DNA of 57,521 nt, from contig JAEESS010000009.1 of assembly GCA_016286445.1 (NCBI GenBank), forward strand, positions 1 through 57,521, given 5' to 3'. Positions within the stretch are counted from its first letter, which is position 1. Each line of letters opens with the position of its first letter. The translations under genes and the position numbers were made by a program. Origin of the DNA: Bacillota bacterium. Its GTDB lineage: Bacteria > Bacillota > Clostridia > Christensenellales > CAG-138. Positions 1 to 57,521 of the stretch are shown one piece after another. The notes below the pieces were generated by a model. The model was given only the letters and a program-made list of their open reading frames with translations, did not search any database and was not told the origin of the DNA.

Positions 1-777
1 TGCGAGGTTGTCATGTCCGTCCATGCTGCAGAACGCATCGCCCGAGTAGATCACGCACATCGCCGCCTTGCCGTTCTCCATCGTGGAACGGAGGTCGTCG
101 GTGCCCCAGCCCTTGCGGATCGACGCCTGTGCGATCAGCTTGTCGCGCGCCGCGGCGACCTCGTCCGCGTTTCTCGTGTTGAGATCGTAGCCGAGATACT
201 TCAGCGTGATGCCGATGCTGTCGCGCAGACTGTCATACATATAGACCTGACCGGCATACTTCTCGTCCCAGAGGATGCCCCAGCTATCCACCGGCTCGTC
301 GACCATATCGGTATTATAGAGAATGCCGACCGTGCCCCACATATACGGCAGAGAATACTTGTTGCCCGGATCGAACACATTGGTGATCTCGATCATCTTG
401 GGATCGATGTTCTTTGCGTTCGGGATCTTACTGTAATCCAGCGGCTGCAGCATATCCTCGCGGATCATCTGCTCGATGATGTAATCCGACGGGAAGCACA
501 GGTCGTACGGGCTGTCCGAGGAACGCAGCTTGATCAGCATTTCCTCGTTGCTGGTCATCTCGATATAGTTGACCTTCACGCCGGTCTCCTGTTCGAACAG
601 CGCGATCAGCTCTTCGTCGATGTACTCGCCCCAGTTCAGGACGTTCAGCTCGCCGCCGATGTGCTCGTACTGATCGCCGTCCGCGAAGGTGTTTTCGTCC
701 ACTTCGACGGTCGATTTGCAGGCGGCAAACGCCGTCAGCAGAAGCATGGCAAAGACAAGGCTCAGGATCTTTTTCAT
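1..777 (-). CDS. potD: Spermidine/putrescine ABC transporter substrate-binding lipoprotein (partial)
   Basis: The gene starts at an ATG at 777-775 and runs off the left edge, so the C-terminal part is missing. The N-terminus is a lipoprotein signal (charged KK, hydrophobic stretch, Cys at residue 20 in TAFAAC), which predicts a lipid-anchored extracytoplasmic protein. The mature part has PotD/PotF-like sequence such as LNVLNWGEYIDEE and LPYMWGTVGILYN. In this family it captures spermidine or putrescine and delivers it to the permease. It is the last gene of the potABCD order, 21 bases after potC. The residue at -3 of the lipobox is Phe, which is unusual, but the Cys is well placed. Family confidence is high; the exact polyamine cannot be told from the fragment. 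Confidence 0.93.
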   Translation of the reverse strand, partial: MKKILSLVFAMLLLTAFAACKSTVEVDENTFADGDQYEHIGGELNVLNWGEYIDEELIALFEQETGVKVNYIEMTSNEEMLIKLRSSDSPYDLCFPSDYIIEQMIREDMLQPLDYSKIPNAKNIDPKMIEITNVFDPGNKYSLPYMWGTVGILYNTDMVDEPVDSWGILWDEKYAGQVYMYDSLRDSIGITLKYLGYDLNTRNADEVAAARDKLIAQASIRKGWGTDDLRSTMENGKAAMCVIYSGDAFCSMDGHDNLA

Positions 778-798
778 TTGGTTTCCCCTTTCACGTTG

Positions 799-1668
799 TT
801 ATTTCTTCATCTTGACTTTCTTGTTCTGGATCTCATATTCACGCTCTTTTGCCAGCCTTCTGAGATTGACGATCAGAAGCATTGCCACGAGCGGTATAAA
901 GATGATCGTTGCGAGCGCCGGATTGACGCCCTTGGACCCGTGCGCCGTGTTGGAGTAGATGAACACCGACAGCGGCTGAATGCGGTCCGCCACAAAGTAG
1001 CTGACCACGAAGTCGTCCAGCGACATCGTGAGCGCCATGATAAAGCCGGAGCTGATCCCCGGCATGATGTCCGGGATGACTGCCTTCCACAGCGCCTGGA
1101 TCGGCGAGCAGCCGAGGTCCAGCGCCGCTTCATAGAGCAGGTCGGAGCTTTGCTTGAGCCGCGGCAGCACCGAGAAGATCACATACGGAATGCTGAACGA
1201 GATGTGCGCGATCAGAAGCTTTGCAAAGTCGCCGATCTGGAACCGCCCGAGCTTTCCGAGCACGCCGTTCACGAACGCAAACAGCATCATGAACGTGATG
1301 CCGGTAACGAGGTCCGGGTTGACCATCGGCAGCTGTGACACATTGACCACGATATTGCGGGTACGCTTTCGCATCGAATTGATGCCGATTGCAGCCGCCG
1401 TGCCGATCACCGTTGCAATGATGCTCGACGCAAACGCGATCTCAAGCGTCAGAAGGAGCGAGCTTCCGGCGTCGCCGGAGAACACCGTGCCGTAGTTTGC
1501 GAGCGTGCATCCGTTCCACCGTCCGAGGTTGGAATAGGAGATCCTTCGACCCGACCCCGCCGCAAAATCGTTGAACGAGAATACGATCAGGTAGATGATC
1601 GGCAGATACAGGAACAACAGCATGACGCCGAGATAGACGTATTTGAGGGAACGACCGAACTTCTTCAC
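799..1668 (-). CDS. potC: Polyamine ABC transporter permease PotC
   Basis: Inner-membrane permease of 289 residues, normal for PotC, with about six hydrophobic segments. The binding-protein-dependent transport signature that docks on the ATPase is visible as EAALDLGCSPIQALWKAVIPD around residues 180-200. The start is a GTG at 1668-1666 that overlaps the end of potB; AAGGAGG lies just upstream, inside the end of potB, which supports translational coupling. It forms the translocation path with PotB. The C-terminus is lysine-rich, as expected for a cytoplasmic tail. Confidence 0.95.
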   Translation of the reverse strand: MKKFGRSLKYVYLGVMLLFLYLPIIYLIVFSFNDFAAGSGRRISYSNLGRWNGCTLANYGTVFSGDAGSSLLLTLEIAFASSIIATVIGTAAAIGINSMRKRTRNIVVNVSQLPMVNPDLVTGITFMMLFAFVNGVLGKLGRFQIGDFAKLLIAHISFSIPYVIFSVLPRLKQSSDLLYEAALDLGCSPIQALWKAVIPDIMPGISSGFIMALTMSLDDFVVSYFVADRIQPLSVFIYSNTAHGSKGVNPALATIIFIPLVAMLLIVNLRRLAKEREYEIQNKKVKMKK

Positions 1669-2471
1669 AGGATGCTCCCTCCTTCCTTATCTTTATCGAA
1701 GTGATTCATGATCGCCGTGCTGATCAGCACACATATGAGAAGGATGATCGACAGCGTGGAACCGATCGAGTAATCCCCCTTGCCGGCAAGCACCTTGAAC
1801 GCCTGCTCGATCTCGTTGCCGTAAAGGTTGTAGTTGCCGTTGCCGATCAGCGCCGGAACCGTGAACGCGGTGATCGCGGGTACGAACACCATCGTGATCC
1901 CGGAGACGATGCCCGGCACCGACAGCGGCAGCACCACACGGAAGAACGTCGTCTTGCCGTCCGCACCGAGATCGCGCGACGCCTCCAGAAGGCTCTTGTC
2001 AAGCTTTGAAAGCGTATTGTACAGCGGCATCACCATGAACGGCAGAAAGTCATATACCAGCACCATCAGCACCGCGCCTGCCGTTCCGGTCAGCGTCGTC
2101 TTGCTGCCGAGGATGTTCGGCAGCGCGTATTCGAGGATCGCGCGCCACGCGTAGGTGCGCAGCACGAAGTTCATCCACATCGGCACAAAGAACAGGACCG
2201 ATATGAATCCGGCGACGGATTTCTTCATATTCGACAGGATGTATGCGATCGGATATCCGAGCAGCAGGCAGATCGCCGTTGTGCCGAACGCGATCTCCAC
2301 GCTCAGAAGCAGCACGCGCCATTTCTGTCCGTCCGAAAGCGTCTCCCAGCATTTTCTGAACGTCCAGGTGCCGTCCACGTTGAACGCATAGTAGAAGATG
2401 AACACCATCGGCACGACGATGAACAGGATCATCCATACGATATACGGATAAGCAAAGTATTTTCGCTTCAT
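1665..2471 (-). CDS. potB: Polyamine ABC transporter permease PotB
   Basis: Integral membrane permease of 268 residues. It starts with a cytoplasmic N-terminus (MKRKYFAYPY) and a first transmembrane helix rich in Ile, Val and Phe. The EAA loop that contacts the ATPase is seen in SLLEASRDLGADGKTTFFRVVLPLS. It lies 12 bases after potA and overlaps potC by four bases, so the permease pair is translated together. Length and order match the family's potABCD operon. It is one half of the heterodimeric channel for spermidine or putrescine uptake. Confidence 0.95.
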   Translation of the reverse strand: MKRKYFAYPYIVWMILFIVVPMVFIFYYAFNVDGTWTFRKCWETLSDGQKWRVLLLSVEIAFGTTAICLLLGYPIAYILSNMKKSVAGFISVLFFVPMWMNFVLRTYAWRAILEYALPNILGSKTTLTGTAGAVLMVLVYDFLPFMVMPLYNTLSKLDKSLLEASRDLGADGKTTFFRVVLPLSVPGIVSGITMVFVPAITAFTVPALIGNGNYNLYGNEIEQAFKVLAGKGDYSIGSTLSIILLICVLISTAIMNHFDKDKEGGSIL

Positions 2472-2483
2472 GCCCCTGCCCTC

Positions 2484-3908
2484 TTACTCTTCGCGCGTAA
2501 CAGCTTCGGTCTTTTCGGTTTCTTCGTCCGCTTCGTCGTCCTTTTTGGTGAGCTCCATCTTGTCGGGATCGACTAAGATACCGACCTCCTCGCCGTCCTC
2601 CATAAAGTCGTCGGAGTGCGCGATCCAGTCATTCTCCTCGCAGGAGACCGTGACCTCATAGTGCGTGCCGAGGAACATGCACGCCTTGATCGTGCCGGTA
2701 AGCTTCGCGTCCTGCGGGGCGACGAGCCGCACGTTTTCGGGCGCGATGCGGACGATGGCGATCTCTTTGTTCTCGTAGTCCTCCAGCCCTTCGCACGGGA
2801 ACGCCACGTCGTCGATGTAGATCGCGTTCTCGCTCGGCCATGTCTCCGCGTCGAAGATGTTGTTCGCGCGCGTTTTCTTCATGATGTGGATCGCGTCCGG
2901 CAGGATCTGGATGCCGACGCGGCTGCCGACCGGCGCGAAGTCCGTGGTGTGGACGATCCATTCGTAGCCGCCGCAATCCACGCAGATCTCATAGTGTACG
3001 CCCATGAACACGACCGAGGCGACCGTGCCGGAGACCTTTGACCGTTCGGGCGGAACGATGTCGATATCCTCCGGACGCACGACCGCGTCGACCTCGACGT
3101 TCTTGCCGAAGCCGGCGTCCACGCAGCGGTAGACCACGCCGTTCATGCGCACCTTGTAGTCCTCGAGCATAAGGCCCGGAACGATGTTGCTCTCGCCGAT
3201 GAAGTCGGCGACGAACGGGTTCTTCGGCTCGTTGTAGATGTCGGTAGGCTTGCCGATCTGCTGGATGACGCCGTCCTTCATGACGACGATCGTGTCGGAC
3301 ATCGTCAGCGCCTCCTCCTGGTCGTGCGTGACGTAGATGAACGTGATGCCGAGCTGCCGCTGCATCCTCTTCAGCTCCACCTGCATCTCCTGCCGAAGCT
3401 TCAGATCCAGCGCGCCGAGCGGTTCGTCGAGCAGCAGGACCTTCGGCTCGTTGACCAGTGCGCGCGCGATCGCGACGCGCTGCTGCTGTCCGCCGGAAAG
3501 CTGATCGATCCAGCGCTTGCCGTAGCCTTCGAGATTGACGAGCTTCAGCATCTTTTCGACCTTTTCCTCGATGACGGGCTTCGGCGTCTTCTTGATCTTC
3601 AGACCGAACGCGATGTTGTCGTGCACGTTGAGGTGCGGGAACAGCGCGTATTTCTGGAAGACCGTGTTGATCTCGCGCTTGTGCGGCGGGACCTTCGCAA
3701 TGTCGACGCCGTTCATTTTGATCATGCCGGAGGACGGAATAATGAACCCCGCGATGCAGCGGAGAAGCGTCGTCTTGCCGCAGCCGGACGGACCCAGCAG
3801 CGTTAAAAATTCGCCGTCGTTGATATAGAGATTGACGTGATCCAGCGCCACGTCCCCGTTGTAATCCTTGCTGATGTCGATCAGCTCGATCAGATGCTTG
3901 CTTTCCAT
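2484..3908 (-). CDS. potA: Polyamine ABC transporter ATP-binding protein PotA, long form
   Basis: ATPase of the polyamine importer. The nucleotide-binding domain (about residues 1-240) has Walker [10 protein letters not shown] near residue 39, the signature [15 protein letters not shown], Walker [13 protein letters not shown] and a switch histidine in YVTHDQEEA. At 474 residues it is about 100 longer than usual PotA (roughly 350-380). The extra length is a second TOBE-like beta domain: two similar blocks are visible, one containing [22 protein letters not shown] and one containing [22 protein letters not shown]. The second looks like a duplication of the regulatory domain and ends in an acidic tail. 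An SD (AAGGGGGA) precedes the ATG at 3908. It follows the regulator gene by 9 bases. Confidence 0.95.
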
Positions 3909-3917
3909 GTATCCCCC

Positions 3918-4472
3918 TTAAAATGACGGCGGTGTGCTGATCCAGAGCACTTTCGCCGGTGTTTTTCCGTTGTTGAACAGATAGTGTACGCCCTGCGGAT
4001 GCAGGTAAAAGCTGTCGCCCTTACGAACGCGGTATTTTGTGTCCCCGTCGACGAGCGTGACCGCGCCTGACAAAACATGCCCGAACTCCTCGCCCTCGTG
4101 CGGGTCGAGCTCCTCCGTCTGTCCGCCGGGGCGGATCGTGACGAGGATCGGCTCCAAAGCGTTTTTCTGCGCGTTCGGCACGAGCCAGCGGATCAGCGTG
4201 CCCGCCTCGCCGTCCTCCTTCTCGAACGTGTCGTCCGGCGTGAATACCACGCGCGCGTCCGAGCGGTCGTTGAAGAACGCGGAGATATCGGTCCCGAGCG
4301 CTTCCAGAATGTCCATCAGCGTCGCGATCGAAGGAGACGTGATGTCGTTTTCCAGCTGCGAAATAAAACCCTTGGTGAGCTCGGTGCGCGCCGCAAGCTC
4401 CTCCTGCGTCAAGCCGAGCTTCACGCGAAGCCTTCTGAGCTTTCTTCCGATCTCCGGTTTGCCCGTTTCCAT
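3918..4472 (-). CDS. XRE-family regulator with C-terminal cupin domain (PuuR-like)
   Basis: Transcription factor of 184 residues. A helix-turn-helix of the XRE type spans about residues 8-62 (LRRLRVKLGLTQEELA, then TKGFISQLENDITSPS). A cupin beta-barrel occupies the C-terminal half (LDPHEGEEFGHVLSG, then GDSFYLHPQGVHY), a fold that binds small effectors. HTH-cupin proteins next to polyamine genes (PuuR/CdhR type) sense polyamines or related metabolites. It is the first gene of the pot operon, 9 bases before potA, so it probably represses its own operon. A palindrome in its leader (4488-4502) is the likely operator. The ATG at 4472 has the SD AAGGAT. Confidence 0.9.
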   Translation of the reverse strand: METGKPEIGRKLRRLRVKLGLTQEELAARTELTKGFISQLENDITSPSIATLMDILEALGTDISAFFNDRSDARVVFTPDDTFEKEDGEAGTLIRWLVPNAQKNALEPILVTIRPGGQTEELDPHEGEEFGHVLSGAVTLVDGDTKYRVRKGDSFYLHPQGVHYLFNNGKTPAKVLWISTPPSF

Positions 4473-4487
4473 CGTGTCTATCCTTTC

Positions 4488-4516
4488 TAAACTTAAAGTT
4501 TACGAACACTAAACTT
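4488..4516 (-). promoter_or_regulatory. Probable operator for the XRE-cupin regulator
   Basis: A perfect 15-base palindrome, TAAACTTAAAGTTTA, lies at 4488-4502, and a third half-site TAAACTT follows at 4510-4516. The pair sits between the predicted start site (about 4520) and the first codon of the regulator, where a bound repressor would block transcription of the pot operon. Binding by this regulator is inferred from position and symmetry only. Confidence 0.6.
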
Positions 4517-4526
4517 TTCGTGCATT

Positions 4527-4555
4527 ATAATGCCATATCCGCTCCTCTTTGTCAA
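4527..4555 (-). promoter_or_regulatory. Sigma-A-type promoter of the pot operon
   Basis: On the minus strand a perfect -35 TTGACA (4550-4555) is followed after 17 bases by CATTAT (4527-4532). A TATAAT overlaps three bases further on, with 20-base spacing. Transcription would start near 4520 and read through the palindromic operator into the regulator and potABCD. Confidence 0.7.
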
Positions 4556-4606
4556 CACCTATTTTGCCGAATCGCCGCGAATTTTCGGTTCTTTCCGCAA
4601 ATATAG

Positions 4607-4630
4607 GAAAAGCCGGGGCTTTTCCCCGGC
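4607..4630 (-). terminator. Rho-independent terminator after the uridine kinase gene
   Basis: Minus-strand hairpin GCCGGGG-AAAAG-CCCCGGC followed by TTTT. A second GC-rich hairpin (GGGGACGGCGCGCGCCGTCTCC region, 4642-4663) lies between it and the stop codon of the kinase gene. Confidence 0.7.
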
Positions 4631-4676
4631 AAAACAGAACCGGAGACGGCGCGCGCCGTCCCCGTTCGGATCTTTT

Positions 4677-5351
4677 TTATTCTTCGTCGTTTTCCGTCTC
4701 CGCAGGCGCCGTCTGCCGCATGCCGGATTCCTTTTCAAACCGCTCCGCGAGCACCTTGGTGGTCAGATACGCGGAGATGCAGTCGATCGCCATCTTGTTT
4801 TTGCCGCCGCGCATGATCGCAAAGTCCGCGTCGGTGATGTAGTTGACGATGTACTTCTCATACATCGGCTTGACCGTTTCGACGTACTGCTCGGCGATGT
4901 TGTCGATCGTTCTGCCGCGGCTTTTGATGTCGCGCTTGATGCGGCGCAGCAGGCAGATGTCGGTATCGACGTGCATATAGACCTTCAGCACCATGCGATC
5001 GAGGAGCCGATGATCGTAGAACATATGGATGCCCTCCATGATCAGCACCTCGGGCGGGTAGATGAGCTCGTCCGAATCGGCGCGCAGATGCGCCGCGTAG
5101 TCGTAGCCCTTCTTGGTGATCGGTCTGCCACTTTCGAGCGTGTCAAGATCGCGGATGATCTCGTCGTAATCGAAGATGTTCGGCTCGTCGTAGTTGATGT
5201 GCACGCGCTCCTCGAACGGCAGCTCCGGAAAGCTCTTGTAGTAACAATCCTGTCCGATGATGACGCAGCTGCACGAAAGGCTGTCCTGGATCCTCTTTGC
5301 CAGCGTGCTCTTGCCGCTACCCGATGCGCCGCAGATACCCACAATGATCAT
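4677..5351 (-). CDS. udk: Uridine kinase
   Basis: P-loop kinase of 224 residues that would phosphorylate uridine or cytidine to UMP or CMP in nucleoside salvage. Walker A is GASGSGKST near the N-terminus. The family pattern continues with DCYYKS, NYDEPNIFDYDEI and a lid with RRIKRDIKSRGRT. The start was placed at the ATG at 5351 because the P-loop begins at once after MIIVGIC and GGAGGGGGA lies just upstream; the frame stays open further upstream but without family-like sequence. It has its own promoter, divergent from the next gene, and ends at a terminator. A close phosphoribulokinase/uridine kinase relative is the only real alternative. Confidence 0.88.
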   Translation of the reverse strand: MIIVGICGASGSGKSTLAKRIQDSLSCSCVIIGQDCYYKSFPELPFEERVHINYDEPNIFDYDEIIRDLDTLESGRPITKKGYDYAAHLRADSDELIYPPEVLIMEGIHMFYDHRLLDRMVLKVYMHVDTDICLLRRIKRDIKSRGRTIDNIAEQYVETVKPMYEKYIVNYITDADFAIMRGGKNKMAIDCISAYLTTKVLAERFEKESGMRQTAPAETENDEE

Positions 5352-5383
5352 AGAATGCGTCCCCCTCCGAAAATCTTGTCTGT

Positions 5384-5412
5384 ATTGTACCGCAATTGTG
5401 CGCCGCTTGCAA
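5384..5412 (-). promoter_or_regulatory. Promoter of the uridine kinase gene
   Basis: Minus strand: TTGCAA (5407-5412), 17 bases, TACAAT (5384-5389). Transcription would start near 5377 and give a leader of about 25 bases. Confidence 0.65.
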
Positions 5413-5451
5413 GAGTCTTTCCGCGGTCCGCGTCGAAATCCGCCGATACGA

Positions 5452-5480
5452 TTGACTTTTTCTGAGAAATGTACTATATT
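5452..5480 (+). promoter_or_regulatory. Promoter of the cytidylate-kinase-like/MATE operon
   Basis: TTGACT (5452-5457), 17 bases, TATATT (5475-5480). It points away from the uridine kinase promoter, with 39 bases between the two -35 boxes. Confidence 0.7.
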
Positions 5481-5535
5481 TTGTATATGATCCGTGCGGC
5501 GTTCCGGATGGGAACGCCTCGGAAAGGAGATCAAG

Positions 5536-6156
5536 ATGAGAATCATTACCGTAAGCCGCGAGTTTGGCTCCGGCGGCCGTGAGCTCGGCAAACGCGTCGC
5601 CGACCTTTTGGGCTATGACTACTACGACAGCGAGATCATCTCCGCGATCGCGCAGAAGAGCGGGCTGGACCCGAACTTCGTCGAAACCACGCTGGACAAT
5701 CACGGCTGGCAGGACTTCCCCGTGTCCTTCGGCGGCACGATGCATTCGGTCGCGTACATGAATGCGTCGAAGATCGACCTTCTCATTCAGCAGAAGAAGG
5801 TCATCGAGGGCATCGCCGCTCTCGGCAAGGACTGCGTCATCATCGGCAGAAACGCCGACGCGATCCTTAAGGACCTCAAACCCTTCAGCATCTTTGTCTG
5901 CGCCGACCGCGAAGCGAAGATCGCCCGCTGCCGCGCCCGCGCGCGGGAAGACGAAAAGCTCACCGACCGCGAGCTCGTCCGCAAGATGAAGGAGATCGAC
6001 AAGGCGCGCGCCAGAACGCGCGAGTTTCTGACCGGCAGCGAATGGGGCAAGTGCGCAAGCTACCACCTCACCGTCAACACCGGAGACTGGGACATGAAAG
6101 CGCTTTCCTCCGCCGTCGCCGCCTTTGCGGAACGGTATTTTGAGAGCAAGGCATGA
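5536..6156 (+). CDS. Cytidylate kinase-like family protein
   Basis: Predicted nucleoside monophosphate kinase of 206 residues in the cytidylate-kinase-like group. The N-terminus ITVSREFGSGGRELGKRVAD is the P-loop-like start typical of this group. Later parts are ALGKDCVIIGRNADAIL and a basic lid (ARCRARAREDEKLTDREL). The ATG at 5536 was chosen because GGAAAGGAGATC lies just upstream and the conserved sequence begins at residue 2. The stop overlaps the start of the MATE gene by four bases, so the two form an operon. The group is often annotated as CMP kinase, but its substrate is not established, so no gene symbol is given. Confidence 0.85.
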   Translation: MRIITVSREFGSGGRELGKRVADLLGYDYYDSEIISAIAQKSGLDPNFVETTLDNHGWQDFPVSFGGTMHSVAYMNASKIDLLIQQKKVIEGIAALGKDCVIIGRNADAILKDLKPFSIFVCADREAKIARCRARAREDEKLTDRELVRKMKEIDKARARTREFLTGSEWGKCASYHLTVNTGDWDMKALSSAVAAFAERYFESKA

Positions 6157-7487
6157 ACATAAAGCTGTCCGATCACTTTACCTACCGGAAGCTGCTGCGA
6201 TTTACCCTGCCGTCCATCGCCATGATGATCTTTACCTCGATCTACGGCGTGGTCGACGGGTATTTTGTATCCAACTTCGCCGGCAAGGAGCCGTTTGCGG
6301 CGGTCAACCTCATCATGCCGTTTATCATGATCGTGGCGACCGTCGGCTTCATGTTCGGCACCGGCGGCACGGCGCTCGTCTCGAAAACCTTCGGCGAGGG
6401 CGATCCGGAACGTGCGAACCGGTATTTTTCGCTGTTCGTCTACACGTCGTTCATCCTCGGCGTGCTGTTTTCGATCCTCGGCATCGTCTTTCTGCGTCCG
6501 ATCGCAAGGCTTCTGGGCGCGGAGGGCACGCTGCTCGACAACTGCGTGATCTACGGCAGGATCGTCATCGGCGCAATGCCGTTCTTCATTCTGCAGCTGC
6601 TGTTTCAGAGCTTCTTCGTCGCCGCGGAAAAGCCGAATCTCGGCTTCTGGGTGATCGTCGCCGGCGGCGTCGCCAACATGATCGGCGACGCGGTGCTTGT
6701 CATGCTGCTCCCGCAGGAGCTGAAACTGAGCGGTGCGGCGATCGCGACCGCGCTCGGGCAGCTCGTGGGCGGCGGCGTCCCGCTGATCTATTTCTTCCGC
6801 AAAAACAGCAGCATTCTGCGGCTCGGCAAAACGCGCTTCGATGGCCGTGCGCTCTGGAAGGCGACGACCAACGGTGTTTCGGAGCTGGTCAGCAGCGCGG
6901 CGATGAGCCTTGTCGGCATCGTCATGAATCTGCAGCTTTTGAAATACGCAGGTGAAAACGGCGTTGCGGCGTACGGCGTCATGATGTACGTCAACATGAT
7001 CTTTGCGGCGATCTTCATCGGCTATTCCATCGGCACCGCCCCCGTCATCGGGTTCCATTTCGGCGCGAAAAACGGCGTTGAGCTCAAAAACCTGCTCAGA
7101 AAAAGCCTGCTTTTGCTGCTGCTCGGCGGCGTGCTGATGGTCGCGGCGGCAGAAGCGCTGGCAAAGCCTTTGGCATTGCTGTTCGTCGGCTACGACGCGG
7201 AGCTGATGGAACTGACCGTGTCCGGCTTCCGCATCTTCGGACTGTCCTTTATGTTCATCGGCTTTGCGATCTTCGGCTCCGGCTTCTTCACCGCGCTGAA
7301 CGACGGCGTGACCTCAGCGATCATTTCGTTCCTCAGAACGCTCGTCTTTGAGCTCGGATCGATCCTGCTGCTGCCGCTGCTGTTCGGCGTCAACGGGCTT
7401 TGGTTCTCCGTCGTCGTCGCCGAGCTGATGGCGACCGTCCTTTCGTTTATCTTCATGGCGGTCAAGCGAAAGAAATACGGATACTGA
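6153..7487 (+). CDS. MATE family efflux transporter
   Basis: Multidrug and toxin extrusion protein of 444 residues with about 12 transmembrane segments in two similar halves. Family features include the opening LLRFTLPSIAMMIFTSIYGVVDGYFVSNFAG, with the conserved acidic residue in helix 1, and GFMFGTGGTALVSKTFGEGD. Members export cationic drugs or metabolites in exchange for Na+ or H+; the substrate here is unknown. It overlaps the upstream kinase gene by ATGA and ends just before a strong terminator. Confidence 0.92.
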   Translation: MNIKLSDHFTYRKLLRFTLPSIAMMIFTSIYGVVDGYFVSNFAGKEPFAAVNLIMPFIMIVATVGFMFGTGGTALVSKTFGEGDPERANRYFSLFVYTSFILGVLFSILGIVFLRPIARLLGAEGTLLDNCVIYGRIVIGAMPFFILQLLFQSFFVAAEKPNLGFWVIVAGGVANMIGDAVLVMLLPQELKLSGAAIATALGQLVGGGVPLIYFFRKNSSILRLGKTRFDGRALWKATTNGVSELVSSAAMSLVGIVMNLQLLKYAGENGVAAYGVMMYVNMIFAAIFIGYSIGTAPVIGFHFGAKNGVELKNLLRKSLLLLLLGGVLMVAAAEALAKPLALLFVGYDAELMELTVSGFRIFGLSFMFIGFAIFGSGFFTALNDGVTSAIISFLRTLVFELGSILLLPLLFGVNGLWFSVVVAELMATVLSFIFMAVKRKKYGY

Positions 7488-7497
7488 AACGCATCAT

Positions 7498-7526
7498 AAA
7501 AGGAGGGACGATCCCCTCCTTTTTTT
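7498..7526. terminator. Bidirectional rho-independent terminator
   Basis: AAAGGAGGG, a short loop and CCCTCCTTT followed by a run of T on the plus strand. On the minus strand the same stem is followed by TTTTAT. It lies between the convergent MATE and beta-propeller genes and can serve both. Confidence 0.8.
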
Positions 7527-7540
7527 GCGCTGCAAATTGT

Positions 7541-9637
7541 TTATTTCAGCTCGACCGAGGCAAGCTCCTCCATCGTCTCAAAGGAGAGCACGACGACCGC
7601 GTCCGATCCGATCACATAGAACGCATCGTCCACGAACAGTCCTCTGCCGTCGCCGAACCAGTATTCCTCCCCGAGTTCGATCCTGCCGATCTCCCGGAAA
7701 GAGTCGCCCTCCACGCGGAACACAAAGTATTTGTTGTCCGCCGGGAACGCGATCGTCTGCGAAGCGACATCCGCAAACAGGATCTTGTGGTTGTACTGCA
7801 CCGAGGTGTAGTTTGCATCCTTCACGGAGAGCTTGAACGCTTCATAAACGTCCGACGGATCGGAAATATCGAACATGGAGAGCTTGACGTTTTCCGTCCA
7901 GCCGTGCTCCTCGTCCGCATCGAAGCCGACGCCCAAAAGCCTTCCTTCGCCGAACGGATGCAGGTATGCCGAGAATCCCGGGATCTTCAGCGTGCTGAGG
8001 ATCTTCGGATCGTACGGATCGGACAGGTCCGCCGAGAACAGCGGATCGGTCTGCCGGAACGTTACAAAGTATGCGACGTCGCCCATGAACCGTACGGACT
8101 GCACGCGCTCGTCCTTTGCAAGGTCCCCGATCTCGCCGACCGGTTCAAGCCAGTCATTCAGCACATAAAGCGCGCAATCGCTGCTGTTGTTCCACTCATA
8201 AGTGTCGATGCCGTCGGTCCAGATGGTCTCTTCGTTCTCGTTCCGCGTCACCACAACGCGATAATAGCCGTTGTATGCGTCCATGCTGAACTGGTTCAGC
8301 AGTGTGCCCGAAAGCTTCGTGCTTGCCGCGGCCTCGATCCACCCGTTTTCGATCGTAAAGCGGAACAAATTCGTGTCCGTTCCCGAAACGATCTTCACAA
8401 AATGCCTGCCGTCTTCCGCGGTCTGCTCGTCGCTCTGCTCAATGCGATACTCATTCGATGCGATCAGAAGATCGCTGCCGCTGCAGTAGACCTGGCTGCA
8501 GCCGCCGAGCACCGCCTTGTGCGAATCGTACTCGGTCCCGTCTGCGGCGTCGACCGTCGTCACGACGGTAAAGCCGTTCTCCCCGGAATCGGGATTGATA
8601 TAGATCTCATCCGGCAGCAGCGTAACGATATTGTCGTCGGTTGCGACCTTCGGGCAGTAGTTCGTTACCGGAAATTCATCGATCGGGCGCCAGTTCCAGA
8701 TGCGATAATCCGATACGATCACGAGCATGCCGTCTACGAGCCGCGCGGTCTTGTATTCGCCCTGCTGCCGATGCGAAGCGATCCGCTTCGGCTCCGTGCG
8801 GTCGCCGAGGTCATAGGTCTCCGCAAACGTAAAGGCGCGATCCTCTTCGCTGACCTGATCGCTCCAATCGGAATGCGTGCCCAGCAGATACAGGCGGTCG
8901 CCGTACAGCATCATTTCGCTGTAATTGCGCCAGTAGGAGTCGTTTTCCTCCGGCGTTTTCAGCTTGATCGTTCCCACGATCGCGGTATTTTCACCGTCCG
9001 CCGAAAGGATATAGACCTTGCGGTTGGATTCGTTCAGCGCATAGATCCAGGTGCCGTCCGTCTTCACGATGTCCGCTTCGTCGATGCCCTCGACCTGGTT
9101 GTTCGTGCCGGAATAGTTCTGCCCCGTTTCTCCGAGAGACAGCACGCCCTTTGCGCTGTCTACCATCGTGACCGTATTCGGCATCGGCATGGGCGCTTCC
9201 ATCGGTTCCGCCTCAGTCGGCGCTTCCTCCGAAACGGCTGCGTCGGCGCCGTAGAGCCTTCTGCCTTCCTTTGCGCGGCGCGCCTTCATGACCTCGCCGA
9301 GCTCTTCGTACGAAGCGACTGCGGCAGGCGTATGGATCCCGTTCTGTGCGGATGATCCCTCTGCGCCGAACAGTTCTGTATAGCTCGCGTCCGCCGACTT
9401 TGCCTCGGGCGCGGCGTTTGTTCTGAGGTTTGCGGCACGAACGCCGACAACGATCGCGATGCACGCCGCAGCGGCGGCCGCGACCGACGGGATCGCGATC
9501 AGCCACGGCTTCAGAGAACGCTTCTTCTGCTGCTCGCTGCGGATGCGCTCTACGCGCTCCATCTTGATCTCTTCAAGCAGGTCCTTCCGCGCATGGATGT
9601 TTTCGTTCGTATTCCGATATGCTTCCTTAAACTTCAT
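7541..9637 (-). CDS. Membrane-anchored secreted beta-propeller domain protein
   Basis: 698 residues. The N-terminus is cytoplasmic and charged (about residues 1-43), followed by one transmembrane segment (WLIAIPSVAAAAAACIAIVVG) and a large extracytoplasmic part. The latter matches bacterial proteins with a C-terminal beta-propeller domain: repeated blades such as SGTNNQVEGIDEADIVKTDGTWIYALN, then GDRLYLLG, ARLVDGMLVIVSDYR and VRFMGDVAYFVTFR. The start is the ATG at 9637, preceded at five bases by GGAGGA; an in-frame TTG 12 bases upstream overlaps that SD and is less likely. It overlaps the upstream sigma factor gene by 11 bases. With its short N-terminal cytoplasmic part it may act as the sensor or anti-sigma partner, but no zinc-finger motif is present, so that role is inferred. 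Confidence 0.85.
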   Translation of the reverse strand: MKFKEAYRNTNENIHARKDLLEEIKMERVERIRSEQQKKRSLKPWLIAIPSVAAAAAACIAIVVGVRAANLRTNAAPEAKSADASYTELFGAEGSSAQNGIHTPAAVASYEELGEVMKARRAKEGRRLYGADAAVSEEAPTEAEPMEAPMPMPNTVTMVDSAKGVLSLGETGQNYSGTNNQVEGIDEADIVKTDGTWIYALNESNRKVYILSADGENTAIVGTIKLKTPEENDSYWRNYSEMMLYGDRLYLLGTHSDWSDQVSEEDRAFTFAETYDLGDRTEPKRIASHRQQGEYKTARLVDGMLVIVSDYRIWNWRPIDEFPVTNYCPKVATDDNIVTLLPDEIYINPDSGENGFTVVTTVDAADGTEYDSHKAVLGGCSQVYCSGSDLLIASNEYRIEQSDEQTAEDGRHFVKIVSGTDTNLFRFTIENGWIEAAASTKLSGTLLNQFSMDAYNGYYRVVVTRNENEETIWTDGIDTYEWNNSSDCALYVLNDWLEPVGEIGDLAKDERVQSVRFMGDVAYFVTFRQTDPLFSADLSDPYDPKILSTLKIPGFSAYLHPFGEGRLLGVGFDADEEHGWTENVKLSMFDISDPSDVYEAFKLSVKDANYTSVQYNHKILFADVASQTIAFPADNKYFVFRVEGDSFREIGRIELGEEYWFGDGRGLFVDDAFYVIGSDAVVVLSFETMEELASVELK

Positions 9638-10127
9638 AGTCTCCTCCAAGCGTCTCCTTCAGCATTCCTCTTGCACGGTGCAGCCACGATTTGACCGTCG
9701 ATTCGGTCGTATGCATCAAGGTCGCGATCTCCTTGACGGAATAGTCCTCGTAGTAGTACAAATGGATCGCCGTTCGGTATTTTTCCGGGAGCTTCAACAC
9801 TGCGTCGTACACGGTCGAATCCGGCATTTCGTCCTCGTTCGACAGCTCGCCCATCGCGTCCTCCGGCACACTGTGCCGCCGGAACGCGCTTCCCAAAAGC
9901 GTTTTTGAGCAATTGACCGTGACCTTAAGAAGCCACGCCTTCTGATGCTCCGCGCTCTCGAAAACGGGGTTGTTCTTCAGGCATCGCAGGAAGACCTCCT
10001 GTACGACGTCTTCGGCGTCGGCAACGCTTCTCGTGCGCACCAGCGCAAGGCGGTATACCATGTCGCCGTAGGTTTGAAACAGCGCGTCGAGGTCGTTGTT
10101 GACGGGCTCGTTCTGTTCGATTCGCAT
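9627..10127 (-). CDS. ECF-type RNA polymerase sigma factor
   Basis: Sigma-70 family factor of about 166 residues. Region 2 is seen in LFQTYGDMVYRLALVRTRSVADAEDVVQEVFLRC, and region 4 in LPEKYRTAIHLYYYEDYSVKEIATLMHTTESTVKSWLHRARGML. There is no sigma region 3, as usual for ECF factors. The start is uncertain: the ATG at 10127 has no close SD, whereas a TTG at 10139 lies nine bases after GAGGAG and could be the true start, adding four residues. It is followed by and overlaps the beta-propeller gene, an arrangement typical of a sigma factor with its membrane sensor. Confidence 0.88.
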   Translation of the reverse strand: MRIEQNEPVNNDLDALFQTYGDMVYRLALVRTRSVADAEDVVQEVFLRCLKNNPVFESAEHQKAWLLKVTVNCSKTLLGSAFRRHSVPEDAMGELSNEDEMPDSTVYDAVLKLPEKYRTAIHLYYYEDYSVKEIATLMHTTESTVKSWLHRARGMLKETLGGDYEV

Positions 10128-10161
10128 GCTGTGTTCCAACGTTTTTCGCTCCTCACAAATA

Positions 10162-10187
10162 ATACCGGAAAGGGACGGGTTCGGTTG
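10162..10187 (-). promoter_or_regulatory. Possible ECF-type promoter before the sigma factor gene
   Basis: The minus strand upstream of the sigma gene holds CAACC (10183-10187), about 15 bases and CGGTAT (10162-10167), which resembles an AAC-type -35 with a CGT-type -10. No good sigma-A promoter is seen in the 143-base gap up to the amidase-like gene. This is a weak pattern match and autoregulation is inferred. Confidence 0.3.
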
Positions 10188-10282
10188 CGCAAAATCCCTG
10201 CTTTTTCCGAAAAATCCGTTTCCTGTTTTTGGAAAAAGGCGCGCGAATTGATCTGTCCGCACGCCGTTTGCCGGTTCGTTTT

Positions 10283-11191
10283 TTATTCGGGCTTAAGCTG
10301 CTTCAAAAGCGCTTCGCCGATCGCTTCGATCATCTTCTGCCGGAACGCTTCGTCCTGCAGTTTTGCCCGCTCGCTCTTGTTGTCCCAGTTGCCGAGGATC
10401 AGCCGTACGCACGGGCATCCGCATTTATCCGCCACGTCGTCCTTGCTGAGCTTCTCCATGCCATTCTTTTTGTTCTTTTGCTTCTGGATCCCGGTCGCCT
10501 CCGAATACTCGTCGATCAGCAGCTGACCGAAGCTCATATTCTTCTTCGTTGCCTGCACAAAGCAGCCGGACGTCTTCGCGGCGATGTGGTTGCACAGCAG
10601 ACGGATCGCAATGTCGCAGTTCGCGTTCTTGATGGTCTTTGCACGCTTGCTCGTGCCCGGATCGCTGTTCCCCTCGCGGGTGATGACGACCGTTGCGCCC
10701 TTGGATTCAAGATACGCGCCGAGCTCCTTCGCAAACGCAAGGTCATATTCGCCCTCCGCCTTGTTCTTCGATCCGCCGCGCATCGGGTCGATGCCGATCG
10801 TAACGCCGGCAAACGCAGCATCCGGATCCTTATGCGGATCGTAGGTCGTGCCGGGCGCCGGGGTCTCCGGTTCCAGCGGCGGCGGGGTCGGCGTTTCGGG
10901 TTCGGGCGTGCCGATCTCCGGCGTTTCCGCCGCAGGCTCGGCGGTCGCGGTCGAAGGCGCTTCCGTTTTGTCCGGCTCGGGCGTTGCCTCCGCTTCCTGC
11001 GTCGGCACGGCGCGTTCGCCGTTCAGCTCGGACTTTGCGCAGTTCAGCATCTGCTGCACATAGCCGCCTTTGATGAGAAATACCAAACCGACAATCAATC
11101 CGATCGCCAGTATGATCATGGCACAGAACAGTGAAAATCCAAGCGGATTCGTGATCTGAAAATGTTTTTTTCTGTTTTTGATTCGTTTCAT
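10283..11191 (-). CDS. Membrane-anchored amidase_3-like protein lacking catalytic residues
   Basis: 302 residues: a basic cytoplasmic start, one transmembrane helix (about 18-40), a Pro/Glu/Thr-rich linker (about 62-120) and a domain at about 130-302 shaped like N-acetylmuramoyl-L-alanine amidase (amidase_3). The domain opens with TIGIDPMRGG, where active members have DPGHGG, so the first zinc His is Arg138. Glu148 is kept (EGEYDLAFAKELGAYLE). The second zinc His, in SIHAN of active members, is Leu199 (IRLLCN). The C-terminal catalytic Glu position is Ile265 (VRLILGNWDN). The fold can be recognised but hydrolysis is unlikely; binding to peptidoglycan is a possible role. The ATG at 11191 has the SD GGAGGTGG. 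Confidence 0.75.
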   Translation of the reverse strand: MKRIKNRKKHFQITNPLGFSLFCAMIILAIGLIVGLVFLIKGGYVQQMLNCAKSELNGERAVPTQEAEATPEPDKTEAPSTATAEPAAETPEIGTPEPETPTPPPLEPETPAPGTTYDPHKDPDAAFAGVTIGIDPMRGGSKNKAEGEYDLAFAKELGAYLESKGATVVITREGNSDPGTSKRAKTIKNANCDIAIRLLCNHIAAKTSGCFVQATKKNMSFGQLLIDEYSEATGIQKQKNKKNGMEKLSKDDVADKCGCPCVRLILGNWDNKSERAKLQDEAFRQKMIEAIGEALLKQLKPE

Positions 11192-11342
11192 CGGTATGCT
11201 CCACCTCCGCGACCGTTTCCTATGCTGCCATTTTATCACGGTTTTTGCAAATCGGAAGAGATTTTGCATTTTGTTCATAAAAAGATTAAAAAAGCGCAGG
11301 CAAAACGGATACAAAAACCGGAAAATATGGTATCATATTCCT

Positions 11343-12185
11343 ATGCCAAACATTTGTACGCATCTTGTATTCGGCGCGCGCGTCGCAAAGGCGGTCGGAA
11401 AGCCGCTCGAAACGCTCGGGGAGCAATACCTTCTCGGCTGTCTCGGTCCGGATTATTATTTCTACGACCGTCTTCCGCCGACGCCGTTCGTGCCGCACAA
11501 AAAGAAACACGGCAACGTCCTGCACGGGCTGGACTGCGATGTGCTGTTCTCTGCGCTTGCAAAGAATGCCGACGCGTCTCTGAGACCGTATCTGTACGGA
11601 TTCTTAACGCACATTGCTTTGGACAGTACGGTGCATCCTTATATCGAAGCCGAGCATCGCGGCGCGGCGCATTCGCGTTTTGAGGGCGTGATCGACTCGA
11701 TCGTTTATGCCGAAACGAAGGACGAGATCCCGTACCACTCGCTTCTTTGCATGCGCGCGGACGTCGAACGGATCGACACGCTGATTTCTGACGTATCGAA
11801 AGCGCTGTGCGGCGCGGACGTTTACGGCGCGTATACGCGCGGGTTCCGCAAGTTCCGCCGGATCATGCCGCTGCTGTACGATCCGAAGAACCGCCGCTAC
11901 CGCTTTGTGCGGTCTGTCGAACGGGTGATCAAAAAGCCCGGGCTCGTTTCCGATTTTCTGATCGGACCGAACCACGAGGATCCGGAAGGCTGCATGAACA
12001 CGGCGCGCAAACGCTGGATCTCCCCTTGGGAACCGGACCGTGTACGCAACGAAAGTGTTCCGATGCTGCTTGACGAAGCAAACGCGCTTGCCGTTTCGCT
12101 GATCCGCGCGTTCGACGATGACGACCGCGAAACGCTGCATCGGCTTCTGCACAGCCGTTCGATGCGGAAAGGAGAGATCGTATGA
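11343..12185 (+). CDS. Zinc-dependent phospholipase C family protein
   Basis: 280 residues resembling the zinc-dependent phospholipase C / S1-P1 nuclease-like fold. The opening MPNICTHLVFGARVAKAVG and the sequence LGCLGPDYYFYDRLPP fit the bacterial members of this family. Potential metal ligands are His7 and a set of His/Asp residues in HGNVLHGLDCDVL, GFLTHIALDSTVHPYIE and NHEDPEG. No signal peptide is present, so it is probably cytoplasmic, unlike secreted toxins of the family. The start has no Shine-Dalgarno; a TATCAT -10-like box lies seven bases before the ATG, so a leaderless transcript is possible. It overlaps the next gene by ATGA. Confidence 0.75.
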   Translation: MPNICTHLVFGARVAKAVGKPLETLGEQYLLGCLGPDYYFYDRLPPTPFVPHKKKHGNVLHGLDCDVLFSALAKNADASLRPYLYGFLTHIALDSTVHPYIEAEHRGAAHSRFEGVIDSIVYAETKDEIPYHSLLCMRADVERIDTLISDVSKALCGADVYGAYTRGFRKFRRIMPLLYDPKNRRYRFVRSVERVIKKPGLVSDFLIGPNHEDPEGCMNTARKRWISPWEPDRVRNESVPMLLDEANALAVSLIRAFDDDDRETLHRLLHSRSMRKGEIV

Positions 12186-12646
12186 CCTGCTGCTTTACCG
12201 GACATCGGGAGCTTCCCCGTGCGGATTCTCCGGAATACGCCGCACTGCTCACCGCGCTCGAGGCCGCGGTAAACGACGCGCGCAAAGCGGGCTGCGATCA
12301 TTTCGTGGTCGGCGGCGCGAAAGGCTTTGATCTTCTTGCCGGCGAATGGATCCTTGCCGCGAAAAAGGTCGATCCCGCGATCACGCTTTCGGTCTACGTT
12401 CCGCATCGCGGGCAGGAAAACGCCTATTCCCCTGCGGACCGGGCGCGCTATCGCGCGCTGCTGAACGACGCGGACGAGGTCCTGTATCTGTCCGATCGAT
12501 ACCGTCCCGGCTGCATGCGTGAACGAAACGCACGCATGGTGAACGATTCCGCGTACTGTATCGCATATGTGCGCAGGAGCCGCAGCGGCTCTGCGCAAAC
12601 CCTCAAAATGGCGGAGGCGAAGGGTCTGATCGCCCTTCGGATCTGA
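12182..12646 (+). CDS. SLOG (YpsA/DUF1273-like) family protein
   Basis: 154 residues with the start MTCCFTGHRELP and a glycine motif in FVVGGAKGFDLLAGEWIL, the pattern of the DUF1273/SLOG superfamily of Rossmann-like nucleotide-binding proteins. Members are thought to bind or sense nucleotide derivatives; no reaction can be assigned here. The family usually has GGALGFD, so the Lys in GGAKGFD is a small difference. It is translationally coupled to the phospholipase-like gene before it and is two bases from the membrane protein after it. Confidence 0.75.
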   Translation: MTCCFTGHRELPRADSPEYAALLTALEAAVNDARKAGCDHFVVGGAKGFDLLAGEWILAAKKVDPAITLSVYVPHRGQENAYSPADRARYRALLNDADEVLYLSDRYRPGCMRERNARMVNDSAYCIAYVRRSRSGSAQTLKMAEAKGLIALRI

Positions 12647-12647
12647 T

Positions 12648-13178
12648 ATGGCATACGACCGATCTGCATCCCCCATACGGCTTGTGCCGATGTGCGCGCT
12701 TTTATCGCTTCTGCTGCTGTGCGCCGCGGAAGCGACGGGCTGGTTTGCGCTGCTCTTCTTTCTCCCGATCGCCATATGCATGCTGCCGCTTTTAGAGGAA
12801 CGGCTCATCGGATGGGCAATCCTCTGCGACGTTCTGATCGCCGCGATCGTACTGCTGCTGCCCGTTCCGCACTACGCCTGGCTCACGTTCGTCTGCGTGC
12901 TCGCACCGTACTGTCCCGTGCGTCACGCCCTGCGAAACAGCAAGGATCCGCGGCGGGCGTCGCTTCTTTCGATCGGCGTGACGCTGCTTTGGACCGTGCT
13001 TGTGCTCGGCGTGCTGTATCTGCTCGGCGTAAATCCGCTTACGCTTCTGCCGCTGCCGCTTACGCTGTTTGCTTTGCTCGGCGTACTGTTCTTTCTGTTT
13101 TTGCTGGACGTCTTTTATCAGCTTTTCCTGAAAGCATACCGAACCCGCATCCGCCGCTTTCTGCTTCCGCGCGCATAG
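12648..13178 (+). CDS. Small multi-pass membrane protein of unknown function
   Basis: 176 residues with about five to six hydrophobic segments separated by short basic loops (RHALRNSKDPRRAS) and a basic C-terminal tail (AYRTRIRRFLLPRA). No catalytic motif is recognised. It sits between the SLOG gene and the class A penicillin-binding protein on the same strand with gaps of 1 and 29 bases, so it may belong to the envelope-related part of this operon. The function is unknown. Confidence 0.7.
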   Translation: MAYDRSASPIRLVPMCALLSLLLLCAAEATGWFALLFFLPIAICMLPLLEERLIGWAILCDVLIAAIVLLLPVPHYAWLTFVCVLAPYCPVRHALRNSKDPRRASLLSIGVTLLWTVLVLGVLYLLGVNPLTLLPLPLTLFALLGVLFFLFLLDVFYQLFLKAYRTRIRRFLLPRA

Positions 13179-13207
13179 GTGCATTCCGTTTGTGACATAC
13201 TTTCGGT

Positions 13208-15553
13208 ATGTGCGAGCAGAAAGCCATCCGAATCTACAAAAGCCTATACCGCCGACGCCGCCGTCGGCGTTTTTTGCGTGCCGTTCTGCTGCTGGTTTTT
13301 GCGCCGCTGCTTGCCGGCGCCGTTTGGCTGTTTTCGCAGGACGCGTGGCATATGCTGGACCTCGAAAAGATCTATGCGAGCGACGAAACGCTGCTCGTCA
13401 CCGACCGCGACGGCGCCGTCGTTTCACGGCTGTATCTGCATGAAAACCGTGTTTCCGTCGGACTGTCCGATCTGCCGGAGCATGTCAGAAACGCATTCCT
13501 GGCAGCCGAGGACGCGCGATTCTATTCGCATCCCGGTTTTGATCTCATCCGCATCGCCGGCGCGGCGCTGAACGATCTGAAAGCCGGATCCTATGTGGAA
13601 GGCGCAAGCACCATCACGCAGCAGCTCATCAAGCTCACGCACCTTTCCTCGGAGAAGACGCTCGACCGCAAGGTCGACGAGGCGATCCTCTCCTACCGTC
13701 TCGAACAGCTTTTGGGAAAGGACGAGATCCTTGCCTGTTATCTGAACCGCGTCTATTTCGGCGGCGGATACTATGGCATTGAGGCCGCTGCCGAGGGCTA
13801 TTTCGGCGTACATGCAAGCGAGCTTACGCTTGCGCAGAGCGCGCTTTTGGCGGGCGTACTGAAGTCCCCCGCGACCTATGCGCCGCATCTTCGCCCCGAG
13901 GCGTCGGTCGGCAGGCGGGGCGTCATCCTCGATCTCATGGTCGAATACGGCATGATCGACGCACGCGCCTGCGCCGAAGCCAAGGCAGAGCCGCTCATGT
14001 TGATTTCCGATACGCAGAAGCAGAAACACAGCTCGTATATCGACCTTGCCATGACCGAGGCATGCCGGCTTTTGAACTGCGACCTCGACACGCTCTTAAC
14101 GAGCGGTTTCAAAGTCGAGACTGCCATGGATCCGAATGCGCAGAGCATTGCGGAGAACGTATTCAAAAACGACGCGTACTTTCCGATGTACGGCGACGAA
14201 TCCGCCGAAGGCGCGCTTGTGCTGATCGACGCGAAAACCGGCGGCGTCTCGGCGATCAAGGGCGGACGCGACGACGGGACCGCGCTCGGCTTCAACCGCG
14301 CGACACGCATCCGCCGTCAGCCGGGCAGCGCAATCAAGCCGATCCTCGTTTACGCGCCTGCGCTCGAAGCGGGCTATACCGCCGCGTCCATGCTGCTCGA
14401 CGACGCCGTCGATTTCGGCGACTATACCCCGAAAAACGCGAACGGACGCTATGCGGGATGGATCACGATGCGCGAAGCGGTCACGCGATCGCTGAACCTG
14501 CCTGCCGTTCTGCTGTTTCAGAAGCTCGGCGTTGAACGCTGCAAATCGTTTGCTGCGCGGTTCGGGATCCCGTTCGACGTGCGCGACGACTCCCTGACGC
14601 TCGCGCTCGGCGGCTTCACCTACGGCGTATCCCCATACCGTCTCTGCGGCGCATATGCGGCGATCGCCTCCGGCGGGATCTACCGCGCGCCGTTCGTTGT
14701 GACGCGGATCACCGACCGCGCAGGCACGGAGCTTTACCGGCACGATCCGGAGGAGATGCGCGTCATGACCGAGGGCAGCGCGTTCATACTGACCTCGCTG
14801 CTTGAAAGCGTGGCGCAGAAGGGCACCGCAAGTTTTCTTTCGGCTATTCCAGTACCGCTTGCCGCAAAAACCGGCACCGTCGGCGACGAGGCCGGCAACC
14901 GCGATATCTGGCTTGCATGCTTCAATCCCGAATATGCGGCGGTCGTCTGGATGGGCTTTGACGACGCATCCGACGGACGCTGTCTGCCGAAGGACTGCGG
15001 CGGCGGGACCTACCCCGCCATGCTGCTTGCCGAGGTGTTTTCCGAGCTCTATCCGGACGGCGGCGCACCGGCGTTTCGCGTTCCGGAAAGTGTCGTCTCC
15101 GTTGCGCTCGACGCCGCAACGCTCAAAAACGAGCACATTGCCGTTCTTGCGGGAAGCCTGACTCCGGACGAAGCAACCGTTTCGGAATACTTCGTTCGCG
15201 GTACGGAGCCGAAATCGGTCACGGAATACTGGCAGATCCCAGAACCGCCGACCGATCTCAACGTGACGCTTTCCCTTGATACGGCAGAGATCACCTTCAC
15301 CCCGCCTTCGCGCTATATGAGCTATCGGCTTTACCGCGAGGACGAATCGGGCTTTGCCATCCTGCTGACGACCGTCGAAAACGCGGCGTATTCCGTCCGG
15401 CTGACCGATCCGGTCGATCGACTGAACGGTACATATTCCTATTACGTCGTACCCGTTCACCCCGCGCTCGTTGCCGACGGTATGCCCTTGTGCGGACGCG
15501 CAAGCGCCAAAAGGCAGATCTTTGTGCAGCATGCGATCCCCTTTTTGCCGTAA
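13208..15553 (+). CDS. Class A penicillin-binding protein (PBP1-type transglycosylase/transpeptidase)
   Basis: Bifunctional peptidoglycan synthase of 781 residues. It has a short cytoplasmic Arg-rich start, a transmembrane helix (about 24-43) and a GT51 glycosyltransferase domain with catalytic Glu101 in EDARFYSHPGFD, GASTITQQLIK and RKVDEAILSYRLEQ. The transpeptidase domain has Ser374-x-x-Lys377 (GSAIKP), SLN in TRSLNLPA, and Lys-Thr-Gly-Thr at 554-557. About 130 C-terminal residues after about 650 look like a fibronectin-type beta domain (PEPPTDLNVTLSLDTAEITFTPP). It polymerises and cross-links glycan outside the membrane. No strong SD is seen at the ATG; it probably relies on readthrough from the preceding gene. 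Confidence 0.93.
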   Translation: MCEQKAIRIYKSLYRRRRRRRFLRAVLLLVFAPLLAGAVWLFSQDAWHMLDLEKIYASDETLLVTDRDGAVVSRLYLHENRVSVGLSDLPEHVRNAFLAAEDARFYSHPGFDLIRIAGAALNDLKAGSYVEGASTITQQLIKLTHLSSEKTLDRKVDEAILSYRLEQLLGKDEILACYLNRVYFGGGYYGIEAAAEGYFGVHASELTLAQSALLAGVLKSPATYAPHLRPEASVGRRGVILDLMVEYGMIDARACAEAKAEPLMLISDTQKQKHSSYIDLAMTEACRLLNCDLDTLLTSGFKVETAMDPNAQSIAENVFKNDAYFPMYGDESAEGALVLIDAKTGGVSAIKGGRDDGTALGFNRATRIRRQPGSAIKPILVYAPALEAGYTAASMLLDDAVDFGDYTPKNANGRYAGWITMREAVTRSLNLPAVLLFQKLGVERCKSFAARFGIPFDVRDDSLTLALGGFTYGVSPYRLCGAYAAIASGGIYRAPFVVTRITDRAGTELYRHDPEEMRVMTEGSAFILTSLLESVAQKGTASFLSAIPVPLAAKTGTVGDEAGNRDIWLACFNPEYAAVVWMGFDDASDGRCLPKDCGGGTYPAMLLAEVFSELYPDGGAPAFRVPESVVSVALDAATLKNEHIAVLAGSLTPDEATVSEYFVRGTEPKSVTEYWQIPEPPTDLNVTLSLDTAEITFTPPSRYMSYRLYREDESGFAILLTTVENAAYSVRLTDPVDRLNGTYSYYVVPVHPALVADGMPLCGRASAKRQIFVQHAIPFLP

Positions 15554-15588
15554 TATAACCGAATTTAACCATTTTTGAAAAACAATGG

Positions 15589-15617
15589 TTGACGAATCGA
15601 CAAATTTATATTATATT
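15589..15617 (+). promoter_or_regulatory. Promoter of the GntR regulator gene
   Basis: TTGACG (15589-15594), 17 bases, TATATT (15612-15617), in an AT-rich stretch. A second -10-like TATAAT lies at 15626-15631. Repression by the GntR protein itself would be usual, but no clear palindrome is seen. Confidence 0.7.
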
Positions 15618-15664
15618 ATAAGTGGGTATAATGATCCGCAAATATAATATGGAGAGTGAGAAAT

Positions 15665-16333
15665 ATGGATTACAAGGCACTTGCAGCCAATGTTGAAAAC
15701 CGTGAAGCGTTCGGGACGCAGGAATGGGTCTATCGCGTTCTGCGTGCAGGCATCGTAAACGGCGCGCTTCCCGGCGGTATGCAGCTGAAACAGGATGAGA
15801 TTTCCGCGGCGCTGAATGTCAGCCACATTCCGGTGCGCGAAGCGCTTCGCCAGTTGGAGGCGCAGCATCTCGTCACCATTCACGCAAACCGCGGCGCAAC
15901 CGTCACCGAGCTCTCGCGCGAAATGCTTGTCAATACCATGCAGGTCCGCGCGGCGATTTCCGTCGCAATGCTGAAGGTCGCCGTTCCTCGCATGACCGAG
16001 GAAGATTTCCAGGCGCTTGACGCGATCCTGGATGAACAGCGCAAGGTCACCGATACGATCGCATCCGAGAACCTGAACATCCGCTTCCACGAGGTCCTCA
16101 CCGCAAAGGCGAACAATCCGGTCGCGGATATGCTGATGGAGATCATCCATGCGAACATCGACCGGTATCTGAGATCCGGCTTCTACGGCGACGCCGCCGA
16201 GCGCGAGGTTTCCGTCGTCGAGCACGAGCGGATCCTTGCCGCATGCAAGGAGGGCGACGCCGGCAAAGCGGTCGAGCTCCTCTACGCCCATATCATGGAC
16301 GCGGCTGCCCTGATCCCCGAATCCGTCCAGTAA
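15665..16333 (+). CDS. GntR family transcriptional regulator (FCD type)
   Basis: 222 residues. A winged helix-turn-helix at about residues 15-75 has the GntR pattern (LRAGIVNGALPGGMQLKQDEISAALNVSHIPVREALRQLEAQHLV). The C-terminal half is all-helical and fits the FCD effector domain, with candidate metal ligands in NIRFHEVL, EHERIL and YAHIMDAA. Members usually control small sugar-acid or amino-acid catabolic operons. No such operon is adjacent, so the target is unknown. The ATG at 15665 follows a GGAGAGTGAG stretch; an in-frame GTG at 15656 overlaps it and is less likely. Confidence 0.9.
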   Translation: MDYKALAANVENREAFGTQEWVYRVLRAGIVNGALPGGMQLKQDEISAALNVSHIPVREALRQLEAQHLVTIHANRGATVTELSREMLVNTMQVRAAISVAMLKVAVPRMTEEDFQALDAILDEQRKVTDTIASENLNIRFHEVLTAKANNPVADMLMEIIHANIDRYLRSGFYGDAAEREVSVVEHERILAACKEGDAGKAVELLYAHIMDAAALIPESVQ

Positions 16334-16346
16334 CCGATCCATACAC

Positions 16347-16372
16347 AAGCCGTCCGATTGGGCGGCTTTTTT
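16347..16372 (+). terminator. Terminator of the GntR gene
   Basis: AAGCCGTCC-GATT-GGGCGGCTT followed by a T run, 13 bases after the stop codon. Confidence 0.85.
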
Positions 16373-16378
16373 CATTGC

Positions 16379-16410
16379 AAAAGCGCCCCGCTTTCCCGCG
16401 GAGCGCTTTG
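16379..16410 (-). terminator. Terminator of the giant LRR protein gene
   Basis: On the minus strand AAAGCGCTCCGC, a short loop and GCGGGGCGCTTTT form a strong stem just after the stop codon. It lies back to back with the GntR terminator. Confidence 0.75.
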
Positions 16411-16421
16411 CTGTATTTCGG

Positions 16422-19400
16422 TTATTTCACTTTGCAATTTTTGACGTTCGACCACTCGCCGAAGTAGGTCATGCCGTTGAACTCGTGATACGAGCGGACC
16501 GTGACGTAGTAGGTCGTGCCCGATGTGAGATTCTTGATCACCGTCTGCGCGGTCTTCGGGTCCGTGATCTTGATCGCGACGACGTTCTTTGTAAAGTTCT
16601 TGTCCGTCGCGTACTTGATTTGGTATCCCGTAAAGACCGAGCTTGCGCCCCACTTTACCGTCATCTGCTTCGTGCCCGCCGTGACGCTGTTCAGCGTACG
16701 GGTGGTGATACGCACGGTCGTCTTGAGCGGACCGACTTCGCCAAGATTGAAGTTGTCCCCGACGTTTCCGCCGATCATCACGCCCGCAATCGGATCGAGA
16801 CGTTTATTGAAATACGCCTTAATGCCGTATTGATACCGCGTTCCCGCATAGACCTTGGTATCGAGCCAGTTGAGCTCCTTCGTGTTGTTCCAGCGCACAA
16901 AGTCCGTCCAGCCGCCGGTCGTGCTGCTCCACGCCCTGCGATAGATGACGTAGCCGTCCGCGCCCGCGACCTTGCTCCAGCTGAGCTTGATGCCGTCCTT
17001 GACGTTCACGACGGTCGTGGTCGTCGTTGCGGGCAGATAGATCTTGAACGTACCGCGGCATTCGCCGGAATAATCGCCCTTAAACGTCACGATCACATAG
17101 CCCGTACCCGCGTTGATGTTTTCCCGGTATTCATAATCATAGGACGCCGGGTCGATCACGCTTCCGTCCGCCTTGTTCTTGACCGTAAACCGCGGCGTCT
17201 GTGCCTTGCCGTTTGCGATCACATACGCGGTCGTACCCTTAAATTTGACGTCCTCCGGGTTCCATTCGACCGTGCCTTCAAATGGCAGACGTTCGATCTC
17301 GTGCTTATGCCGTTCCAGCTCCACGCTGCAGCGCGTGCAGTATACGACCTCATCGTAATGCCCTTCTTCCGCATACGTCGGCGGGACCTCGTTTTCAATC
17401 ACCGGCTCGCCGGGGGTATGTCCGAGCGCGGGAATCTCTTCATACGTCGTGTAGTCGCAGCGCGAGCAGGTATCGTACGCTTCCCATCCGATCTCCGTAC
17501 AGGTCGCCGCCTGAGCGTCGTGGTGCACGAGATCGTGTCCGAGCGCGGGTATATCAATGTGTTCGCGGCTCAGTTCCTCTCCGCAACCCGAGCAATATAC
17601 GACTTCATCATATTCCCCATCTGCCAAGCAGGTCGGTGCAACTTCGTTTTCTTGCACCGGTTCACCGGGCACATGAGAAACCAGAACGGTATAGGTCAGA
17701 GTTTTACCTTCGAACGTGACCGTCAGTGTCTGTTCTCCTGCTGTTGTGTTATCAAAGCCGGTGACCATGTCCGCGGTCAGCGGTTCCTCCTCGACGATCT
17801 CGTAATCGTAATACGCTGTAATGACGCCTCCGGTAACGTTTAGCGCATCTCCCTCCTGATACTGCAGCTTGCTCGGCAGAGTCTTCCATTCGATCGCATT
17901 GACCGGCAGATAGTGCCATTCCGCGCCGGTCAGCGGGACATTGTACGACGCGATCGTCAGGGCGGTCCGCATGCGGCGCGTTCCGTGATAATAAACGTCG
18001 GTCAGCTCCGTGCACCAGTCGAACGCCTGCATTCCGACGGTCGTAAGCCCGTTCGGCAGCGTGATCTCCGTAAGACCGATGCAGCCGGCAAACGCGTTCT
18101 CATCGATGCTCGTCACGCTGTCCGGGATCGTGATCGAAACGAGCTCCTCACACCACATGAACGCTTTCTTCCCGATGTTTAGGATCCCGTCATCCAGGAT
18201 GACGGTGATCGGCTGTTCGCTTGAATACGCCCACGGCGACGGCATGTCGTTGTTGACCGTCATGACCCAGGTTCCCGTTCCCTTGGTCACATGGATCGAC
18301 GTGAGCGATTCGCACCGGTCAAAAGCGCCGCTGTCGGTATCCGCGCTGCAGGGCAGCGTGAGGGATTCCAGTCCGGTGCAGCAGAAGAACGCGTCTTCGC
18401 CGACGGTCGTGATCCCGTCCGGGAGCGTGATCTCCGCAAGGCCTGTGCATTGGGAAAACGCACTGTCGCCGATGACCGTCAATCCCTCCGGGAACTCGAT
18501 CTCCGTAAGCGCGCTGCAGCCGAGGAACGCGGCTTCGCCGATGGCCGTTACGCTCGATGGGATCGTCACGACGCTGAGGTTCTCGCAGCGGAGGAACGCG
18601 CGTTCGCCGATCTCTGCGGCGCCGGTCTCGATCACGATCGCGCGGATCTCGCTTTTACGGTCCTTCCAGGGAAGATCGTCATGCGCAAACATTGTGCCCG
18701 TGCCCTTGATCTTCAGCGTGCCGGTCTCCGGGTCGAGGAGACAGAACAGTTCGTCGCCGCACGGATCCCAGAGCGGCTTGACCGTGATATATTCCCGACT
18801 GAGCTCCAGACCGCAGCGCGTGCAGTACACGACCTCGTCGTAATGTCCGCCCGTCGTGTCGGTCGGCAGCAGCTCATTCTCACGCACCGGCTCTCCGGGG
18901 TTGTGTCCGAGGGCAGGAAGTTCTACATACGTCGAATACTCGCAGCGTGAACAGGTGTCGTATTCTTCCCATCCAATCTCCGTACAGGTCGGTTCTTGCG
19001 CATCGTGATGCACCAGATCGTGTCCGAGCGGATCGTCCTCGACCGTTTCGCGGCTCAGTTCTTCACCGCAGTATGTACAGTAAACGACTTCGTCATGATG
19101 TCCCTTTTCCGTACAGGTGGGGTCGACCTTGTTCTCGATCACCGGCTCACCGGGGACGTGCGTTACCGTGACGTCGAACGTCGTGGTCTGTTCATCAAAC
19201 GTGACTATCAGCGTCTGCGTCCCGGCTTTGGTGTTGTCGAACCCGCTGATCATATCGTAGGTTAAGAGTTCTTCTTCGACAATATCATAATCATAATACG
19301 TTATAATCGCGCCGCCGGTCAGATCAAGCGTTTCGCCTTCCTGATACGTCAGCTTGTTCGGGAGCGTCTTCATTTCGATTGAGACAGGTGTTAAATAATG

Positions 19401-22400
19401 CCAAAAGGCGTTTTCCAGTTCCTCGTTAAATGAAGGAATCGAAATACGTGACCGCATTTGATATGTACCAGAATAATACACATCTTTTAATTGAGAACAA
19501 TATAGAAATGAACCCCATCCGATATCTGTCATGCTGCCGGGAATTGCGATAGATGTCAACTCTGTACATTTGAAGAAAGCATCCGGATCAATGGTTGTAA
19601 CGCCATTCGGAATCTCGATCGATGATAACCCCGTGCAGCCGTAAAAAGCATTTTCCCCTATGTTGGTTATACCGTTTTCAATTGTAACTTGTAGATCGTT
19701 TGTTCCGGAATAAAACCATGGAGCATTGGAGACGATGACACCGTTGCCGATATGCCAGTGATCGTAATCGGTCATTATACCTGTGCCGCGTGTGATTCGT
19801 ACATTGCAAATTGAATTGCAGTTCAAAAATGCTATGTTCTGACTTTTGATTGCTGCACTGCAAGGTATTGTCAATTCCGTCAGTTCTGTGCAGCCGGAAA
19901 ATGCATAAGATCCGATACTTGTCACACTGTCCGGAATTGTAATTTTCGAAAGGCCTGTGCAATTATAAAAGGCATCGGTACCGATACTTGTCACGCTCGA
20001 GGAGATAGTGACCGACGTAAGACTCGTACAGTCGGAAAACATCCAATCCGCGACGTAGGTCATGCTGCTTCCGATCATGGAAGATTCGAGCCCCGTGCAG
20101 CCGGAGAACGCAGAGCTGCCGATGCTTGTTACGCTGTCCGGGATCGTGATCTCTGTCAACCCCGTGCAGCCGGAGAACGCAGAGCTGCCAATGTTTGTCA
20201 GACCGTCGCCGATCGTCACCGACTGAAGTCCCGTGCAACGGTAAAATGCCATCCCGCCGATGCTTGTCACGCTGTCCGAGATCATGATCGATTCGAGATC
20301 CGTACAGTCATAAAATGCGCTTTCACCGATGCTTGTCACGCTGTCCGGGATCGTGATCTCCGAAAGCCTCGTGCAACCGAGAAACATACAATCGCCAATA
20401 CTTATTACGCCGTTGCTAATTGTAACCGATTGCAATTCCGTGCAATAGGAAAACGCACTGGAGTCGATGCTTGTCACGCTGCCAGGGATCGTGATTTCCG
20501 TTAACCCAGTGCAATTGGTATACGCAGATTCACCAATGCTTGTCACGCTGTTGCCGATTGTAATCGATTCCAGTCCTGTGCAATAGGAAAACGCATTAGA
20601 ACCGACGACCGTCACGCTATCCGGAATCGTGATTGACGTCAACTCCGTGCAGTAGTAGAACGCATAATCACCGATGCTTGTCACACCGTTGCCGACTGTA
20701 ACCGATTCCAATCCTGCGCAACATGAAAACGCATTAGTGCCGATGCTTGTCACACTGTCTGGGATCGTGATCGACGTCAGTCCCGTACAATTGTGAAACG
20801 CATAATCGCCGATATTGTGAATACCGTTATCCAGTGTGACCGTCATAGCGGTGTTTCTGGACTGATACCAAGGTGTGTTTTGATAGTAATTATATGTATT
20901 ACTGGTTTGGTGATACGCCGGCATTGTGCCGCTTCCCTTGGTCAGATGAACATCCGTGATGGACGTACATCCGTAAAATGCATGATAACAGATGTTTGCA
21001 CTGCAGGGCATGGTAATCGACGTCAACCCGTAACATTCTTTGAATGCGCCGAATCCGATATTTTCAATATCTTCATCCAGTATGATCGTTAATGAATTGT
21101 TGCGGGAAATATACCAAGGTGTATACTTATGGGTTTGGTTCGGATAATCCGGTATTGCCCCGGTGCCTTTGGTCAAATGTACGTTCGTGACTGCCGTACA
21201 GTTTGTAAATGCATTACTACCGATACTTGCGCTGCAGGGCATTGTGAGCGACGTCAGCCCCGTACATCCGGAAAACGCACCGGAGCTGATGGTTGTCACG
21301 CTGTCCGGGATTGTAACCGACTGGAGACCCGTGCAGCCGGAGAATGCGTCTCCACCGATGCTTGTTACGCTATCCGGGATCGTGATCGACGTCAGTCCTG
21401 TACAGCCGTTGAAAGCGCCATAATAGATACTTGTAATACCGTTGCCGATTGATACGGAAGTGAGCGCTGTGCAACCGTAAAATGCCGAAGCTCCGATGTC
21501 TGACACGCCGTCTGGGATTGTCACTTTTGTGATTTGCTTGTTAAGATAAAAAGCGTAGGCGGCTATCACTTTTGTACCGCTTTTGATCCGAACGATTTGG
21601 CCGCACGTTCCTTTGACACCGACCAGTATGTAATCAAGATAAACCACGCCGTCATTCTGCGCATCCCACCATGCTGTATTTAATAACACGTTGGACCCGA
21701 AATGTTCTATGCCGTTTCCGAGCGCGACATTCTGTAATCCCATGCAGCCTGAGAAAACTTCATGACCAATGTCTATCACGCTATCCGGGATCGCAATTTC
21801 CACCAATCCTGTACAGTTGTAAAACGCAGCATCGAGGATTATTGTCACACTGTTCGGGATCGTAATCTCCGAGAGTCCTGTGCAGCCATGAAAGGCATTA
21901 TCGCCGATGCTTGTTACGGTATTCGGGATTGTGATTTCCTGTATCCCGGAACAGCCCCAAAAACCCGTCAGCTCACGAATGCCGCTGCCAATCGTAACTG
22001 ATACGAGTCCGGTGCAGTCACGAAACGATCTGTCTCCGATGCTTGTCACGCCGTCCGGGATCGTGATCTCCGAGAGCCCGGTGCATTTGTAAAATGCAAA
22101 GCTGACGATATTTGCCACGCTGTTCGGGATTGTGAGTTCCGTTAGTTGCGTACAATTGGAGAATGCGTACGCACCAATGCTTGTTACACCGTCCTGTATC
22201 TCAACTTCGGTGATTTCGCTTCGGATTGATGCCCAGGGCTGATAGTCAGCAGATGCAAAATCCGGCATGTCGCCGCTGCCGCCGATTGTCAGCTTGCCGT
22301 CGGCGAATGACCACCAAAGGCCATCACCAAACGCGTGATGTTCGGGCTCAAACGTCGCATTATAGATTGCAATCTCATTCCCGCCTTCGCCGCAGAAGAA

Positions 22401-22850
22401 GCGGTACGCGCCGTCCTGCTCGGCAAAGACGATGCTGCCGTCCGCACAGGAAATCGTCGCCGTGCCGTCGGACGCGATCGAGATCGTCCAGACCGCGGCG
22501 TCAGCCTGATCGGATACGATCGTAAGCGCGCCGCCGTCCGCCGCAAGGTATCCGTCGTTTGCCGCAAGCAGCCAACCGCCTTCCGTTTCGGTCAGGGTCA
22601 GGGCAAGCATGCCGTCCTGTTCGGTGATTGCATTTCCCGTAACAATCACCTGCATACCGGAAAAGTCCGTCGCCATCGCCTGATAGTAGGAGCCGTCGTC
22701 GCTGACAAGGATGATTCTGTCGCCATCGTGCAGATCGGTTTCGTCGGTCATCCGTCCGTAGACGTCGCCTTCGTCCGCGGACGCCGCCGCAACGGTCAGC
22801 ACGAGCGCGAGCACCGCGCAGAGAATTGCGATCCAATACCTTTTTTTCAT
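16422..22850 (-). CDS. Giant secreted BspA-type leucine-rich repeat surface protein
   Basis: 2142 residues from the ATG at 22850, with signal peptide MKKRYWIAILCAVLALVLTV...ASA. Order of parts by rough residue: N-terminal beta module (25-165); a long run of LRR_5/BspA repeats (about 210-1150; unit ITIPDSVTSIGxxAFxxCTGLxS); bacterial Ig-like domain (1157-1231); modules with paired CxxC (1232-1360; VVYCTYCGEEL, YDTCSRCEY); a second, shorter LRR run (1367-1640); a second Ig-like domain and second CxxC set (1646-1857); and a C-terminal module of about 285 residues ending YFGEWSNVKNCKVK. The second LRR-Ig-CxxC set is an internal duplication of the first. BspA-type proteins act in adhesion to host or fibre, which is inferred here. 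The central LRR part is clearly more AT-rich than the flanks. No LPXTG or S-layer motif is seen. Confidence 0.93.
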   Translation of the reverse strand: MKKRYWIAILCAVLALVLTVAAASADEGDVYGRMTDETDLHDGDRIILVSDDGSYYQAMATDFSGMQVIVTGNAITEQDGMLALTLTETEGGWLLAANDGYLAADGGALTIVSDQADAAVWTISIASDGTATISCADGSIVFAEQDGAYRFFCGEGGNEIAIYNATFEPEHHAFGDGLWWSFADGKLTIGGSGDMPDFASADYQPWASIRSEITEVEIQDGVTSIGAYAFSNCTQLTELTIPNSVANIVSFAFYKCTGLSEITIPDGVTSIGDRSFRDCTGLVSVTIGSGIRELTGFWGCSGIQEITIPNTVTSIGDNAFHGCTGLSEITIPNSVTIILDAAFYNCTGLVEIAIPDSVIDIGHEVFSGCMGLQNVALGNGIEHFGSNVLLNTAWWDAQNDGVVYLDYILVGVKGTCGQIVRIKSGTKVIAAYAFYLNKQITKVTIPDGVSDIGASAFYGCTALTSVSIGNGITSIYYGAFNGCTGLTSITIPDSVTSIGGDAFSGCTGLQSVTIPDSVTTISSGAFSGCTGLTSLTMPCSASIGSNAFTNCTAVTNVHLTKGTGAIPDYPNQTHKYTPWYISRNNSLTIILDEDIENIGFGAFKECYGLTSITMPCSANICYHAFYGCTSITDVHLTKGSGTMPAYHQTSNTYNYYQNTPWYQSRNTAMTVTLDNGIHNIGDYAFHNCTGLTSITIPDSVTSIGTNAFSCCAGLESVTVGNGVTSIGDYAFYYCTELTSITIPDSVTVVGSNAFSYCTGLESITIGNSVTSIGESAYTNCTGLTEITIPGSVTSIDSSAFSYCTELQSVTISNGVISIGDCMFLGCTRLSEITIPDSVTSIGESAFYDCTDLESIMISDSVTSIGGMAFYRCTGLQSVTIGDGLTNIGSSAFSGCTGLTEITIPDSVTSIGSSAFSGCTGLESSMIGSSMTYVADWMFSDCTSLTSVTISSSVTSIGTDAFYNCTGLSKITIPDSVTSIGSYAFSGCTELTELTIPCSAAIKSQNIAFLNCNSICNVRITRGTGIMTDYDHWHIGNGVIVSNAPWFYSGTNDLQVTIENGITNIGENAFYGCTGLSSIEIPNGVTTIDPDAFFKCTELTSIAIPGSMTDIGWGSFLYCSQLKDVYYSGTYQMRSRISIPSFNEELENAFWHYLTPVSIEMKTLPNKLTYQEGETLDLTGGAIITYYDYDIVEEELLTYDMISGFDNTKAGTQTLIVTFDEQTTTFDVTVTHVPGEPVIENKVDPTCTEKGHHDEVVYCTYCGEELSRETVEDDPLGHDLVHHDAQEPTCTEIGWEEYDTCSRCEYSTYVELPALGHNPGEPVRENELLPTDTTGGHYDEVVYCTRCGLELSREYITVKPLWDPCGDELFCLLDPETGTLKIKGTGTMFAHDDLPWKDRKSEIRAIVIETGAAEIGERAFLRCENLSVVTIPSSVTAIGEAAFLGCSALTEIEFPEGLTVIGDSAFSQCTGLAEITLPDGITTVGEDAFFCCTGLESLTLPCSADTDSGAFDRCESLTSIHVTKGTGTWVMTVNNDMPSPWAYSSEQPITVILDDGILNIGKKAFMWCEELVSITIPDSVTSIDENAFAGCIGLTEITLPNGLTTVGMQAFDWCTELTDVYYHGTRRMRTALTIASYNVPLTGAEWHYLPVNAIEWKTLPSKLQYQEGDALNVTGGVITAYYDYEIVEEEPLTADMVTGFDNTTAGEQTLTVTFEGKTLTYTVLVSHVPGEPVQENEVAPTCLADGEYDEVVYCSGCGEELSREHIDIPALGHDLVHHDAQAATCTEIGWEAYDTCSRCDYTTYEEIPALGHTPGEPVIENEVPPTYAEEGHYDEVVYCTRCSVELERHKHEIERLPFEGTVEWNPEDVKFKGTTAYVIANGKAQTPRFTVKNKADGSVIDPASYDYEYRENINAGTGYVIVTFKGDYSGECRGTFKIYLPATTTTTVVNVKDGIKLSWSKVAGADGYVIYRRAWSSTTGGWTDFVRWNNTKELNWLDTKVYAGTRYQYGIKAYFNKRLDPIAGVMIGGNVGDNFNLGEVGPLKTTVRITTRTLNSVTAGTKQMTVKWGASSVFTGYQIKYATDKNFTKNVVAIKITDPKTAQTVIKNLTSGTTYYVTVRSYHEFNGMTYFGEWSNVKNCKVK
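19430..22230 (-). repeat. Tandem LRR-coding repeats, AT-rich core of the giant surface gene
   Basis: DNA units of about 69 bases recur here, each containing close variants of CTTGTCACGCTGTCCGGGATCGTGATC and encoding one 23-residue LRR_5 unit. Some neighbouring units are nearly identical (for example around 20090-20200 and 20240-20360), so slippage or recombination could change the copy number. Three repeats are interrupted by longer inserts with TPWY or APWF motifs near 19720, 20870 and 21110. Base composition is lower in GC than the gene's ends. Confidence 0.85.
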
Positions 22851-22902
22851 GATTCCCATCCCAAAGTACATATTACGCATCAAATAGTGCATTGCTGTTT
22901 AT

Positions 22903-22931
22903 AGTATAGCAAATACACCCTGCGATTTCAA
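22903..22931 (-). promoter_or_regulatory. Promoter of the giant LRR protein gene
   Basis: Minus strand: TTGAAA (22926-22931), 17 bases, TATACT (22903-22908). The leader would be about 46 bases. It lies downstream of the germination operon and gives the surface gene separate expression. Confidence 0.75.
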
Positions 22932-22991
22932 CGGCGAACTGATAGGATTTTTGCTGCGCTGCAAAATGTATATGATTTCGACGCGGCGATG

Positions 22992-23162
22992 CTACGGCAC
23001 GGCGAGAAATTCCCACAAAAGAGCGGAGAGCGACGCGAGAAGCACAAGCAGCAGGACGAGCGCCGCGATCCCCTGCCCCGTCCGACGGGCTTTGAAGCTG
23101 TGCGCAAGATACAGAACGCCGTACGCCAGCGGAATGAGCTGCATGCTGAAAAACAGGAGCAT
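22992..23162 (-). CDS. 56-residue membrane protein at the end of the germination operon
   Basis: A short open frame starts at the ATG at 23162, three bases after the stop of gerC. GGGGG in the end of gerC serves as SD. The product MLLFFSMQLIPLAYGVLYLA... has two hydrophobic segments (about 1-20 and 31-55) joined by a basic turn (HSFKARRTGQG), so it is probably a two-helix membrane hairpin. It ends at a TAG at 22992-22994. It uses the GC-rich third positions of its neighbours. Tight spacing suggests it belongs to the ger operon. No family is recognised; a small accessory subunit of the Ger receptor is a guess. Confidence 0.65.
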   Translation of the reverse strand: MLLFFSMQLIPLAYGVLYLAHSFKARRTGQGIAALVLLLVLLASLSALLWEFLAVP

Positions 23163-23165
23163 TCG

Positions 23166-24311
23166 TCACGCCCCCTTTGCGCCGCGTGAAAGCATCAGCG
23201 TCACGGAGAACGTGACGCGAAGCGATCGGTACTCCGTCTTCCAGTCGCACGCTTCCCACGCCGGAACGCTTCTGAACTGCGCCGCGCGATACTTTCCGAA
23301 GCCCATGACGTCGCTGCCCACACGCTGCAGGGCGACAAGGACCGCGCCGAGCTCCGTCTCCAGCTGTTCCGTCAGAAAAGCTTTCAGCGCGTCGCGTTCC
23401 ATCGGCAGCTCCGTCGGTTCGAGCACGTCGGCTTCCAGATACAGGCTGACCGTCGCTTCGCCGTTTTTCAACCGAACCTTCGGCGCGCGCATGCGGTACA
23501 GCGCCGCGCGCAGCGTGCTGCCGTCCGGGAGCGTAAAGTGCATTTCCCCCTTTCGGAACGCGCCGGTCACCATCAGCACCTCCATCGTATGTCTGCCGTC
23601 CAGGATCCCGACCATACGGTCCCCGTCGAATACGGCGCTGCCCGCGATCGAGGTCTTCAGCGTGCTTTCGATCAGCAGCGACCCGCCGACGTACGGATAC
23701 GCTTCCCCGCCGACCAGATCCGGGGCAAGTCCGTATTCGTTCACGCCCGCATAGGCAAGCATCGCGTCGAACCGCTTGTCCCCGATCGCTTCCGCATAGG
23801 TGCTGTAGCCCGTATCCGCCGTTATGCCGGATTCGTCCGAAAGGTCCCCCGCCGCCGTCTTGATCTTTCTGAGCGACGGATCCGCCTCCGAGATCCAGCC
23901 CTCGAACACGCCGCGAACCGGCGGCTTCACGGCAACCGTGCGCAGATTTGCCCAAAGGTCAGGCTTGCCGAACGCAAAGTCAAAAAAGTCCGTCTGCGTG
24001 CCGTCTCGTAAAAGGTCCTCGCCGATCGCCAGAAGCGATGCGCGCGCAAAGCTCAGCCTGCTCGGATACATGGCGTTCAGCGTCTCATACGCTTCGGAGA
24101 ACGACCGCGCCTCCGCGGTGATCACCCGGTTTTCGACCTTCGTGTCCTCCGTCCCGCCCGGTACCGAGACGAGCGCCGTAACGAGGTACGGCATCGTTGT
24201 GCCGCGCTCGACGCCGACGTTCAGCACATAGGCGTATTCGTCGATGTTTTTGGATTTCATGCATCCGCAGAGCAGCGGAATGCAGCATAGGATCAGCAGG
24301 ATGCGGCGCAC
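23166..24311 (-). CDS. gerC: Ger(x)C family spore germination lipoprotein
   Basis: 381 residues. The start is a GTG at 24311 with AGGAGG five bases upstream, giving the lipoprotein signal VRRILLILCCIPLLCGC with the lipid-bearing Cys in LCGC. The sequence follows the C subunit of GerA-type nutrient receptors: NIDEYAYVLNVGVERG, then an AEARSFSEAYETLN region with RLSFARASLLAIGEDLLRDG, and the C-terminal VFDGDRMVGILDG and RNAx-like domains. It sits on the outer face of the spore inner membrane. It overlaps gerB by 19 bases. The symbol follows the family, not a particular nutrient. Confidence 0.9.
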   Translation of the reverse strand: MRRILLILCCIPLLCGCMKSKNIDEYAYVLNVGVERGTTMPYLVTALVSVPGGTEDTKVENRVITAEARSFSEAYETLNAMYPSRLSFARASLLAIGEDLLRDGTQTDFFDFAFGKPDLWANLRTVAVKPPVRGVFEGWISEADPSLRKIKTAAGDLSDESGITADTGYSTYAEAIGDKRFDAMLAYAGVNEYGLAPDLVGGEAYPYVGGSLLIESTLKTSIAGSAVFDGDRMVGILDGRHTMEVLMVTGAFRKGEMHFTLPDGSTLRAALYRMRAPKVRLKNGEATVSLYLEADVLEPTELPMERDALKAFLTEQLETELGAVLVALQRVGSDVMGFGKYRAAQFRSVPAWEACDWKTEYRSLRVTFSVTLMLSRGAKGA

Positions 24312-25384
24312 GGTTTCCTCCTTTTCGGTCGAAGCAGGATCAGCGGAAACGGAACCGAAATCAAAATCCACGCGTCGCGGTACAGACGCATACGTATCGA
24401 TCCCGTCGTTTCCGAATCGTAATACAGCACAAGGATCAGCGTGATCGCGATCCCGCAAAGGCACAGCGCCACGGGACGCACATCGCGCACGCAGAAGGTT
24501 TTCGAGAACAGCACGCCCGCGGCGTACAGATAAAAGGCGGCGGAGAGAATCGTGCCGGAAAGCCACAGAAACAGCACCGCGCGGTCGAGCCTCAGCGTCG
24601 GATTCTCCGCGCGGACCTCCACGAGCATCCGGTAAAATGGCGACGGCATATCCCTAAGCTGCGTATAAGTAAACGTCGTCGAAAGCGCAAACAGCGCCGA
24701 CGCCGCAAGCAGCCCGCCCGCGATCGCGCCGATGCGCCCCGCGCTTCGCATCGCCATCCGGTCCTGCGTGCCCTCGCCGATGCACAGAAGCGCCAGCAGC
24801 GGCGCTGCCGCCCGTACCTGCGCCGCGCCTGCCTGCACAAAGATCCCGAACGGATCGCATAGAGGGATCGGATGGATGCGGTACAGATGGTATTCCCCGA
24901 TCCCCGAAAGCAGCGCCGCGCCGATCGAAAGCAGCAGGATCGGCAGCAGGATCCGCGCCGTCCGCACCAGCGTTTCCGCGCCGAGCGCCGTCAAAAGGAA
25001 CAAACACGGCAGCAGATACAGGCACGCAGTCACCTGCTTTGCGTCCGTAAACACATACTGCGTCATGGTGCACAGAAACTGCTCAAGCGGCTGCATCGCC
25101 GCCAGGGTCAGCGCAAGGATCAGCGGGACCGCCAACGGTTTCTTAAACCGGGATTCGCCGATCAGCGCGGAAAGATCGTTTCCCCCGCGCACTCTGAGCA
25201 CCCAAACCGTACCTTCAAAGAGCAGCAGCGCCTGCACCGTCGCAATGATCTGCACGATCCAGGACGCGTTTCCGTGTTCGTACAGCATACGGCTGTCCGT
25301 GCCGAAGCAGCCGCCGAAAAACGCGGCGAGCAGCACCATTGCGGCGCTCTCCTGCCGTCCGAACGCACCGATGCGAAGATTCAT
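24293..25384 (-). CDS. gerB: GerB-type spore germination permease (GerAB/APC family)
   Basis: 363 residues with about ten transmembrane segments, the size of GerAB proteins. Segments such as QESAAMVLLAAFFGGCF near the start and CLYLLPCLFLLTALGAETLVRTARILLPILLLSIGAAL fit the APC-type B subunit, which binds the germinant amino acid or similar nutrient. The ATG at 25384 has the SD AAAGGAGGCGCGC. It overlaps gerA by four bases upstream and gerC by 19 bases downstream. The C-terminus is basic and cytoplasmic. The nutrient cannot be predicted. Confidence 0.9.
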   Translation of the reverse strand: MNLRIGAFGRQESAAMVLLAAFFGGCFGTDSRMLYEHGNASWIVQIIATVQALLLFEGTVWVLRVRGGNDLSALIGESRFKKPLAVPLILALTLAAMQPLEQFLCTMTQYVFTDAKQVTACLYLLPCLFLLTALGAETLVRTARILLPILLLSIGAALLSGIGEYHLYRIHPIPLCDPFGIFVQAGAAQVRAAAPLLALLCIGEGTQDRMAMRSAGRIGAIAGGLLAASALFALSTTFTYTQLRDMPSPFYRMLVEVRAENPTLRLDRAVLFLWLSGTILSAAFYLYAAGVLFSKTFCVRDVRPVALCLCGIAITLILVLYYDSETTGSIRMRLYRDAWILISVPFPLILLRPKRRKPCAASC

Positions 25385-26973
25385 GCGCGCCTCCTTTCGG
25401 TGTTGGAAAGGTCGCCGGCGTTCGCACGGTTTTTGATCCGTGAACGGAACAGCAGATGTCCCGCATGCCGTGTGACCGGCGAAAACGGCGCAAAGAACGG
25501 CACGCCGAACGATTTTGCGGAGCACATGACCGCCGTTGCGCAAAGCCCGGCGACCGTGATGCCCAAAAGCCCGGCGAGCGTTGCAGCGATGCAAAGCAGC
25601 ACGCGGTAATAGGCTGCCGCGACCTGCGCGCTGTAATCCGGGATCGCAAAGTTTCCGAGCCCGGTCAGCGCAACGATGATCAGCACGACCGTCGAAACGA
25701 TGTTTGCGGATACCGCCGCCTGCCCCAAAAGTAGTCCGCCGATGATCCCGATCGCATGCCCGATCGAGCCCGGCACTCTTAATCCCGCCTCACGCACGAG
25801 CTGAAATACCAGCAAAAGAAAGATCATTTCCATCCAAAGCGGCAGAAACACCATGGCGCGCGACGCGACGACCGTTTCGAGGATCTCGCCCGAAAGCTGT
25901 CCCGGATGGTGCAATGCAAGCGCAAGGAAGTACGCCGGCAGATAGGTGGAAAGCAGTGCGCCGACCATGCGGATCGCCTGCACGATCGTACCGACCGGCT
26001 GGCGCATGTCCAGATCCTCGCCGCTCATCAGCAGCGTCCCGATCGTGATCGGCAGCACGCCCGCCTGCGGACAGCCCTCGACAAGGATCGCGATCCGCCC
26101 GTCCAGCACCGCAGACGCCGCGCGGTCCGGCCGCTCCGTTTTCAGCATCTGCGGCAGCGGCAGATAGGTATAGTCCTCGATGAGCTGTTCAAGGCGTCCG
26201 ACGGTCAGCCGCATATCGGTCGAGACCGTATCGAGCCGGCGTTTGACCTCGTTGAGCAGCTCCGGGTTCACCGTGCCGTCAAGGTACGCGAGCACGAGCT
26301 TTGTCCCGTTCGTCCCGCCCGCATCGCGAAACTCGCAGACGAAGTCCGGACGTTTCAGGATCCGCCGCAAAAGCGTTACATTGGTGCGGATGTTCTCGGT
26401 GAACGCCTCCTTCGGTCCCATGATTGTCATCTCGTTCTCCGGCTCGCCGACGGGTCTCGATACAAACCCCCGTGTATCGCACAGGATCGCTTCCTTTGCG
26501 CCGTCAAGGAAGATCGCGGTACGTCCCTCCGCGATCGCGGAAACGATCGCATCCCGCGCGTCGGTCAGTTCCGTTTCGAGCATGGAGAGCGCGTGCCCGA
26601 CAAAAAAAGCGGGCAGCTCGCTCCTTGATACGCCGTCGACCGAGATGCCGAACGCCGGTCGCAAAATGAAATCCGCGATCTTTGTATCGTCCGCCATGCC
26701 GTTCATGCCGATCGCAAGCGCGTCGACCGCGCCGCCCAGTCTGAAGCTCCGCAGGATCACGTCCGTATTGATTTCGGTATGGAACCGATCCTCGATCCAT
26801 GCGCGGTTTGCGCGCAGGCTCTTTTCGATCGTTCCGCGATCCCGCGCCATCCTTGCCCGCCGTTCCTTTCGGCGCGCGAAAAAAGGCGGGGTCCTCCTGG
26901 GCTCCGTCTCCAAAAGCTCGAACCGCCGATACGGCTCGTCAAATTGAAATACAGTCCGGAACGCATGCTTCAT
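25381..26973 (-). CDS. gerA: GerA-type spore germination protein
   Basis: About 530 residues. The large N-terminal hydrophilic domain has family sequence (SLRANRAWIEDRFHTEINTDVILRSF near residue 50, GPKEAFTENIRTNVTLLRRILK and RLEQLIEDYTYLPLPQMLKTERPD). A membrane domain of about five helices follows (VGTIVQAIRMVGALLSTYLPAYFLALALHHP, PGSIGHAIGIIGGLLLGQAAVSANIVS). This is the A subunit of a GerA-type receptor, which forms the ion channel in the spore inner membrane. The start is uncertain: GTG at 26988, ATG at 26973 (used) or ATG at 26850; none has a good SD. The short gap after the PPTase fusion gene suggests coupled translation. Confidence 0.9.
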   Translation of the reverse strand: MKHAFRTVFQFDEPYRRFELLETEPRRTPPFFARRKERRARMARDRGTIEKSLRANRAWIEDRFHTEINTDVILRSFRLGGAVDALAIGMNGMADDTKIADFILRPAFGISVDGVSRSELPAFFVGHALSMLETELTDARDAIVSAIAEGRTAIFLDGAKEAILCDTRGFVSRPVGEPENEMTIMGPKEAFTENIRTNVTLLRRILKRPDFVCEFRDAGGTNGTKLVLAYLDGTVNPELLNEVKRRLDTVSTDMRLTVGRLEQLIEDYTYLPLPQMLKTERPDRAASAVLDGRIAILVEGCPQAGVLPITIGTLLMSGEDLDMRQPVGTIVQAIRMVGALLSTYLPAYFLALALHHPGQLSGEILETVVASRAMVFLPLWMEMIFLLLVFQLVREAGLRVPGSIGHAIGIIGGLLLGQAAVSANIVSTVVLIIVALTGLGNFAIPDYSAQVAAAYYRVLLCIAATLAGLLGITVAGLCATAVMCSAKSFGVPFFAPFSPVTRHAGHLLFRSRIKNRANAGDLSNTERRRA

Positions 26974-27009
26974 GCAGTCAGTTTGCACGAAATCCGCATC
27001 CGGTATACG

Positions 27010-27954
27010 TCAGCGCAGCCTTCGATACGCGTTCGGATCGGCCGCATCGTCAAACAGATCGAAGGCGTTTTGCTCGATCAAACGCTCCTTTTGCGCGCGT
27101 TTCAGTTTCTTGATCCGCGCTTCAAGCTTCTGCGCCTGCGAACGCGAATCCGTTTCCCACAACGCCGCGATCGCTTCCGGTCGGAACGCGCGCGTAAACC
27201 TTGCGCCGCGCGCCGTCCCTCCGTGCTCGGAAAACCGCCGGTCCGGATCGGTCGTCACGCCGGCATAGAGCCGATCTCGCGCACAGCGCAGGAGATAGAC
27301 ATAATACGGCTTCGGTTCCGAAAGCAGCTCATAATCCGTTCGCTCCGTGATCCGCTCTCCGTCGATCTCAAACACGCGCAGCGGTATCCCCTCCTCTCCT
27401 GCCGCGGAAACCGAATATTCGATATTTCCGAGCCGGATCGCGATCGATCGGATGTTCTTCGCCGACGCGTCCGCTTCGATCGGCGTAGGCAGATTTCGAT
27501 CCCCACGTTTGAACGCCGCCTCCTTGCGCGTCCACAGCACGGCGATGCGCTGTTCGGTCGAAAGCGCCGGAAACAGCTTTCGCTCCGCCTCCGTTGCGAT
27601 CCGATCCAGCAGTGCTTCGCGATACCGGGCGCTTTCAAGCGGTTCGATATCCACGCCCACGTCCCTCCGCGAGACCGCTGCGGCGACCGCCGTTCCGCAG
27701 TGCGAAATGGAAACGCCGCACACCTTTGAGACCCACTTGCCGTTTTCGGTTTTTGAGAGCTTTGCATCCTCCGCGTCAAGTCCGCAGCTGTGCTTCAGCC
27801 CCCGTAAAAGCGCAACCCATGCCATATAGCGCTGCGCCTTAACCCGTTCGTTTTTCGTTGCGTCCAGATACGCCTGCCGTTCCTTCGGGAGAACGGGCAG
27901 AAAGTTCTGCGCGTCCGGGATCGGCGCGATATAAAGATCCAGCGAGCGTTTCAT
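27010..27954 (-). CDS. 4'-phosphopantetheinyl transferase fused to a GIY-YIG domain
   Basis: 314 residues in one uninterrupted frame. Residues 1 to about 205 are an Sfp-type phosphopantetheinyl transferase: ISHCGTAVAAAVS near 84, the metal-binding GVDIE with Asp102 and the WTRKEAAFK motif with Glu145 and Lys149. It would move phosphopantetheine from CoA to a carrier-protein Ser. Residues about 216-297 are a complete GIY-YIG domain of the UPF0213/YhbQ type: YYVYLLRC, LYAGVTTDPDRRFSEH, ARFTRAFRP and Glu279 in EARIKKLKR. The ATG at 27954 has SD CGGAGGAAG. It lies between a lipase gene and gerA. The fusion is unusual; the two parts have no known common task. Confidence 0.88.
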   Translation of the reverse strand: MKRSLDLYIAPIPDAQNFLPVLPKERQAYLDATKNERVKAQRYMAWVALLRGLKHSCGLDAEDAKLSKTENGKWVSKVCGVSISHCGTAVAAAVSRRDVGVDIEPLESARYREALLDRIATEAERKLFPALSTEQRIAVLWTRKEAAFKRGDRNLPTPIEADASAKNIRSIAIRLGNIEYSVSAAGEEGIPLRVFEIDGERITERTDYELLSEPKPYYVYLLRCARDRLYAGVTTDPDRRFSEHGGTARGARFTRAFRPEAIAALWETDSRSQAQKLEARIKKLKRAQKERLIEQNAFDLFDDAADPNAYRRLR

Positions 27955-27967
27955 GCGTCTTCCTCCG

Positions 27968-28765
27968 TCAGACGGTCTGCGGGCCGTCGTCCGTTTCGGC
28001 CGGGTGCGCTTCGCCGAGCTTGCTATACAGCTCGCTCCTGTCGTAATGCACATGGTAAAGCAGCGGATGAATGAGCCGGAAGAACGAACGCTTCCGTTCC
28101 GTGCCGACGTTGACGCGGCGGATCATCGTAAACCCCCGGAACGGCGGCATATAGGAGATCAGATCGTTGACGTCGGCAAAGTTCTCGCAGTCTGTGTACA
28201 GCGTCGCGAGATACCGGCGCATACGCTTTTTGTTCAGCGGCGTGCACTTGAACGGGCGCACGCTGCCGAACGTATACAGATACGGCTTGATCCCGAAATT
28301 GAAGTTCAGATCCTGACAGCAAAGACACGCAATGCCGGATCCGAGCGACCAGCCTATGATCTCCGTCGCGGCGTCCGGATGCGCCTCATGCAGCGCATAC
28401 CATTTTTCGCGCACCTCGCGCTTGACAGCAAGATACATATTGCCCCAGCCGTGGTGTACCCGCAGCTGCAGAGGCTCGTCCTCGAACTCGATCGCGTGAT
28501 AATAACGGCTCGCAAACTCGAACACGTTGGCGACCCAGTCGATCGCGCCGAACGTGCGCTGGAAATGGATCTGGATCACGTCCCGGTCCGGCTCGTAATG
28601 GATCTCGTAGTTGACCTCGTGCGACAGCCCGAGCCATTTGAAAAACTTCGTCGTGTTATATTTGACCGCGATATAGTTCACCGGATAAGTCACCCGTCCG
28701 GTGTGCGTAAAATCCTCGCTCGTGTTGATAAAATACTCCTCGAAGGGAAGTCGCCGATACGCCAT
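27968..28765 (-). CDS. Class 3 lipase family protein
   Basis: 265 residues with the alpha/beta-hydrolase pattern of fungal-type (class 3) lipases: VHHGWGNMYLAVKREV (oxyanion region, residues 103-118), nucleophile Ser140 in GWSLGSG, a likely acid Asp201 in DVNDLISYMPP and a likely His at 238-240 in LLYHVHYDR. It would hydrolyse acyl esters. No signal peptide is seen, so it is cytoplasmic or packed inside a spore. It is the first gene after a sigma-A-like promoter and lies 13 bases before the PPTase-GIY-YIG gene in the germination operon. The ATG at 28765 has AAGG upstream. The substrate is unknown. Confidence 0.82.
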   Translation of the reverse strand: MAYRRLPFEEYFINTSEDFTHTGRVTYPVNYIAVKYNTTKFFKWLGLSHEVNYEIHYEPDRDVIQIHFQRTFGAIDWVANVFEFASRYYHAIEFEDEPLQLRVHHGWGNMYLAVKREVREKWYALHEAHPDAATEIIGWSLGSGIACLCCQDLNFNFGIKPYLYTFGSVRPFKCTPLNKKRMRRYLATLYTDCENFADVNDLISYMPPFRGFTMIRRVNVGTERKRSFFRLIHPLLYHVHYDRSELYSKLGEAHPAETDDGPQTV

Positions 28766-28795
28766 GCCCTTAGCCTCTTCTATGATCCTGCGCGC

Positions 28796-28824
28796 ATTAT
28801 ATCACATGCAGATCTTGTTTTCAA
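28796..28824 (-). promoter_or_regulatory. Promoter of the lipase-ger operon
   Basis: Minus strand: TTGAAA (28819-28824), 17 bases, TATAAT (28796-28801), close to the vegetative consensus. No sigma-G-type promoter was recognised between this site and gerA. Confidence 0.75.
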
Positions 28825-28850
28825 CGGCGAAACTGCTGCAATAGCCTGCC

Positions 28851-29534
28851 TTATTTTGCTTTCCCTTCCGTCATGCGAAAGCTCGTTTTCAAAAGCGCCA
28901 TCACCGCGTCGTCGGACAGCGTATCGTCGAGCGTGACCGAGATCCAGCTCCTGTGGTTCATGTGAAACGCCGGATAAACGCCTTCGCGCAGCGGGCTCGG
29001 CTCGTCCGGATCAATCTTGAGATTCATCACATCGACCGGGGTTTTGTCTCCGTCCCTTGTCAACTGTTCGCGCCAGATGCGCATGATCAGCGCAAACCAC
29101 TTGCCGCTGTCCGCATGCCGGAAGGTCCCCGCGTTGTCATACGGGCTCTGTCCCCAAGGAAAATCCGGTTTTACGCCGTATTGTTCAAAGATCCGATCCG
29201 TAATCCGGTTTGCCTGCTCGGACGCAAACGGCACCTCGCGGCAGCAGGCTGCTGCTATCTTTTCGAGCAGTTCTTCATATGCGGATCGAACCTTGTTCAC
29301 ATACGCGCCGCTAAAGCGCTCCGCGCGAAGCGGCGCATATTCTTCGCCGTTCATGCAATCGATCACCGTACCGGAAACCGCACCGCCGTCCGTCACAAAA
29401 ACACGCGCGGAGAAATCGCCGCTTAGAAACGCCGCTTCATACAAATATCCGCCGTCCGTTTTCCGAAAGCCGAACGTTTTCATGGCTTCCGAAACAAAGC
29501 GCTTTCGCTGAAAAATCTTTTCCTCGATGGTCAT
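28851..29534 (-). CDS. MmcQ/YjbR family protein
   Basis: 227 residues. The C-terminal half matches the MmcQ/YjbR (CyaY-like fold) family: PWGQSPYDNAGTFRHADSGKWFALI, then VDVMNLKIDPDEPSPLREG and YPAFHMNHRSWISVTLDD. The N-terminal 100 residues form a separate part with YLYEAAFLSGDFSARVFV, as seen in longer members. These proteins are described as DNA-binding-like but have no defined role. The start at 29534 has the SD AAGGATA and lies four bases after the acetyltransferase gene, so the two are cotranscribed. Confidence 0.82.
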   Translation of the reverse strand: MTIEEKIFQRKRFVSEAMKTFGFRKTDGGYLYEAAFLSGDFSARVFVTDGGAVSGTVIDCMNGEEYAPLRAERFSGAYVNKVRSAYEELLEKIAAACCREVPFASEQANRITDRIFEQYGVKPDFPWGQSPYDNAGTFRHADSGKWFALIMRIWREQLTRDGDKTPVDVMNLKIDPDEPSPLREGVYPAFHMNHRSWISVTLDDTLSDDAVMALLKTSFRMTEGKAK

Positions 29535-29538
29535 GCCG

Positions 29539-30012
29539 CTATCCTTCCGGTCGATCGATCCGATAGTACCTGAATTTCCCGTCCTCACCGGTCTGCTTGA
29601 ACCCGACCTTTTCCAGAACGTGCTGACTGCGCGTATTCGGCAGGATCGAATCCGCGTACAGCGTAGGAATATCGAGCTCGTAAAACACATACCGCACCGC
29701 CAGCCGCTCCGCCTGCGTCCCGATCCCGCGATCCTTGTACGCGGCGCCTTTCAGGCAAAGCCCCATCGTCGCGCACTTTTTGTCCTCAATGTTCTTCAAC
29801 ACGATCTCGCCGACGATCTCCTCGCCGCGCATGATCGCAAGCGGGATCCTCTTAAGATCGATCTGCCGCTGCACATAGCGATCGACCGTCTCCCGATCGT
29901 AAACATACGGAACGCAGTTCGACGGATCAAAAAACAGCTCCGGGCTGTTTTCATATTCTTTCAAATAGCGGTGATACATCTCCCGCGTCATGGGCTTCAG
30001 CGTGATCTCCAT
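29539..30012 (-). CDS. GNAT family N-acetyltransferase
   Basis: 157 residues with the GNAT fold. The acetyl-CoA binding region is seen in KDRGIGTQAERLAVRYVF, and the C-terminal strand in LYADSILPNTRSQHVLEKVGFKQTG, a pattern close to RimJ/RimL-like enzymes. The substrate amine is unknown. The start was placed at the ATG at 30012 because GGAG lies six bases upstream; an ATG 15 bases further upstream has no SD. A strong promoter lies just before it. Confidence 0.87.
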   Translation of the reverse strand: MEITLKPMTREMYHRYLKEYENSPELFFDPSNCVPYVYDRETVDRYVQRQIDLKRIPLAIMRGEEIVGEIVLKNIEDKKCATMGLCLKGAAYKDRGIGTQAERLAVRYVFYELDIPTLYADSILPNTRSQHVLEKVGFKQTGEDGKFRYYRIDRPEG

Positions 30013-30039
30013 ACGAATCTCCGGCATTGATGATGATTC

Positions 30040-30068
30040 ATTATACCCGAAACCCCGCCATATTTCAA
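30040..30068 (-). promoter_or_regulatory. Promoter of the GNAT-MmcQ operon
   Basis: Minus strand: TTGAAA (30063-30068), 17 bases, TATAAT (30040-30045). Confidence 0.75.
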
Positions 30069-30124
30069 CTGCTCCGCGCCGACCGAGTCGCCGCCGCGGC
30101 GTTCGAGTCCTCTATCATAACGCC

Positions 30125-30158
30125 AAACAAAAACCACCCATGCGGGTGGTTTTTTGTT
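30125..30158 (-). terminator. Terminator following tRNA-Trp
   Basis: A near-perfect palindrome, AAACAAAAACCACCC-ATGC-GGGTGGTTTTTTGTTT. Read on the minus strand it is a CCACCC/GGGTGG stem ending in TTTTTG right after the tRNA. Its symmetry would let it stop transcription in both directions. Confidence 0.85.
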
Positions 30159-30232
30159 TGGCAGGGGCAGAAGGACTCGAACCCTCAAGAACGGTTTTGG
30201 AGACCGCTATGTTACCATTACATCATGCCCCT
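30159..30232 (-). tRNA. tRNA-Trp (anticodon CCA)
   Basis: The minus strand folds into a complete cloverleaf. The acceptor stem is AGGGGCA/TGCCCCT, with discriminator G and an encoded CCA end (30159-30161). The D stem is ATGT/ACAT around AATGGTA. The anticodon stem is GCGGT/ACCGT with loop CTCCAAA, so the anticodon is CCA (codon UGG). The T stem is GAGGG/CCTTC with loop TTCGAGT. The body is 71 bases, a little short because the D loop and variable loop are small. G73 fits bacterial tRNA-Trp identity. Confidence 0.95.
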
Positions 30233-30250
30233 ATTCAGTTTGCAAGCGGT

Positions 30251-30279
30251 ATCATACCACAGCCGCAAACAAAATGCAA
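30251..30279 (-). promoter_or_regulatory. Promoter of tRNA-Trp
   Basis: Minus strand: TTGCAT (30274-30279), 17 bases, TATGAT (30251-30256), placing transcription start about 12 bases before the mature tRNA. Confidence 0.7.
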
Positions 30280-30294
30280 GAACTTTTTCTCTAC

Positions 30295-31221
30295 TTACAC
30301 GAATTGTACGATATAATCATGCAGGTTGCGGTATGCGATGCGCTCGACCTCGGCGGGCGTGAAGCCCTCCGCAAGAAGCGCGTCGAACAGCGCAGGCAGG
30401 TCGGACGGGTTTTTGAGGTCCTTCGGATAGCGCTGCATGCCGTCGAAGTCCGAACCGATGCAGACGTGCTCGATCCCGCCGACCGAGACCGCGTGCGAGA
30501 TATGCCGAACGATGTCCTTGATCACGGCATGCCCGGAATCCACAAGCTGCGGACCGTAGAAATTGATCCCGACGACGCCGCCCTTACTTGCGATCGCCCG
30601 GATGTATTCGTCTTTGAGACAGCGCGGCGCGTTCATAAGCGCGCGGCAGTTCGAGTGCGACGCGAAGATCGGCTGCGCGGAAAGTGCCAAAGCGTCCTCG
30701 ATCCCGTCGTCACTAAGATGCGATACGTCAAACGCGATCCCGAGCCGGTTCATTTCCTGAAGGATCTCGCGTCCCGCGGCGGACAGTCCGCGGCGCTTTT
30801 TGCCCTGCCCCGCGCCCGCAAGCTCGTTGTCCGAGTTCCAGGTAAACGTCATGGTGCGTACGCCGAGCCGATAGAGATCGCGCAGGATCGAAGGCGACGC
30901 CCCGAGGCACTCCGCACCCTCGACCGCAAGCACCGTCGCGATCTTTCCGCAGCGCGGATCGAAGTCCTTTGTAAGCGGCACAAATTCCGGACGCGTTTCG
31001 TGTACGGCATAGTACCGGTCGATCATGATCAGCACCTGCTCGAGCGGCGGCACCTTCAGCGTCGTGTCCGCCCATGCCGCCAGAAACTGGATCGCTACCC
31101 CGCCTTTTCTGAGGTTTTCCAGCGTGATCGTCTGATTCCGCTTCTGTGTGTCGATCGTCCAGCCGTAATCCATCGCGCCGAACAGATAATCGCAATGCGC
31201 GTCAGCCGCGTAAAACTGCAT
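30295..31221 (-). CDS. Membrane dipeptidase-like protein (peptidase family M19)
   Basis: 308 residues with all landmarks of the M19 zinc dipeptidases: DAHCDYLF (HxD), the bridging Glu in VEGAE, VSHLSD, ASHSNCRAL and GSDFDG. Members cleave dipeptides, including those with a D-residue at the C-terminal side. No signal peptide is present, so a cytoplasmic role in peptide salvage is likely. The ATG at 31221 has the SD GAGGAG. A hairpin terminator separates it from rny upstream; no clear promoter of its own is seen in the 54-base gap. Confidence 0.92.
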   Translation of the reverse strand: MQFYAADAHCDYLFGAMDYGWTIDTQKRNQTITLENLRKGGVAIQFLAAWADTTLKVPPLEQVLIMIDRYYAVHETRPEFVPLTKDFDPRCGKIATVLAVEGAECLGASPSILRDLYRLGVRTMTFTWNSDNELAGAGQGKKRRGLSAAGREILQEMNRLGIAFDVSHLSDDGIEDALALSAQPIFASHSNCRALMNAPRCLKDEYIRAIASKGGVVGINFYGPQLVDSGHAVIKDIVRHISHAVSVGGIEHVCIGSDFDGMQRYPKDLKNPSDLPALFDALLAEGFTPAEVERIAYRNLHDYIVQFV

Positions 31222-31239
31222 CTGTATCTCCTCTCCGAA

Positions 31240-31266
31240 AAGAAAGGGGCAGAATTGCTCTGCCCC
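31240..31266 (-). terminator. Terminator after rny
   Basis: Minus strand GGGGCAGA-GCAAT-TCTGCCCC followed by TTTCTTTT, ten bases after the rny stop codon. Confidence 0.8.
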
Positions 31267-31275
31267 GCTTGCTTC

Positions 31276-32826
31276 TTATTTCGCGTAGTCGACCGTGCGG
31301 GTCTCGCGGATGACGTTGACCTTGATCTGGCCCGGATACTCAAGCTCGCTCTCGATGCGCTTTGCGATATCCTTCGCCATAATGACGGTCTCGGTGTCGC
31401 TGACGCGCTCGGGCTTTACGATGATGCGAACCTCGCGGCCCGCCTGGATCGCGTAGGAGTAATCGACGCCCTCGAACGAGTTTGCGATCTCCTCGAGCTT
31501 TTCGAGGCGCTTGATGTACGCTTCGAGCGTTTCACGCCGCGCGCCGGGTCTTGCCGCCGAGATCGCGTCCGCCGCCTGCACGAGCACCGCTTCGATCGAG
31601 TTAGGATCGACGTCGCCGTGGTGCGCCATGATGCAGTGGATGACCGCGTTGTTCTCGCGATACTTCTTCGCAAGGTCCGCGCCGATCTGCGCGTGGCTGC
31701 CCTCGACCTCGTGGTCGATGGACTTGCCGATGTCGTGCAGAAGACCCGCGCGCTTTGCAAGCTGCACGTTTGCGCCGATCTCCGCCGCCATGATGCCGGC
31801 GAGGTGCGCGACCTCGATCGAGTGCCGCAGCACGTTCTGACCGTAGCTCGTGCGGTACTTCATTCTGCCGAGGAAGCGGATGAGCTCGTGATGCAGACCG
31901 TGTACGCCGACCTCAAGCACCGCGGCTTCGCCCGCCTCGCGGATGGTCTGATCGACCTCCTTGCGCGCCTTCTCGACCATTTCCTCGATGCGCGCCGGAT
32001 GGATGCGTCCGTCCATGATCAGCTTTTCAAGGCTGATGCGCGCGATCTCTCTGCGCACCGGGTCGAACGCGGACAGGATGACCGCCTCCGGCGTGTCGTC
32101 GATGATCAGATCGACGCCGGTCGCCGTTTCGAGCGCGCGGATGTTGCGTCCCTCGCGGCCGATGATGCGGCCCTTCATTTCGTCATTGGGCAGCGGCACG
32201 ACGGACACGGTCGCTTCCGCGACGTGGTCCGCTGCGCAGCGCTGGATCGCCAGCGACACGATGTTGCGCGCGCGCTTGTCGGCTTCTTCCTTGGTGCGCT
32301 GCTCGATCTCGCGCAGCATGACCGCCGCTTCGTGCTTCGCTTCCTGTTCGGCACGGTCGAGCACCATGGTCTTTGCCTCGTCCAGCGTGATGCCGGAAAT
32401 GCGTTCGAGTTCCTGCTCCTGCTTCTTGTACAGGGCGTTGATCTCGTCCTCCAACTTATCGAGCTTCTTGGTACGGTCGTTCAGCTGCTGCTCGCGCGAT
32501 TCGACCGCTTCGAGCTTCTTATCCAGCGATTCTTCACGCTGGAACAGTCTGCGTTCGTTCTGTTTGATTTCGTTTCTGCGCTCTTTGACTTCCTTTTCCG
32601 CCTCGCTGCGGATCTTGTAAGCCTCGTCCTTCGCTTCCAATACCTTTTCTTTCCGGATCTCTTCGGCTTTCTTCTGGGCTTCATCGTACAGGCGCTTCAC
32701 GGCATCCTCGGCCTTTTCAACCTTTGCCTCCGCGACGTTCTTACGATAGAAGTAGCCGATCACAAATCCGATCGCGGCGCCGACGATCAGCCCGGCGCCA
32801 AGCAATACAAAGTGCAACCAGTCCAC
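31276..32826 (-). CDS. rny: Ribonuclease Y
   Basis: 516 residues, the normal size. In order: one N-terminal transmembrane helix ([23 protein letters not shown]), a long charged coiled coil (about 25-200), a KH domain ([26 protein letters not shown]) and an HD domain ([13 protein letters not shown]). RNase Y is the membrane-bound endonuclease that starts mRNA decay in Bacillota. The start codon is GTG at 32826, preceded by TTGGAG. It is transcribed from a promoter about 170 bases upstream, so the leader is long; no riboswitch is recognised in it. A terminator follows. Confidence 0.96.
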
Positions 32827-33002
32827 GTTATTCTACTCCAATCTATATGAATATAACCGAGCAGACTGCCCGGCTATTCCACATGATCGTTTCAAGTTTT
32901 TCGAAAAAGTTCAGCGCGCCGAAACGACGCGGCAAAGCGTTCCGCAAATCTATCTTCAATACTATGATGAACGCACTTGGCAGTGCAGGATTACTCGATA
33001 AT

Positions 33003-33031
33003 ATTGTAAACGCATTTCCCTTCAAAGTCAA
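33003..33031 (-). promoter_or_regulatory. Promoter of rny
   Basis: Minus strand: TTGACT (33026-33031), 17 bases, TACAAT (33003-33008). It implies a 5' leader of about 170 bases (32827-32996), which contains AT-rich sequence and a short self-complementary TTTTTCGAAAAA stretch but no recognised regulatory RNA or gene. Confidence 0.75.
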
Positions 33032-33131
33032 GGACCGATCTGCATAAAAATTGCAATTCTGTATGATATATTTCATTCGCCCATCCCGAAATCCCCTCAT
33101 CCGTCCCGCCGCGCGGCGCGGACGGTTTCGC

Positions 33132-33160
33132 TTGACCGCACGCGGGAGAAATGGTATACT
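33132..33160 (+). promoter_or_regulatory. Promoter of the 665-residue secreted protein gene
   Basis: TTGACC (33132-33137), 17 bases, TATACT (33155-33160). Start of transcription would be near 33167, leaving a leader of about 108 bases with strong secondary structure. Confidence 0.75.
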
Positions 33161-33166
33161 ATATTA

Positions 33167-33274
33167 GTAAAGCTTTCCCGGGATCCCGGTTCCGGGACAA
33201 CGACCTTCTCGGAGGCGGAAAACGGCATATCGCATCACCTCCTTCGAGTCAGGCGAATGATGAAGGGGGTTTTT
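33167..33274 (+). promoter_or_regulatory. Structured 5' leader that can hide the Shine-Dalgarno
   Basis: The SD of the next gene, GAAGGGGG (33262-33269), can pair over eight bases with CCTCCTTC (33238-33245). That same CCTCC can instead pair with GGAGG at 33211-33215, helped by CTCG/CGAG pairing around it. A GC-rich hairpin (CCCG/CGGG, 33185-33196) lies upstream. These exclusive pairings resemble an expression platform of a riboswitch or thermosensor. No known riboswitch consensus was recognised. Confidence 0.45.
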
Positions 33275-35272
33275 ATGTTGAAAAAAAGAGTCATCTGCAC
33301 CGTCCTTTCCCTTTTGATGCTGCTCGTTCTGCTGCCGGCGATCGACACGGCAAAAGCGGACGCGGCATGCATTACCGAACTGTCCCTTTCCGCGTCTGAA
33401 AACTTTAAGACGCCGAAAGCGGGCGATCCGATTTCATTTCCGAGCGGTCTCGTCAGCATTACGGGCACCACGCCTTCCGGGCATGCGTCAAAGCTTGCGA
33501 TCTCGTATGAATGGTTTGACATCACCCATCAGGAAAGCTATTTTCCGGACTGGAGCGCCGGACATTTCCTCTCCGGAGCATGGTATTTACACCTTTTTGT
33601 TGAAACAACGGACGATTCTGTTGCTTTCGATGATCCCCGGATCAACGGTTCTTCCGGCAGATTTACACTCGGCGGAAAAGAGTTTGTAAAGGCATATTCC
33701 AGCCCTAACTTGATTGACTATTACGCAGAGTTTACAATTGATCCATGCGGACCCGATACCGCTCCTTATTTCGGTACACAATCCATACATTTTGGCGGTT
33801 ATCTGAACGAATCCTTGAACTGTCAGCTGAATGTGGAAGGTACGGATCCGATCACCTGTTCGGTGAAAAGCGGCTCGCTGCCGTCCGGCATCTCGCTTTC
33901 TTCGGACGGTCTGCTGTCCGGCACTTACACGGCAGGCGGTTCGTTCAGCTGCGTCATCATGGCGTCGAATGCCTACGGATCGGACACAATGGAATGCGCC
34001 TTTGAAATAGACGACACCACGAAGCGGATTACCTCGTTTACGCTTGCCGCAAACGGCAACTTTGAAATGCCGGCTCCCGGCGCGCCCATCAGCTATCCGA
34101 CCGGCTTGATCCGCATTACCGGGACCGATCCCGCCGGACTGGAATCCAAGCTCGGCATCAGGTATATGTGGTTTGACGTTACGAACCAGGATAGCTATTA
34201 CGAAGGATCCGGCACCGGAACATTTTGCCCCGGCTACTGGTACCTGCACATGATCATTCACACAACGGATGACGATACGGTATTGGACTACACGAGCCCC
34301 GCGTTCCAGGATGACGGGGAGCTGTACCGTTTTACGCTCGGAGGCAAGGAGTTCAAAAAAACGCACATGGGCTCCAGTACAATAGACTATTATGCAAGCT
34401 TTGAGGTCACAGAGCCGTCGGAGTTCGACGGAACGGTTGCGTTCGATCCCGCCGACGTGCAGTTCAAAGGCGCGACGCCGTACGTCGTGTACAGCGGAAC
34501 GGCGGCGACGCCCGGTGTGATCGTCAAGGACAAGGACGGCAACGTGATCGACCCATCGAAGTATACGGTCGCGTATCTCGAAAACACGCAGCCCGGCACC
34601 GGCTATGCCGAGATCACGATAAAGGCGACCGGCACGAAGAGCAGGGCGTTCTTCAAGATCTACATGCCGCAAACGACGTCCACGACGGTCGCAAACGCGG
34701 ACGGCGGCATTCAGATCAGTTGGAGCGCAGTCGACGGCGCCGCGGGTTACGTCATCTACCGTCGGGCATGGAACCTTGTCTCCGCCGGCTGGACGACCTT
34801 CGAGCGCTGGAACAATACGACCGAAACGAATTGGATCGATACGAAGGTATATGCCGGCACGCGTTACCAGTACGGCGTCAAAGCATACTTTGCGCAGCGC
34901 ACCGATCCGGTCTCGGGCGCATTGATCGGCGGCGCGATGGACAATTACAATCTCGGCACGGTCGGTCCGCTGAAGACGACCGTTCGCATTACGACGCGAG
35001 CGCTGAACAGCGTCACCGCGGGAACGAAGCAGTTCACGGCAAAGTGGTCCGGCAGTTCCGTCTTTACCGGCTATCAGCTGCAGTACGCGACCAATGCATC
35101 CTTTACGGATAAAAAGACGGTCACGATCAGCAATCCGAAGACCTATCAGAAGACCGTTAAAAGCCTCAAATCCAACACGACCTATTACGTCCGCGTGCGC
35201 TCGTACCACGTGTTCGATGGCACGACATATTACGGCGGCTGGTCGAGCGTGAAATCCGTGAAAACAAAGTAA
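33275..35272 (+). CDS. Secreted protein with duplicated module, Ig-like domain and shared C-terminal module
   Basis: 665 residues from the ATG at 33275 (SD GAAGGGGG). It has a signal peptide (MLKKRVICTVLSLLMLLVLLPA...AKADA). A module of about 125 residues occurs twice (about 33-158 and 252-385; both contain RFTLGGKEF and IDYYA). Between them is an Ig-like putative fold (SGSLPSGISLSSDGLLSGTYTAGGSF), typical of He_PIG domains. The last 280 residues, with YVIYRRAW, WNNT, TKVYAGTRYQYG and VGPLKTTVRITTR, match the C-terminal module of the giant LRR protein. It probably works at the cell surface; the ligand is unknown. It is a single gene with its own promoter and terminator. Confidence 0.9.
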   Translation: MLKKRVICTVLSLLMLLVLLPAIDTAKADAACITELSLSASENFKTPKAGDPISFPSGLVSITGTTPSGHASKLAISYEWFDITHQESYFPDWSAGHFLSGAWYLHLFVETTDDSVAFDDPRINGSSGRFTLGGKEFVKAYSSPNLIDYYAEFTIDPCGPDTAPYFGTQSIHFGGYLNESLNCQLNVEGTDPITCSVKSGSLPSGISLSSDGLLSGTYTAGGSFSCVIMASNAYGSDTMECAFEIDDTTKRITSFTLAANGNFEMPAPGAPISYPTGLIRITGTDPAGLESKLGIRYMWFDVTNQDSYYEGSGTGTFCPGYWYLHMIIHTTDDDTVLDYTSPAFQDDGELYRFTLGGKEFKKTHMGSSTIDYYASFEVTEPSEFDGTVAFDPADVQFKGATPYVVYSGTAATPGVIVKDKDGNVIDPSKYTVAYLENTQPGTGYAEITIKATGTKSRAFFKIYMPQTTSTTVANADGGIQISWSAVDGAAGYVIYRRAWNLVSAGWTTFERWNNTTETNWIDTKVYAGTRYQYGVKAYFAQRTDPVSGALIGGAMDNYNLGTVGPLKTTVRITTRALNSVTAGTKQFTAKWSGSSVFTGYQLQYATNASFTDKKTVTISNPKTYQKTVKSLKSNTTYYVRVRSYHVFDGTTYYGGWSSVKSVKTK

Positions 35273-35287
35273 CCGGAAAATGCAGAA

Positions 35288-35320
35288 AGCAGGAGGCAAT
35301 CGTCCTCCTGCTGTTTTTTT
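35288..35320 (+). terminator. Terminator of the secreted protein gene
   Basis: AGCAGGAGG-CAATCGT-CCTCCTGCT followed by GTTTTTTT, 15 bases after the stop codon. It separates this gene from the convergent polC. Confidence 0.85.
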
Positions 35321-35335
35321 GTCGATCCGCCGCAA

Positions 35336-38300
35336 TCAGAAATCAAAGAGCGAGATCTGCTTGTTCTTCGGCATGTCGCCGAACGCGCCGCACTGCTCGA
35401 GCATCGAGACGATGCCGGTGTTCGCGCCGGTCTCGTTTGCAAAGTCCTCGATCGTCGGATAGCGGACGCCGGGCTTTCTGCGCTCGCAGATCGCGATCGC
35501 CTGCCCCGCGCCGACGCCGGGGATCGCGTCGAACGGCGGACGCAGCGCGTTGCCCTCGATCAAAAACTTCGTCGCGTCGGACTTGTAGATATCGACGGGC
35601 AGCAGCTCGATGCCGCGTACGTTCATTTCATACACGAGCTCCAGGATCGTAACGAGCTCCTTGTCCTTCTTCTTTTCGCTGTCGGTCTTCTGCGAAGAGG
35701 ACGCTTCCTTTTCGATCTCGTCGATCTGCTTCTTCACCGCTTCGGGTCCGCCCGCCGCGCGCGTGATGTCGAACGCGTCCGCGCGTACCGTGAAATACAC
35801 GGCGTAGAACGCCAGCGGATGATGGACCTTATAGTACGCGATGCGGAACGACGACATCGAATACGCGACCGCGTGCCCGCGCGGGAACATGTACTTGATC
35901 TTCTTGCACGAGTCGATAAACCACGCCGGGATCGCGCCGTCCACCATCGCCTGCTCCATCTCGTCGGTCAGACCCTTGCCCTTTCGGACGCGCTCCATGA
36001 TCTTGAACGACAGCGACGCTTCCATATTGTGCGCAATGAGGTAATTCATGATATCGTCGCGCGTACAGAGGACCTCGCTTAGCTTTGCGATGCCGCCCGT
36101 GACGAGCGGTTCGGCGTTGTTGAGCCAAACGTCCGTGCCGTGCGTCAGTCCCGCGATGCGGATCAGCTCCTCGAACGTCGTCGGGCGCGTATTTTCGAGC
36201 ACCTGCCGAACAAAGCCCGTGCCGAACTCCGGTACGCCGAGCGTACCCAAGGAACAGCCGATCTCGGTGAGGTCGATATGCAGCGGCTCCACGGTCGAGA
36301 ACAGCATACGCGTATCCGGATCGTCGAGCGGGATCTCGCGCGGGTTCAGTCCGGTCAGCGCTTCGAGCATGTGCAGCGCCGTCGGATCGTCGTGCCCGAG
36401 GATGTCGAGCTTAACGAGACGGTCGTCCATCGCGTGGAAGTCGAAGTGCGTGGTGATCGTGTTTTTATCGACCTTGTCCGCCGGATACTGGATCGGCGTG
36501 TAGTCGTAGACCTCGGTGTATTCGTCGTGATCGCGCGGCACGATGACAATGCCGCCCGGGTGCTGTCCGGTCGTGACCTTGACGCCTTCGCAGCCCTTTT
36601 CGAGCCGCTGGACCTCCGCGGGCGAGAACGTGCGCCCCGTCGCTTCCGCAAACGAGTAGACGCATTCAAACGCCTTCCGCTCCGCAAGACCCGAGATCGT
36701 GCCTGCGCGGAACGCGTGTCCCTTGCCGAACATCTCCTCGACGTACTTATGCGCGACCGGCTGATATTCGCCGGAAAAGTTCAGATCGATATCGGGGACC
36801 TTGTCGCCCTTGAAGCCCAGAAAGACCTCGAACGGGATCTCAAAACCTTCTTTTTTGAGCATCGTGCCGCAGACGGGACACGCGCGGTTCGGCATATCTG
36901 CGCCGACGCTGTATTTTTCTTTGTCGATGTCGAAGTCGGAGAATTTGCAGTTCGGGCAGACGTAGTGCGGCGCAAGTGCATTGACCTCCGTGATGCCCGC
37001 CAGCATCGCCACGACCGACGAGCCGACCGAACCTCGGCTGCCGACAAGGTATCCGTCCGACAGCGATTTTTTGACCAGCCGCTGCGCCATCAGATAGAGC
37101 GACGCGTAATGGTTCCCAATGATGGAATTGAGTTCTTTATCGAGCCTTGCCTGCACGATCGGCGGCAGCGGATCGCCGTAGATCTCGTGCGCGCGGTCGA
37201 TCGCCGTATTCTTGAGCTCTTCCTCCGCGTTCTCGATCGTCGGAGAGTGCGTGCCGTCCGGGAACGGCTTCAGCTCATCGCACAGGTCCGCGATGCGGTT
37301 CGGTACGTCGATGACGACCTCATGCGCCTTCGCTTCGCCGAGATAGGAAAACTCTTCGAGCATGTCCGCCGTCGTATGGAACCACAGCGGCGCCTGCTGT
37401 TCGGCATCCTCGAACCCGAGCTTGCTCATGAGGATCGCGCGGTAGATCGCGTCGGTCGGCTCCAAAAAGTGCACGTCGCCGGTCGCCGCGACGGGCTTGC
37501 CCATCTTTTCGCCGAGCGCGACGATGCGGCGGTTCAGATCCCGAAGTCCTTCGTCATCCTGTACCCTGCCCTCGCGTTTCAGAAACGCGTTGTTGCCGAT
37601 CGGCTGGATCTCGAAATAGTCATAGAATGAGGCGATCTTTTCAACCTGCTCCTCCGGCTCGCCGGAAAGGATCGCGCGGAACAGCTCGCCCGCCTCGCAT
37701 GCGGAACCGACGATCAGATCGCTCCTGTAAAGCATCAGCAGGGATTTCGGGATCTGCGGCCGCGTGTGCAGATAATCCAGATGCGACCAGCTGATGAGCT
37801 TATACAGATCCTTCATGCCCTTCTGCGTTTTGGCAAGCAGGATGATGTGGTTCGTCTGCCGCTTCTCCTTCGCCGCGCGCTTGAGATACGCCTCGTGCGC
37901 GCTCGGCACGACCGGGATGCGGTCGATGCCGCGCTCTTTCAGCATGCCGATAAACCGCAGCAGGATCTCGGCGCAGGTGTTCGCGTCGTCGTCCGCGCGA
38001 TGATGGCTGCCCATGTCGATGTCGAAATACGCGGAGATCGTGTCGAGCTTATGATTTTCCAGATCGTCGCGCAGCAGATAGCGCGAAAGCATCAGCGTAT
38101 CGGCGTAGGGCATCGGGAACGTGATCCCGAAGCGATCGCCGTGATGCGTGATAAAGCCGGTGTCGAAGCTTGCGTTGTGCGCAACGAGCGTGCTGTCCTT
38201 TGCAAACGCGCGGAACCGTTCGAGCACCTCGCGCGTCGACGGCGCGCCTTCGAGCATGGACTGCGTAATGCCGGTGAGCTTTGTGATCTCGTTCGGGATC

Positions 38301-39349
38301 ACGACGCCGTCGTCGATGAAGGACTGGAACCGTTCGATGACCCTGCCCTCGTGCAGACGCACCGCGCCGATCTCGATGATGTCGCAGCGGTCGGCTTTGA
38401 GCCCCGTCGTTTCGATGTCAAAGACCGTAAAATCGCCGTCCGCCGGGATCGATTCGCAGTCGGGGATCAGATACCCCTCCACGCCGAAGATCGCCTTGAC
38501 GCCGGTGCTTTTGGCCGCCTTTGCCGCCTCCGGGAACGCCTGCACGACGCCGTGATCGGTGATCGCAAGCGCCTTGTGTCCCCAGCGCTTTGCGGTGCGA
38601 AACGCCTCGGTGAGGTTCGTGATGCCGTCCATCGTGGACATGCGCGAGTGCAGGTGCAGCTCGACGCGCTTCTCCTCGGCGTCGTCGCTGCGCAGCGCGC
38701 GGGCGAGGATCTCGACGGAATCGACATAAAAGCTGCGTTCGCCGGTCTTTCGGACCGTTCGGCAAACGCCCTTGATCTTTAAATCCTTTCCGCCCTTTGC
38801 GGCGTCGTTCAGCCAGTGATCGAACCGCGCCGCCTGCCATTCCTCCGGAAAACTTGCGGAGCAGTAGATCGAATCGTTGAGGTCGGTCACGTTGAACAGG
38901 ACCCGGCAGTTCGGCTTCTTTTGGCGCATCGACCAGTCGTCGCGGATCTCGGAGGACACAAGCCTGCCCGAAAAGACCGCCTTGGTCTCGCTCTCGCCGT
39001 CCAGCTCGAAGATCGGAAGCGTTTCCTCCGCCTCCGGAATCGGCTTGCCGAGGAGCACGCCGTTTTCGGGGATCGGCACGTCGACCTCGTTCTTTTTCTG
39101 CGGAGCAGGCTTTGCGACGACGCGTTCCGGCTCGGTCTCGCGGTACACGAACACCACGGTATACGCCGAAAGCAGCGAACGGATCGCCGCTTCCCATGCG
39201 TGTATCGCTTCCTCCGAGACCAGGTTTTTGACGCGGTCCGCCGAAACCGTCAGCGTCTGCGTATCTCGCGAAAGGCACACGTTTTTGATCGTGAGCCATT
39301 CCGTCTTCAGATGCGCCGCATCATATGCCGCCTTGAGTTCTTCCTTCAT
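35336..39349 (-). CDS. polC: DNA polymerase III alpha subunit, PolC type
   Basis: 1337 residues, slightly shorter than the usual 1430 or so. In order: an N-terminal region and OB-fold (about 110-215), a PHP domain split by the exonuclease (VELHLHSRMSTMDG near 230), the DEDD 3'-5' proofreading exonuclease (FDIETTGLKADRCDIIEIG near 310, and HRADDDANTCAEIL), the polymerase core (YLVGSRGSVGSSVVAMLAGITEVNAL, PDIDLNFSGEYQ) and the C-terminal HhH region. A zinc-binding CPNC...CPVC insertion follows the GSRGSVGSS block. It is the replicative polymerase of low-GC-type Gram-positives. It lies 17 bases after ispG as the last gene of the cluster. Confidence 0.97.
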   Translation of the reverse strand: MKEELKAAYDAAHLKTEWLTIKNVCLSRDTQTLTVSADRVKNLVSEEAIHAWEAAIRSLLSAYTVVFVYRETEPERVVAKPAPQKKNEVDVPIPENGVLLGKPIPEAEETLPIFELDGESETKAVFSGRLVSSEIRDDWSMRQKKPNCRVLFNVTDLNDSIYCSASFPEEWQAARFDHWLNDAAKGGKDLKIKGVCRTVRKTGERSFYVDSVEILARALRSDDAEEKRVELHLHSRMSTMDGITNLTEAFRTAKRWGHKALAITDHGVVQAFPEAAKAAKSTGVKAIFGVEGYLIPDCESIPADGDFTVFDIETTGLKADRCDIIEIGAVRLHEGRVIERFQSFIDDGVVIPNEITKLTGITQSMLEGAPSTREVLERFRAFAKDSTLVAHNASFDTGFITHHGDRFGITFPMPYADTLMLSRYLLRDDLENHKLDTISAYFDIDMGSHHRADDDANTCAEILLRFIGMLKERGIDRIPVVPSAHEAYLKRAAKEKRQTNHIILLAKTQKGMKDLYKLISWSHLDYLHTRPQIPKSLLMLYRSDLIVGSACEAGELFRAILSGEPEEQVEKIASFYDYFEIQPIGNNAFLKREGRVQDDEGLRDLNRRIVALGEKMGKPVAATGDVHFLEPTDAIYRAILMSKLGFEDAEQQAPLWFHTTADMLEEFSYLGEAKAHEVVIDVPNRIADLCDELKPFPDGTHSPTIENAEEELKNTAIDRAHEIYGDPLPPIVQARLDKELNSIIGNHYASLYLMAQRLVKKSLSDGYLVGSRGSVGSSVVAMLAGITEVNALAPHYVCPNCKFSDFDIDKEKYSVGADMPNRACPVCGTMLKKEGFEIPFEVFLGFKGDKVPDIDLNFSGEYQPVAHKYVEEMFGKGHAFRAGTISGLAERKAFECVYSFAEATGRTFSPAEVQRLEKGCEGVKVTTGQHPGGIVIVPRDHDEYTEVYDYTPIQYPADKVDKNTITTHFDFHAMDDRLVKLDILGHDDPTALHMLEALTGLNPREIPLDDPDTRMLFSTVEPLHIDLTEIGCSLGTLGVPEFGTGFVRQVLENTRPTTFEELIRIAGLTHGTDVWLNNAEPLVTGGIAKLSEVLCTRDDIMNYLIAHNMEASLSFKIMERVRKGKGLTDEMEQAMVDGAIPAWFIDSCKKIKYMFPRGHAVAYSMSSFRIAYYKVHHPLAFYAVYFTVRADAFDITRAAGGPEAVKKQIDEIEKEASSSQKTDSEKKKDKELVTILELVYEMNVRGIELLPVDIYKSDATKFLIEGNALRPPFDAIPGVGAGQAIAICERRKPGVRYPTIEDFANETGANTGIVSMLEQCGAFGDMPKNKQISLFDF

Positions 39350-39366
39350 CCTGCCCCTGTGTATCC

Positions 39367-40413
39367 TTATGCGCCTAAAATCGCGTTTGCCTCGTCGACC
39401 AAACGCCGTAAGATCTCTTCGTATTCGCCGTGCCCGACGATCTCGCCCTTTTTGATCAGCACGCCGTTGCCGTCGCCGAACGCCACGCCGATATCGGCTT
39501 CCCGCGCTTCACCGGGTCCGTTGACCGCGCAGCCCATGACGGCGATCTTCAGATAGCCCTTGTTGTGCGCGACATGCTCGTTCACATACGCCGCCGCCTT
39601 CTCGACGTCGCAGCGCGTCCGTCCGCAGGTCGGACAGGAAACGATCTCCACGTCGTCCTTCCGAAGCCCGCAGGCTCTGAGGATCGCAAGCGCGGTCTCC
39701 ACTTCACGCACCGGATCGCCGGTCAAAGAGACGCGCATCGTGTCGCCGATGCCCTGCAAAAGAAGCGCGCCGAGCCCCGCGGCGGACTTGATGATCCCGG
39801 TCTCGATCGGACCGGTCTCGGTGATGCCGATGTGCAGTGGATAATCCATCCGCGCCTGTGCCATGCGGTACGAATGGACCGTTTCGGATACGGTCGTACA
39901 TTTTAAGGAGATCACGATGTCCGAAAACCCGCAGTCCTCCAAAAGCTTTGCGTGTCCCATCGCGCTGCGGCACATCGCCTCCGCGGGATTTTCGCGGTAC
40001 AGCGGCAGAAACTGCTTTTCGATCGAGCCGCCGTTGATGCCGATGCGGATCGGGACGTGATGGAGTTTACAGCAGTCCGCGACCATGCGCACGCGCTCCG
40101 CGCTGCCGATGTTGCCCGGGTTGATGCGCAGCTTGTCCACGCCGTTTTCGACCGCCGCGATCGCAAGCCGGTAGTTGAAATGCACGTCGGCGACGAGCGG
40201 GATATGGATCCGTGCCTTGATCCCCTTGATCGCTTCCGCCGCGGCTTCGTCGAACACCGCGACGCGGATGATCTCGCAGCCGGCTTTTTCGAGCCGCAGG
40301 ATCTGTTCGACCGTCGCGTCGACGTCGCGCGTGTCCGTATTGCACATCGACTGCACGGATACAGGCGCGCCGCCGCCGATCTGCACGGGTCCGACCTTTA
40401 CATAATCTGCCAT
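39367..40413 (-). CDS. ispG: 4-hydroxy-3-methylbut-2-enyl diphosphate synthase
   Basis: 348 residues. IspG reduces MEcPP to HMBPP, the penultimate step of the MEP isoprenoid pathway. The N-terminal TIM barrel has VQSMCNTDTRDVDATVEQI, PLVADVHFNYRLA and RINPGNIG. The C-terminal part carries the [4Fe-4S] cysteines in CPTCGRTRCDVEKAA and the conserved MGCAVNGPGEAREADIGVAFG. The start ATG has SD GGAGGGGAC. It is in the usual order between rseP and polC. Confidence 0.96.
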   Translation of the reverse strand: MADYVKVGPVQIGGGAPVSVQSMCNTDTRDVDATVEQILRLEKAGCEIIRVAVFDEAAAEAIKGIKARIHIPLVADVHFNYRLAIAAVENGVDKLRINPGNIGSAERVRMVADCCKLHHVPIRIGINGGSIEKQFLPLYRENPAEAMCRSAMGHAKLLEDCGFSDIVISLKCTTVSETVHSYRMAQARMDYPLHIGITETGPIETGIIKSAAGLGALLLQGIGDTMRVSLTGDPVREVETALAILRACGLRKDDVEIVSCPTCGRTRCDVEKAAAYVNEHVAHNKGYLKIAVMGCAVNGPGEAREADIGVAFGDGNGVLIKKGEIVGHGEYEEILRRLVDEANAILGA

Positions 40414-40426
40414 AGTCCCCTCCGGA

Positions 40427-41641
40427 TCAGTGGAAACACCGAATGATATCGCTGATCGTCAGCGCCAGCATCAGAAGAAGCAGCGCGATCATGCCGATCA
40501 GATGCACCATGCCCTCCTTTTCGGGCGGCACGGGCTTTCTGCGGATCATTTCGACGATGATGAACACCAGCCGTCCGCCGTCCAGCGCGGGCAGCGGCAA
40601 AAGGTTGATGATGCCGAGGTTCACGGCGATCAGCGCCATAAACCAGATGAACAGCGACCAAGCGTCGGAAGCGGACTCCGTCTCCGCCATCGCGTCGGAC
40701 ACGAAATCGACCGTGCCGACCACGCCGGTCACGTCGCTGCATTTCGCCTGCCCCGTGATCAGCATGCCGAGGGATTCATAGACCAGCTTGCCCATCTCCC
40801 ACGTTTTCGGGAACGCCGTCAGCGCCGCTTTTCCGACGCTGTATTGCTCCGTAACCTGTCTGACCGACGGATGCAGAAATGTGATCTTAATCCGTTTGTT
40901 GCCGGTCGTCTGATCGAGCAGATTCCCGAATATCAGCGTCACGATCTCGCCGCCGCTTGCCTTGGTTTCGATCGTCGTCAGCCGTCCTTCCGCCGTTTCG
41001 GTCTGTTCGAGCGACGCGCCGCGCAGCACCGCCACGGTCATGCCCTCCATGGGCGCATTTTTCAGTCCTTGATCCAGCGAATCCGCGTTGACAAGGGTTG
41101 TGCCGTCCATGGAGAGGAGAATATCGCCCGTCTGCATGCCCGCTTTTTCCGCCGGACCGTTTTCCTGTACGACGTCGACGATCAGCAGCTGTTCCTCGGT
41201 CTGTTCCTTGATCACGTCCGCGCCGACCAGCATCACAAAGCACAGCAGCACGCAGGTCAGGATGTTCATCAAAGGACCCGCAAGCACGACCAAAAAGCGC
41301 TTCCATGCGGGCTTCGAGCTGAACAGCCGCGGGTCCGGCTCCTTCGGTCCGTCTTCGGGCTTTTCAACGTCCTCCGCGAACGCTTCCGGATGCTTTTTGT
41401 CCTTGTCGTCCTCGTCCTTGCCGTCCTCGCCGAAGAAGCGGCACGAGCCGCCGATCGGCAGCGCGCGGAGGGTGAACTCCGTCTCCTTGCCCTTGATGCC
41501 GAAAATCTTCGGTCCGAGCCCCACGGAAAACTCCGTGATCGTAAAGCCCAGCCACTTGCCCATCAGGTAATGACCGAGCTCGTGTGTGATGACGAGCACC
41601 GAAAGCCCTAAAATTGCCAGTAAAATGTACCAGATTGTCAT
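40427..41641 (-). CDS. rseP: RIP metalloprotease RseP (site-2 protease, M50)
   Basis: 404 residues. The zinc motif HELGH is in the first transmembrane helix (VITHELGHYLMG), the PDZ domain has NGPAEKAGMQTGDILLSMDG, and the third ligand region is NLGIINLLPLPALDGGRLVF. It cleaves membrane-embedded substrates such as anti-sigma factors. An acidic/lysine-rich insert of about 40 residues (DGKDEDDKDKKHPEAF...) sits between helix 1 and helix 2 and is longer than in common relatives. It may act on membrane anchors of the sigma systems in this genome, which is inferred. Confidence 0.94.
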   Translation of the reverse strand: MTIWYILLAILGLSVLVITHELGHYLMGKWLGFTITEFSVGLGPKIFGIKGKETEFTLRALPIGGSCRFFGEDGKDEDDKDKKHPEAFAEDVEKPEDGPKEPDPRLFSSKPAWKRFLVVLAGPLMNILTCVLLCFVMLVGADVIKEQTEEQLLIVDVVQENGPAEKAGMQTGDILLSMDGTTLVNADSLDQGLKNAPMEGMTVAVLRGASLEQTETAEGRLTTIETKASGGEIVTLIFGNLLDQTTGNKRIKITFLHPSVRQVTEQYSVGKAALTAFPKTWEMGKLVYESLGMLITGQAKCSDVTGVVGTVDFVSDAMAETESASDAWSLFIWFMALIAVNLGIINLLPLPALDGGRLVFIIVEMIRRKPVPPEKEGMVHLIGMIALLLLMLALTISDIIRCFH

Positions 41642-41651
41642 ATTGTTTTCC

Positions 41652-42797
41652 TTATTGCTTCCTGTTCAAAAACCGGTCGGCAGCATACCGCGCCGCCCTG
41701 TCCGCCGCCGCGATCGCTTCGAGCGAATCCGCCGGGCGGTTTTCGATCGTGTTCAGCGCGTATTCCACGCAGTCCTCGATGTCGGCAAAGCCGATGCGCC
41801 CGTCAAAATACAGTTCCGCCGCGCGTTCGTTCGCGCCGTTGAATACCGTCGGCATGATGCCGTCCGCTCTGAGCGCGTCGTACGCCATACGGAGCGCATG
41901 AAAGCGTTCCGGATCCGCCGGATAAAACTCCAGCGGATGCGTAAGATCGAGCTTCAGCGGCTCGCACGGGCTTTCCGTCCGAAGGGGATACGTCAGCGCG
42001 TACTGGATCGGAAGCCGCATGTCGGGCTTACTCATGTTTGCCATGATCGTGCCGTCGCAATATTCCACCATGCTGTGCACGATCGACTGCGGATGAATCA
42101 GCACCGAGATATGCTCCGCATCGAAGTGAAACAGCCGGCTCGCCTCGATGATCTCCAGGCCCTTGTTCATGAGCGTTGCGGAATCGAGCGTGATCTTTCT
42201 GCCCATCTTCCATGTCGGATGATTGAGCGCATCGGAAAGCGTCACGTCCTTCAATTCCCCGCGCGTTTTGCGGAAGAACGGACCGCCTGACGCCGTGAGA
42301 ATCAGCCGTTTCACCTCTTCCCGCCTGCCGTTCTGCAGCGCCTGGAAGATCGCGCTCTGCTCGCTGTCGATCGGCAGAAGCTCCGCGCCGTACGCCGAAA
42401 GCGCTGCGTCGACCAAAGCGCCGCCGCAAACGAGGCTTTCCTTGTTTGCGATCGCGATGCGCCTGCCGTGTCGGATCGCCGCAAGCAGCGGTCTTAGAGC
42501 CGCATAGCCCGAGATCGCAAGCACGGTGACGTCCGCGTCGGCTTCCGCCGCCATGCGTTCCGCCGCGTCGGGTCCGGAAAAAACGAGCGTGCCCTCGGGA
42601 AGCCTTGCGGGATCGAGCGGGACCTCCGCCGCGACAAACTTCGGATGCAGCTCATTCGCCTGCCGATACAGCGTTTCGACGTCGCTTCGGCACGACAGAC
42701 CGAGCGTTTCAAACCGATCCGGATGCGCGCGGATGACGTCGACCGTCTGCGTGCCGATCGAGCCGGTGCATCCGAGAAGTAATACCGATCGTTTCAT
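41652..42797 (-). CDS. dxr: 1-deoxy-D-xylulose 5-phosphate reductoisomerase
   Basis: 381 residues. Dxr makes MEP from DXP with NADPH. The NADPH-binding start is LLGCTGSIGTQTVDVI; the metal and substrate residues are in LLPIDSEQSAIFQAL and TASGGPFF, with the flexible loop in LSDALNHPTWKMGRKITLDSATLMNKGLEIIEA and the C-terminal FNGANERAAELYFDG. It begins one base after uppS; the cdsA gene that commonly lies between the two is not here. Confidence 0.96.
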   Translation of the reverse strand: MKRSVLLLGCTGSIGTQTVDVIRAHPDRFETLGLSCRSDVETLYRQANELHPKFVAAEVPLDPARLPEGTLVFSGPDAAERMAAEADADVTVLAISGYAALRPLLAAIRHGRRIAIANKESLVCGGALVDAALSAYGAELLPIDSEQSAIFQALQNGRREEVKRLILTASGGPFFRKTRGELKDVTLSDALNHPTWKMGRKITLDSATLMNKGLEIIEASRLFHFDAEHISVLIHPQSIVHSMVEYCDGTIMANMSKPDMRLPIQYALTYPLRTESPCEPLKLDLTHPLEFYPADPERFHALRMAYDALRADGIMPTVFNGANERAAELYFDGRIGFADIEDCVEYALNTIENRPADSLEAIAAADRAARYAADRFLNRKQ

Positions 42798-42798
42798 C

Positions 42799-43542
42799 TT
42801 ATTTCGCCCCGTTCGATTTCAGTCCGCCGAAGCGCCGTTCGCGCCCGGCAAAGTCACGCATCGCCTTGATGAGCTCGTCGCGCGAAAAGTCCGGCCACTT
42901 GACGTCGGTAAAGTACAGCTCCGCGTACGCGATCTGCCACAGCAGAAAGTTCGACACGCGCTCGTCGCCGCCGGTGCGTATGAGAAGGTCCACGTCGCCG
43001 GAGTCCGCGGTGTACAGATTGCGCGAGATCGCGTCCTCATCCGGATCGTCATCCTGCGCAAACGCCAGCTTCATAGCGCGGACGAGCTCGGCTCTGCCGC
43101 CGTAGTTCAGCGCGATATTGAGTTTCAATCCGGGATTCGCCGCGGTCTTCACCTCCGCGGCGCGGACCGTTTCCTGCACCGCGGTCGGAAACCAACTGAG
43201 GTCGCCGATGCTTTTGATACGCACGGCGTTTGCGTGCAGCTCTTCGATCTCGCGGTTGAAATACTCGATCAGAAGTCCGCACAGGATGCCGATCTCCTCC
43301 TTCGGGCGCTTGCGGTTTTCGGTCGAAAACGCATAGATCGTCAGCGATTCGACGCCGACGTCCGAAGTGAAGCGAATGATGTCCCTGAGAGCATTTACGC
43401 CGGCGCGATGTCCCGCGCCGCGCGGCATGCCCTTTGCGGTCGCCCAGCGGCCGTTGCCGTCCATGACGATCGCAATGTGCTTCGGAATGCGGTCCGGATT
43501 GAGTCCGAACGCTCTGATCTCCTGATCCGAATACTTCTTCAT
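42799..43542 (-). CDS. uppS: Isoprenyl transferase (undecaprenyl diphosphate synthase)
   Basis: 247 residues. The cis-prenyltransferase pattern is complete: HIAIVMDGNGRWATAKGMPRGAGHRAGV (catalytic Asp and diphosphate-binding Arg), STENRKRPKEEI and RTGGDERVSNFLLWQIAYAELYF. It makes the C55 carrier for cell-wall polymers, which feeds the PBP found elsewhere in this window. The start ATG has the SD TAGGAG. It is cut off from frr by a repeat-rich kilobase, so its transcription may depend on readthrough of that block or on a promoter within it. Confidence 0.96.
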   Translation of the reverse strand: MKKYSDQEIRAFGLNPDRIPKHIAIVMDGNGRWATAKGMPRGAGHRAGVNALRDIIRFTSDVGVESLTIYAFSTENRKRPKEEIGILCGLLIEYFNREIEELHANAVRIKSIGDLSWFPTAVQETVRAAEVKTAANPGLKLNIALNYGGRAELVRAMKLAFAQDDDPDEDAISRNLYTADSGDVDLLIRTGGDERVSNFLLWQIAYAELYFTDVKWPDFSRDELIKAMRDFAGRERRFGGLKSNGAK

Positions 43543-43610
43543 GCGGTTCTCCTATCGAACAAGCGGGGGCTGTCGCGTCAATCGCAACGCCCCCTGATTT
43601 GTGTGTTTTA

Positions 43611-43757
43611 ACAACCCTCCCGTCAGCCTTCGGATGCCACCCTCCCTTGCACAGGGAGGGCAAGTCTCCCGTCAGCCTTCGGATGCCACCCTCCCTTGCA
43701 CAGGGAAGGCAGGTCTTTTGCCAGTCTTTGACTGCCACCCTTCCTTTAACACTTCGC
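43611..43757. repeat. 49-base tandem palindromic repeat array, left copy
   Basis: Three units begin at 43638, 43687 and 43736, each with the core CACCCTCCCTTGCACAGGGA and spacer GTCAGCCTTCGG or a variant; the exact period is 49. The palindrome is CCCTCCC-TTGCACA-GGGAGGG. The block opens with AACAACCCTCCCGTCAGCC, the same sequence that opens the right-hand array at 44343. The third unit is interrupted after CCCTTCCTTT by the duplicated cassette that follows and resumes at 43875 (CCACAGGGAGGGCAAG). Confidence 0.85.
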
Positions 43758-43759
43758 TT

Positions 43760-43874
43760 CCACTCCGCGTACGCTTCGTTACGGCGGTAGATCGCGCGCT
43801 TCCCGCGCGTACCATGCTCCACTCCGCGTACGCTTCGTTACGGCGGTAGATCGCGCGCTTCCCGCGCGTACCAT
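43760..43874. repeat. 56-base direct duplication nested in a palindromic repeat
   Basis: Two identical 56-base copies (43760-43815 and 43819-43874) separated by GCT, starting CCACTCCGCGTACGCTTCGT and ending GCGCGTACCAT. The pair lies inside the loop of a 49-base unit. A diverged relative (CACTCCGCTGACGCTTCGTTA) occurs at 49174-49194. Confidence 0.8.
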
Positions 43875-43901
43875 CCACAGGGAGGGCAAGTCTCAATCAG
43901 C

Positions 43902-44342
43902 CTAATCTCTTGGCTCCCCTGTGCAAGGGGAGCTGTCACCGACAGGTGACTGAGGGGTTGTCGTCATTCCTTCCATTGCTGCTTTAACATGCAGGTCGAT
44001 CCATTCACATACGCCCCGAAAACTCCTGTTTATCTCGTTATTTGGAATGCGAAGGACCGTACAATTATACTTTTGCAAAAACAACGCGCGCTTTGCATCG
44101 TGTATCTGCCCCGCCGATTGATAATGCTGTGACCCGTCCAGTTCAACGACCAGTCTTGCCTTTGCGCAATAGAAATCTGCAATATACTGCCCAAGAACCT
44201 TCTGCCGGTAAAACCGGACAGGATACTCCCGCAAGAAGCAATACCACAGACGGCGCTCCTCCTCGGTCATGTTCTTCCGAAGCGCTTTTGCATTTCCGGT
44301 CAGTCTTGCATTGTGCTTTCTGGGAATGACTGTGTTCTGCAT
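43902..44342 (-). CDS. DUF559 (endonuclease-like) protein embedded in repeats
   Basis: 146 residues of the DUF559 group, which has a very-short-patch-repair/restriction-endonuclease-like fold. Visible landmarks are RKNMTEEERRLWYCFLR, FYRQKVLGQYIADFYCAKARLVVELDGSQHY (candidate catalytic Asp and Glu) and CTVLRIPNNEI. The ATG at 44342 has its SD, GGGAGGG, inside the adjacent repeat array. The last 20 or so residues (TTPQSPVGDSSPCTGEP) are encoded by another repeat element. So both ends of the gene are built from repeats. It lies between the PASTA-like gene and uppS and looks inserted into the core cluster. DNA cleavage is inferred from the family. Confidence 0.8.
   Translation of the reverse strand: MQNTVIPRKHNARLTGNAKALRKNMTEEERRLWYCFLREYPVRFYRQKVLGQYIADFYCAKARLVVELDGSQHYQSAGQIHDAKRALFLQKYNCTVLRIPNNEINRSFRGVCEWIDLHVKAAMEGMTTTPQSPVGDSSPCTGEPRD
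43912..43962. repeat. Palindromic repeat element B, copy 1
   Basis: Two adjoining stems: GGCTCCCCTGTGCAAGGGGAGC and GTCACC-GACA-GGTGAC, followed by TGAGGGGTTGTC. It overlaps the 3' end of the DUF559 gene and codes for its C-terminal tail. Related copies are at 44521-44672, 47449-47498 and 49285-49331. Confidence 0.8.
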
Positions 44343-44520
44343 AACAACCCTCCCGTCAGCCTTCGGCTGCCACCCTCCCTTGCACAGGGAGGGCAAGTCT
44401 TTTGCCGATCTTTGGCTGCCACCCTCCCTTGCACATGGAGGGCAAGTCTTTTTCCGATCTTTGGCTGCCACCCTCCCTTGCACAGGGAGGGCAAGTCTTT
44501 TGCCAGTCTTCGGCTGCCTT
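44343..44520. repeat. 49-base tandem palindromic repeat array, right copy
   Basis: Units with core CACCCTCCCTTGCACAGGGA begin at 44371, 44420 and 44469, again exactly 49 bases apart, joined by TTTTGCCGATCTTTGGCTGC-like spacers that are near-identical. It opens with AACAACCCTCCCGTCAGCC. Its first unit supplies the Shine-Dalgarno of the DUF559 gene. Confidence 0.85.
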
Positions 44521-44672
44521 GGCTCCCCTGTGCAAGGGGGCGGAGCTGAACGCCCGCTGTGCGGGATGAAGCGAAGCGGAAGCGCGGATCGAACAAGGAG
44601 AAAACCACACAGTGCGTGGTTTTCGACTATGTAAGACCATCGCTGTCACCGTCAGGTGACTGAGGGGTTGTC
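44521..44672. repeat. Palindromic repeat element B, copy 2, split by a 100-base cassette
   Basis: GGCTCCCCTGTGCAAGGGGG (44521-44540) and GCTGTCACCGTCAGGTGACTGAGGGG (44642 onward) are the two halves of element B. Between them is about 100 bases starting CGGAGCTGAACGCC and ending GTAAGACCAT. The right half codes for the C-terminal residues of the PASTA-like protein. Confidence 0.75.
44600..44624 (-). terminator. Possible terminator hairpin inside the nested cassette
   Basis: Minus strand AAAACCACGCACTGTGTGGTTTTCTCC: an eight-pair stem followed by TTTTCTCC, just after the stop of the PASTA-like gene. If it works, it would lower transcription from frr into uppS. Confidence 0.4.
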
Positions 44673-44857
44673 ACCTCCGTCTTGAACGCGGACCAGTAGA
44701 CGACCGTTTCCGATTCGGTTTCGGTCGTTTTGATGATGCGGCGATCGTTGCCTTTTCCGCCCTTTTTTGAACGTACCTCAACGAGACGGACAGGCTTCCC
44801 CGCCGTCTCAAGGCGCTTGACCGCCGTTTCCGGGTCCAGTCCGAGCACGTTCGTCAA
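44627..44857 (-). CDS. Small PASTA-like protein with repeat-derived tail
   Basis: 76 residues. The first 60 resemble a single PASTA domain ([27 protein letters not shown], then [19 protein letters not shown]). The start codon is TTG at 44857, overlapping the frr stop as TTGA, with AAGGAG upstream in frr. It has no signal peptide or membrane segment, so it is not a wall-sensing kinase domain; a cytoplasmic role is likely but unknown. The last residues ([14 protein letters not shown]) are encoded by palindromic element B and parallel the tail of the DUF559 protein. Confidence 0.7.
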
Positions 44858-45411
44858 ACCGACAGGATCTCCTTTTCCTTCGCCGCAAGGATGGCGTCGA
44901 TGTCCTTGATGAACTCGTCGGTCATCTTCTGTCCCTTCTCCTCAAGGCGCTTCTGATCGTCCTCGGTGATGAGACTGTCCTTCTTCTGCTTTTTGATCTG
45001 GTCGTTCAGATCGCGGCGGATGTTGCGGATCGCGACCTTGCTCTCCTCACCCTTTTTGCGGACGGTCTTGACGAGGTCCTTTCTGCGCTCCTCGGTCAGC
45101 TCCGGGAACACAAGACGGATGATCTTGCCGTCGTTCGCCGGGTTGATGCCGAGATCGGACTTCTGGATCGCCTTCTCGACCGCAGGGATCATCTTGGTAT
45201 CCCACAGCGCAATGATCAGCATGCGCGGCTCCGGCGTGGAGATGTTGCCGAGCTGGTTGATGGGCGTCATCGTGCCGTAATAGTCCACGGTGATGCGGTC
45301 CAGCACCTGCGCGTTTGCGCGGCCTGCGCGGAGGCTCGAAAGCTCCGCCTTCAGGACGTTCAGTGTCTTTGTCATTCTCTCTTTGATTTCATCGATCAGT
45401 TCCATCGGCAT
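44854..45411 (-). CDS. frr: Ribosome recycling factor
   Basis: 185 residues, the normal size. It splits post-termination ribosomes together with EF-G. Family sequence is clear: [71 protein letters not shown] and [16 protein letters not shown]. The ATG at 45411 has the SD AAGGAGGG. It lies 61 bases after pyrH in the conserved order pyrH-frr. Confidence 0.97.
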
Positions 45412-45472
45412 ATCGGATCCCTCCTTATTGTTTCATTCAAATAGATATTATACTACGGATCTTCCGTCAGTT

Positions 45473-46165
45473 TCAAGCTTCATTTCCGTCGATGCGCGTT
45501 CCGACGGGAATCCCCTTTGCGACCTTGTCGATCTCAGATCGGGCAAACACGAGGATCGGCAGGTTGTTGTCGCGGCACATGGTGATCGTGCTCATGTCGA
45601 TCGCCTTCAGGTTGTCGCGGATGACCTTGTCATAGGTCAGATGGTCGTAGCGGATCGCGTTCGGATCGACCTTCGGGTCCGCGCTGTACACTGCGTCGAC
45701 GTTCTTTGCCATCAAAAGCGTGTCCGCGCCGATCTCCAGCGCGCGCAGCGTAGACGCCGTGTCCGTCGAGAAGTACGGGCAGCCCGTTCCGCAGGCAAAC
45801 AGCACGACCTTGCCCTCGGAAAGCGCCGCTCTTGCGCCGCGGGCGGTGTACTCATCGATGAAGCGCGTCATGGCGATCGCGCTCATGGCAAGCGTCGGCA
45901 TACCCTGCCGCTCCAGGCAGTCCTGCAGCGCGAGCGTGTTGATCGCGGTACTTAGCATGCCCATGCTGTCCATACGCGAGCGCTCCTGCATGATTGTGTC
46001 GCGCCCGCGGACGATGTTCCCGCCGCCGACCACGATGCCGATCTCCAGCCCCGCGTCGTACAAAAGCTTGATCTCCTTTGCGGTCTCCTCGACCTTTTCA
46101 AAACATACCGGCTGATTCACGCTCGAAAGCGCTTCGCCGCTGACCTTGATTAAAACACGTTTCAT
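45473..46165 (-). CDS. pyrH: UMP kinase
   Basis: 230 residues of the amino-acid-kinase fold; converts UMP to UDP with ATP. Landmarks are RVLIKVSGEAL, IGIVVGGGNIVRG, RGARAALSEGKVVLFACGTGCPYFSTDTASTLRA and KNVDAVYSADP. The start was put at the ATG at 46165 because GGAGG lies eight bases upstream; the ATG 15 bases earlier contains that SD. It begins the cluster; the rpsB-tsf genes that often precede pyrH are not adjacent. With uridine kinase at 4.7 kb the window holds two steps of UMP metabolism. Confidence 0.95.
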   Translation of the reverse strand: MKRVLIKVSGEALSSVNQPVCFEKVEETAKEIKLLYDAGLEIGIVVGGGNIVRGRDTIMQERSRMDSMGMLSTAINTLALQDCLERQGMPTLAMSAIAMTRFIDEYTARGARAALSEGKVVLFACGTGCPYFSTDTASTLRALEIGADTLLMAKNVDAVYSADPKVDPNAIRYDHLTYDKVIRDNLKAIDMSTITMCRDNNLPILVFARSEIDKVAKGIPVGTRIDGNEA

Positions 46166-46190
46166 CCCACAATCCTCCATTATGCCATTC

Positions 46191-46219
46191 AGTATACCAT
46201 ATACTTTGCAAAAAGAAAA
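46191..46219 (-). promoter_or_regulatory. Possible promoter of the pyrH cluster
   Basis: Minus strand TATACT (46191-46196) is a good -10, but the sequence 17 bases upstream (TTTTCT) is a poor -35. It lies about 26 bases before the pyrH start. Confidence 0.4.
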
Positions 46220-46240
46220 GAGGTTGCAAAAAACTCCACA
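46210..46240. repeat. 31-base dispersed repeat, copy 1
   Basis: AAAAAGAAAAGAGGTTGCAA followed by AAAACTCCACA, identical to 47390-47420; both copies continue with a similar GTTTTTCACAA/GTTTTCACAA end. It lies between the divergent pyrH and esterase promoters. Confidence 0.8.
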
Positions 46241-46278
46241 TGTTTTTCACAACCCGCGGTTCTCTGCGCCGGATCCGA

Positions 46279-46307
46279 TTTACAAACGGGCGATCCTGTT
46301 ATATACT
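46279..46307 (+). promoter_or_regulatory. Promoter of the secreted esterase gene
   Basis: TTTACA (46279-46284), 17 bases, TATACT (46302-46307). Transcription would start near 46314, about 33 bases before the ATG. Confidence 0.7.
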
Positions 46308-46346
46308 GGTATCGGAACAACACGATCCACCGTATCGGAGAACCCT

Positions 46347-47273
46347 ATGACGCAAAAACGTATTGCTCTCATTTTGGCGGGGATCCTCCTGCTCTGCGCG
46401 GCGCTGCCTGCTTACGCAGCGGAAACGCCGACGGAAGGCACGATCCCGGCGCATTATCTCAGTCAATGCCCGGAGCAGGGAACGATCACATCCCACCTCT
46501 ATAAAGCGGAAGAAGAACTGAAGGTCTGGACGCCCTTCGGGTACAGCGAACACGGTCTTTACGAGATCGTCCTGCTGATGCACGGCGATTACGGCTCGCT
46601 GAACTCGTGGCTGACGCGGCAGTATCAGCTGTTCGACTGCACCGTGGAGGGCAGATATGTATACGACTGGCTGACGTACGAAAAGCGCACCGCGCCGTTC
46701 ATCGTCGTTACGCTGAACAACAAGCCGTACGACCCGGAGACGATGGTGCAGGATATCACGGATGCACTGCTGTTCGTTGCAGACCGTTACAGCGTCTATC
46801 CGAAGGGCACGATCGCCTCCCTGATCGAAAATCGGGATCATATCACGGTCGGCGGCTTGTCCAGAGGCTCCATGATGTCGCATTGGTTCCTTTCGATCAC
46901 GCCGGAATATGCGGGAAACTATATCTGCATGTCCGCCGCCGGTCCCTATACCGAAATCCCGGAGGTCCTCGAACGGAAGCACGTCCGGATCAGAAAGCTG
47001 TTTTCGGCGGTCGGCACCTTGGACGAGGAGTTCTATGAGATGACGAAGGCGTCGTATGCGCTGCTCAGCCCGTACGCAGACGAAGCCGTCTATCTGGAAT
47101 ATCCGTACGGTCACAACTGGTACGTCTGGATCCCGGGCGTCTGTGAAGCGCTGCAGTTCGTGCTTCCGCCGTACACGACCGAATACGAGATCGGCTGCGC
47201 GCTGCGTTTCCGTCTTCAGAACAAAACGGTTCCGCTCCCCTCCCTGCTCGGCAGAAGGATCCGGAACCGCTGA
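46347..47273 (+). CDS. Secreted alpha/beta-hydrolase esterase
   Basis: 308 residues with signal peptide MTQKRIALILAGILLLCAALPAYA, cut before AETPTEG. The mature part fits the esterase D/feruloyl-esterase-like putative esterases: VWTPFGYSEHGLYEIVLLMHG, nucleophile Ser in GGLSRGSMM, and a probable catalytic His in YPYGHNWYVWIPGV. Secreted members often remove acetyl or feruloyl groups from plant polysaccharides, or act as enterochelin-type esterases. The ATG at 46347 has the SD CGGAG. It is a single gene; downstream it meets a copied fragment of the anti-sigma gene on the other strand. Confidence 0.85.
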   Translation: MTQKRIALILAGILLLCAALPAYAAETPTEGTIPAHYLSQCPEQGTITSHLYKAEEELKVWTPFGYSEHGLYEIVLLMHGDYGSLNSWLTRQYQLFDCTVEGRYVYDWLTYEKRTAPFIVVTLNNKPYDPETMVQDITDALLFVADRYSVYPKGTIASLIENRDHITVGGLSRGSMMSHWFLSITPEYAGNYICMSAAGPYTEIPEVLERKHVRIRKLFSAVGTLDEEFYEMTKASYALLSPYADEAVYLEYPYGHNWYVWIPGVCEALQFVLPPYTTEYEIGCALRFRLQNKTVPLPSLLGRRIRNR

Positions 47274-47282
47274 ATCCTCCGT

Positions 47283-47390
47283 TATTCCTTTCGCAGCAGC
47301 TTCCGCCCGCACAGCCCCGCGCCGATCAGCAGCAACGCGATCACGAGCACGAACGCAAGCTCACGCGCCGGCGCGATCGTCGTCGCCGGA
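47283..47390 (-). pseudogene. Duplicated 3' end of the anti-sigma gene
   Basis: About 105 bases are a near-copy of the end of the anti-sigma gene (47564-47672 region), with only a handful of differences. It encodes the same ending, ARELAFVLVIALLLIGAGLC then GRKLLRKE, but with its own TAA stop (47283-47285) instead of TGA. It has no start and is separated from the gene by about 170 bases of repeats. Confidence 0.8.
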
Positions 47391-47420
47391 AAAAGAAAAG
47401 AGGTTGCAAAAAACTCCACA
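47390..47420. repeat. 31-base dispersed repeat, copy 2
   Basis: Identical to 46210-46240. It begins exactly where the duplicated anti-sigma fragment ends. Confidence 0.8.
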
Positions 47421-47448
47421 GAGTTTTCACAATCTCGATCCTTATCGT

Positions 47449-47555
47449 CGAGCTCCCCTTGTCAGGGGAGCTGGCGCCGCAGGCGACTGAGGGGTAGTTT
47501 ATGCAATACTACCCTCCTGTCTCGCTTGGCGAGCCACCCTCCCTGACAAGGGAGG
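47449..47555. repeat. Palindromic repeat elements between the duplicated gene ends
   Basis: Element B, copy 3 (AGCTCCCCTTGTCAGGGGAGCT then GGCGCC and GACTGAGGGGTAG, 47449-47498), and a facing element with TCGCTTGGCGAGCCACCCTC and CCTCCCTGACAAGGGAGG (47520-47555). The two are in opposite orientation, like a composite inverted element. Confidence 0.75.
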
Positions 47556-47563
47556 GTCGATCT

Positions 47564-48592
47564 TCACTCTTTCCGCAGCAGCTTCCGCCCGCATAGCCCC
47601 GCGCCGATCAGAAGCAGCGCGATCACGAGCACGAACGCAAGCTCCCGCGCCGGCGCGATCGTCGTCGCCGGGAACCCCGCAAAGAGGAACGCGAGGACGC
47701 CGCTTCCCGCGATCAGAAGCAGCACGCCGAACACGCGGCTTGCCTTCTGCTTTTTCAGAAGCCGCAGCACAAACCACACGACGGCAAGCACGACCGTTCC
47801 GACAAGCGCCATCAGAAAGTAATAGTTCATCACGAGCCGCGGCAATGCAAAGCCCGCCTCGGGCGTGTAGCCGTCGCGCTGATAGAGCACTTCATGTTCC
47901 GTATTGTCAAACGGTTCGAAATATACCACGTCGATGTCGTAAAGCGGGATTTGCGCAACGATCCCTTCCTTGCCGCGCTCGAACCACTGTCTCCAGAGCG
48001 TCGTGTATGCCGTCACAAACCGCTGCCCATCGACGCCTTCAATGCTGATCCCGTCAACGGAAGGATCTGCTGTCAGCACCAATTTGCCGAGCAGCTTTTC
48101 CCCGTCCGTTTCCAGTTGAAAACTCCCATCCGGACCGTGAACGGTAAGATCCCGAAGCGAAATCCTCTCCCCGTCTTCGGTGATAAAGTAAGCTTCTCCT
48201 GTTTCCGGATCAACGCTGATATTTTTCAGGTAGATATCTCCGCCCTGCATCTCAAATTGAATCCCGCCGTCGACCGCAACCGATTCGAACGCAGCATCCG
48301 CGGAATTTACGGGGATCGCCTTTTTCAGCCGTGCGAACACGCTGACCAGCAGCGCGGCGACCAGGCATGCGATCAGTCCCGCGATCAGCCATCCGCGTTT
48401 TTTCACCGCCTTGCGGACGGTCTTCAAGGGCGCGGCGGGCTCCGCCTCCACCGGCGCTTTCATGGCGTCCAGCGCGGCTTTGCAGTCTGCGCACCGTTCG
48501 ATATGTTCTTTGACAAAGGCGGTCGATTCCTCGCTCGCCATATCCTCCGCAACAAGCGGCAAAAGATCCTTTACGATCCCGCAGTCTTTCAT
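47564..48592 (-). CDS. Membrane anti-sigma factor with zinc-finger (zf-HC2-like)
   Basis: 342 residues. The cytoplasmic N-terminus has the anti-sigma zinc-binding motif HIERCADC (His, two Cys) after CGIVKDLLPLVAEDMASEESTAFVKE. A transmembrane helix follows (RGWLIAGLIACLVAALLVSVF), then an extracytoplasmic domain (about 95-245) and three C-terminal helices. It would hold the sigma factor encoded just upstream and release it on a membrane signal. The ATG at 48592 has the SD GGAGG and overlaps the sigma gene stop. RseP in this window is a candidate protease for it. Its 3' end is duplicated at 47283-47390. Confidence 0.87.
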   Translation of the reverse strand: MKDCGIVKDLLPLVAEDMASEESTAFVKEHIERCADCKAALDAMKAPVEAEPAAPLKTVRKAVKKRGWLIAGLIACLVAALLVSVFARLKKAIPVNSADAAFESVAVDGGIQFEMQGGDIYLKNISVDPETGEAYFITEDGERISLRDLTVHGPDGSFQLETDGEKLLGKLVLTADPSVDGISIEGVDGQRFVTAYTTLWRQWFERGKEGIVAQIPLYDIDVVYFEPFDNTEHEVLYQRDGYTPEAGFALPRLVMNYYFLMALVGTVVLAVVWFVLRLLKKQKASRVFGVLLLIAGSGVLAFLFAGFPATTIAPARELAFVLVIALLLIGAGLCGRKLLRKE

Positions 48593-49077
48593 GGTTTTTC
48601 CTCCAGTTCGGCTTTGATTTTCGCTTTCGCGCGGTGGAAGGTGACGCACGCCCAGTTCGCGGTTTTTCCGAACAGCTTTCCGATGTTCTCGAAGGGCATT
48701 TCGCCGTACACGCGCAGCAGAAATACCTCCTTGTACGGCTCGTCGAGGCGGTGCACCGCCTCGCTGACCCGTTCCGCTTCGTCGGTCCGGACCGCAACCG
48801 TCTCCGGCGAAGGCTCGGCGCTTTCGAGCGTGTCCGAAAGCGGTTCCGGTTTATGCTTTCGCTGTTCGGAAAGATACCGATTCTTGGCGATCTGACAGAG
48901 CCAGACGCGCAGCTCGCACTCGCCGCGGTAGCTGCTTAACGCCTGCAGTGCCTTCAAAAAGGTCTCGGCGGTCAGCTCCTCGGCTTCATCGGCGTTTCCG
49001 CAAAGCTTCAGGCAATAGCGGTAAACGTCCGTGAAATATGCGCGATAAATCTGCTCAAATGTCTCCATCGGTTTCAT
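48589..49077 (-). CDS. ECF-type RNA polymerase sigma factor
   Basis: 162 residues. Region 2 is IYRAYFTDVYRYCLKLCGNADEAEELTAETFLKAL, and region 4 is LDEPYKEVFLLRVYGEMPFENIGKLFGKTANWACVTFHRAKAKI. It is coupled to the anti-sigma gene by an ATGA overlap. Two starts are possible: the ATG at 49077 is only three bases from AAAGGG, whereas the ATG at 49068 is 12 bases from it. If the ECF-type promoter at 49091-49116 is used, the transcript begins so close to 49077 that the second start is more likely. Confidence 0.9.
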   Translation of the reverse strand: MKPMETFEQIYRAYFTDVYRYCLKLCGNADEAEELTAETFLKALQALSSYRGECELRVWLCQIAKNRYLSEQRKHKPEPLSDTLESAEPSPETVAVRTDEAERVSEAVHRLDEPYKEVFLLRVYGEMPFENIGKLFGKTANWACVTFHRAKAKIKAELEEKP

Positions 49078-49090
49078 CTTCCCTTTATAG

Positions 49091-49116
49091 GACGCAGAAG
49101 GTCAAAGAATCTTACA
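49091..49116 (-). promoter_or_regulatory. Likely autoregulated ECF promoter
   Basis: Minus strand TGTAAG (49111-49116), 16 bases, CGTC (49091-49094). This is the TGAAC/TGTAAC-N16-CGT pattern used by extracytoplasmic-function sigma factors, placed right before a sigma gene. Confidence 0.55.
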
Positions 49117-49135
49117 TGGATCTTTGAAAAAATAC

Positions 49136-49331
49136 TTTTCTCCCCCTCCGTCTCGGCAAAGCCTCGACGGAACCACTCCGCTGACGCTTCGTTACACAGG
49201 AGCCGTCGCGCGACGACGCACTGCGTTGTCTACCGCGTCGCCATCTCTCCCCCGTCAGGTGGAGGTCGATGCACACAAGTCTGAGCTCCCCTTGTGAGGG
49301 GAGCTGTCAGCTTTAGCTGACTGAAGGGTAG
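49136..49331. repeat. Repeat-derived intergenic sequence with element B, copy 4
   Basis: The gap between the sigma gene and ftsY holds CCGTCTCGGCAAAGCCTCGACGG (palindromic, 49148-49170), a relative of the nested 56-base cassette (CACTCCGCTGACGCTTCGTTA), a stretch ending GTCGCCAT at 49244, CTCTCCCCCGTCAGGTGGAGG, and element B (AGCTCCCCTTGTGAGGGGAGCT, 49285-49306, then TCAGC/GCTGA and CTGAAGGGTAG). No gene is visible. Confidence 0.75.
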
Positions 49332-49332
49332 T

Positions 49333-49361
49333 AAAAAAGGACACCGCGTCAAAGCGGTGCC
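49333..49361 (-). terminator. Terminator of the rnc-smc-ftsY operon
   Basis: Minus strand GGCACCGC-TTTGA-CGCGGTGTCC followed by TTTTTT, about nine bases after the ftsY stop codon. Confidence 0.85.
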
Positions 49362-49369
49362 GTAACACA

Positions 49370-50290
49370 TTATTCCTCCGTTTCCAAAAGCGCCTGCGCG
49401 AAGTCGTCCGCGTCGAAGCGCTTGAGATCGTCGATGCCCTCGCCCACGCCGATGAAGCGGATCGGGACCTTGAGCATGTCGGATATCTGCACGGTCACGC
49501 CGCCCTTTGCGGTGCCGTCGAGCTTGGTCAGGATCACGCCGGTGAGCTCACAGACCTCCAGGAACGCCTCCGCCTGCGCGACAGCGTTCTGCCCAGTCGT
49601 CGCGTCGAGCACCAAAAGTACCTCGCACGGGGTATCCGGCAGCTCGCGTGCGATGACGCGGCGGATCTTATTGAGCTCGTTCATCAGGTTCTTCTTGTTG
49701 TGGAGCCGTCCCGCGGTATCGACGAGCAGCAGATCGCAGCCCTTTGCGCGGTACGAAGCGATCGCATCGAACACGACCGCCGCCGGGTCCGCGCCTTCCT
49801 GGTGGCGCACCATCGGCACGCCCGCGCGGTTCGCCCACTCGCCGAGCTGCTCCGCCGCCGCCGCGCGGAAGGTGTCTGCCGCGGCGATCATGGGCTTCCG
49901 CCCGGCTGATGCGTACTCGTTTGCGATCTTGCCGATCGTGGTCGTTTTGCCGACGCCGTTGACGCCGACGATCAAAAGGACTGCGGGACCTTCATCCGCC
50001 AGAAAGGGCTTCGTTGTCCGCACCGCATCCGAGATCAGCCGTTCGAGCGCTTTCTTTGCGTCCGCGCGGTCGGTGATCTTTTCCGCCTTGACCTTATCGC
50101 GCAGCCCGTCCAAAAGCCGTTCCGCGGTCTCCATGCCCATGTCGGCAAGAATCATGGCTTCCTCGAGCTCCTCATAGAAGTCGTCGTTGATGCCGTCCTT
50201 GTTGAACAGGGTCGAAAACCAGTTGCTCGTTTTGTGCATGCCTTCCTTCAAACGGGAAAGCCAGCTTTTTTTCTTTTCCTTTTGCTCCAT
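49370..50290 (-). CDS. ftsY: Signal recognition particle receptor FtsY
   Basis: 306 residues. The short charged N-terminus (MEQKEKKKSWLSRLKEGMHKT) is a membrane-targeting helix. The NG domain has GVNGVGKTTTIGKIA (G1), DTFRAAAAEQLGEWA, LVDTAGRLHNKKNLM, TKLDGTAKGG and GVGEGIDDL. It receives ribosome-SRP complexes at the membrane. The ATG at 50290 overlaps the smc stop (TAATG). It is the last gene of rnc-smc-ftsY, a common order in Bacillota. Confidence 0.96.
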   Translation of the reverse strand: MEQKEKKKSWLSRLKEGMHKTSNWFSTLFNKDGINDDFYEELEEAMILADMGMETAERLLDGLRDKVKAEKITDRADAKKALERLISDAVRTTKPFLADEGPAVLLIVGVNGVGKTTTIGKIANEYASAGRKPMIAAADTFRAAAAEQLGEWANRAGVPMVRHQEGADPAAVVFDAIASYRAKGCDLLLVDTAGRLHNKKNLMNELNKIRRVIARELPDTPCEVLLVLDATTGQNAVAQAEAFLEVCELTGVILTKLDGTAKGGVTVQISDMLKVPIRFIGVGEGIDDLKRFDADDFAQALLETEE

Positions 50291-53200
50291 TATGCCGTTT
50301 CTCCGAATCTTGCCGAGACGATGCTCGAGATGCCTTTTTCTTCCATTGCGACGCCGTAGAGCGTGTCGCAAACCTCCATGCTGCCCTTGCGGTGCGTGAT
50401 GATGATGAACTGCGTCCCTTCGGAATACGCCTTGAGATAGTTTGCAAACTTCGTCACATTCGCTTCATCCAGCGAGGTCTCGATCTCGTCGAGCACGCAG
50501 AACGCCGGCGCCTTTAATTTCAGCATTGCAAACAGCAGCGCGATCGCCGTGAGCGCGCGTTCGCCGCCCGAAAGCAGCGACAGAAGCTGCAGTTTCTTTC
50601 CCGGTGGCTGCGCAATGATGTCGATGTCGCAGTTTAAGACGTCGTTCTTGTCCGAAAGCCGCAGCTCCGCGTGACCGCCGCCGAACAGCTCGACGAACGT
50701 GTCCGCAAAGTTCTGCTGGATCTTCTGAAACTCAACGACGAACGTCTGCTCCATCGTTTTGGTCAGCTGCCCGATCAGCGTATAGAGGTCGTTCTTTGCC
50801 TTTTCGAGATCGTTGTACTGCGTCGAAAGCGATTCAAAGCGCTCGGACACCGTGCGGTAATCCTCGATCGCGGAGACGTTGATGTCGCCGAGTCCCTTGA
50901 TCTCGCCCTTCAATGCGCCGACGCGCTGCTGCGTTGCGCCGACCGCAATGTCGTGCCGAAGCGCCTGCGCGTTCTCATACGTCAGCTCGTAGTCCTCCCA
51001 GATCCGGTCCGCGCTCGCTCTGAGCTCCATCTCCATGCGGCTCTGCGCAAGCTCGTTCCTGTGCTTGCGTTCGCCGAGCGTGCGGTATGCGTCCGCAAGC
51101 CCGTCGCGCTCACGCCGGTACTGGCTCAGCAGCTCATTGATGCGCGTGCGTTCCGCTTCAAGCTTGCTCTGCTCCTCCTTGGCAAGGCGAAGCGCTTCCT
51201 GCTCGCCCGAAATGCTCTTTTCCATTTCGGACAGGCGCGCGTTCGCCGCTTCGACCGACGCCGAAAGCGTCTTGATCTCCGCCTCAAACGACTGCACGCG
51301 CTGTTCGGTAAGCGCAAGATCGCGATTGAGACGCTGATGCTCCGCATGCCTTGCGTCCGCTTCCTTTTCCAGCGCGGTAAGCCTGATGCGGCTTTCGGTC
51401 AGCGCATTCATGCGCAGCTCGCGCGCGTTCTTCGCTTCGGCGATCGAAAGCTGTTCCTTGCGGATGTCCTCGGTAGAAAGCAGATTTCTCTGCCGGATAT
51501 CGTCCTCCACAGACGCCGCGGAAGCTCTGCGCTTTTCGATATCGGCGATGCTCTCGTTGACGTCGCCGCGCTCGTCGATCAATTCCTGCACGGCTTCTTC
51601 GGCTTCCCGAAGATCGCGTTCGATGATCTCGCTCTGCTCCCGAAGGCGGACAAGCTCCAGCTCGTCCTCGTGCGATGCGCCGAGGAAACCGTCGATCTGG
51701 GCGTCCTTCAAAAGCATCTGTTTTTTCTGCGCTTCGATCTGTTTTTGCTTCTCGGCAACCGCCTTCTCTGCGGTTTTGATCTGCTTTTTGATCTCCTCGA
51801 CCTCGCGTTCGCGTCCCAGAAGTGAAAAGCCGGATTTCTTCAGACTGCCGCCCGTCATCGTGCCGCCGGTGGACAGGAAATCGCCCAGGAGCGTTGCGAT
51901 GTGGAACGCGCCTTTGGACTTTTTCTTGAGCGCGATCGCGTCGTCGAGCGTTTCGGCGACGACCGTGCGTCCCAAAAGATACTCCGCGACCACGGAACAG
52001 CGTTTGTCGCAGGTGATGAGCTCGCTTGCCAGCCCCACAACGCCCGGTTCCGAGAGCAGCGCGCGCTCCTTTTCGGAAAGCGGGTTCGGCAGCAGCATCG
52101 TCGTCGGCAGCAGCGTGACCCTGCCGAGATCGTTCCGCCGCGCGTATTCGATGACCGTTTTCGCGTCCTCGGCGCTCGTTGTGACGATGTTCTGCAGCGA
52201 TCCGCCGAGCGCCATGCCGATCGCCGTCTCGACCTTTTTCGGTACCTTCAAAAGCTCTGCGACCGGTCCGATGATGCAGCCTTTCAGCGCGGGATCCTTT
52301 TCTGCGGCGGAAAGCACCGCGCGTACGCTGTTCTGATAGCCCTCGTGCGAGCGTACCATTTCGGAAAGCACGCGCTCGCGCGAAGAGAGCGCGCCGACGT
52401 TCTGCTCGGCGATTTTCAACTCCGCCTGCAGCGCCAAAAAGTCCGATTCCATTTCGAGCCGTTCGCGCTGCGCTTCCTTGCGCGCCGCGATGTGCTCATT
52501 CATCTTCGCCGCCTGCGTTCCGACCGCTTTCTTTGCGGTCTCCGCCTCAGCCTTCAGCGCGTCGACCTTTGCCTTTGCTTCGGCGTCCTCGCCGTCCAGC
52601 GCCGTGAGACGGTCCCTGAGCGCCGCTGCCATCGTGTCGAAGCGGCTCAGATCGCTCTTTGCGTCGGCGAGCCGGTTCATCGCTTCCATGACCGCCGCCT
52701 TCTGCTCCTCGACCGCCTTCTCACGGCCTAAAATGGCATCGTCCATGCTTTGAAGCGCTTCGGTCTCCGCCGTGATCTTTTCGGTCAGCGCCGCAAGCTC
52801 CTCGACGTTCGTGCCGTCTTGCTCGTTCTGCGCGATCTGCGCCTTTAATTCCGCACACGCGCGCAGCGCACCGTCGCGCTCGCCGCCGACACGCCCGATT
52901 TCCTTCTTGGCGTGCTCGCGCCGCTCGATCAAAAGATTGCTCTCGCCGACGTGCGATTCCACGCCGGACAGCATTTCGATGACCTTGTTCTGCTGTGCGC
53001 CCGCGCGTTCGTCGATCACACGCAGCTGCGATTCCAGCTCCAGCGACTGGTCGCCGAGCGTACGGCTCTTTTCCTCATTCAGCGCGATGTCCTGATCGAG
53101 CGCCGCGGTCTGCTCCGCAAGCGTCCTCATGCGCTCCTTCATGCGGTCGCTGTTATAGAGGAACAGGTTGACTTCGAGGTCTTTTAGCTCCTCGCGAAGC

Positions 53201-53850
53201 TTCAGATACACCCGCGCCGTCGCGCTCTGCTCCTTCAGCGGCTCCAGCCGCTCGCCGAGCTCCTTCAATGTGTCCGCAATGCGCTCCATATTGCGCTCAG
53301 TGTTCTCAAGCTTGCGTTCGGCTTCCTCCTTGCGGACGCGGTAGCGCATCACGCCCGCCGCTTCTTCGAGCGCCGTTCTGCGGTCGCCCGATTTGTTTGA
53401 AAGGATCTCGTCGACGCGTCCCTGCGAAATGATCGAGTATCCGTCCTTGCCGATGCCCGTATCGCGGAACAGCTCGGAGATGTCCTTTAGGCGGCAGTTG
53501 CGCCCGTTCAGTACATATTCGCTCTCGCCCGATCGGAACATGCGCCGCGTCACCGCGACCTCATCGTACTCGATCGGCAGCAGATGATCGGCGTTGTCGA
53601 ACGTCAGCGTGACCTCGCACATCGACTGCGGCTTACGCTTCTGCGTGCCGTTGAAGATGACGTCCTCCATTTTCGAGCCGCGCAAAGCACGCGCGCTTTG
53701 CTCGCCGAGCACCCAGCGCACCGCGTCGGAGATATTGCTCTTGCCGCTGCCGTTCGGTCCGATGACCGCCGTGATCCCCGAGCCGAATTGCAGCTCGGTC
53801 TTTTTCGCAAACGACTTGAAGCCGGATATTTCCAATCTGACAAGTCTCAT
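50290..53850 (-). CDS. smc: Chromosome segregation protein SMC
   Basis: 1186 residues, the usual size. Walker A is GPNGSGKSNISDAVRWVLGEQ at about 32-52. Two long coiled coils (about 170-500 and 670-1010) flank a hinge (about 515-665, with GPVAELLKVPKKVETAIGMALGGSLQNIV). The C-terminal ATPase half has LLSGGERALTAIALLFA and Walker B FCVLDEIETSLDEANV. The usual Walker B context is VDAALD; here it is IETSLD, still with the catalytic Glu. It is the condensin ATPase for chromosome compaction. The start overlaps the rnc stop by ATGA. Confidence 0.97.
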   Translation of the reverse strand: MRLVRLEISGFKSFAKKTELQFGSGITAVIGPNGSGKSNISDAVRWVLGEQSARALRGSKMEDVIFNGTQKRKPQSMCEVTLTFDNADHLLPIEYDEVAVTRRMFRSGESEYVLNGRNCRLKDISELFRDTGIGKDGYSIISQGRVDEILSNKSGDRRTALEEAAGVMRYRVRKEEAERKLENTERNMERIADTLKELGERLEPLKEQSATARVYLKLREELKDLEVNLFLYNSDRMKERMRTLAEQTAALDQDIALNEEKSRTLGDQSLELESQLRVIDERAGAQQNKVIEMLSGVESHVGESNLLIERREHAKKEIGRVGGERDGALRACAELKAQIAQNEQDGTNVEELAALTEKITAETEALQSMDDAILGREKAVEEQKAAVMEAMNRLADAKSDLSRFDTMAAALRDRLTALDGEDAEAKAKVDALKAEAETAKKAVGTQAAKMNEHIAARKEAQRERLEMESDFLALQAELKIAEQNVGALSSRERVLSEMVRSHEGYQNSVRAVLSAAEKDPALKGCIIGPVAELLKVPKKVETAIGMALGGSLQNIVTTSAEDAKTVIEYARRNDLGRVTLLPTTMLLPNPLSEKERALLSEPGVVGLASELITCDKRCSVVAEYLLGRTVVAETLDDAIALKKKSKGAFHIATLLGDFLSTGGTMTGGSLKKSGFSLLGREREVEEIKKQIKTAEKAVAEKQKQIEAQKKQMLLKDAQIDGFLGASHEDELELVRLREQSEIIERDLREAEEAVQELIDERGDVNESIADIEKRRASAASVEDDIRQRNLLSTEDIRKEQLSIAEAKNARELRMNALTESRIRLTALEKEADARHAEHQRLNRDLALTEQRVQSFEAEIKTLSASVEAANARLSEMEKSISGEQEALRLAKEEQSKLEAERTRINELLSQYRRERDGLADAYRTLGERKHRNELAQSRMEMELRASADRIWEDYELTYENAQALRHDIAVGATQQRVGALKGEIKGLGDINVSAIEDYRTVSERFESLSTQYNDLEKAKNDLYTLIGQLTKTMEQTFVVEFQKIQQNFADTFVELFGGGHAELRLSDKNDVLNCDIDIIAQPPGKKLQLLSLLSGGERALTAIALLFAMLKLKAPAFCVLDEIETSLDEANVTKFANYLKAYSEGTQFIIITHRKGSMEVCDTLYGVAMEEKGISSIVSARFGETA

Positions 53851-54536
53851 TTTGTTTCCAATCTGTTCAGCGCGTCCTCGGCGGCAGCCTGTCCCGCGCT
53901 CTGTTTTGAATGTCCCGTGCCCTCGCCGAGCACCTCGCCGTCCAGCACCGCCTGCATCGTAAACGTCTTGGCGTGATCGGGTCCCGATTCGCCGACCATC
54001 CGATAGGTCACCTGTTTTCCGTGCGTCTTCGCGTGGATCAGCTCCTGCAGCCGCGTCTTGTGATCCTTTTCAAACACCGGTGCGGAAAGATCGAGCAGCG
54101 GCAGCACAAACCGGTGGATAAACGTTCTTGCCGGCGTAAAGCCGCCGTCCAGATAGATCGCCGCGATCACCGCCTCGAACGCGTCGGACAGGATCGAGGG
54201 CTTCTGCCTGCCGCCGCTCGCGTCCTCGCCGCGTCCCAAAAGCAGGTATTCGCCGAGCCCGACGCCCTTTGCGGCGCGAAACAGCGCGTCCTCGCAGACG
54301 ATCGACGCGCGGCTTTTGGTGAGCTGTCCCTCCTGCATGTTCGGAAAGCGGGAAAAAAGCTCCTCGGACACGCAAAGCTCCAGCACCGCGTCGCCCAAAA
54401 ACTCCATGCGCTCGTTGTCGCCGCCGATCCCCGGCACATACGACGAATGCATCAGGGCGCGCTTCAAAAACTCGGGCTTTATAAACGTGTACCCGATCCG
54501 GTTCTGTAATTCAGTAAGGTGTTCTTTCGTCAGCAT
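53847..54536 (-). CDS. rnc: Ribonuclease III
   Basis: 229 residues. The catalytic signature NERMEFLGDAVLEL near residue 40 carries the acidic residues for double-strand RNA cleavage, with a second acidic region in SDAFEAVIAAIYLDGG. The C-terminal double-stranded RNA-binding domain is LQELIHAKTHGKQVTYRMVGESGPDHAKTFTMQAVLDG. No strong SD is seen before the ATG at 54536. A terminator separates it from acpP 16 bases upstream, so expression of rnc-smc-ftsY may rely on partial readthrough or on a promoter within acpP. Confidence 0.96.
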   Translation of the reverse strand: MLTKEHLTELQNRIGYTFIKPEFLKRALMHSSYVPGIGGDNERMEFLGDAVLELCVSEELFSRFPNMQEGQLTKSRASIVCEDALFRAAKGVGLGEYLLLGRGEDASGGRQKPSILSDAFEAVIAAIYLDGGFTPARTFIHRFVLPLLDLSAPVFEKDHKTRLQELIHAKTHGKQVTYRMVGESGPDHAKTFTMQAVLDGEVLGEGTGHSKQSAGQAAAEDALNRLETK

Positions 54537-54551
54537 ACGATTCTATTTACC

Positions 54552-54582
54552 AAAAAACCCGCACTGATCTCGTGCGGGTTCG
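54552..54582 (-). terminator. Terminator/attenuator between acpP and rnc
   Basis: Minus strand AACCCGCAC-GAGATCA-GTGCGGGTT followed by TTTTTT. It ends 15 bases before the rnc start codon. Confidence 0.8.
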
Positions 54583-54603
54583 GTTCGACTTGCCTGTTTC
54601 CGC

Positions 54604-54825
54604 TTATTTCTGCAGATAACGAAGAATATCGCCGACGGTCTGCACTTTGGGCAGTTCTTCATCGGGGATCTCGGTGTCGAATTCCTGTTCCAGATCCATG
54701 ACGAGTTCGACTACGTCCAGAGAATCCGCATGCAGATCCTCCACAAGATGGCTCTCCATCGTGATGGTCTTGGGGTCGATATCCAGCTGTTTGCCGATGA
54801 TCTCGCAGATTTTTTCGAATTCCAT
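54604..54825 (-). CDS. acpP: Acyl carrier protein
   Basis: 73 residues, strongly acidic, with the phosphopantetheine attachment site DSL ([12 protein letters not shown], Ser near residue 35). It carries fatty-acyl chains during fatty acid synthesis after being loaded by a phosphopantetheinyl transferase; the Sfp-type fusion at 27.0 kb or an AcpS elsewhere could do this. It follows plsX, the common order. The SD is AAGGGAG. It has its own promoter overlapping the end of plsX and a terminator after it. Confidence 0.97.
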
Positions 54826-54868
54826 GATTACTCCCTTCCGTCCCGAAGGACGATTCGATCACTTGATT

Positions 54869-54898
54869 ATTTTACCGCAAAACATTTGCGTTTGTCAA
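54869..54898 (-). promoter_or_regulatory. Promoter of acpP
   Basis: Minus strand TTGACA (54893-54898), 18 bases, TAAAAT (54869-54874). The -35 overlaps the plsX stop codon. Confidence 0.7.
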
Positions 54899-55911
54899 TC
54901 CTCAATGTTCAGCGTCTCCGCGAACGCGCCGATCTTTTCCGTCACGCCGCCGCGCACGAGCCGCGTTGCCTGCAGAAGGCACACCTTGACCGACTTCGCG
55001 TCCGAGCTGCCGTGCCCCTTGATGATGCCGCCGTTGATGCCCAAGAGAGGCGCGCCGCCGTATTCGGTGTAGTCCAGCTTCTTTTTGAGCGTCGAAAACG
55101 CCGGTTTGCCGATCAGCCCCGCAAGCTTGCCGCGCGTCGATTCCATCAGCGATTTTTTCAGCATCGTCGCGATCCACTTTGCCACGCCCTCGGTCGTTTT
55201 CAGCATCACGTTGCCGTCGAAGCCGTCGCAGACCAGCACGTCGACCGCGCCGCTCGTAAGATCCCGCGCCTCGACGTTGCCGATAAAGTTCAGCCCCTCG
55301 ACCGCCATGAGACGCTGATGCGCTTCCTTGACGAGCGCGTTGCCCTTCTCCTCCTCGGTGCCGTTGCAAAGCAGCCCGACCCGCGGATTCTTCACGCCCT
55401 CGACCGATTCGAGATACGCCGCGCCCATCAGCGCAAACTGCACGAGATATCCCGGCTTGCAGTCCGTGTTTGCGCCGCAGTCGATGATCTCGGTCACCGT
55501 GCCCGCCGTCGTCGGGATCAGCGTCGCAAGCGCGGGACGCTTGATGCCCTTATGCCGACGCACGATCAGCGTCGCGCCGGTCAGCACCGCGCCGGTAGAG
55601 CCTGCCGAGAAGAAGCAGTCTGCTTCGTGATCGCGCACGGCTTCGAGCGCCTTGACAAGGCTCGAATCCTTCTTCTTGCGGATCGCCTCGGTCGGATGCT
55701 CGCCCATTTCGATCGTCTCGGTCGTACAGACGGTCTCGATCCGGTTCGCAATTTCCGGATGCGCCGCCGTAAATTCCTTCAAAACATCTTCATTGCCGAA
55801 CAGCCGGAGGTTCACGCCCTCCGCTTCCTTTTCCTTCAAAAATGCCAGAACGCCGTCCAGCACCGCCTGCGGCGCGTTGTCGCCGCCCATCACGTCAACT
55901 GCAAGCTTCAT
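54895..55911 (-). CDS. plsX: Phosphate acyltransferase PlsX
   Basis: 338 residues. PlsX turns acyl-ACP into acyl-phosphate for phospholipid synthesis. The start MKLAVDVMGGDNAPQAVLDG is the family opening, and SLVKALEAVRDHEADCFFSAGSTGAVLTGATLIV, GFDGNVMLKTTEGVAKWIATMLK and GGAPLLGINGGIIKGHGSSDAKS follow as expected. The ATG at 55911 has the SD GAGGGGAA; an upstream in-frame extension has no family sequence. It precedes acpP, its substrate carrier. Confidence 0.96.
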   Translation of the reverse strand: MKLAVDVMGGDNAPQAVLDGVLAFLKEKEAEGVNLRLFGNEDVLKEFTAAHPEIANRIETVCTTETIEMGEHPTEAIRKKKDSSLVKALEAVRDHEADCFFSAGSTGAVLTGATLIVRRHKGIKRPALATLIPTTAGTVTEIIDCGANTDCKPGYLVQFALMGAAYLESVEGVKNPRVGLLCNGTEEEKGNALVKEAHQRLMAVEGLNFIGNVEARDLTSGAVDVLVCDGFDGNVMLKTTEGVAKWIATMLKKSLMESTRGKLAGLIGKPAFSTLKKKLDYTEYGGAPLLGINGGIIKGHGSSDAKSVKVCLLQATRLVRGGVTEKIGAFAETLNIED

Positions 55912-55964
55912 AATTCCCCTCGCTCCGTAAAATCTACGATCCATCCGATCGCTTGAACCGTTTT

Positions 55965-55993
55965 ATTATACCCCATAATCCGCCGGGATGCAA
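55965..55993 (-). promoter_or_regulatory. Promoter of plsX
   Basis: Minus strand TTGCAT (55988-55993), 17 bases, TATAAT (55965-55970). It starts right after the terminator of the upstream gene. Confidence 0.75.
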
Positions 55994-55994
55994 G

Positions 55995-56021
55995 AAAAAT
56001 CGGGACGCCGAAACGTCCCGA
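55995..56021 (-). terminator. Terminator of the dockerin-LRR gene
   Basis: Minus strand TCGGGACG-TTTCGG-CGTCCCGA followed by TTTTTC. Its T run touches the -35 box of the plsX promoter. Confidence 0.85.
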
Positions 56022-56042
56022 ATACATTGCGGCTTCGCCGCA

Positions 56043-57521
56043 TCAAAGCGTATGGATCAGCCCGACGACAAACCGCAGGATCATCGCCGCGTCGGCAGCC
56101 GTGATCTTTCCGTCGCCGTTGACGTCCGCAAGCTGCAGCGCCGTGTCCGCAAGCGTTTCGAGCCCGATCACATGCCGCAGGATCAGCGCCGCATCGGCAG
56201 AGGTAACGGAGCCGTCCATGTTGGAGTCGCCCCTCAGAAGATACGGCTGCACGTCGTACTGCTGCGCGAAGGTGATATAGTCGGCGCTCCAGATCAAAAC
56301 GCCGTCACCCCGTTCCGGCTCGAAGCTTTCCCATTCCGCCGCATATTTCAGGCTGTATCTCAGATGCCAGATCACGCCCGGCGAAAGATCATATTGAAGC
56401 TCGCCGAGGCTTTGCCCGTCGCCGTTCCACATCACGGGACATTCGTATGCGGGATTCTCGTCCGGGTGCATCACGGGCGGCGGTCCGAGGAAAATGACCG
56501 TCGGCGTCGGACCGTAGGGATGGGAAGAACTGACGGCGGGATCCTCATAAAGCTCCCCGGTAAACCCTTCCGGATCCGTCCGGTACGTGCCGAACGTCTC
56601 CTTCCAAAAGAGATACCGCAGGCTCTCCGGCAGCGTGATCGTATCGAGCGAATCGCATTGGAAGAAGCTGTACGCGCCGACGGATTCGACGCCCTCCGGC
56701 AGCACGACGGTTTCGAGCGCACGAAGCCCGTAGCACGCGCCGTAAATCTCTTTTACGTCCGGTCCGAACACGACCGTCTTCAGATCGGGATTCGTCATGT
56801 TCGCACTGTCGTCCGTGTCGTTTGCGATCCGCCGGAATTCATGCGTGAACCCTAACGTGCAGCAAACGGATTTGATCCCCGCAGGGATCGTGAGCTCCGT
56901 CCTGCCCGTGCCGTTATAGCGAATCAGCACACCGTCGCCGACGACTACGACCTCGTCCGTCTGCCGTTCGATCCACGGCGTTCCCGCAAAGGCATTCAGC
57001 CCGATGCGCTTGACGGAATGCGGGATCGTGACCTCTGTGAGGCTGTCACAGTCCAAAAAAGCCGTAAACCCGATCTGCTCGACGCCGTTTTCAAGATGCA
57101 CGGAACGGAGCGAATCGCAGTCTGCGAACCCCGAAACCGTCCTGACCGTTCCCGGGATCGTCAGCTCTTCGATCGGCAGGCCGTTGAACGCCCAGTCTTC
57201 GATCACGCGGACCGAGCCGAGGTCGATTTCACGCAGGTTTTTGAGCACGTAAAGATCGCTTCCCGCCACGTCGAACCCGACGAGCTTCAGCGATTCGATC
57301 CCGTCCGCGACCTCCTCCCACGTCTTTCCGACGCGTTCGCCGATGTCGCGCAGGATCAGCCAGACGTCGCGCGTATCGTTTTGCAGATCCGGATCGCAGT
57401 ACAGATGCGTCAGCGTGAGCGCTTTGCCGTCGGCGCTGATCTCCCAGCCGATGCGGATCCGCGCGCGGTCAGGTTCGTCCGCGTCCCAATCCACGTATTC
57501 GCCCGAAAGCCCGTCCGCCGC
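56043..57521 (-). CDS. LRR protein with C-terminal type I dockerin (partial)
   Basis: The frame is open to the right edge of the window (reading AADGLSGEYVDWDADEPD at its start), so the N-terminus is missing. About 492 residues are visible. They include BspA-type LRR units (IEELTIPGTVRTVSGFADCDSLRSVHL, LTEVTIPHSVKRIGLNAFAGTPWI), a linker region, and a type I dockerin at the C-terminus: two Ca-binding segments GDSNMDGSVTSADAALILRH and DVNGDGKITAADAAMILRF. Dockerins bind cohesins on scaffoldins or on the cell surface. It differs from the giant LRR protein at 16.4 kb, which has no dockerin. The internal GTG at 57494 is not needed as a start. Confidence 0.9.
   Translation of the reverse strand, partial: AADGLSGEYVDWDADEPDRARIRIGWEISADGKALTLTHLYCDPDLQNDTRDVWLILRDIGERVGKTWEEVADGIESLKLVGFDVAGSDLYVLKNLREIDLGSVRVIEDWAFNGLPIEELTIPGTVRTVSGFADCDSLRSVHLENGVEQIGFTAFLDCDSLTEVTIPHSVKRIGLNAFAGTPWIERQTDEVVVVGDGVLIRYNGTGRTELTIPAGIKSVCCTLGFTHEFRRIANDTDDSANMTNPDLKTVVFGPDVKEIYGACYGLRALETVVLPEGVESVGAYSFFQCDSLDTITLPESLRYLFWKETFGTYRTDPEGFTGELYEDPAVSSSHPYGPTPTVIFLGPPPVMHPDENPAYECPVMWNGDGQSLGELQYDLSPGVIWHLRYSLKYAAEWESFEPERGDGVLIWSADYITFAQQYDVQPYLLRGDSNMDGSVTSADAALILRHVIGLETLADTALQLADVNGDGKITAADAAMILRFVVGLIHTL

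Follow-up and report, generated by a model that had tools for sequence, protein, structure and literature searches.

Results

A DUF559 gene bounded by repeat blocks between frr and uppS

The window, that is, the whole stretch of 57,521 nucleotides that was analysed, contains a DUF559 gene between two REPIN-like repeat blocks, and on the minus strand the order reads frr, a PASTA-like ORF, repeat block, DUF559, repeat block and uppS:

44854-45411, minus strand: frr (PF01765, E 3e-69), the upstream flank of the filled site
44627-44857, minus strand: PASTA-like ORF (PF03793, 17.4 bits, under the cut-off of 23.2), its native end replaced by the insertion
44344-44671, minus strand: upstream REPIN-like block, outward tags GGGTTGT at 44344 (-) and 44657 (+)
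43902-44342, minus strand: DUF559 gene (PF04480, E 6e-28, 97.4 bits against a cut-off of 20.6)
43611-43961, minus strand: downstream REPIN-like block, outward tags GGGTTGT at 43611 (-) and 43947 (+)
42799-43542, minus strand: uppS (PF01255, E 7e-79), the downstream flank of the filled site
43909-43962, plus strand: element B and the associated hairpin (DUF559 tail), from repeat comparison
44642-44672, plus strand: partner copy of element B (tail of the PASTA-like ORF), from repeat comparison

Both blocks share the outer tag GGGTTGT, which faces outward at either end. The ATG of the DUF559 gene (44342-44340) lies one base past the outer tag of the upstream block, and on the minus strand GGGAGGGTTGTTATG places GGGAGG a few bases 5' of this ATG; the repeat thus supplies the Shine-Dalgarno sequence. 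As the initial annotation had proposed, it belongs to a 49-base unit; the GGGAGG is the outer end of this unit, the hairpin of which recurs at 43637, 43686, 44370, 44419 and 44468 with a spacing of 49 within each cluster. The DUF559 stop lies inside the downstream block (the ORF ends in ..TTTPQSPVGDSSPCTGEPRD followed by the stop codon), and the repeat therefore supplies a C-terminal tail, TTPQSPVGDSSPCTGEPRD and stop, which starts in element B and extends 10 residues beyond the TTPQSPVGDS that the same annotation had already ascribed to this element. The PASTA-like ORF runs into the upstream block, which codes its tail; here, too, the predicted source of the ending was found, namely the partner copy of element B (43932-43962 and 44642-44672 are 97% identical).

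At gathering thresholds, Rfam returned nothing but a tRNA for the whole window. Two identical 57-base copies with a start spacing of 59 are present at 43759-43874 within one hairpin of the downstream block, and the same block of a related genome (G014) has a sequence like them, also within a hairpin; the 57-base sequence seems to be a second repeat nested in the first. Another nested sequence (CGCCCGCTGTGCGGGATGAAGCGAAGCGG..) interrupts the upstream block at 44537-44641, and similar stretches occur at two genus loci (L022 and L025). Two more class-3-type tags, neither of them close to a DUF559 gene in the window, lie at 47482-47498 and 49316-49332; they have 2 and 3 mismatches, respectively, to the class-1 probe, and the former fits the class-3 pattern.

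The DUF559 protein is a predicted nuclease

The AlphaFold model of the window protein (pLDDT 84, pTM 0.73) found its best fold match in 3HRL (NGO0050 of N. gonorrhoeae, E 1.6e-5), followed by 3R3P, the homing endonuclease I-Bth0305I (E 3.7e-4), while the match to 1VSR was weak (E 0.5). Profile comparison gave 3HRL at E 2e-19 and 3R3P at E 0.005, and the invariant residues of the family include R46, Q47, D56, E67, D69, H73, D82 and R85. YcjD of E. coli has been assigned to the PD-(D/E)XK superfamily, with Vsr recovered at 1e-5 (PMC1189080). PADLOC gave two weak matches for the window protein (E 3e-5 and 4e-5), both to restriction-like models, and none for the E. coli protein. DUF559 is thus likely, judging from these models, to be a small Vsr/I-Bth0305I-like nuclease; for the processing role suggested by the initial annotation it is a candidate on the strength of its fold and its association with the repeats.

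Filled and empty sites in the genus

The stretch upstream of uppS was surveyed in 23 genomes of the genus, of which three were filled (G000, G014 and G004, with frr-uppS gaps of 1315, 1004 and 1062 bp, respectively), 18 were empty (gaps of 248-339 bp), one held a filled fragment (in G001, a DUF559 fragment adjoins a run of N) and one was unreadable (in G020, the contig stops short of the site). The PASTA-like gene is kept at this position in 21/21 genomes in which frr was found. It has its own ending in the empty genomes, for example FKTEVDT before the stop, and its native end is replaced in all three filled genomes, with EIDNPSVT in G014, which indicates that the tails come from 3'-end insertion into a conserved gene. 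The DUF559 gene of G004 (L022) ends in GDNPSVT, another frame of the same repeat. Since the tails differ among filled genomes, the frame is not fixed; the single orientation and frame claimed by the initial annotation are too strong a statement, as the frame is another one in these two relatives. Because the empty genomes belong to other species, no target duplication was definable at frr-uppS, and the fact that neither a target duplication nor a precise young junction could be defined counts against the reading that DUF559 spreads the repeats.

Repeats flank DUF559 genes at varied sites

The genome of the window has five DUF559 genes, all five with palindromic repeats on at least one side, the classes of which differ. 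A DUF559 match was present in 14 of the 23 genus genomes, in one of the 14 as the Vsr-like L018 alone. At the genus-locus flanks inspected (from 30 loci, L018 aside), repeats were found upstream, downstream or on both sides, with a repeat upstream and none downstream at L005 and L021, and a repeat downstream and none upstream at L004, L009, L025, L029 and L030; the downstream side of L013 has a terminator-like hairpin only. Seven tag groups were distinguished by eye among the genus loci, and by the same means recurrent sites were recognised at frr-uppS and beside ribF-, uvrA- and clpX-like neighbours. Where the host gene is uvrA-like (named by eye), its stop codon and the DUF559 ATG share a base in some genomes (TGATG, TAATG). 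For the remoter DUF559-domain proteins from a phylum search, the flanks inspected gave the impression of few such repeats.

Of all DUF559 matches in the genus, that of L018 (in G006) is the weakest; by eye it resembles a true Vsr, and it could serve as a contrast for the repeat link. The DUF559 copies of L019 and L029 are interrupted by a stop codon with the repeats still adjoining, as expected of a decaying mobile gene. The DUF559 frame of L061 (8001-9200) stays open across the repeat (TTPQSQCAHWDSSPCTGEL) and continues into an ORF of 400 residues, the end of which resembles RNase HI by eye; the repeat would here act as a protein linker.

Repeats are enriched beside DUF559

A hairpin with a stem of at least 8 lies near the stop of 54/61 DUF559 genes compared with 170/668 other ORFs of the same loci (p 9e-23), 20 of the 79 loci in this test being without a recognised DUF559 ORF. 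With stems of at least 9 there was no enrichment (14/61 versus 119/668, p 0.30), because the stems adjacent to DUF559 are mostly shorter. Across Clostridia, a repeat-like hairpin was found within about 300 bp of 70/73 DUF559 genes and 87/452 ordinary genes (p 9e-39). The initial annotation had made its link depend on whether DUF559 genes of related genomes usually lie next to such repeats, and both comparisons bear it out.

Tags within 500 bp of a DUF559 domain numbered 14/99 for class 1 (0.16 expected; 103 family genomes), 16/144 for class 4 (0.18 expected) and 8/42 for class 3 (0.07 expected), the latter two in the 23 genus genomes. Tags thus occur beside DUF559 genes about 90-fold above chance, and chance is excluded as the cause of this proximity. 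At class-2 loci, 24/45 neighbouring tag pairs enclose a gap of 300-399 bp in an orientation compatible with the DUF559 gene. Class 2 is frequent in other Oscillospiraceae (103 tags in 58/79 loci); the class-2 pattern TGACKGRRGGGATTGT proved useless across the family, with 1 match in 103 family genomes. Using a fixed list of patterns, the stop was found within the repeat for 12/25 DUF559 genes of the genus, 50/73 of named Clostridia and 2/17 of the family, and a tag directly before the start for 17/25, 36/73 and 5/17, respectively.

Each DUF559 clade has its own tag

On a protein tree of 22 genus genes with six tags, five tag changes were counted, which is the minimum, the lowest of 300 shuffles being 10; on the tree of 86 genes overall there were 8 changes, against a lowest of 22 in 300 shuffles. 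These counts left out 37 of 123 genes without a recognised tag. When one gene per site was retained (by eye, 11 genes), five tag changes remained, and 1.5% of 1000 shuffles were as low. Each DUF559 protein clade has its own tag. Together with the filled and empty frr-uppS sites (18/23 genus genomes empty, all of other species), this agreement supports the suggestion of the initial annotation that repeats and DUF559 form a mobile unit.

Dispersed copies show a related pattern. Genomes with a class-1 DUF559 gene carry 12, 6, 28 and 10 class-1 copies versus a mean of 1.05, and the means are 14.4 versus 4.0 for class 4 and 4.8 versus 1.0 for class 3. The excess persisted after subtraction of the copies adjacent to DUF559 (p 0.0015, 0.004 and 0.02 for classes 1, 4 and 3), in which one G001 copy was removed without a located place, a choice that acts against the spreading reading. 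When classes were permuted within genomes, the class specificity of copy number was not significant (p 0.08) and is therefore weak. G021 has 8 class-1 copies and no class-1 gene was found in it, G018 has 10 class-4 copies and no DUF559, and G001 and G002, which lack a class-4 gene, have 16 and 10 class-4 copies.

The association extends beyond Clostridia

In a plasmid collection, 36 records, some of which are chromosomes judging by their size, encode a DUF559 relative, and 26 loci were inspected, from Deinococcus, Rhizobiaceae, Azospirillum, sphingomonads, cyanobacteria, Photobacterium, E. coli and N. gonorrhoeae. A repeat-like hairpin lay within 300 bp at 24/26 DUF559 loci versus 6/55 control genes (p 7e-13), the 26 loci not all being independent since three are from Azospirillum brasilense with like repeats; the two without a hairpin within this distance are L204 (Picosynechococcus) and L206 (P. 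aeruginosa). The link between repeat and DUF559 extends to Deinococcus, Proteobacteria and cyanobacteria. DUF559 often sits between apparent operon partners, such as sufB/sufC, two transhydrogenase genes or paaD/paaZ, and in three Deinococcus species (L183, L194 and L198) it occupies different junctions of the hpa cluster. A mirror-image third block was present on the outer side of 35/83 hairpins beside cross-phylum DUF559 (shuffled 2, other side 5) and, in Clostridia, of a minority of 53/334 hairpins (shuffled 7, other side 7).

The E. coli DUF559 gene is the annotated ycjD, located between sapF and fabI and present in 3365/5426 genomes; it exists in K-12 (PMC12817139), and we found it in BL21. 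The 61-base repeat beside it occurs at 1-33 places per genome (median 19) in 5376/5426 genomes and is built as GGGGAGAGGG-TTA-GGGTGAGGGG. It looks like the BoxC/PIT/TM-ECO repeat of type A, judged on the description of the build in PMC4666352. The discovery of BoxC dates from the 1990s, and more than 260 genomes are reported to contain a G/C-rich motif of this kind; inverted A+B pairs and 23 copies in MG1655 have been reported, BoxC motifs are associated with instability, and around the E. coli sites the survey encountered no activity that would confer mobility (PMC4666352).

In 60 of 5375 records picked at even steps, the 37 genomes with ycjD had 12-25 BoxC-like places (median 19) versus 1-16 (median 3) in the 23 without (p 2e-10). 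The distribution of ycjD tracks phylogroup, with polymorphism inside phylogroups D and E (PMC12817139), and this contrast is therefore a correlation over few lineages. We also looked for a clean empty ycjD site; both ycjD-less regions inspected on the sapF-fabI side carry other genes instead (L209 and L210, with efflux genes or an SMI1/KNR4 gene), so that the site is variable and not simply empty. The efflux genes at the ycjD-less site have been described as eefRABCD (PMC12817139).

Discussion

The association of DUF559 with palindromic repeats is, in our view, practically certain. Our best reading is of a REPtron-like system in which DUF559, with no relationship to the HUH RAYTs, is the nuclease associated with the repeats, and we consider it fairly probable that it is the nuclease that spreads them. 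This reading builds on the anatomy of the locus, the filled and empty sites, the enrichment, the match between clade and tag, the spread over phyla and the predicted nuclease fold; repeat recognition, cutting and cutting-driven spread are what we infer from them. The window would then contain one filled site of a mobile unit composed of a REPIN-like block, DUF559 and a second REPIN-like block, with the repeats being BoxC-like pyrimidine/purine hairpins dispersed in many copies, frequently with a third block, in mirror image, on the side facing the outer tag. DUF559 would most likely recognise the repeat, either by its tag or in the form of an extruded hairpin, and cut it, thereby disseminating repeats into gene ends, occasionally with the DUF559 gene itself carried along, in a role that would parallel that of the HUH TnpA-REP/RAYT for GTAG REPs. 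The repeat copies without a matching gene in G021, G018, G001 and G002 speak against spreading by DUF559, as does the finding that E. coli genomes lacking ycjD keep 1-16 copies and that the contrast in copy number follows phylogroup.

Other explanations have to be weighed against the same evidence. DUF559 could act as a gene drive of the homing type, cutting insertion-less sites into which repair copies the whole block, with the repeats as conserved flanks from which the gene takes its start, stop and terminator, and which are multiplied by other means. The nearest characterised fold, that of the homing endonuclease I-Bth0305I, would suit such a drive, as would the recurrent sites, for example frr-uppS and the uvrA-like 3' end with the DUF559 ATG over the host stop; however, it leaves unexplained why dispersed repeats carry the tag of the resident DUF559 clade and why one gene type is found at many unrelated sites, and we regard it as unlikely. 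Even less likely, we think, is repeat housekeeping, in which DUF559 would nick or trim replication-stalling hairpins and triplexes and stay near the repeats by co-regulation without spreading them. It would fit the Vsr relation of YcjD (PMC1189080) and the instability tied to BoxC motifs (PMC4666352), but the DUF559 gene is patchy and found at different junctions in related species, like a mobile gene, and repeats persist in genomes without DUF559. That repeats merely collect at any dispensable gene or junction, DUF559 being an unrelated selfish or defence gene, strikes us as highly improbable: such a hairpin is also found near 87/452 ordinary clostridial genes and the window protein has its weak restriction-like PADLOC matches, yet hitchhiking of this kind is hard to reconcile with the roughly 90-fold enrichment, the clade-specific tags, the tag-to-tag fit of the gene and its recurrence over phyla.

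Returning to DUF559 as the spreading nuclease, a wider version would make DUF559/YcjD the dedicated enzyme of pan-bacterial mobile palindromes, comprising BoxC/triplex motifs and the clostridial repeats. The REPtron would then have been invented a second time with unrelated chemistry, around a Vsr-like nuclease that carries hairpin repeats, and the gene encoding it, to the ends of genes. On this version we are evenly divided. If true, it would provide a candidate mobility enzyme for BoxC-type repeats, for which no mobility gene was known (PMC4666352), as well as a function for the uncharacterised DUF559 family, for which a structure has been solved (3HRL), and would imply a separate origin of REP-like systems around each of two unrelated nucleases. 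With a candidate gene in E. coli K-12 and BL21, the question of mobility becomes testable.

Comparison with known systems

In the titles, openings of abstracts and text passages that a literature search covered (without preprints and most subscription journals), no link between DUF559 and repeats was found. CGTC REPs, palindromes said to have no dedicated transposase (PMC3733652), were considered as partners of DUF559 and set aside, as the tags beside DUF559 look by eye to be of another type; CGTC occurs inside some of these tags (by eye only), not as the described end, a CGTC foot on an AT-starting stem. The predicted fold of DUF559 is like that of Vsr and I-Bth0305I, from which it differs in that no repair context was seen and in that, at the loci inspected, the gene is free-standing between repeats and not located in an intron or intein.

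Likenesses exist to BoxC/PIT/TM-ECO, namely hairpins with a mirror third block, a copy beside ycjD with the described build and TTA loop, inverted pairs and a similar copy number (23 in MG1655 versus a median of 19 places). Clostridial repeats differ in having, by eye, one more small hairpin, which separates the stem from the tag, and where PMC4666352 gives no mobility gene, DUF559/ycjD is named here as a candidate.

REPtrons combine GTAG REPs with an HUH TnpA-REP/RAYT (PMC6006769, PMC3733652). DUF559 loci likewise have short outer-tagged hairpins that form inverted pairs (REPINs) and are dispersed in many copies, with repeats on the flanks of a nuclease gene and one enzyme type for each repeat type. 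Neither an HUH Y1 transposase gene at the repeats nor a GTAG foot was found in the tags and loci inspected, and the two partial Y1_Tnp matches of the window's genome are both on contigs without any listed tag; lacking both the HUH enzyme and the GTAG foot, the system is by membership not a REPtron. Its putative enzyme is PD-(D/E)XK/Vsr-like instead of HUH, its tags are CCCTC/GGGTTGT-like instead of a GTAG foot, and at many loci the gene starts and ends within repeats. By analogy, the DUF559 system thus resembles a REPtron in its arrangement.
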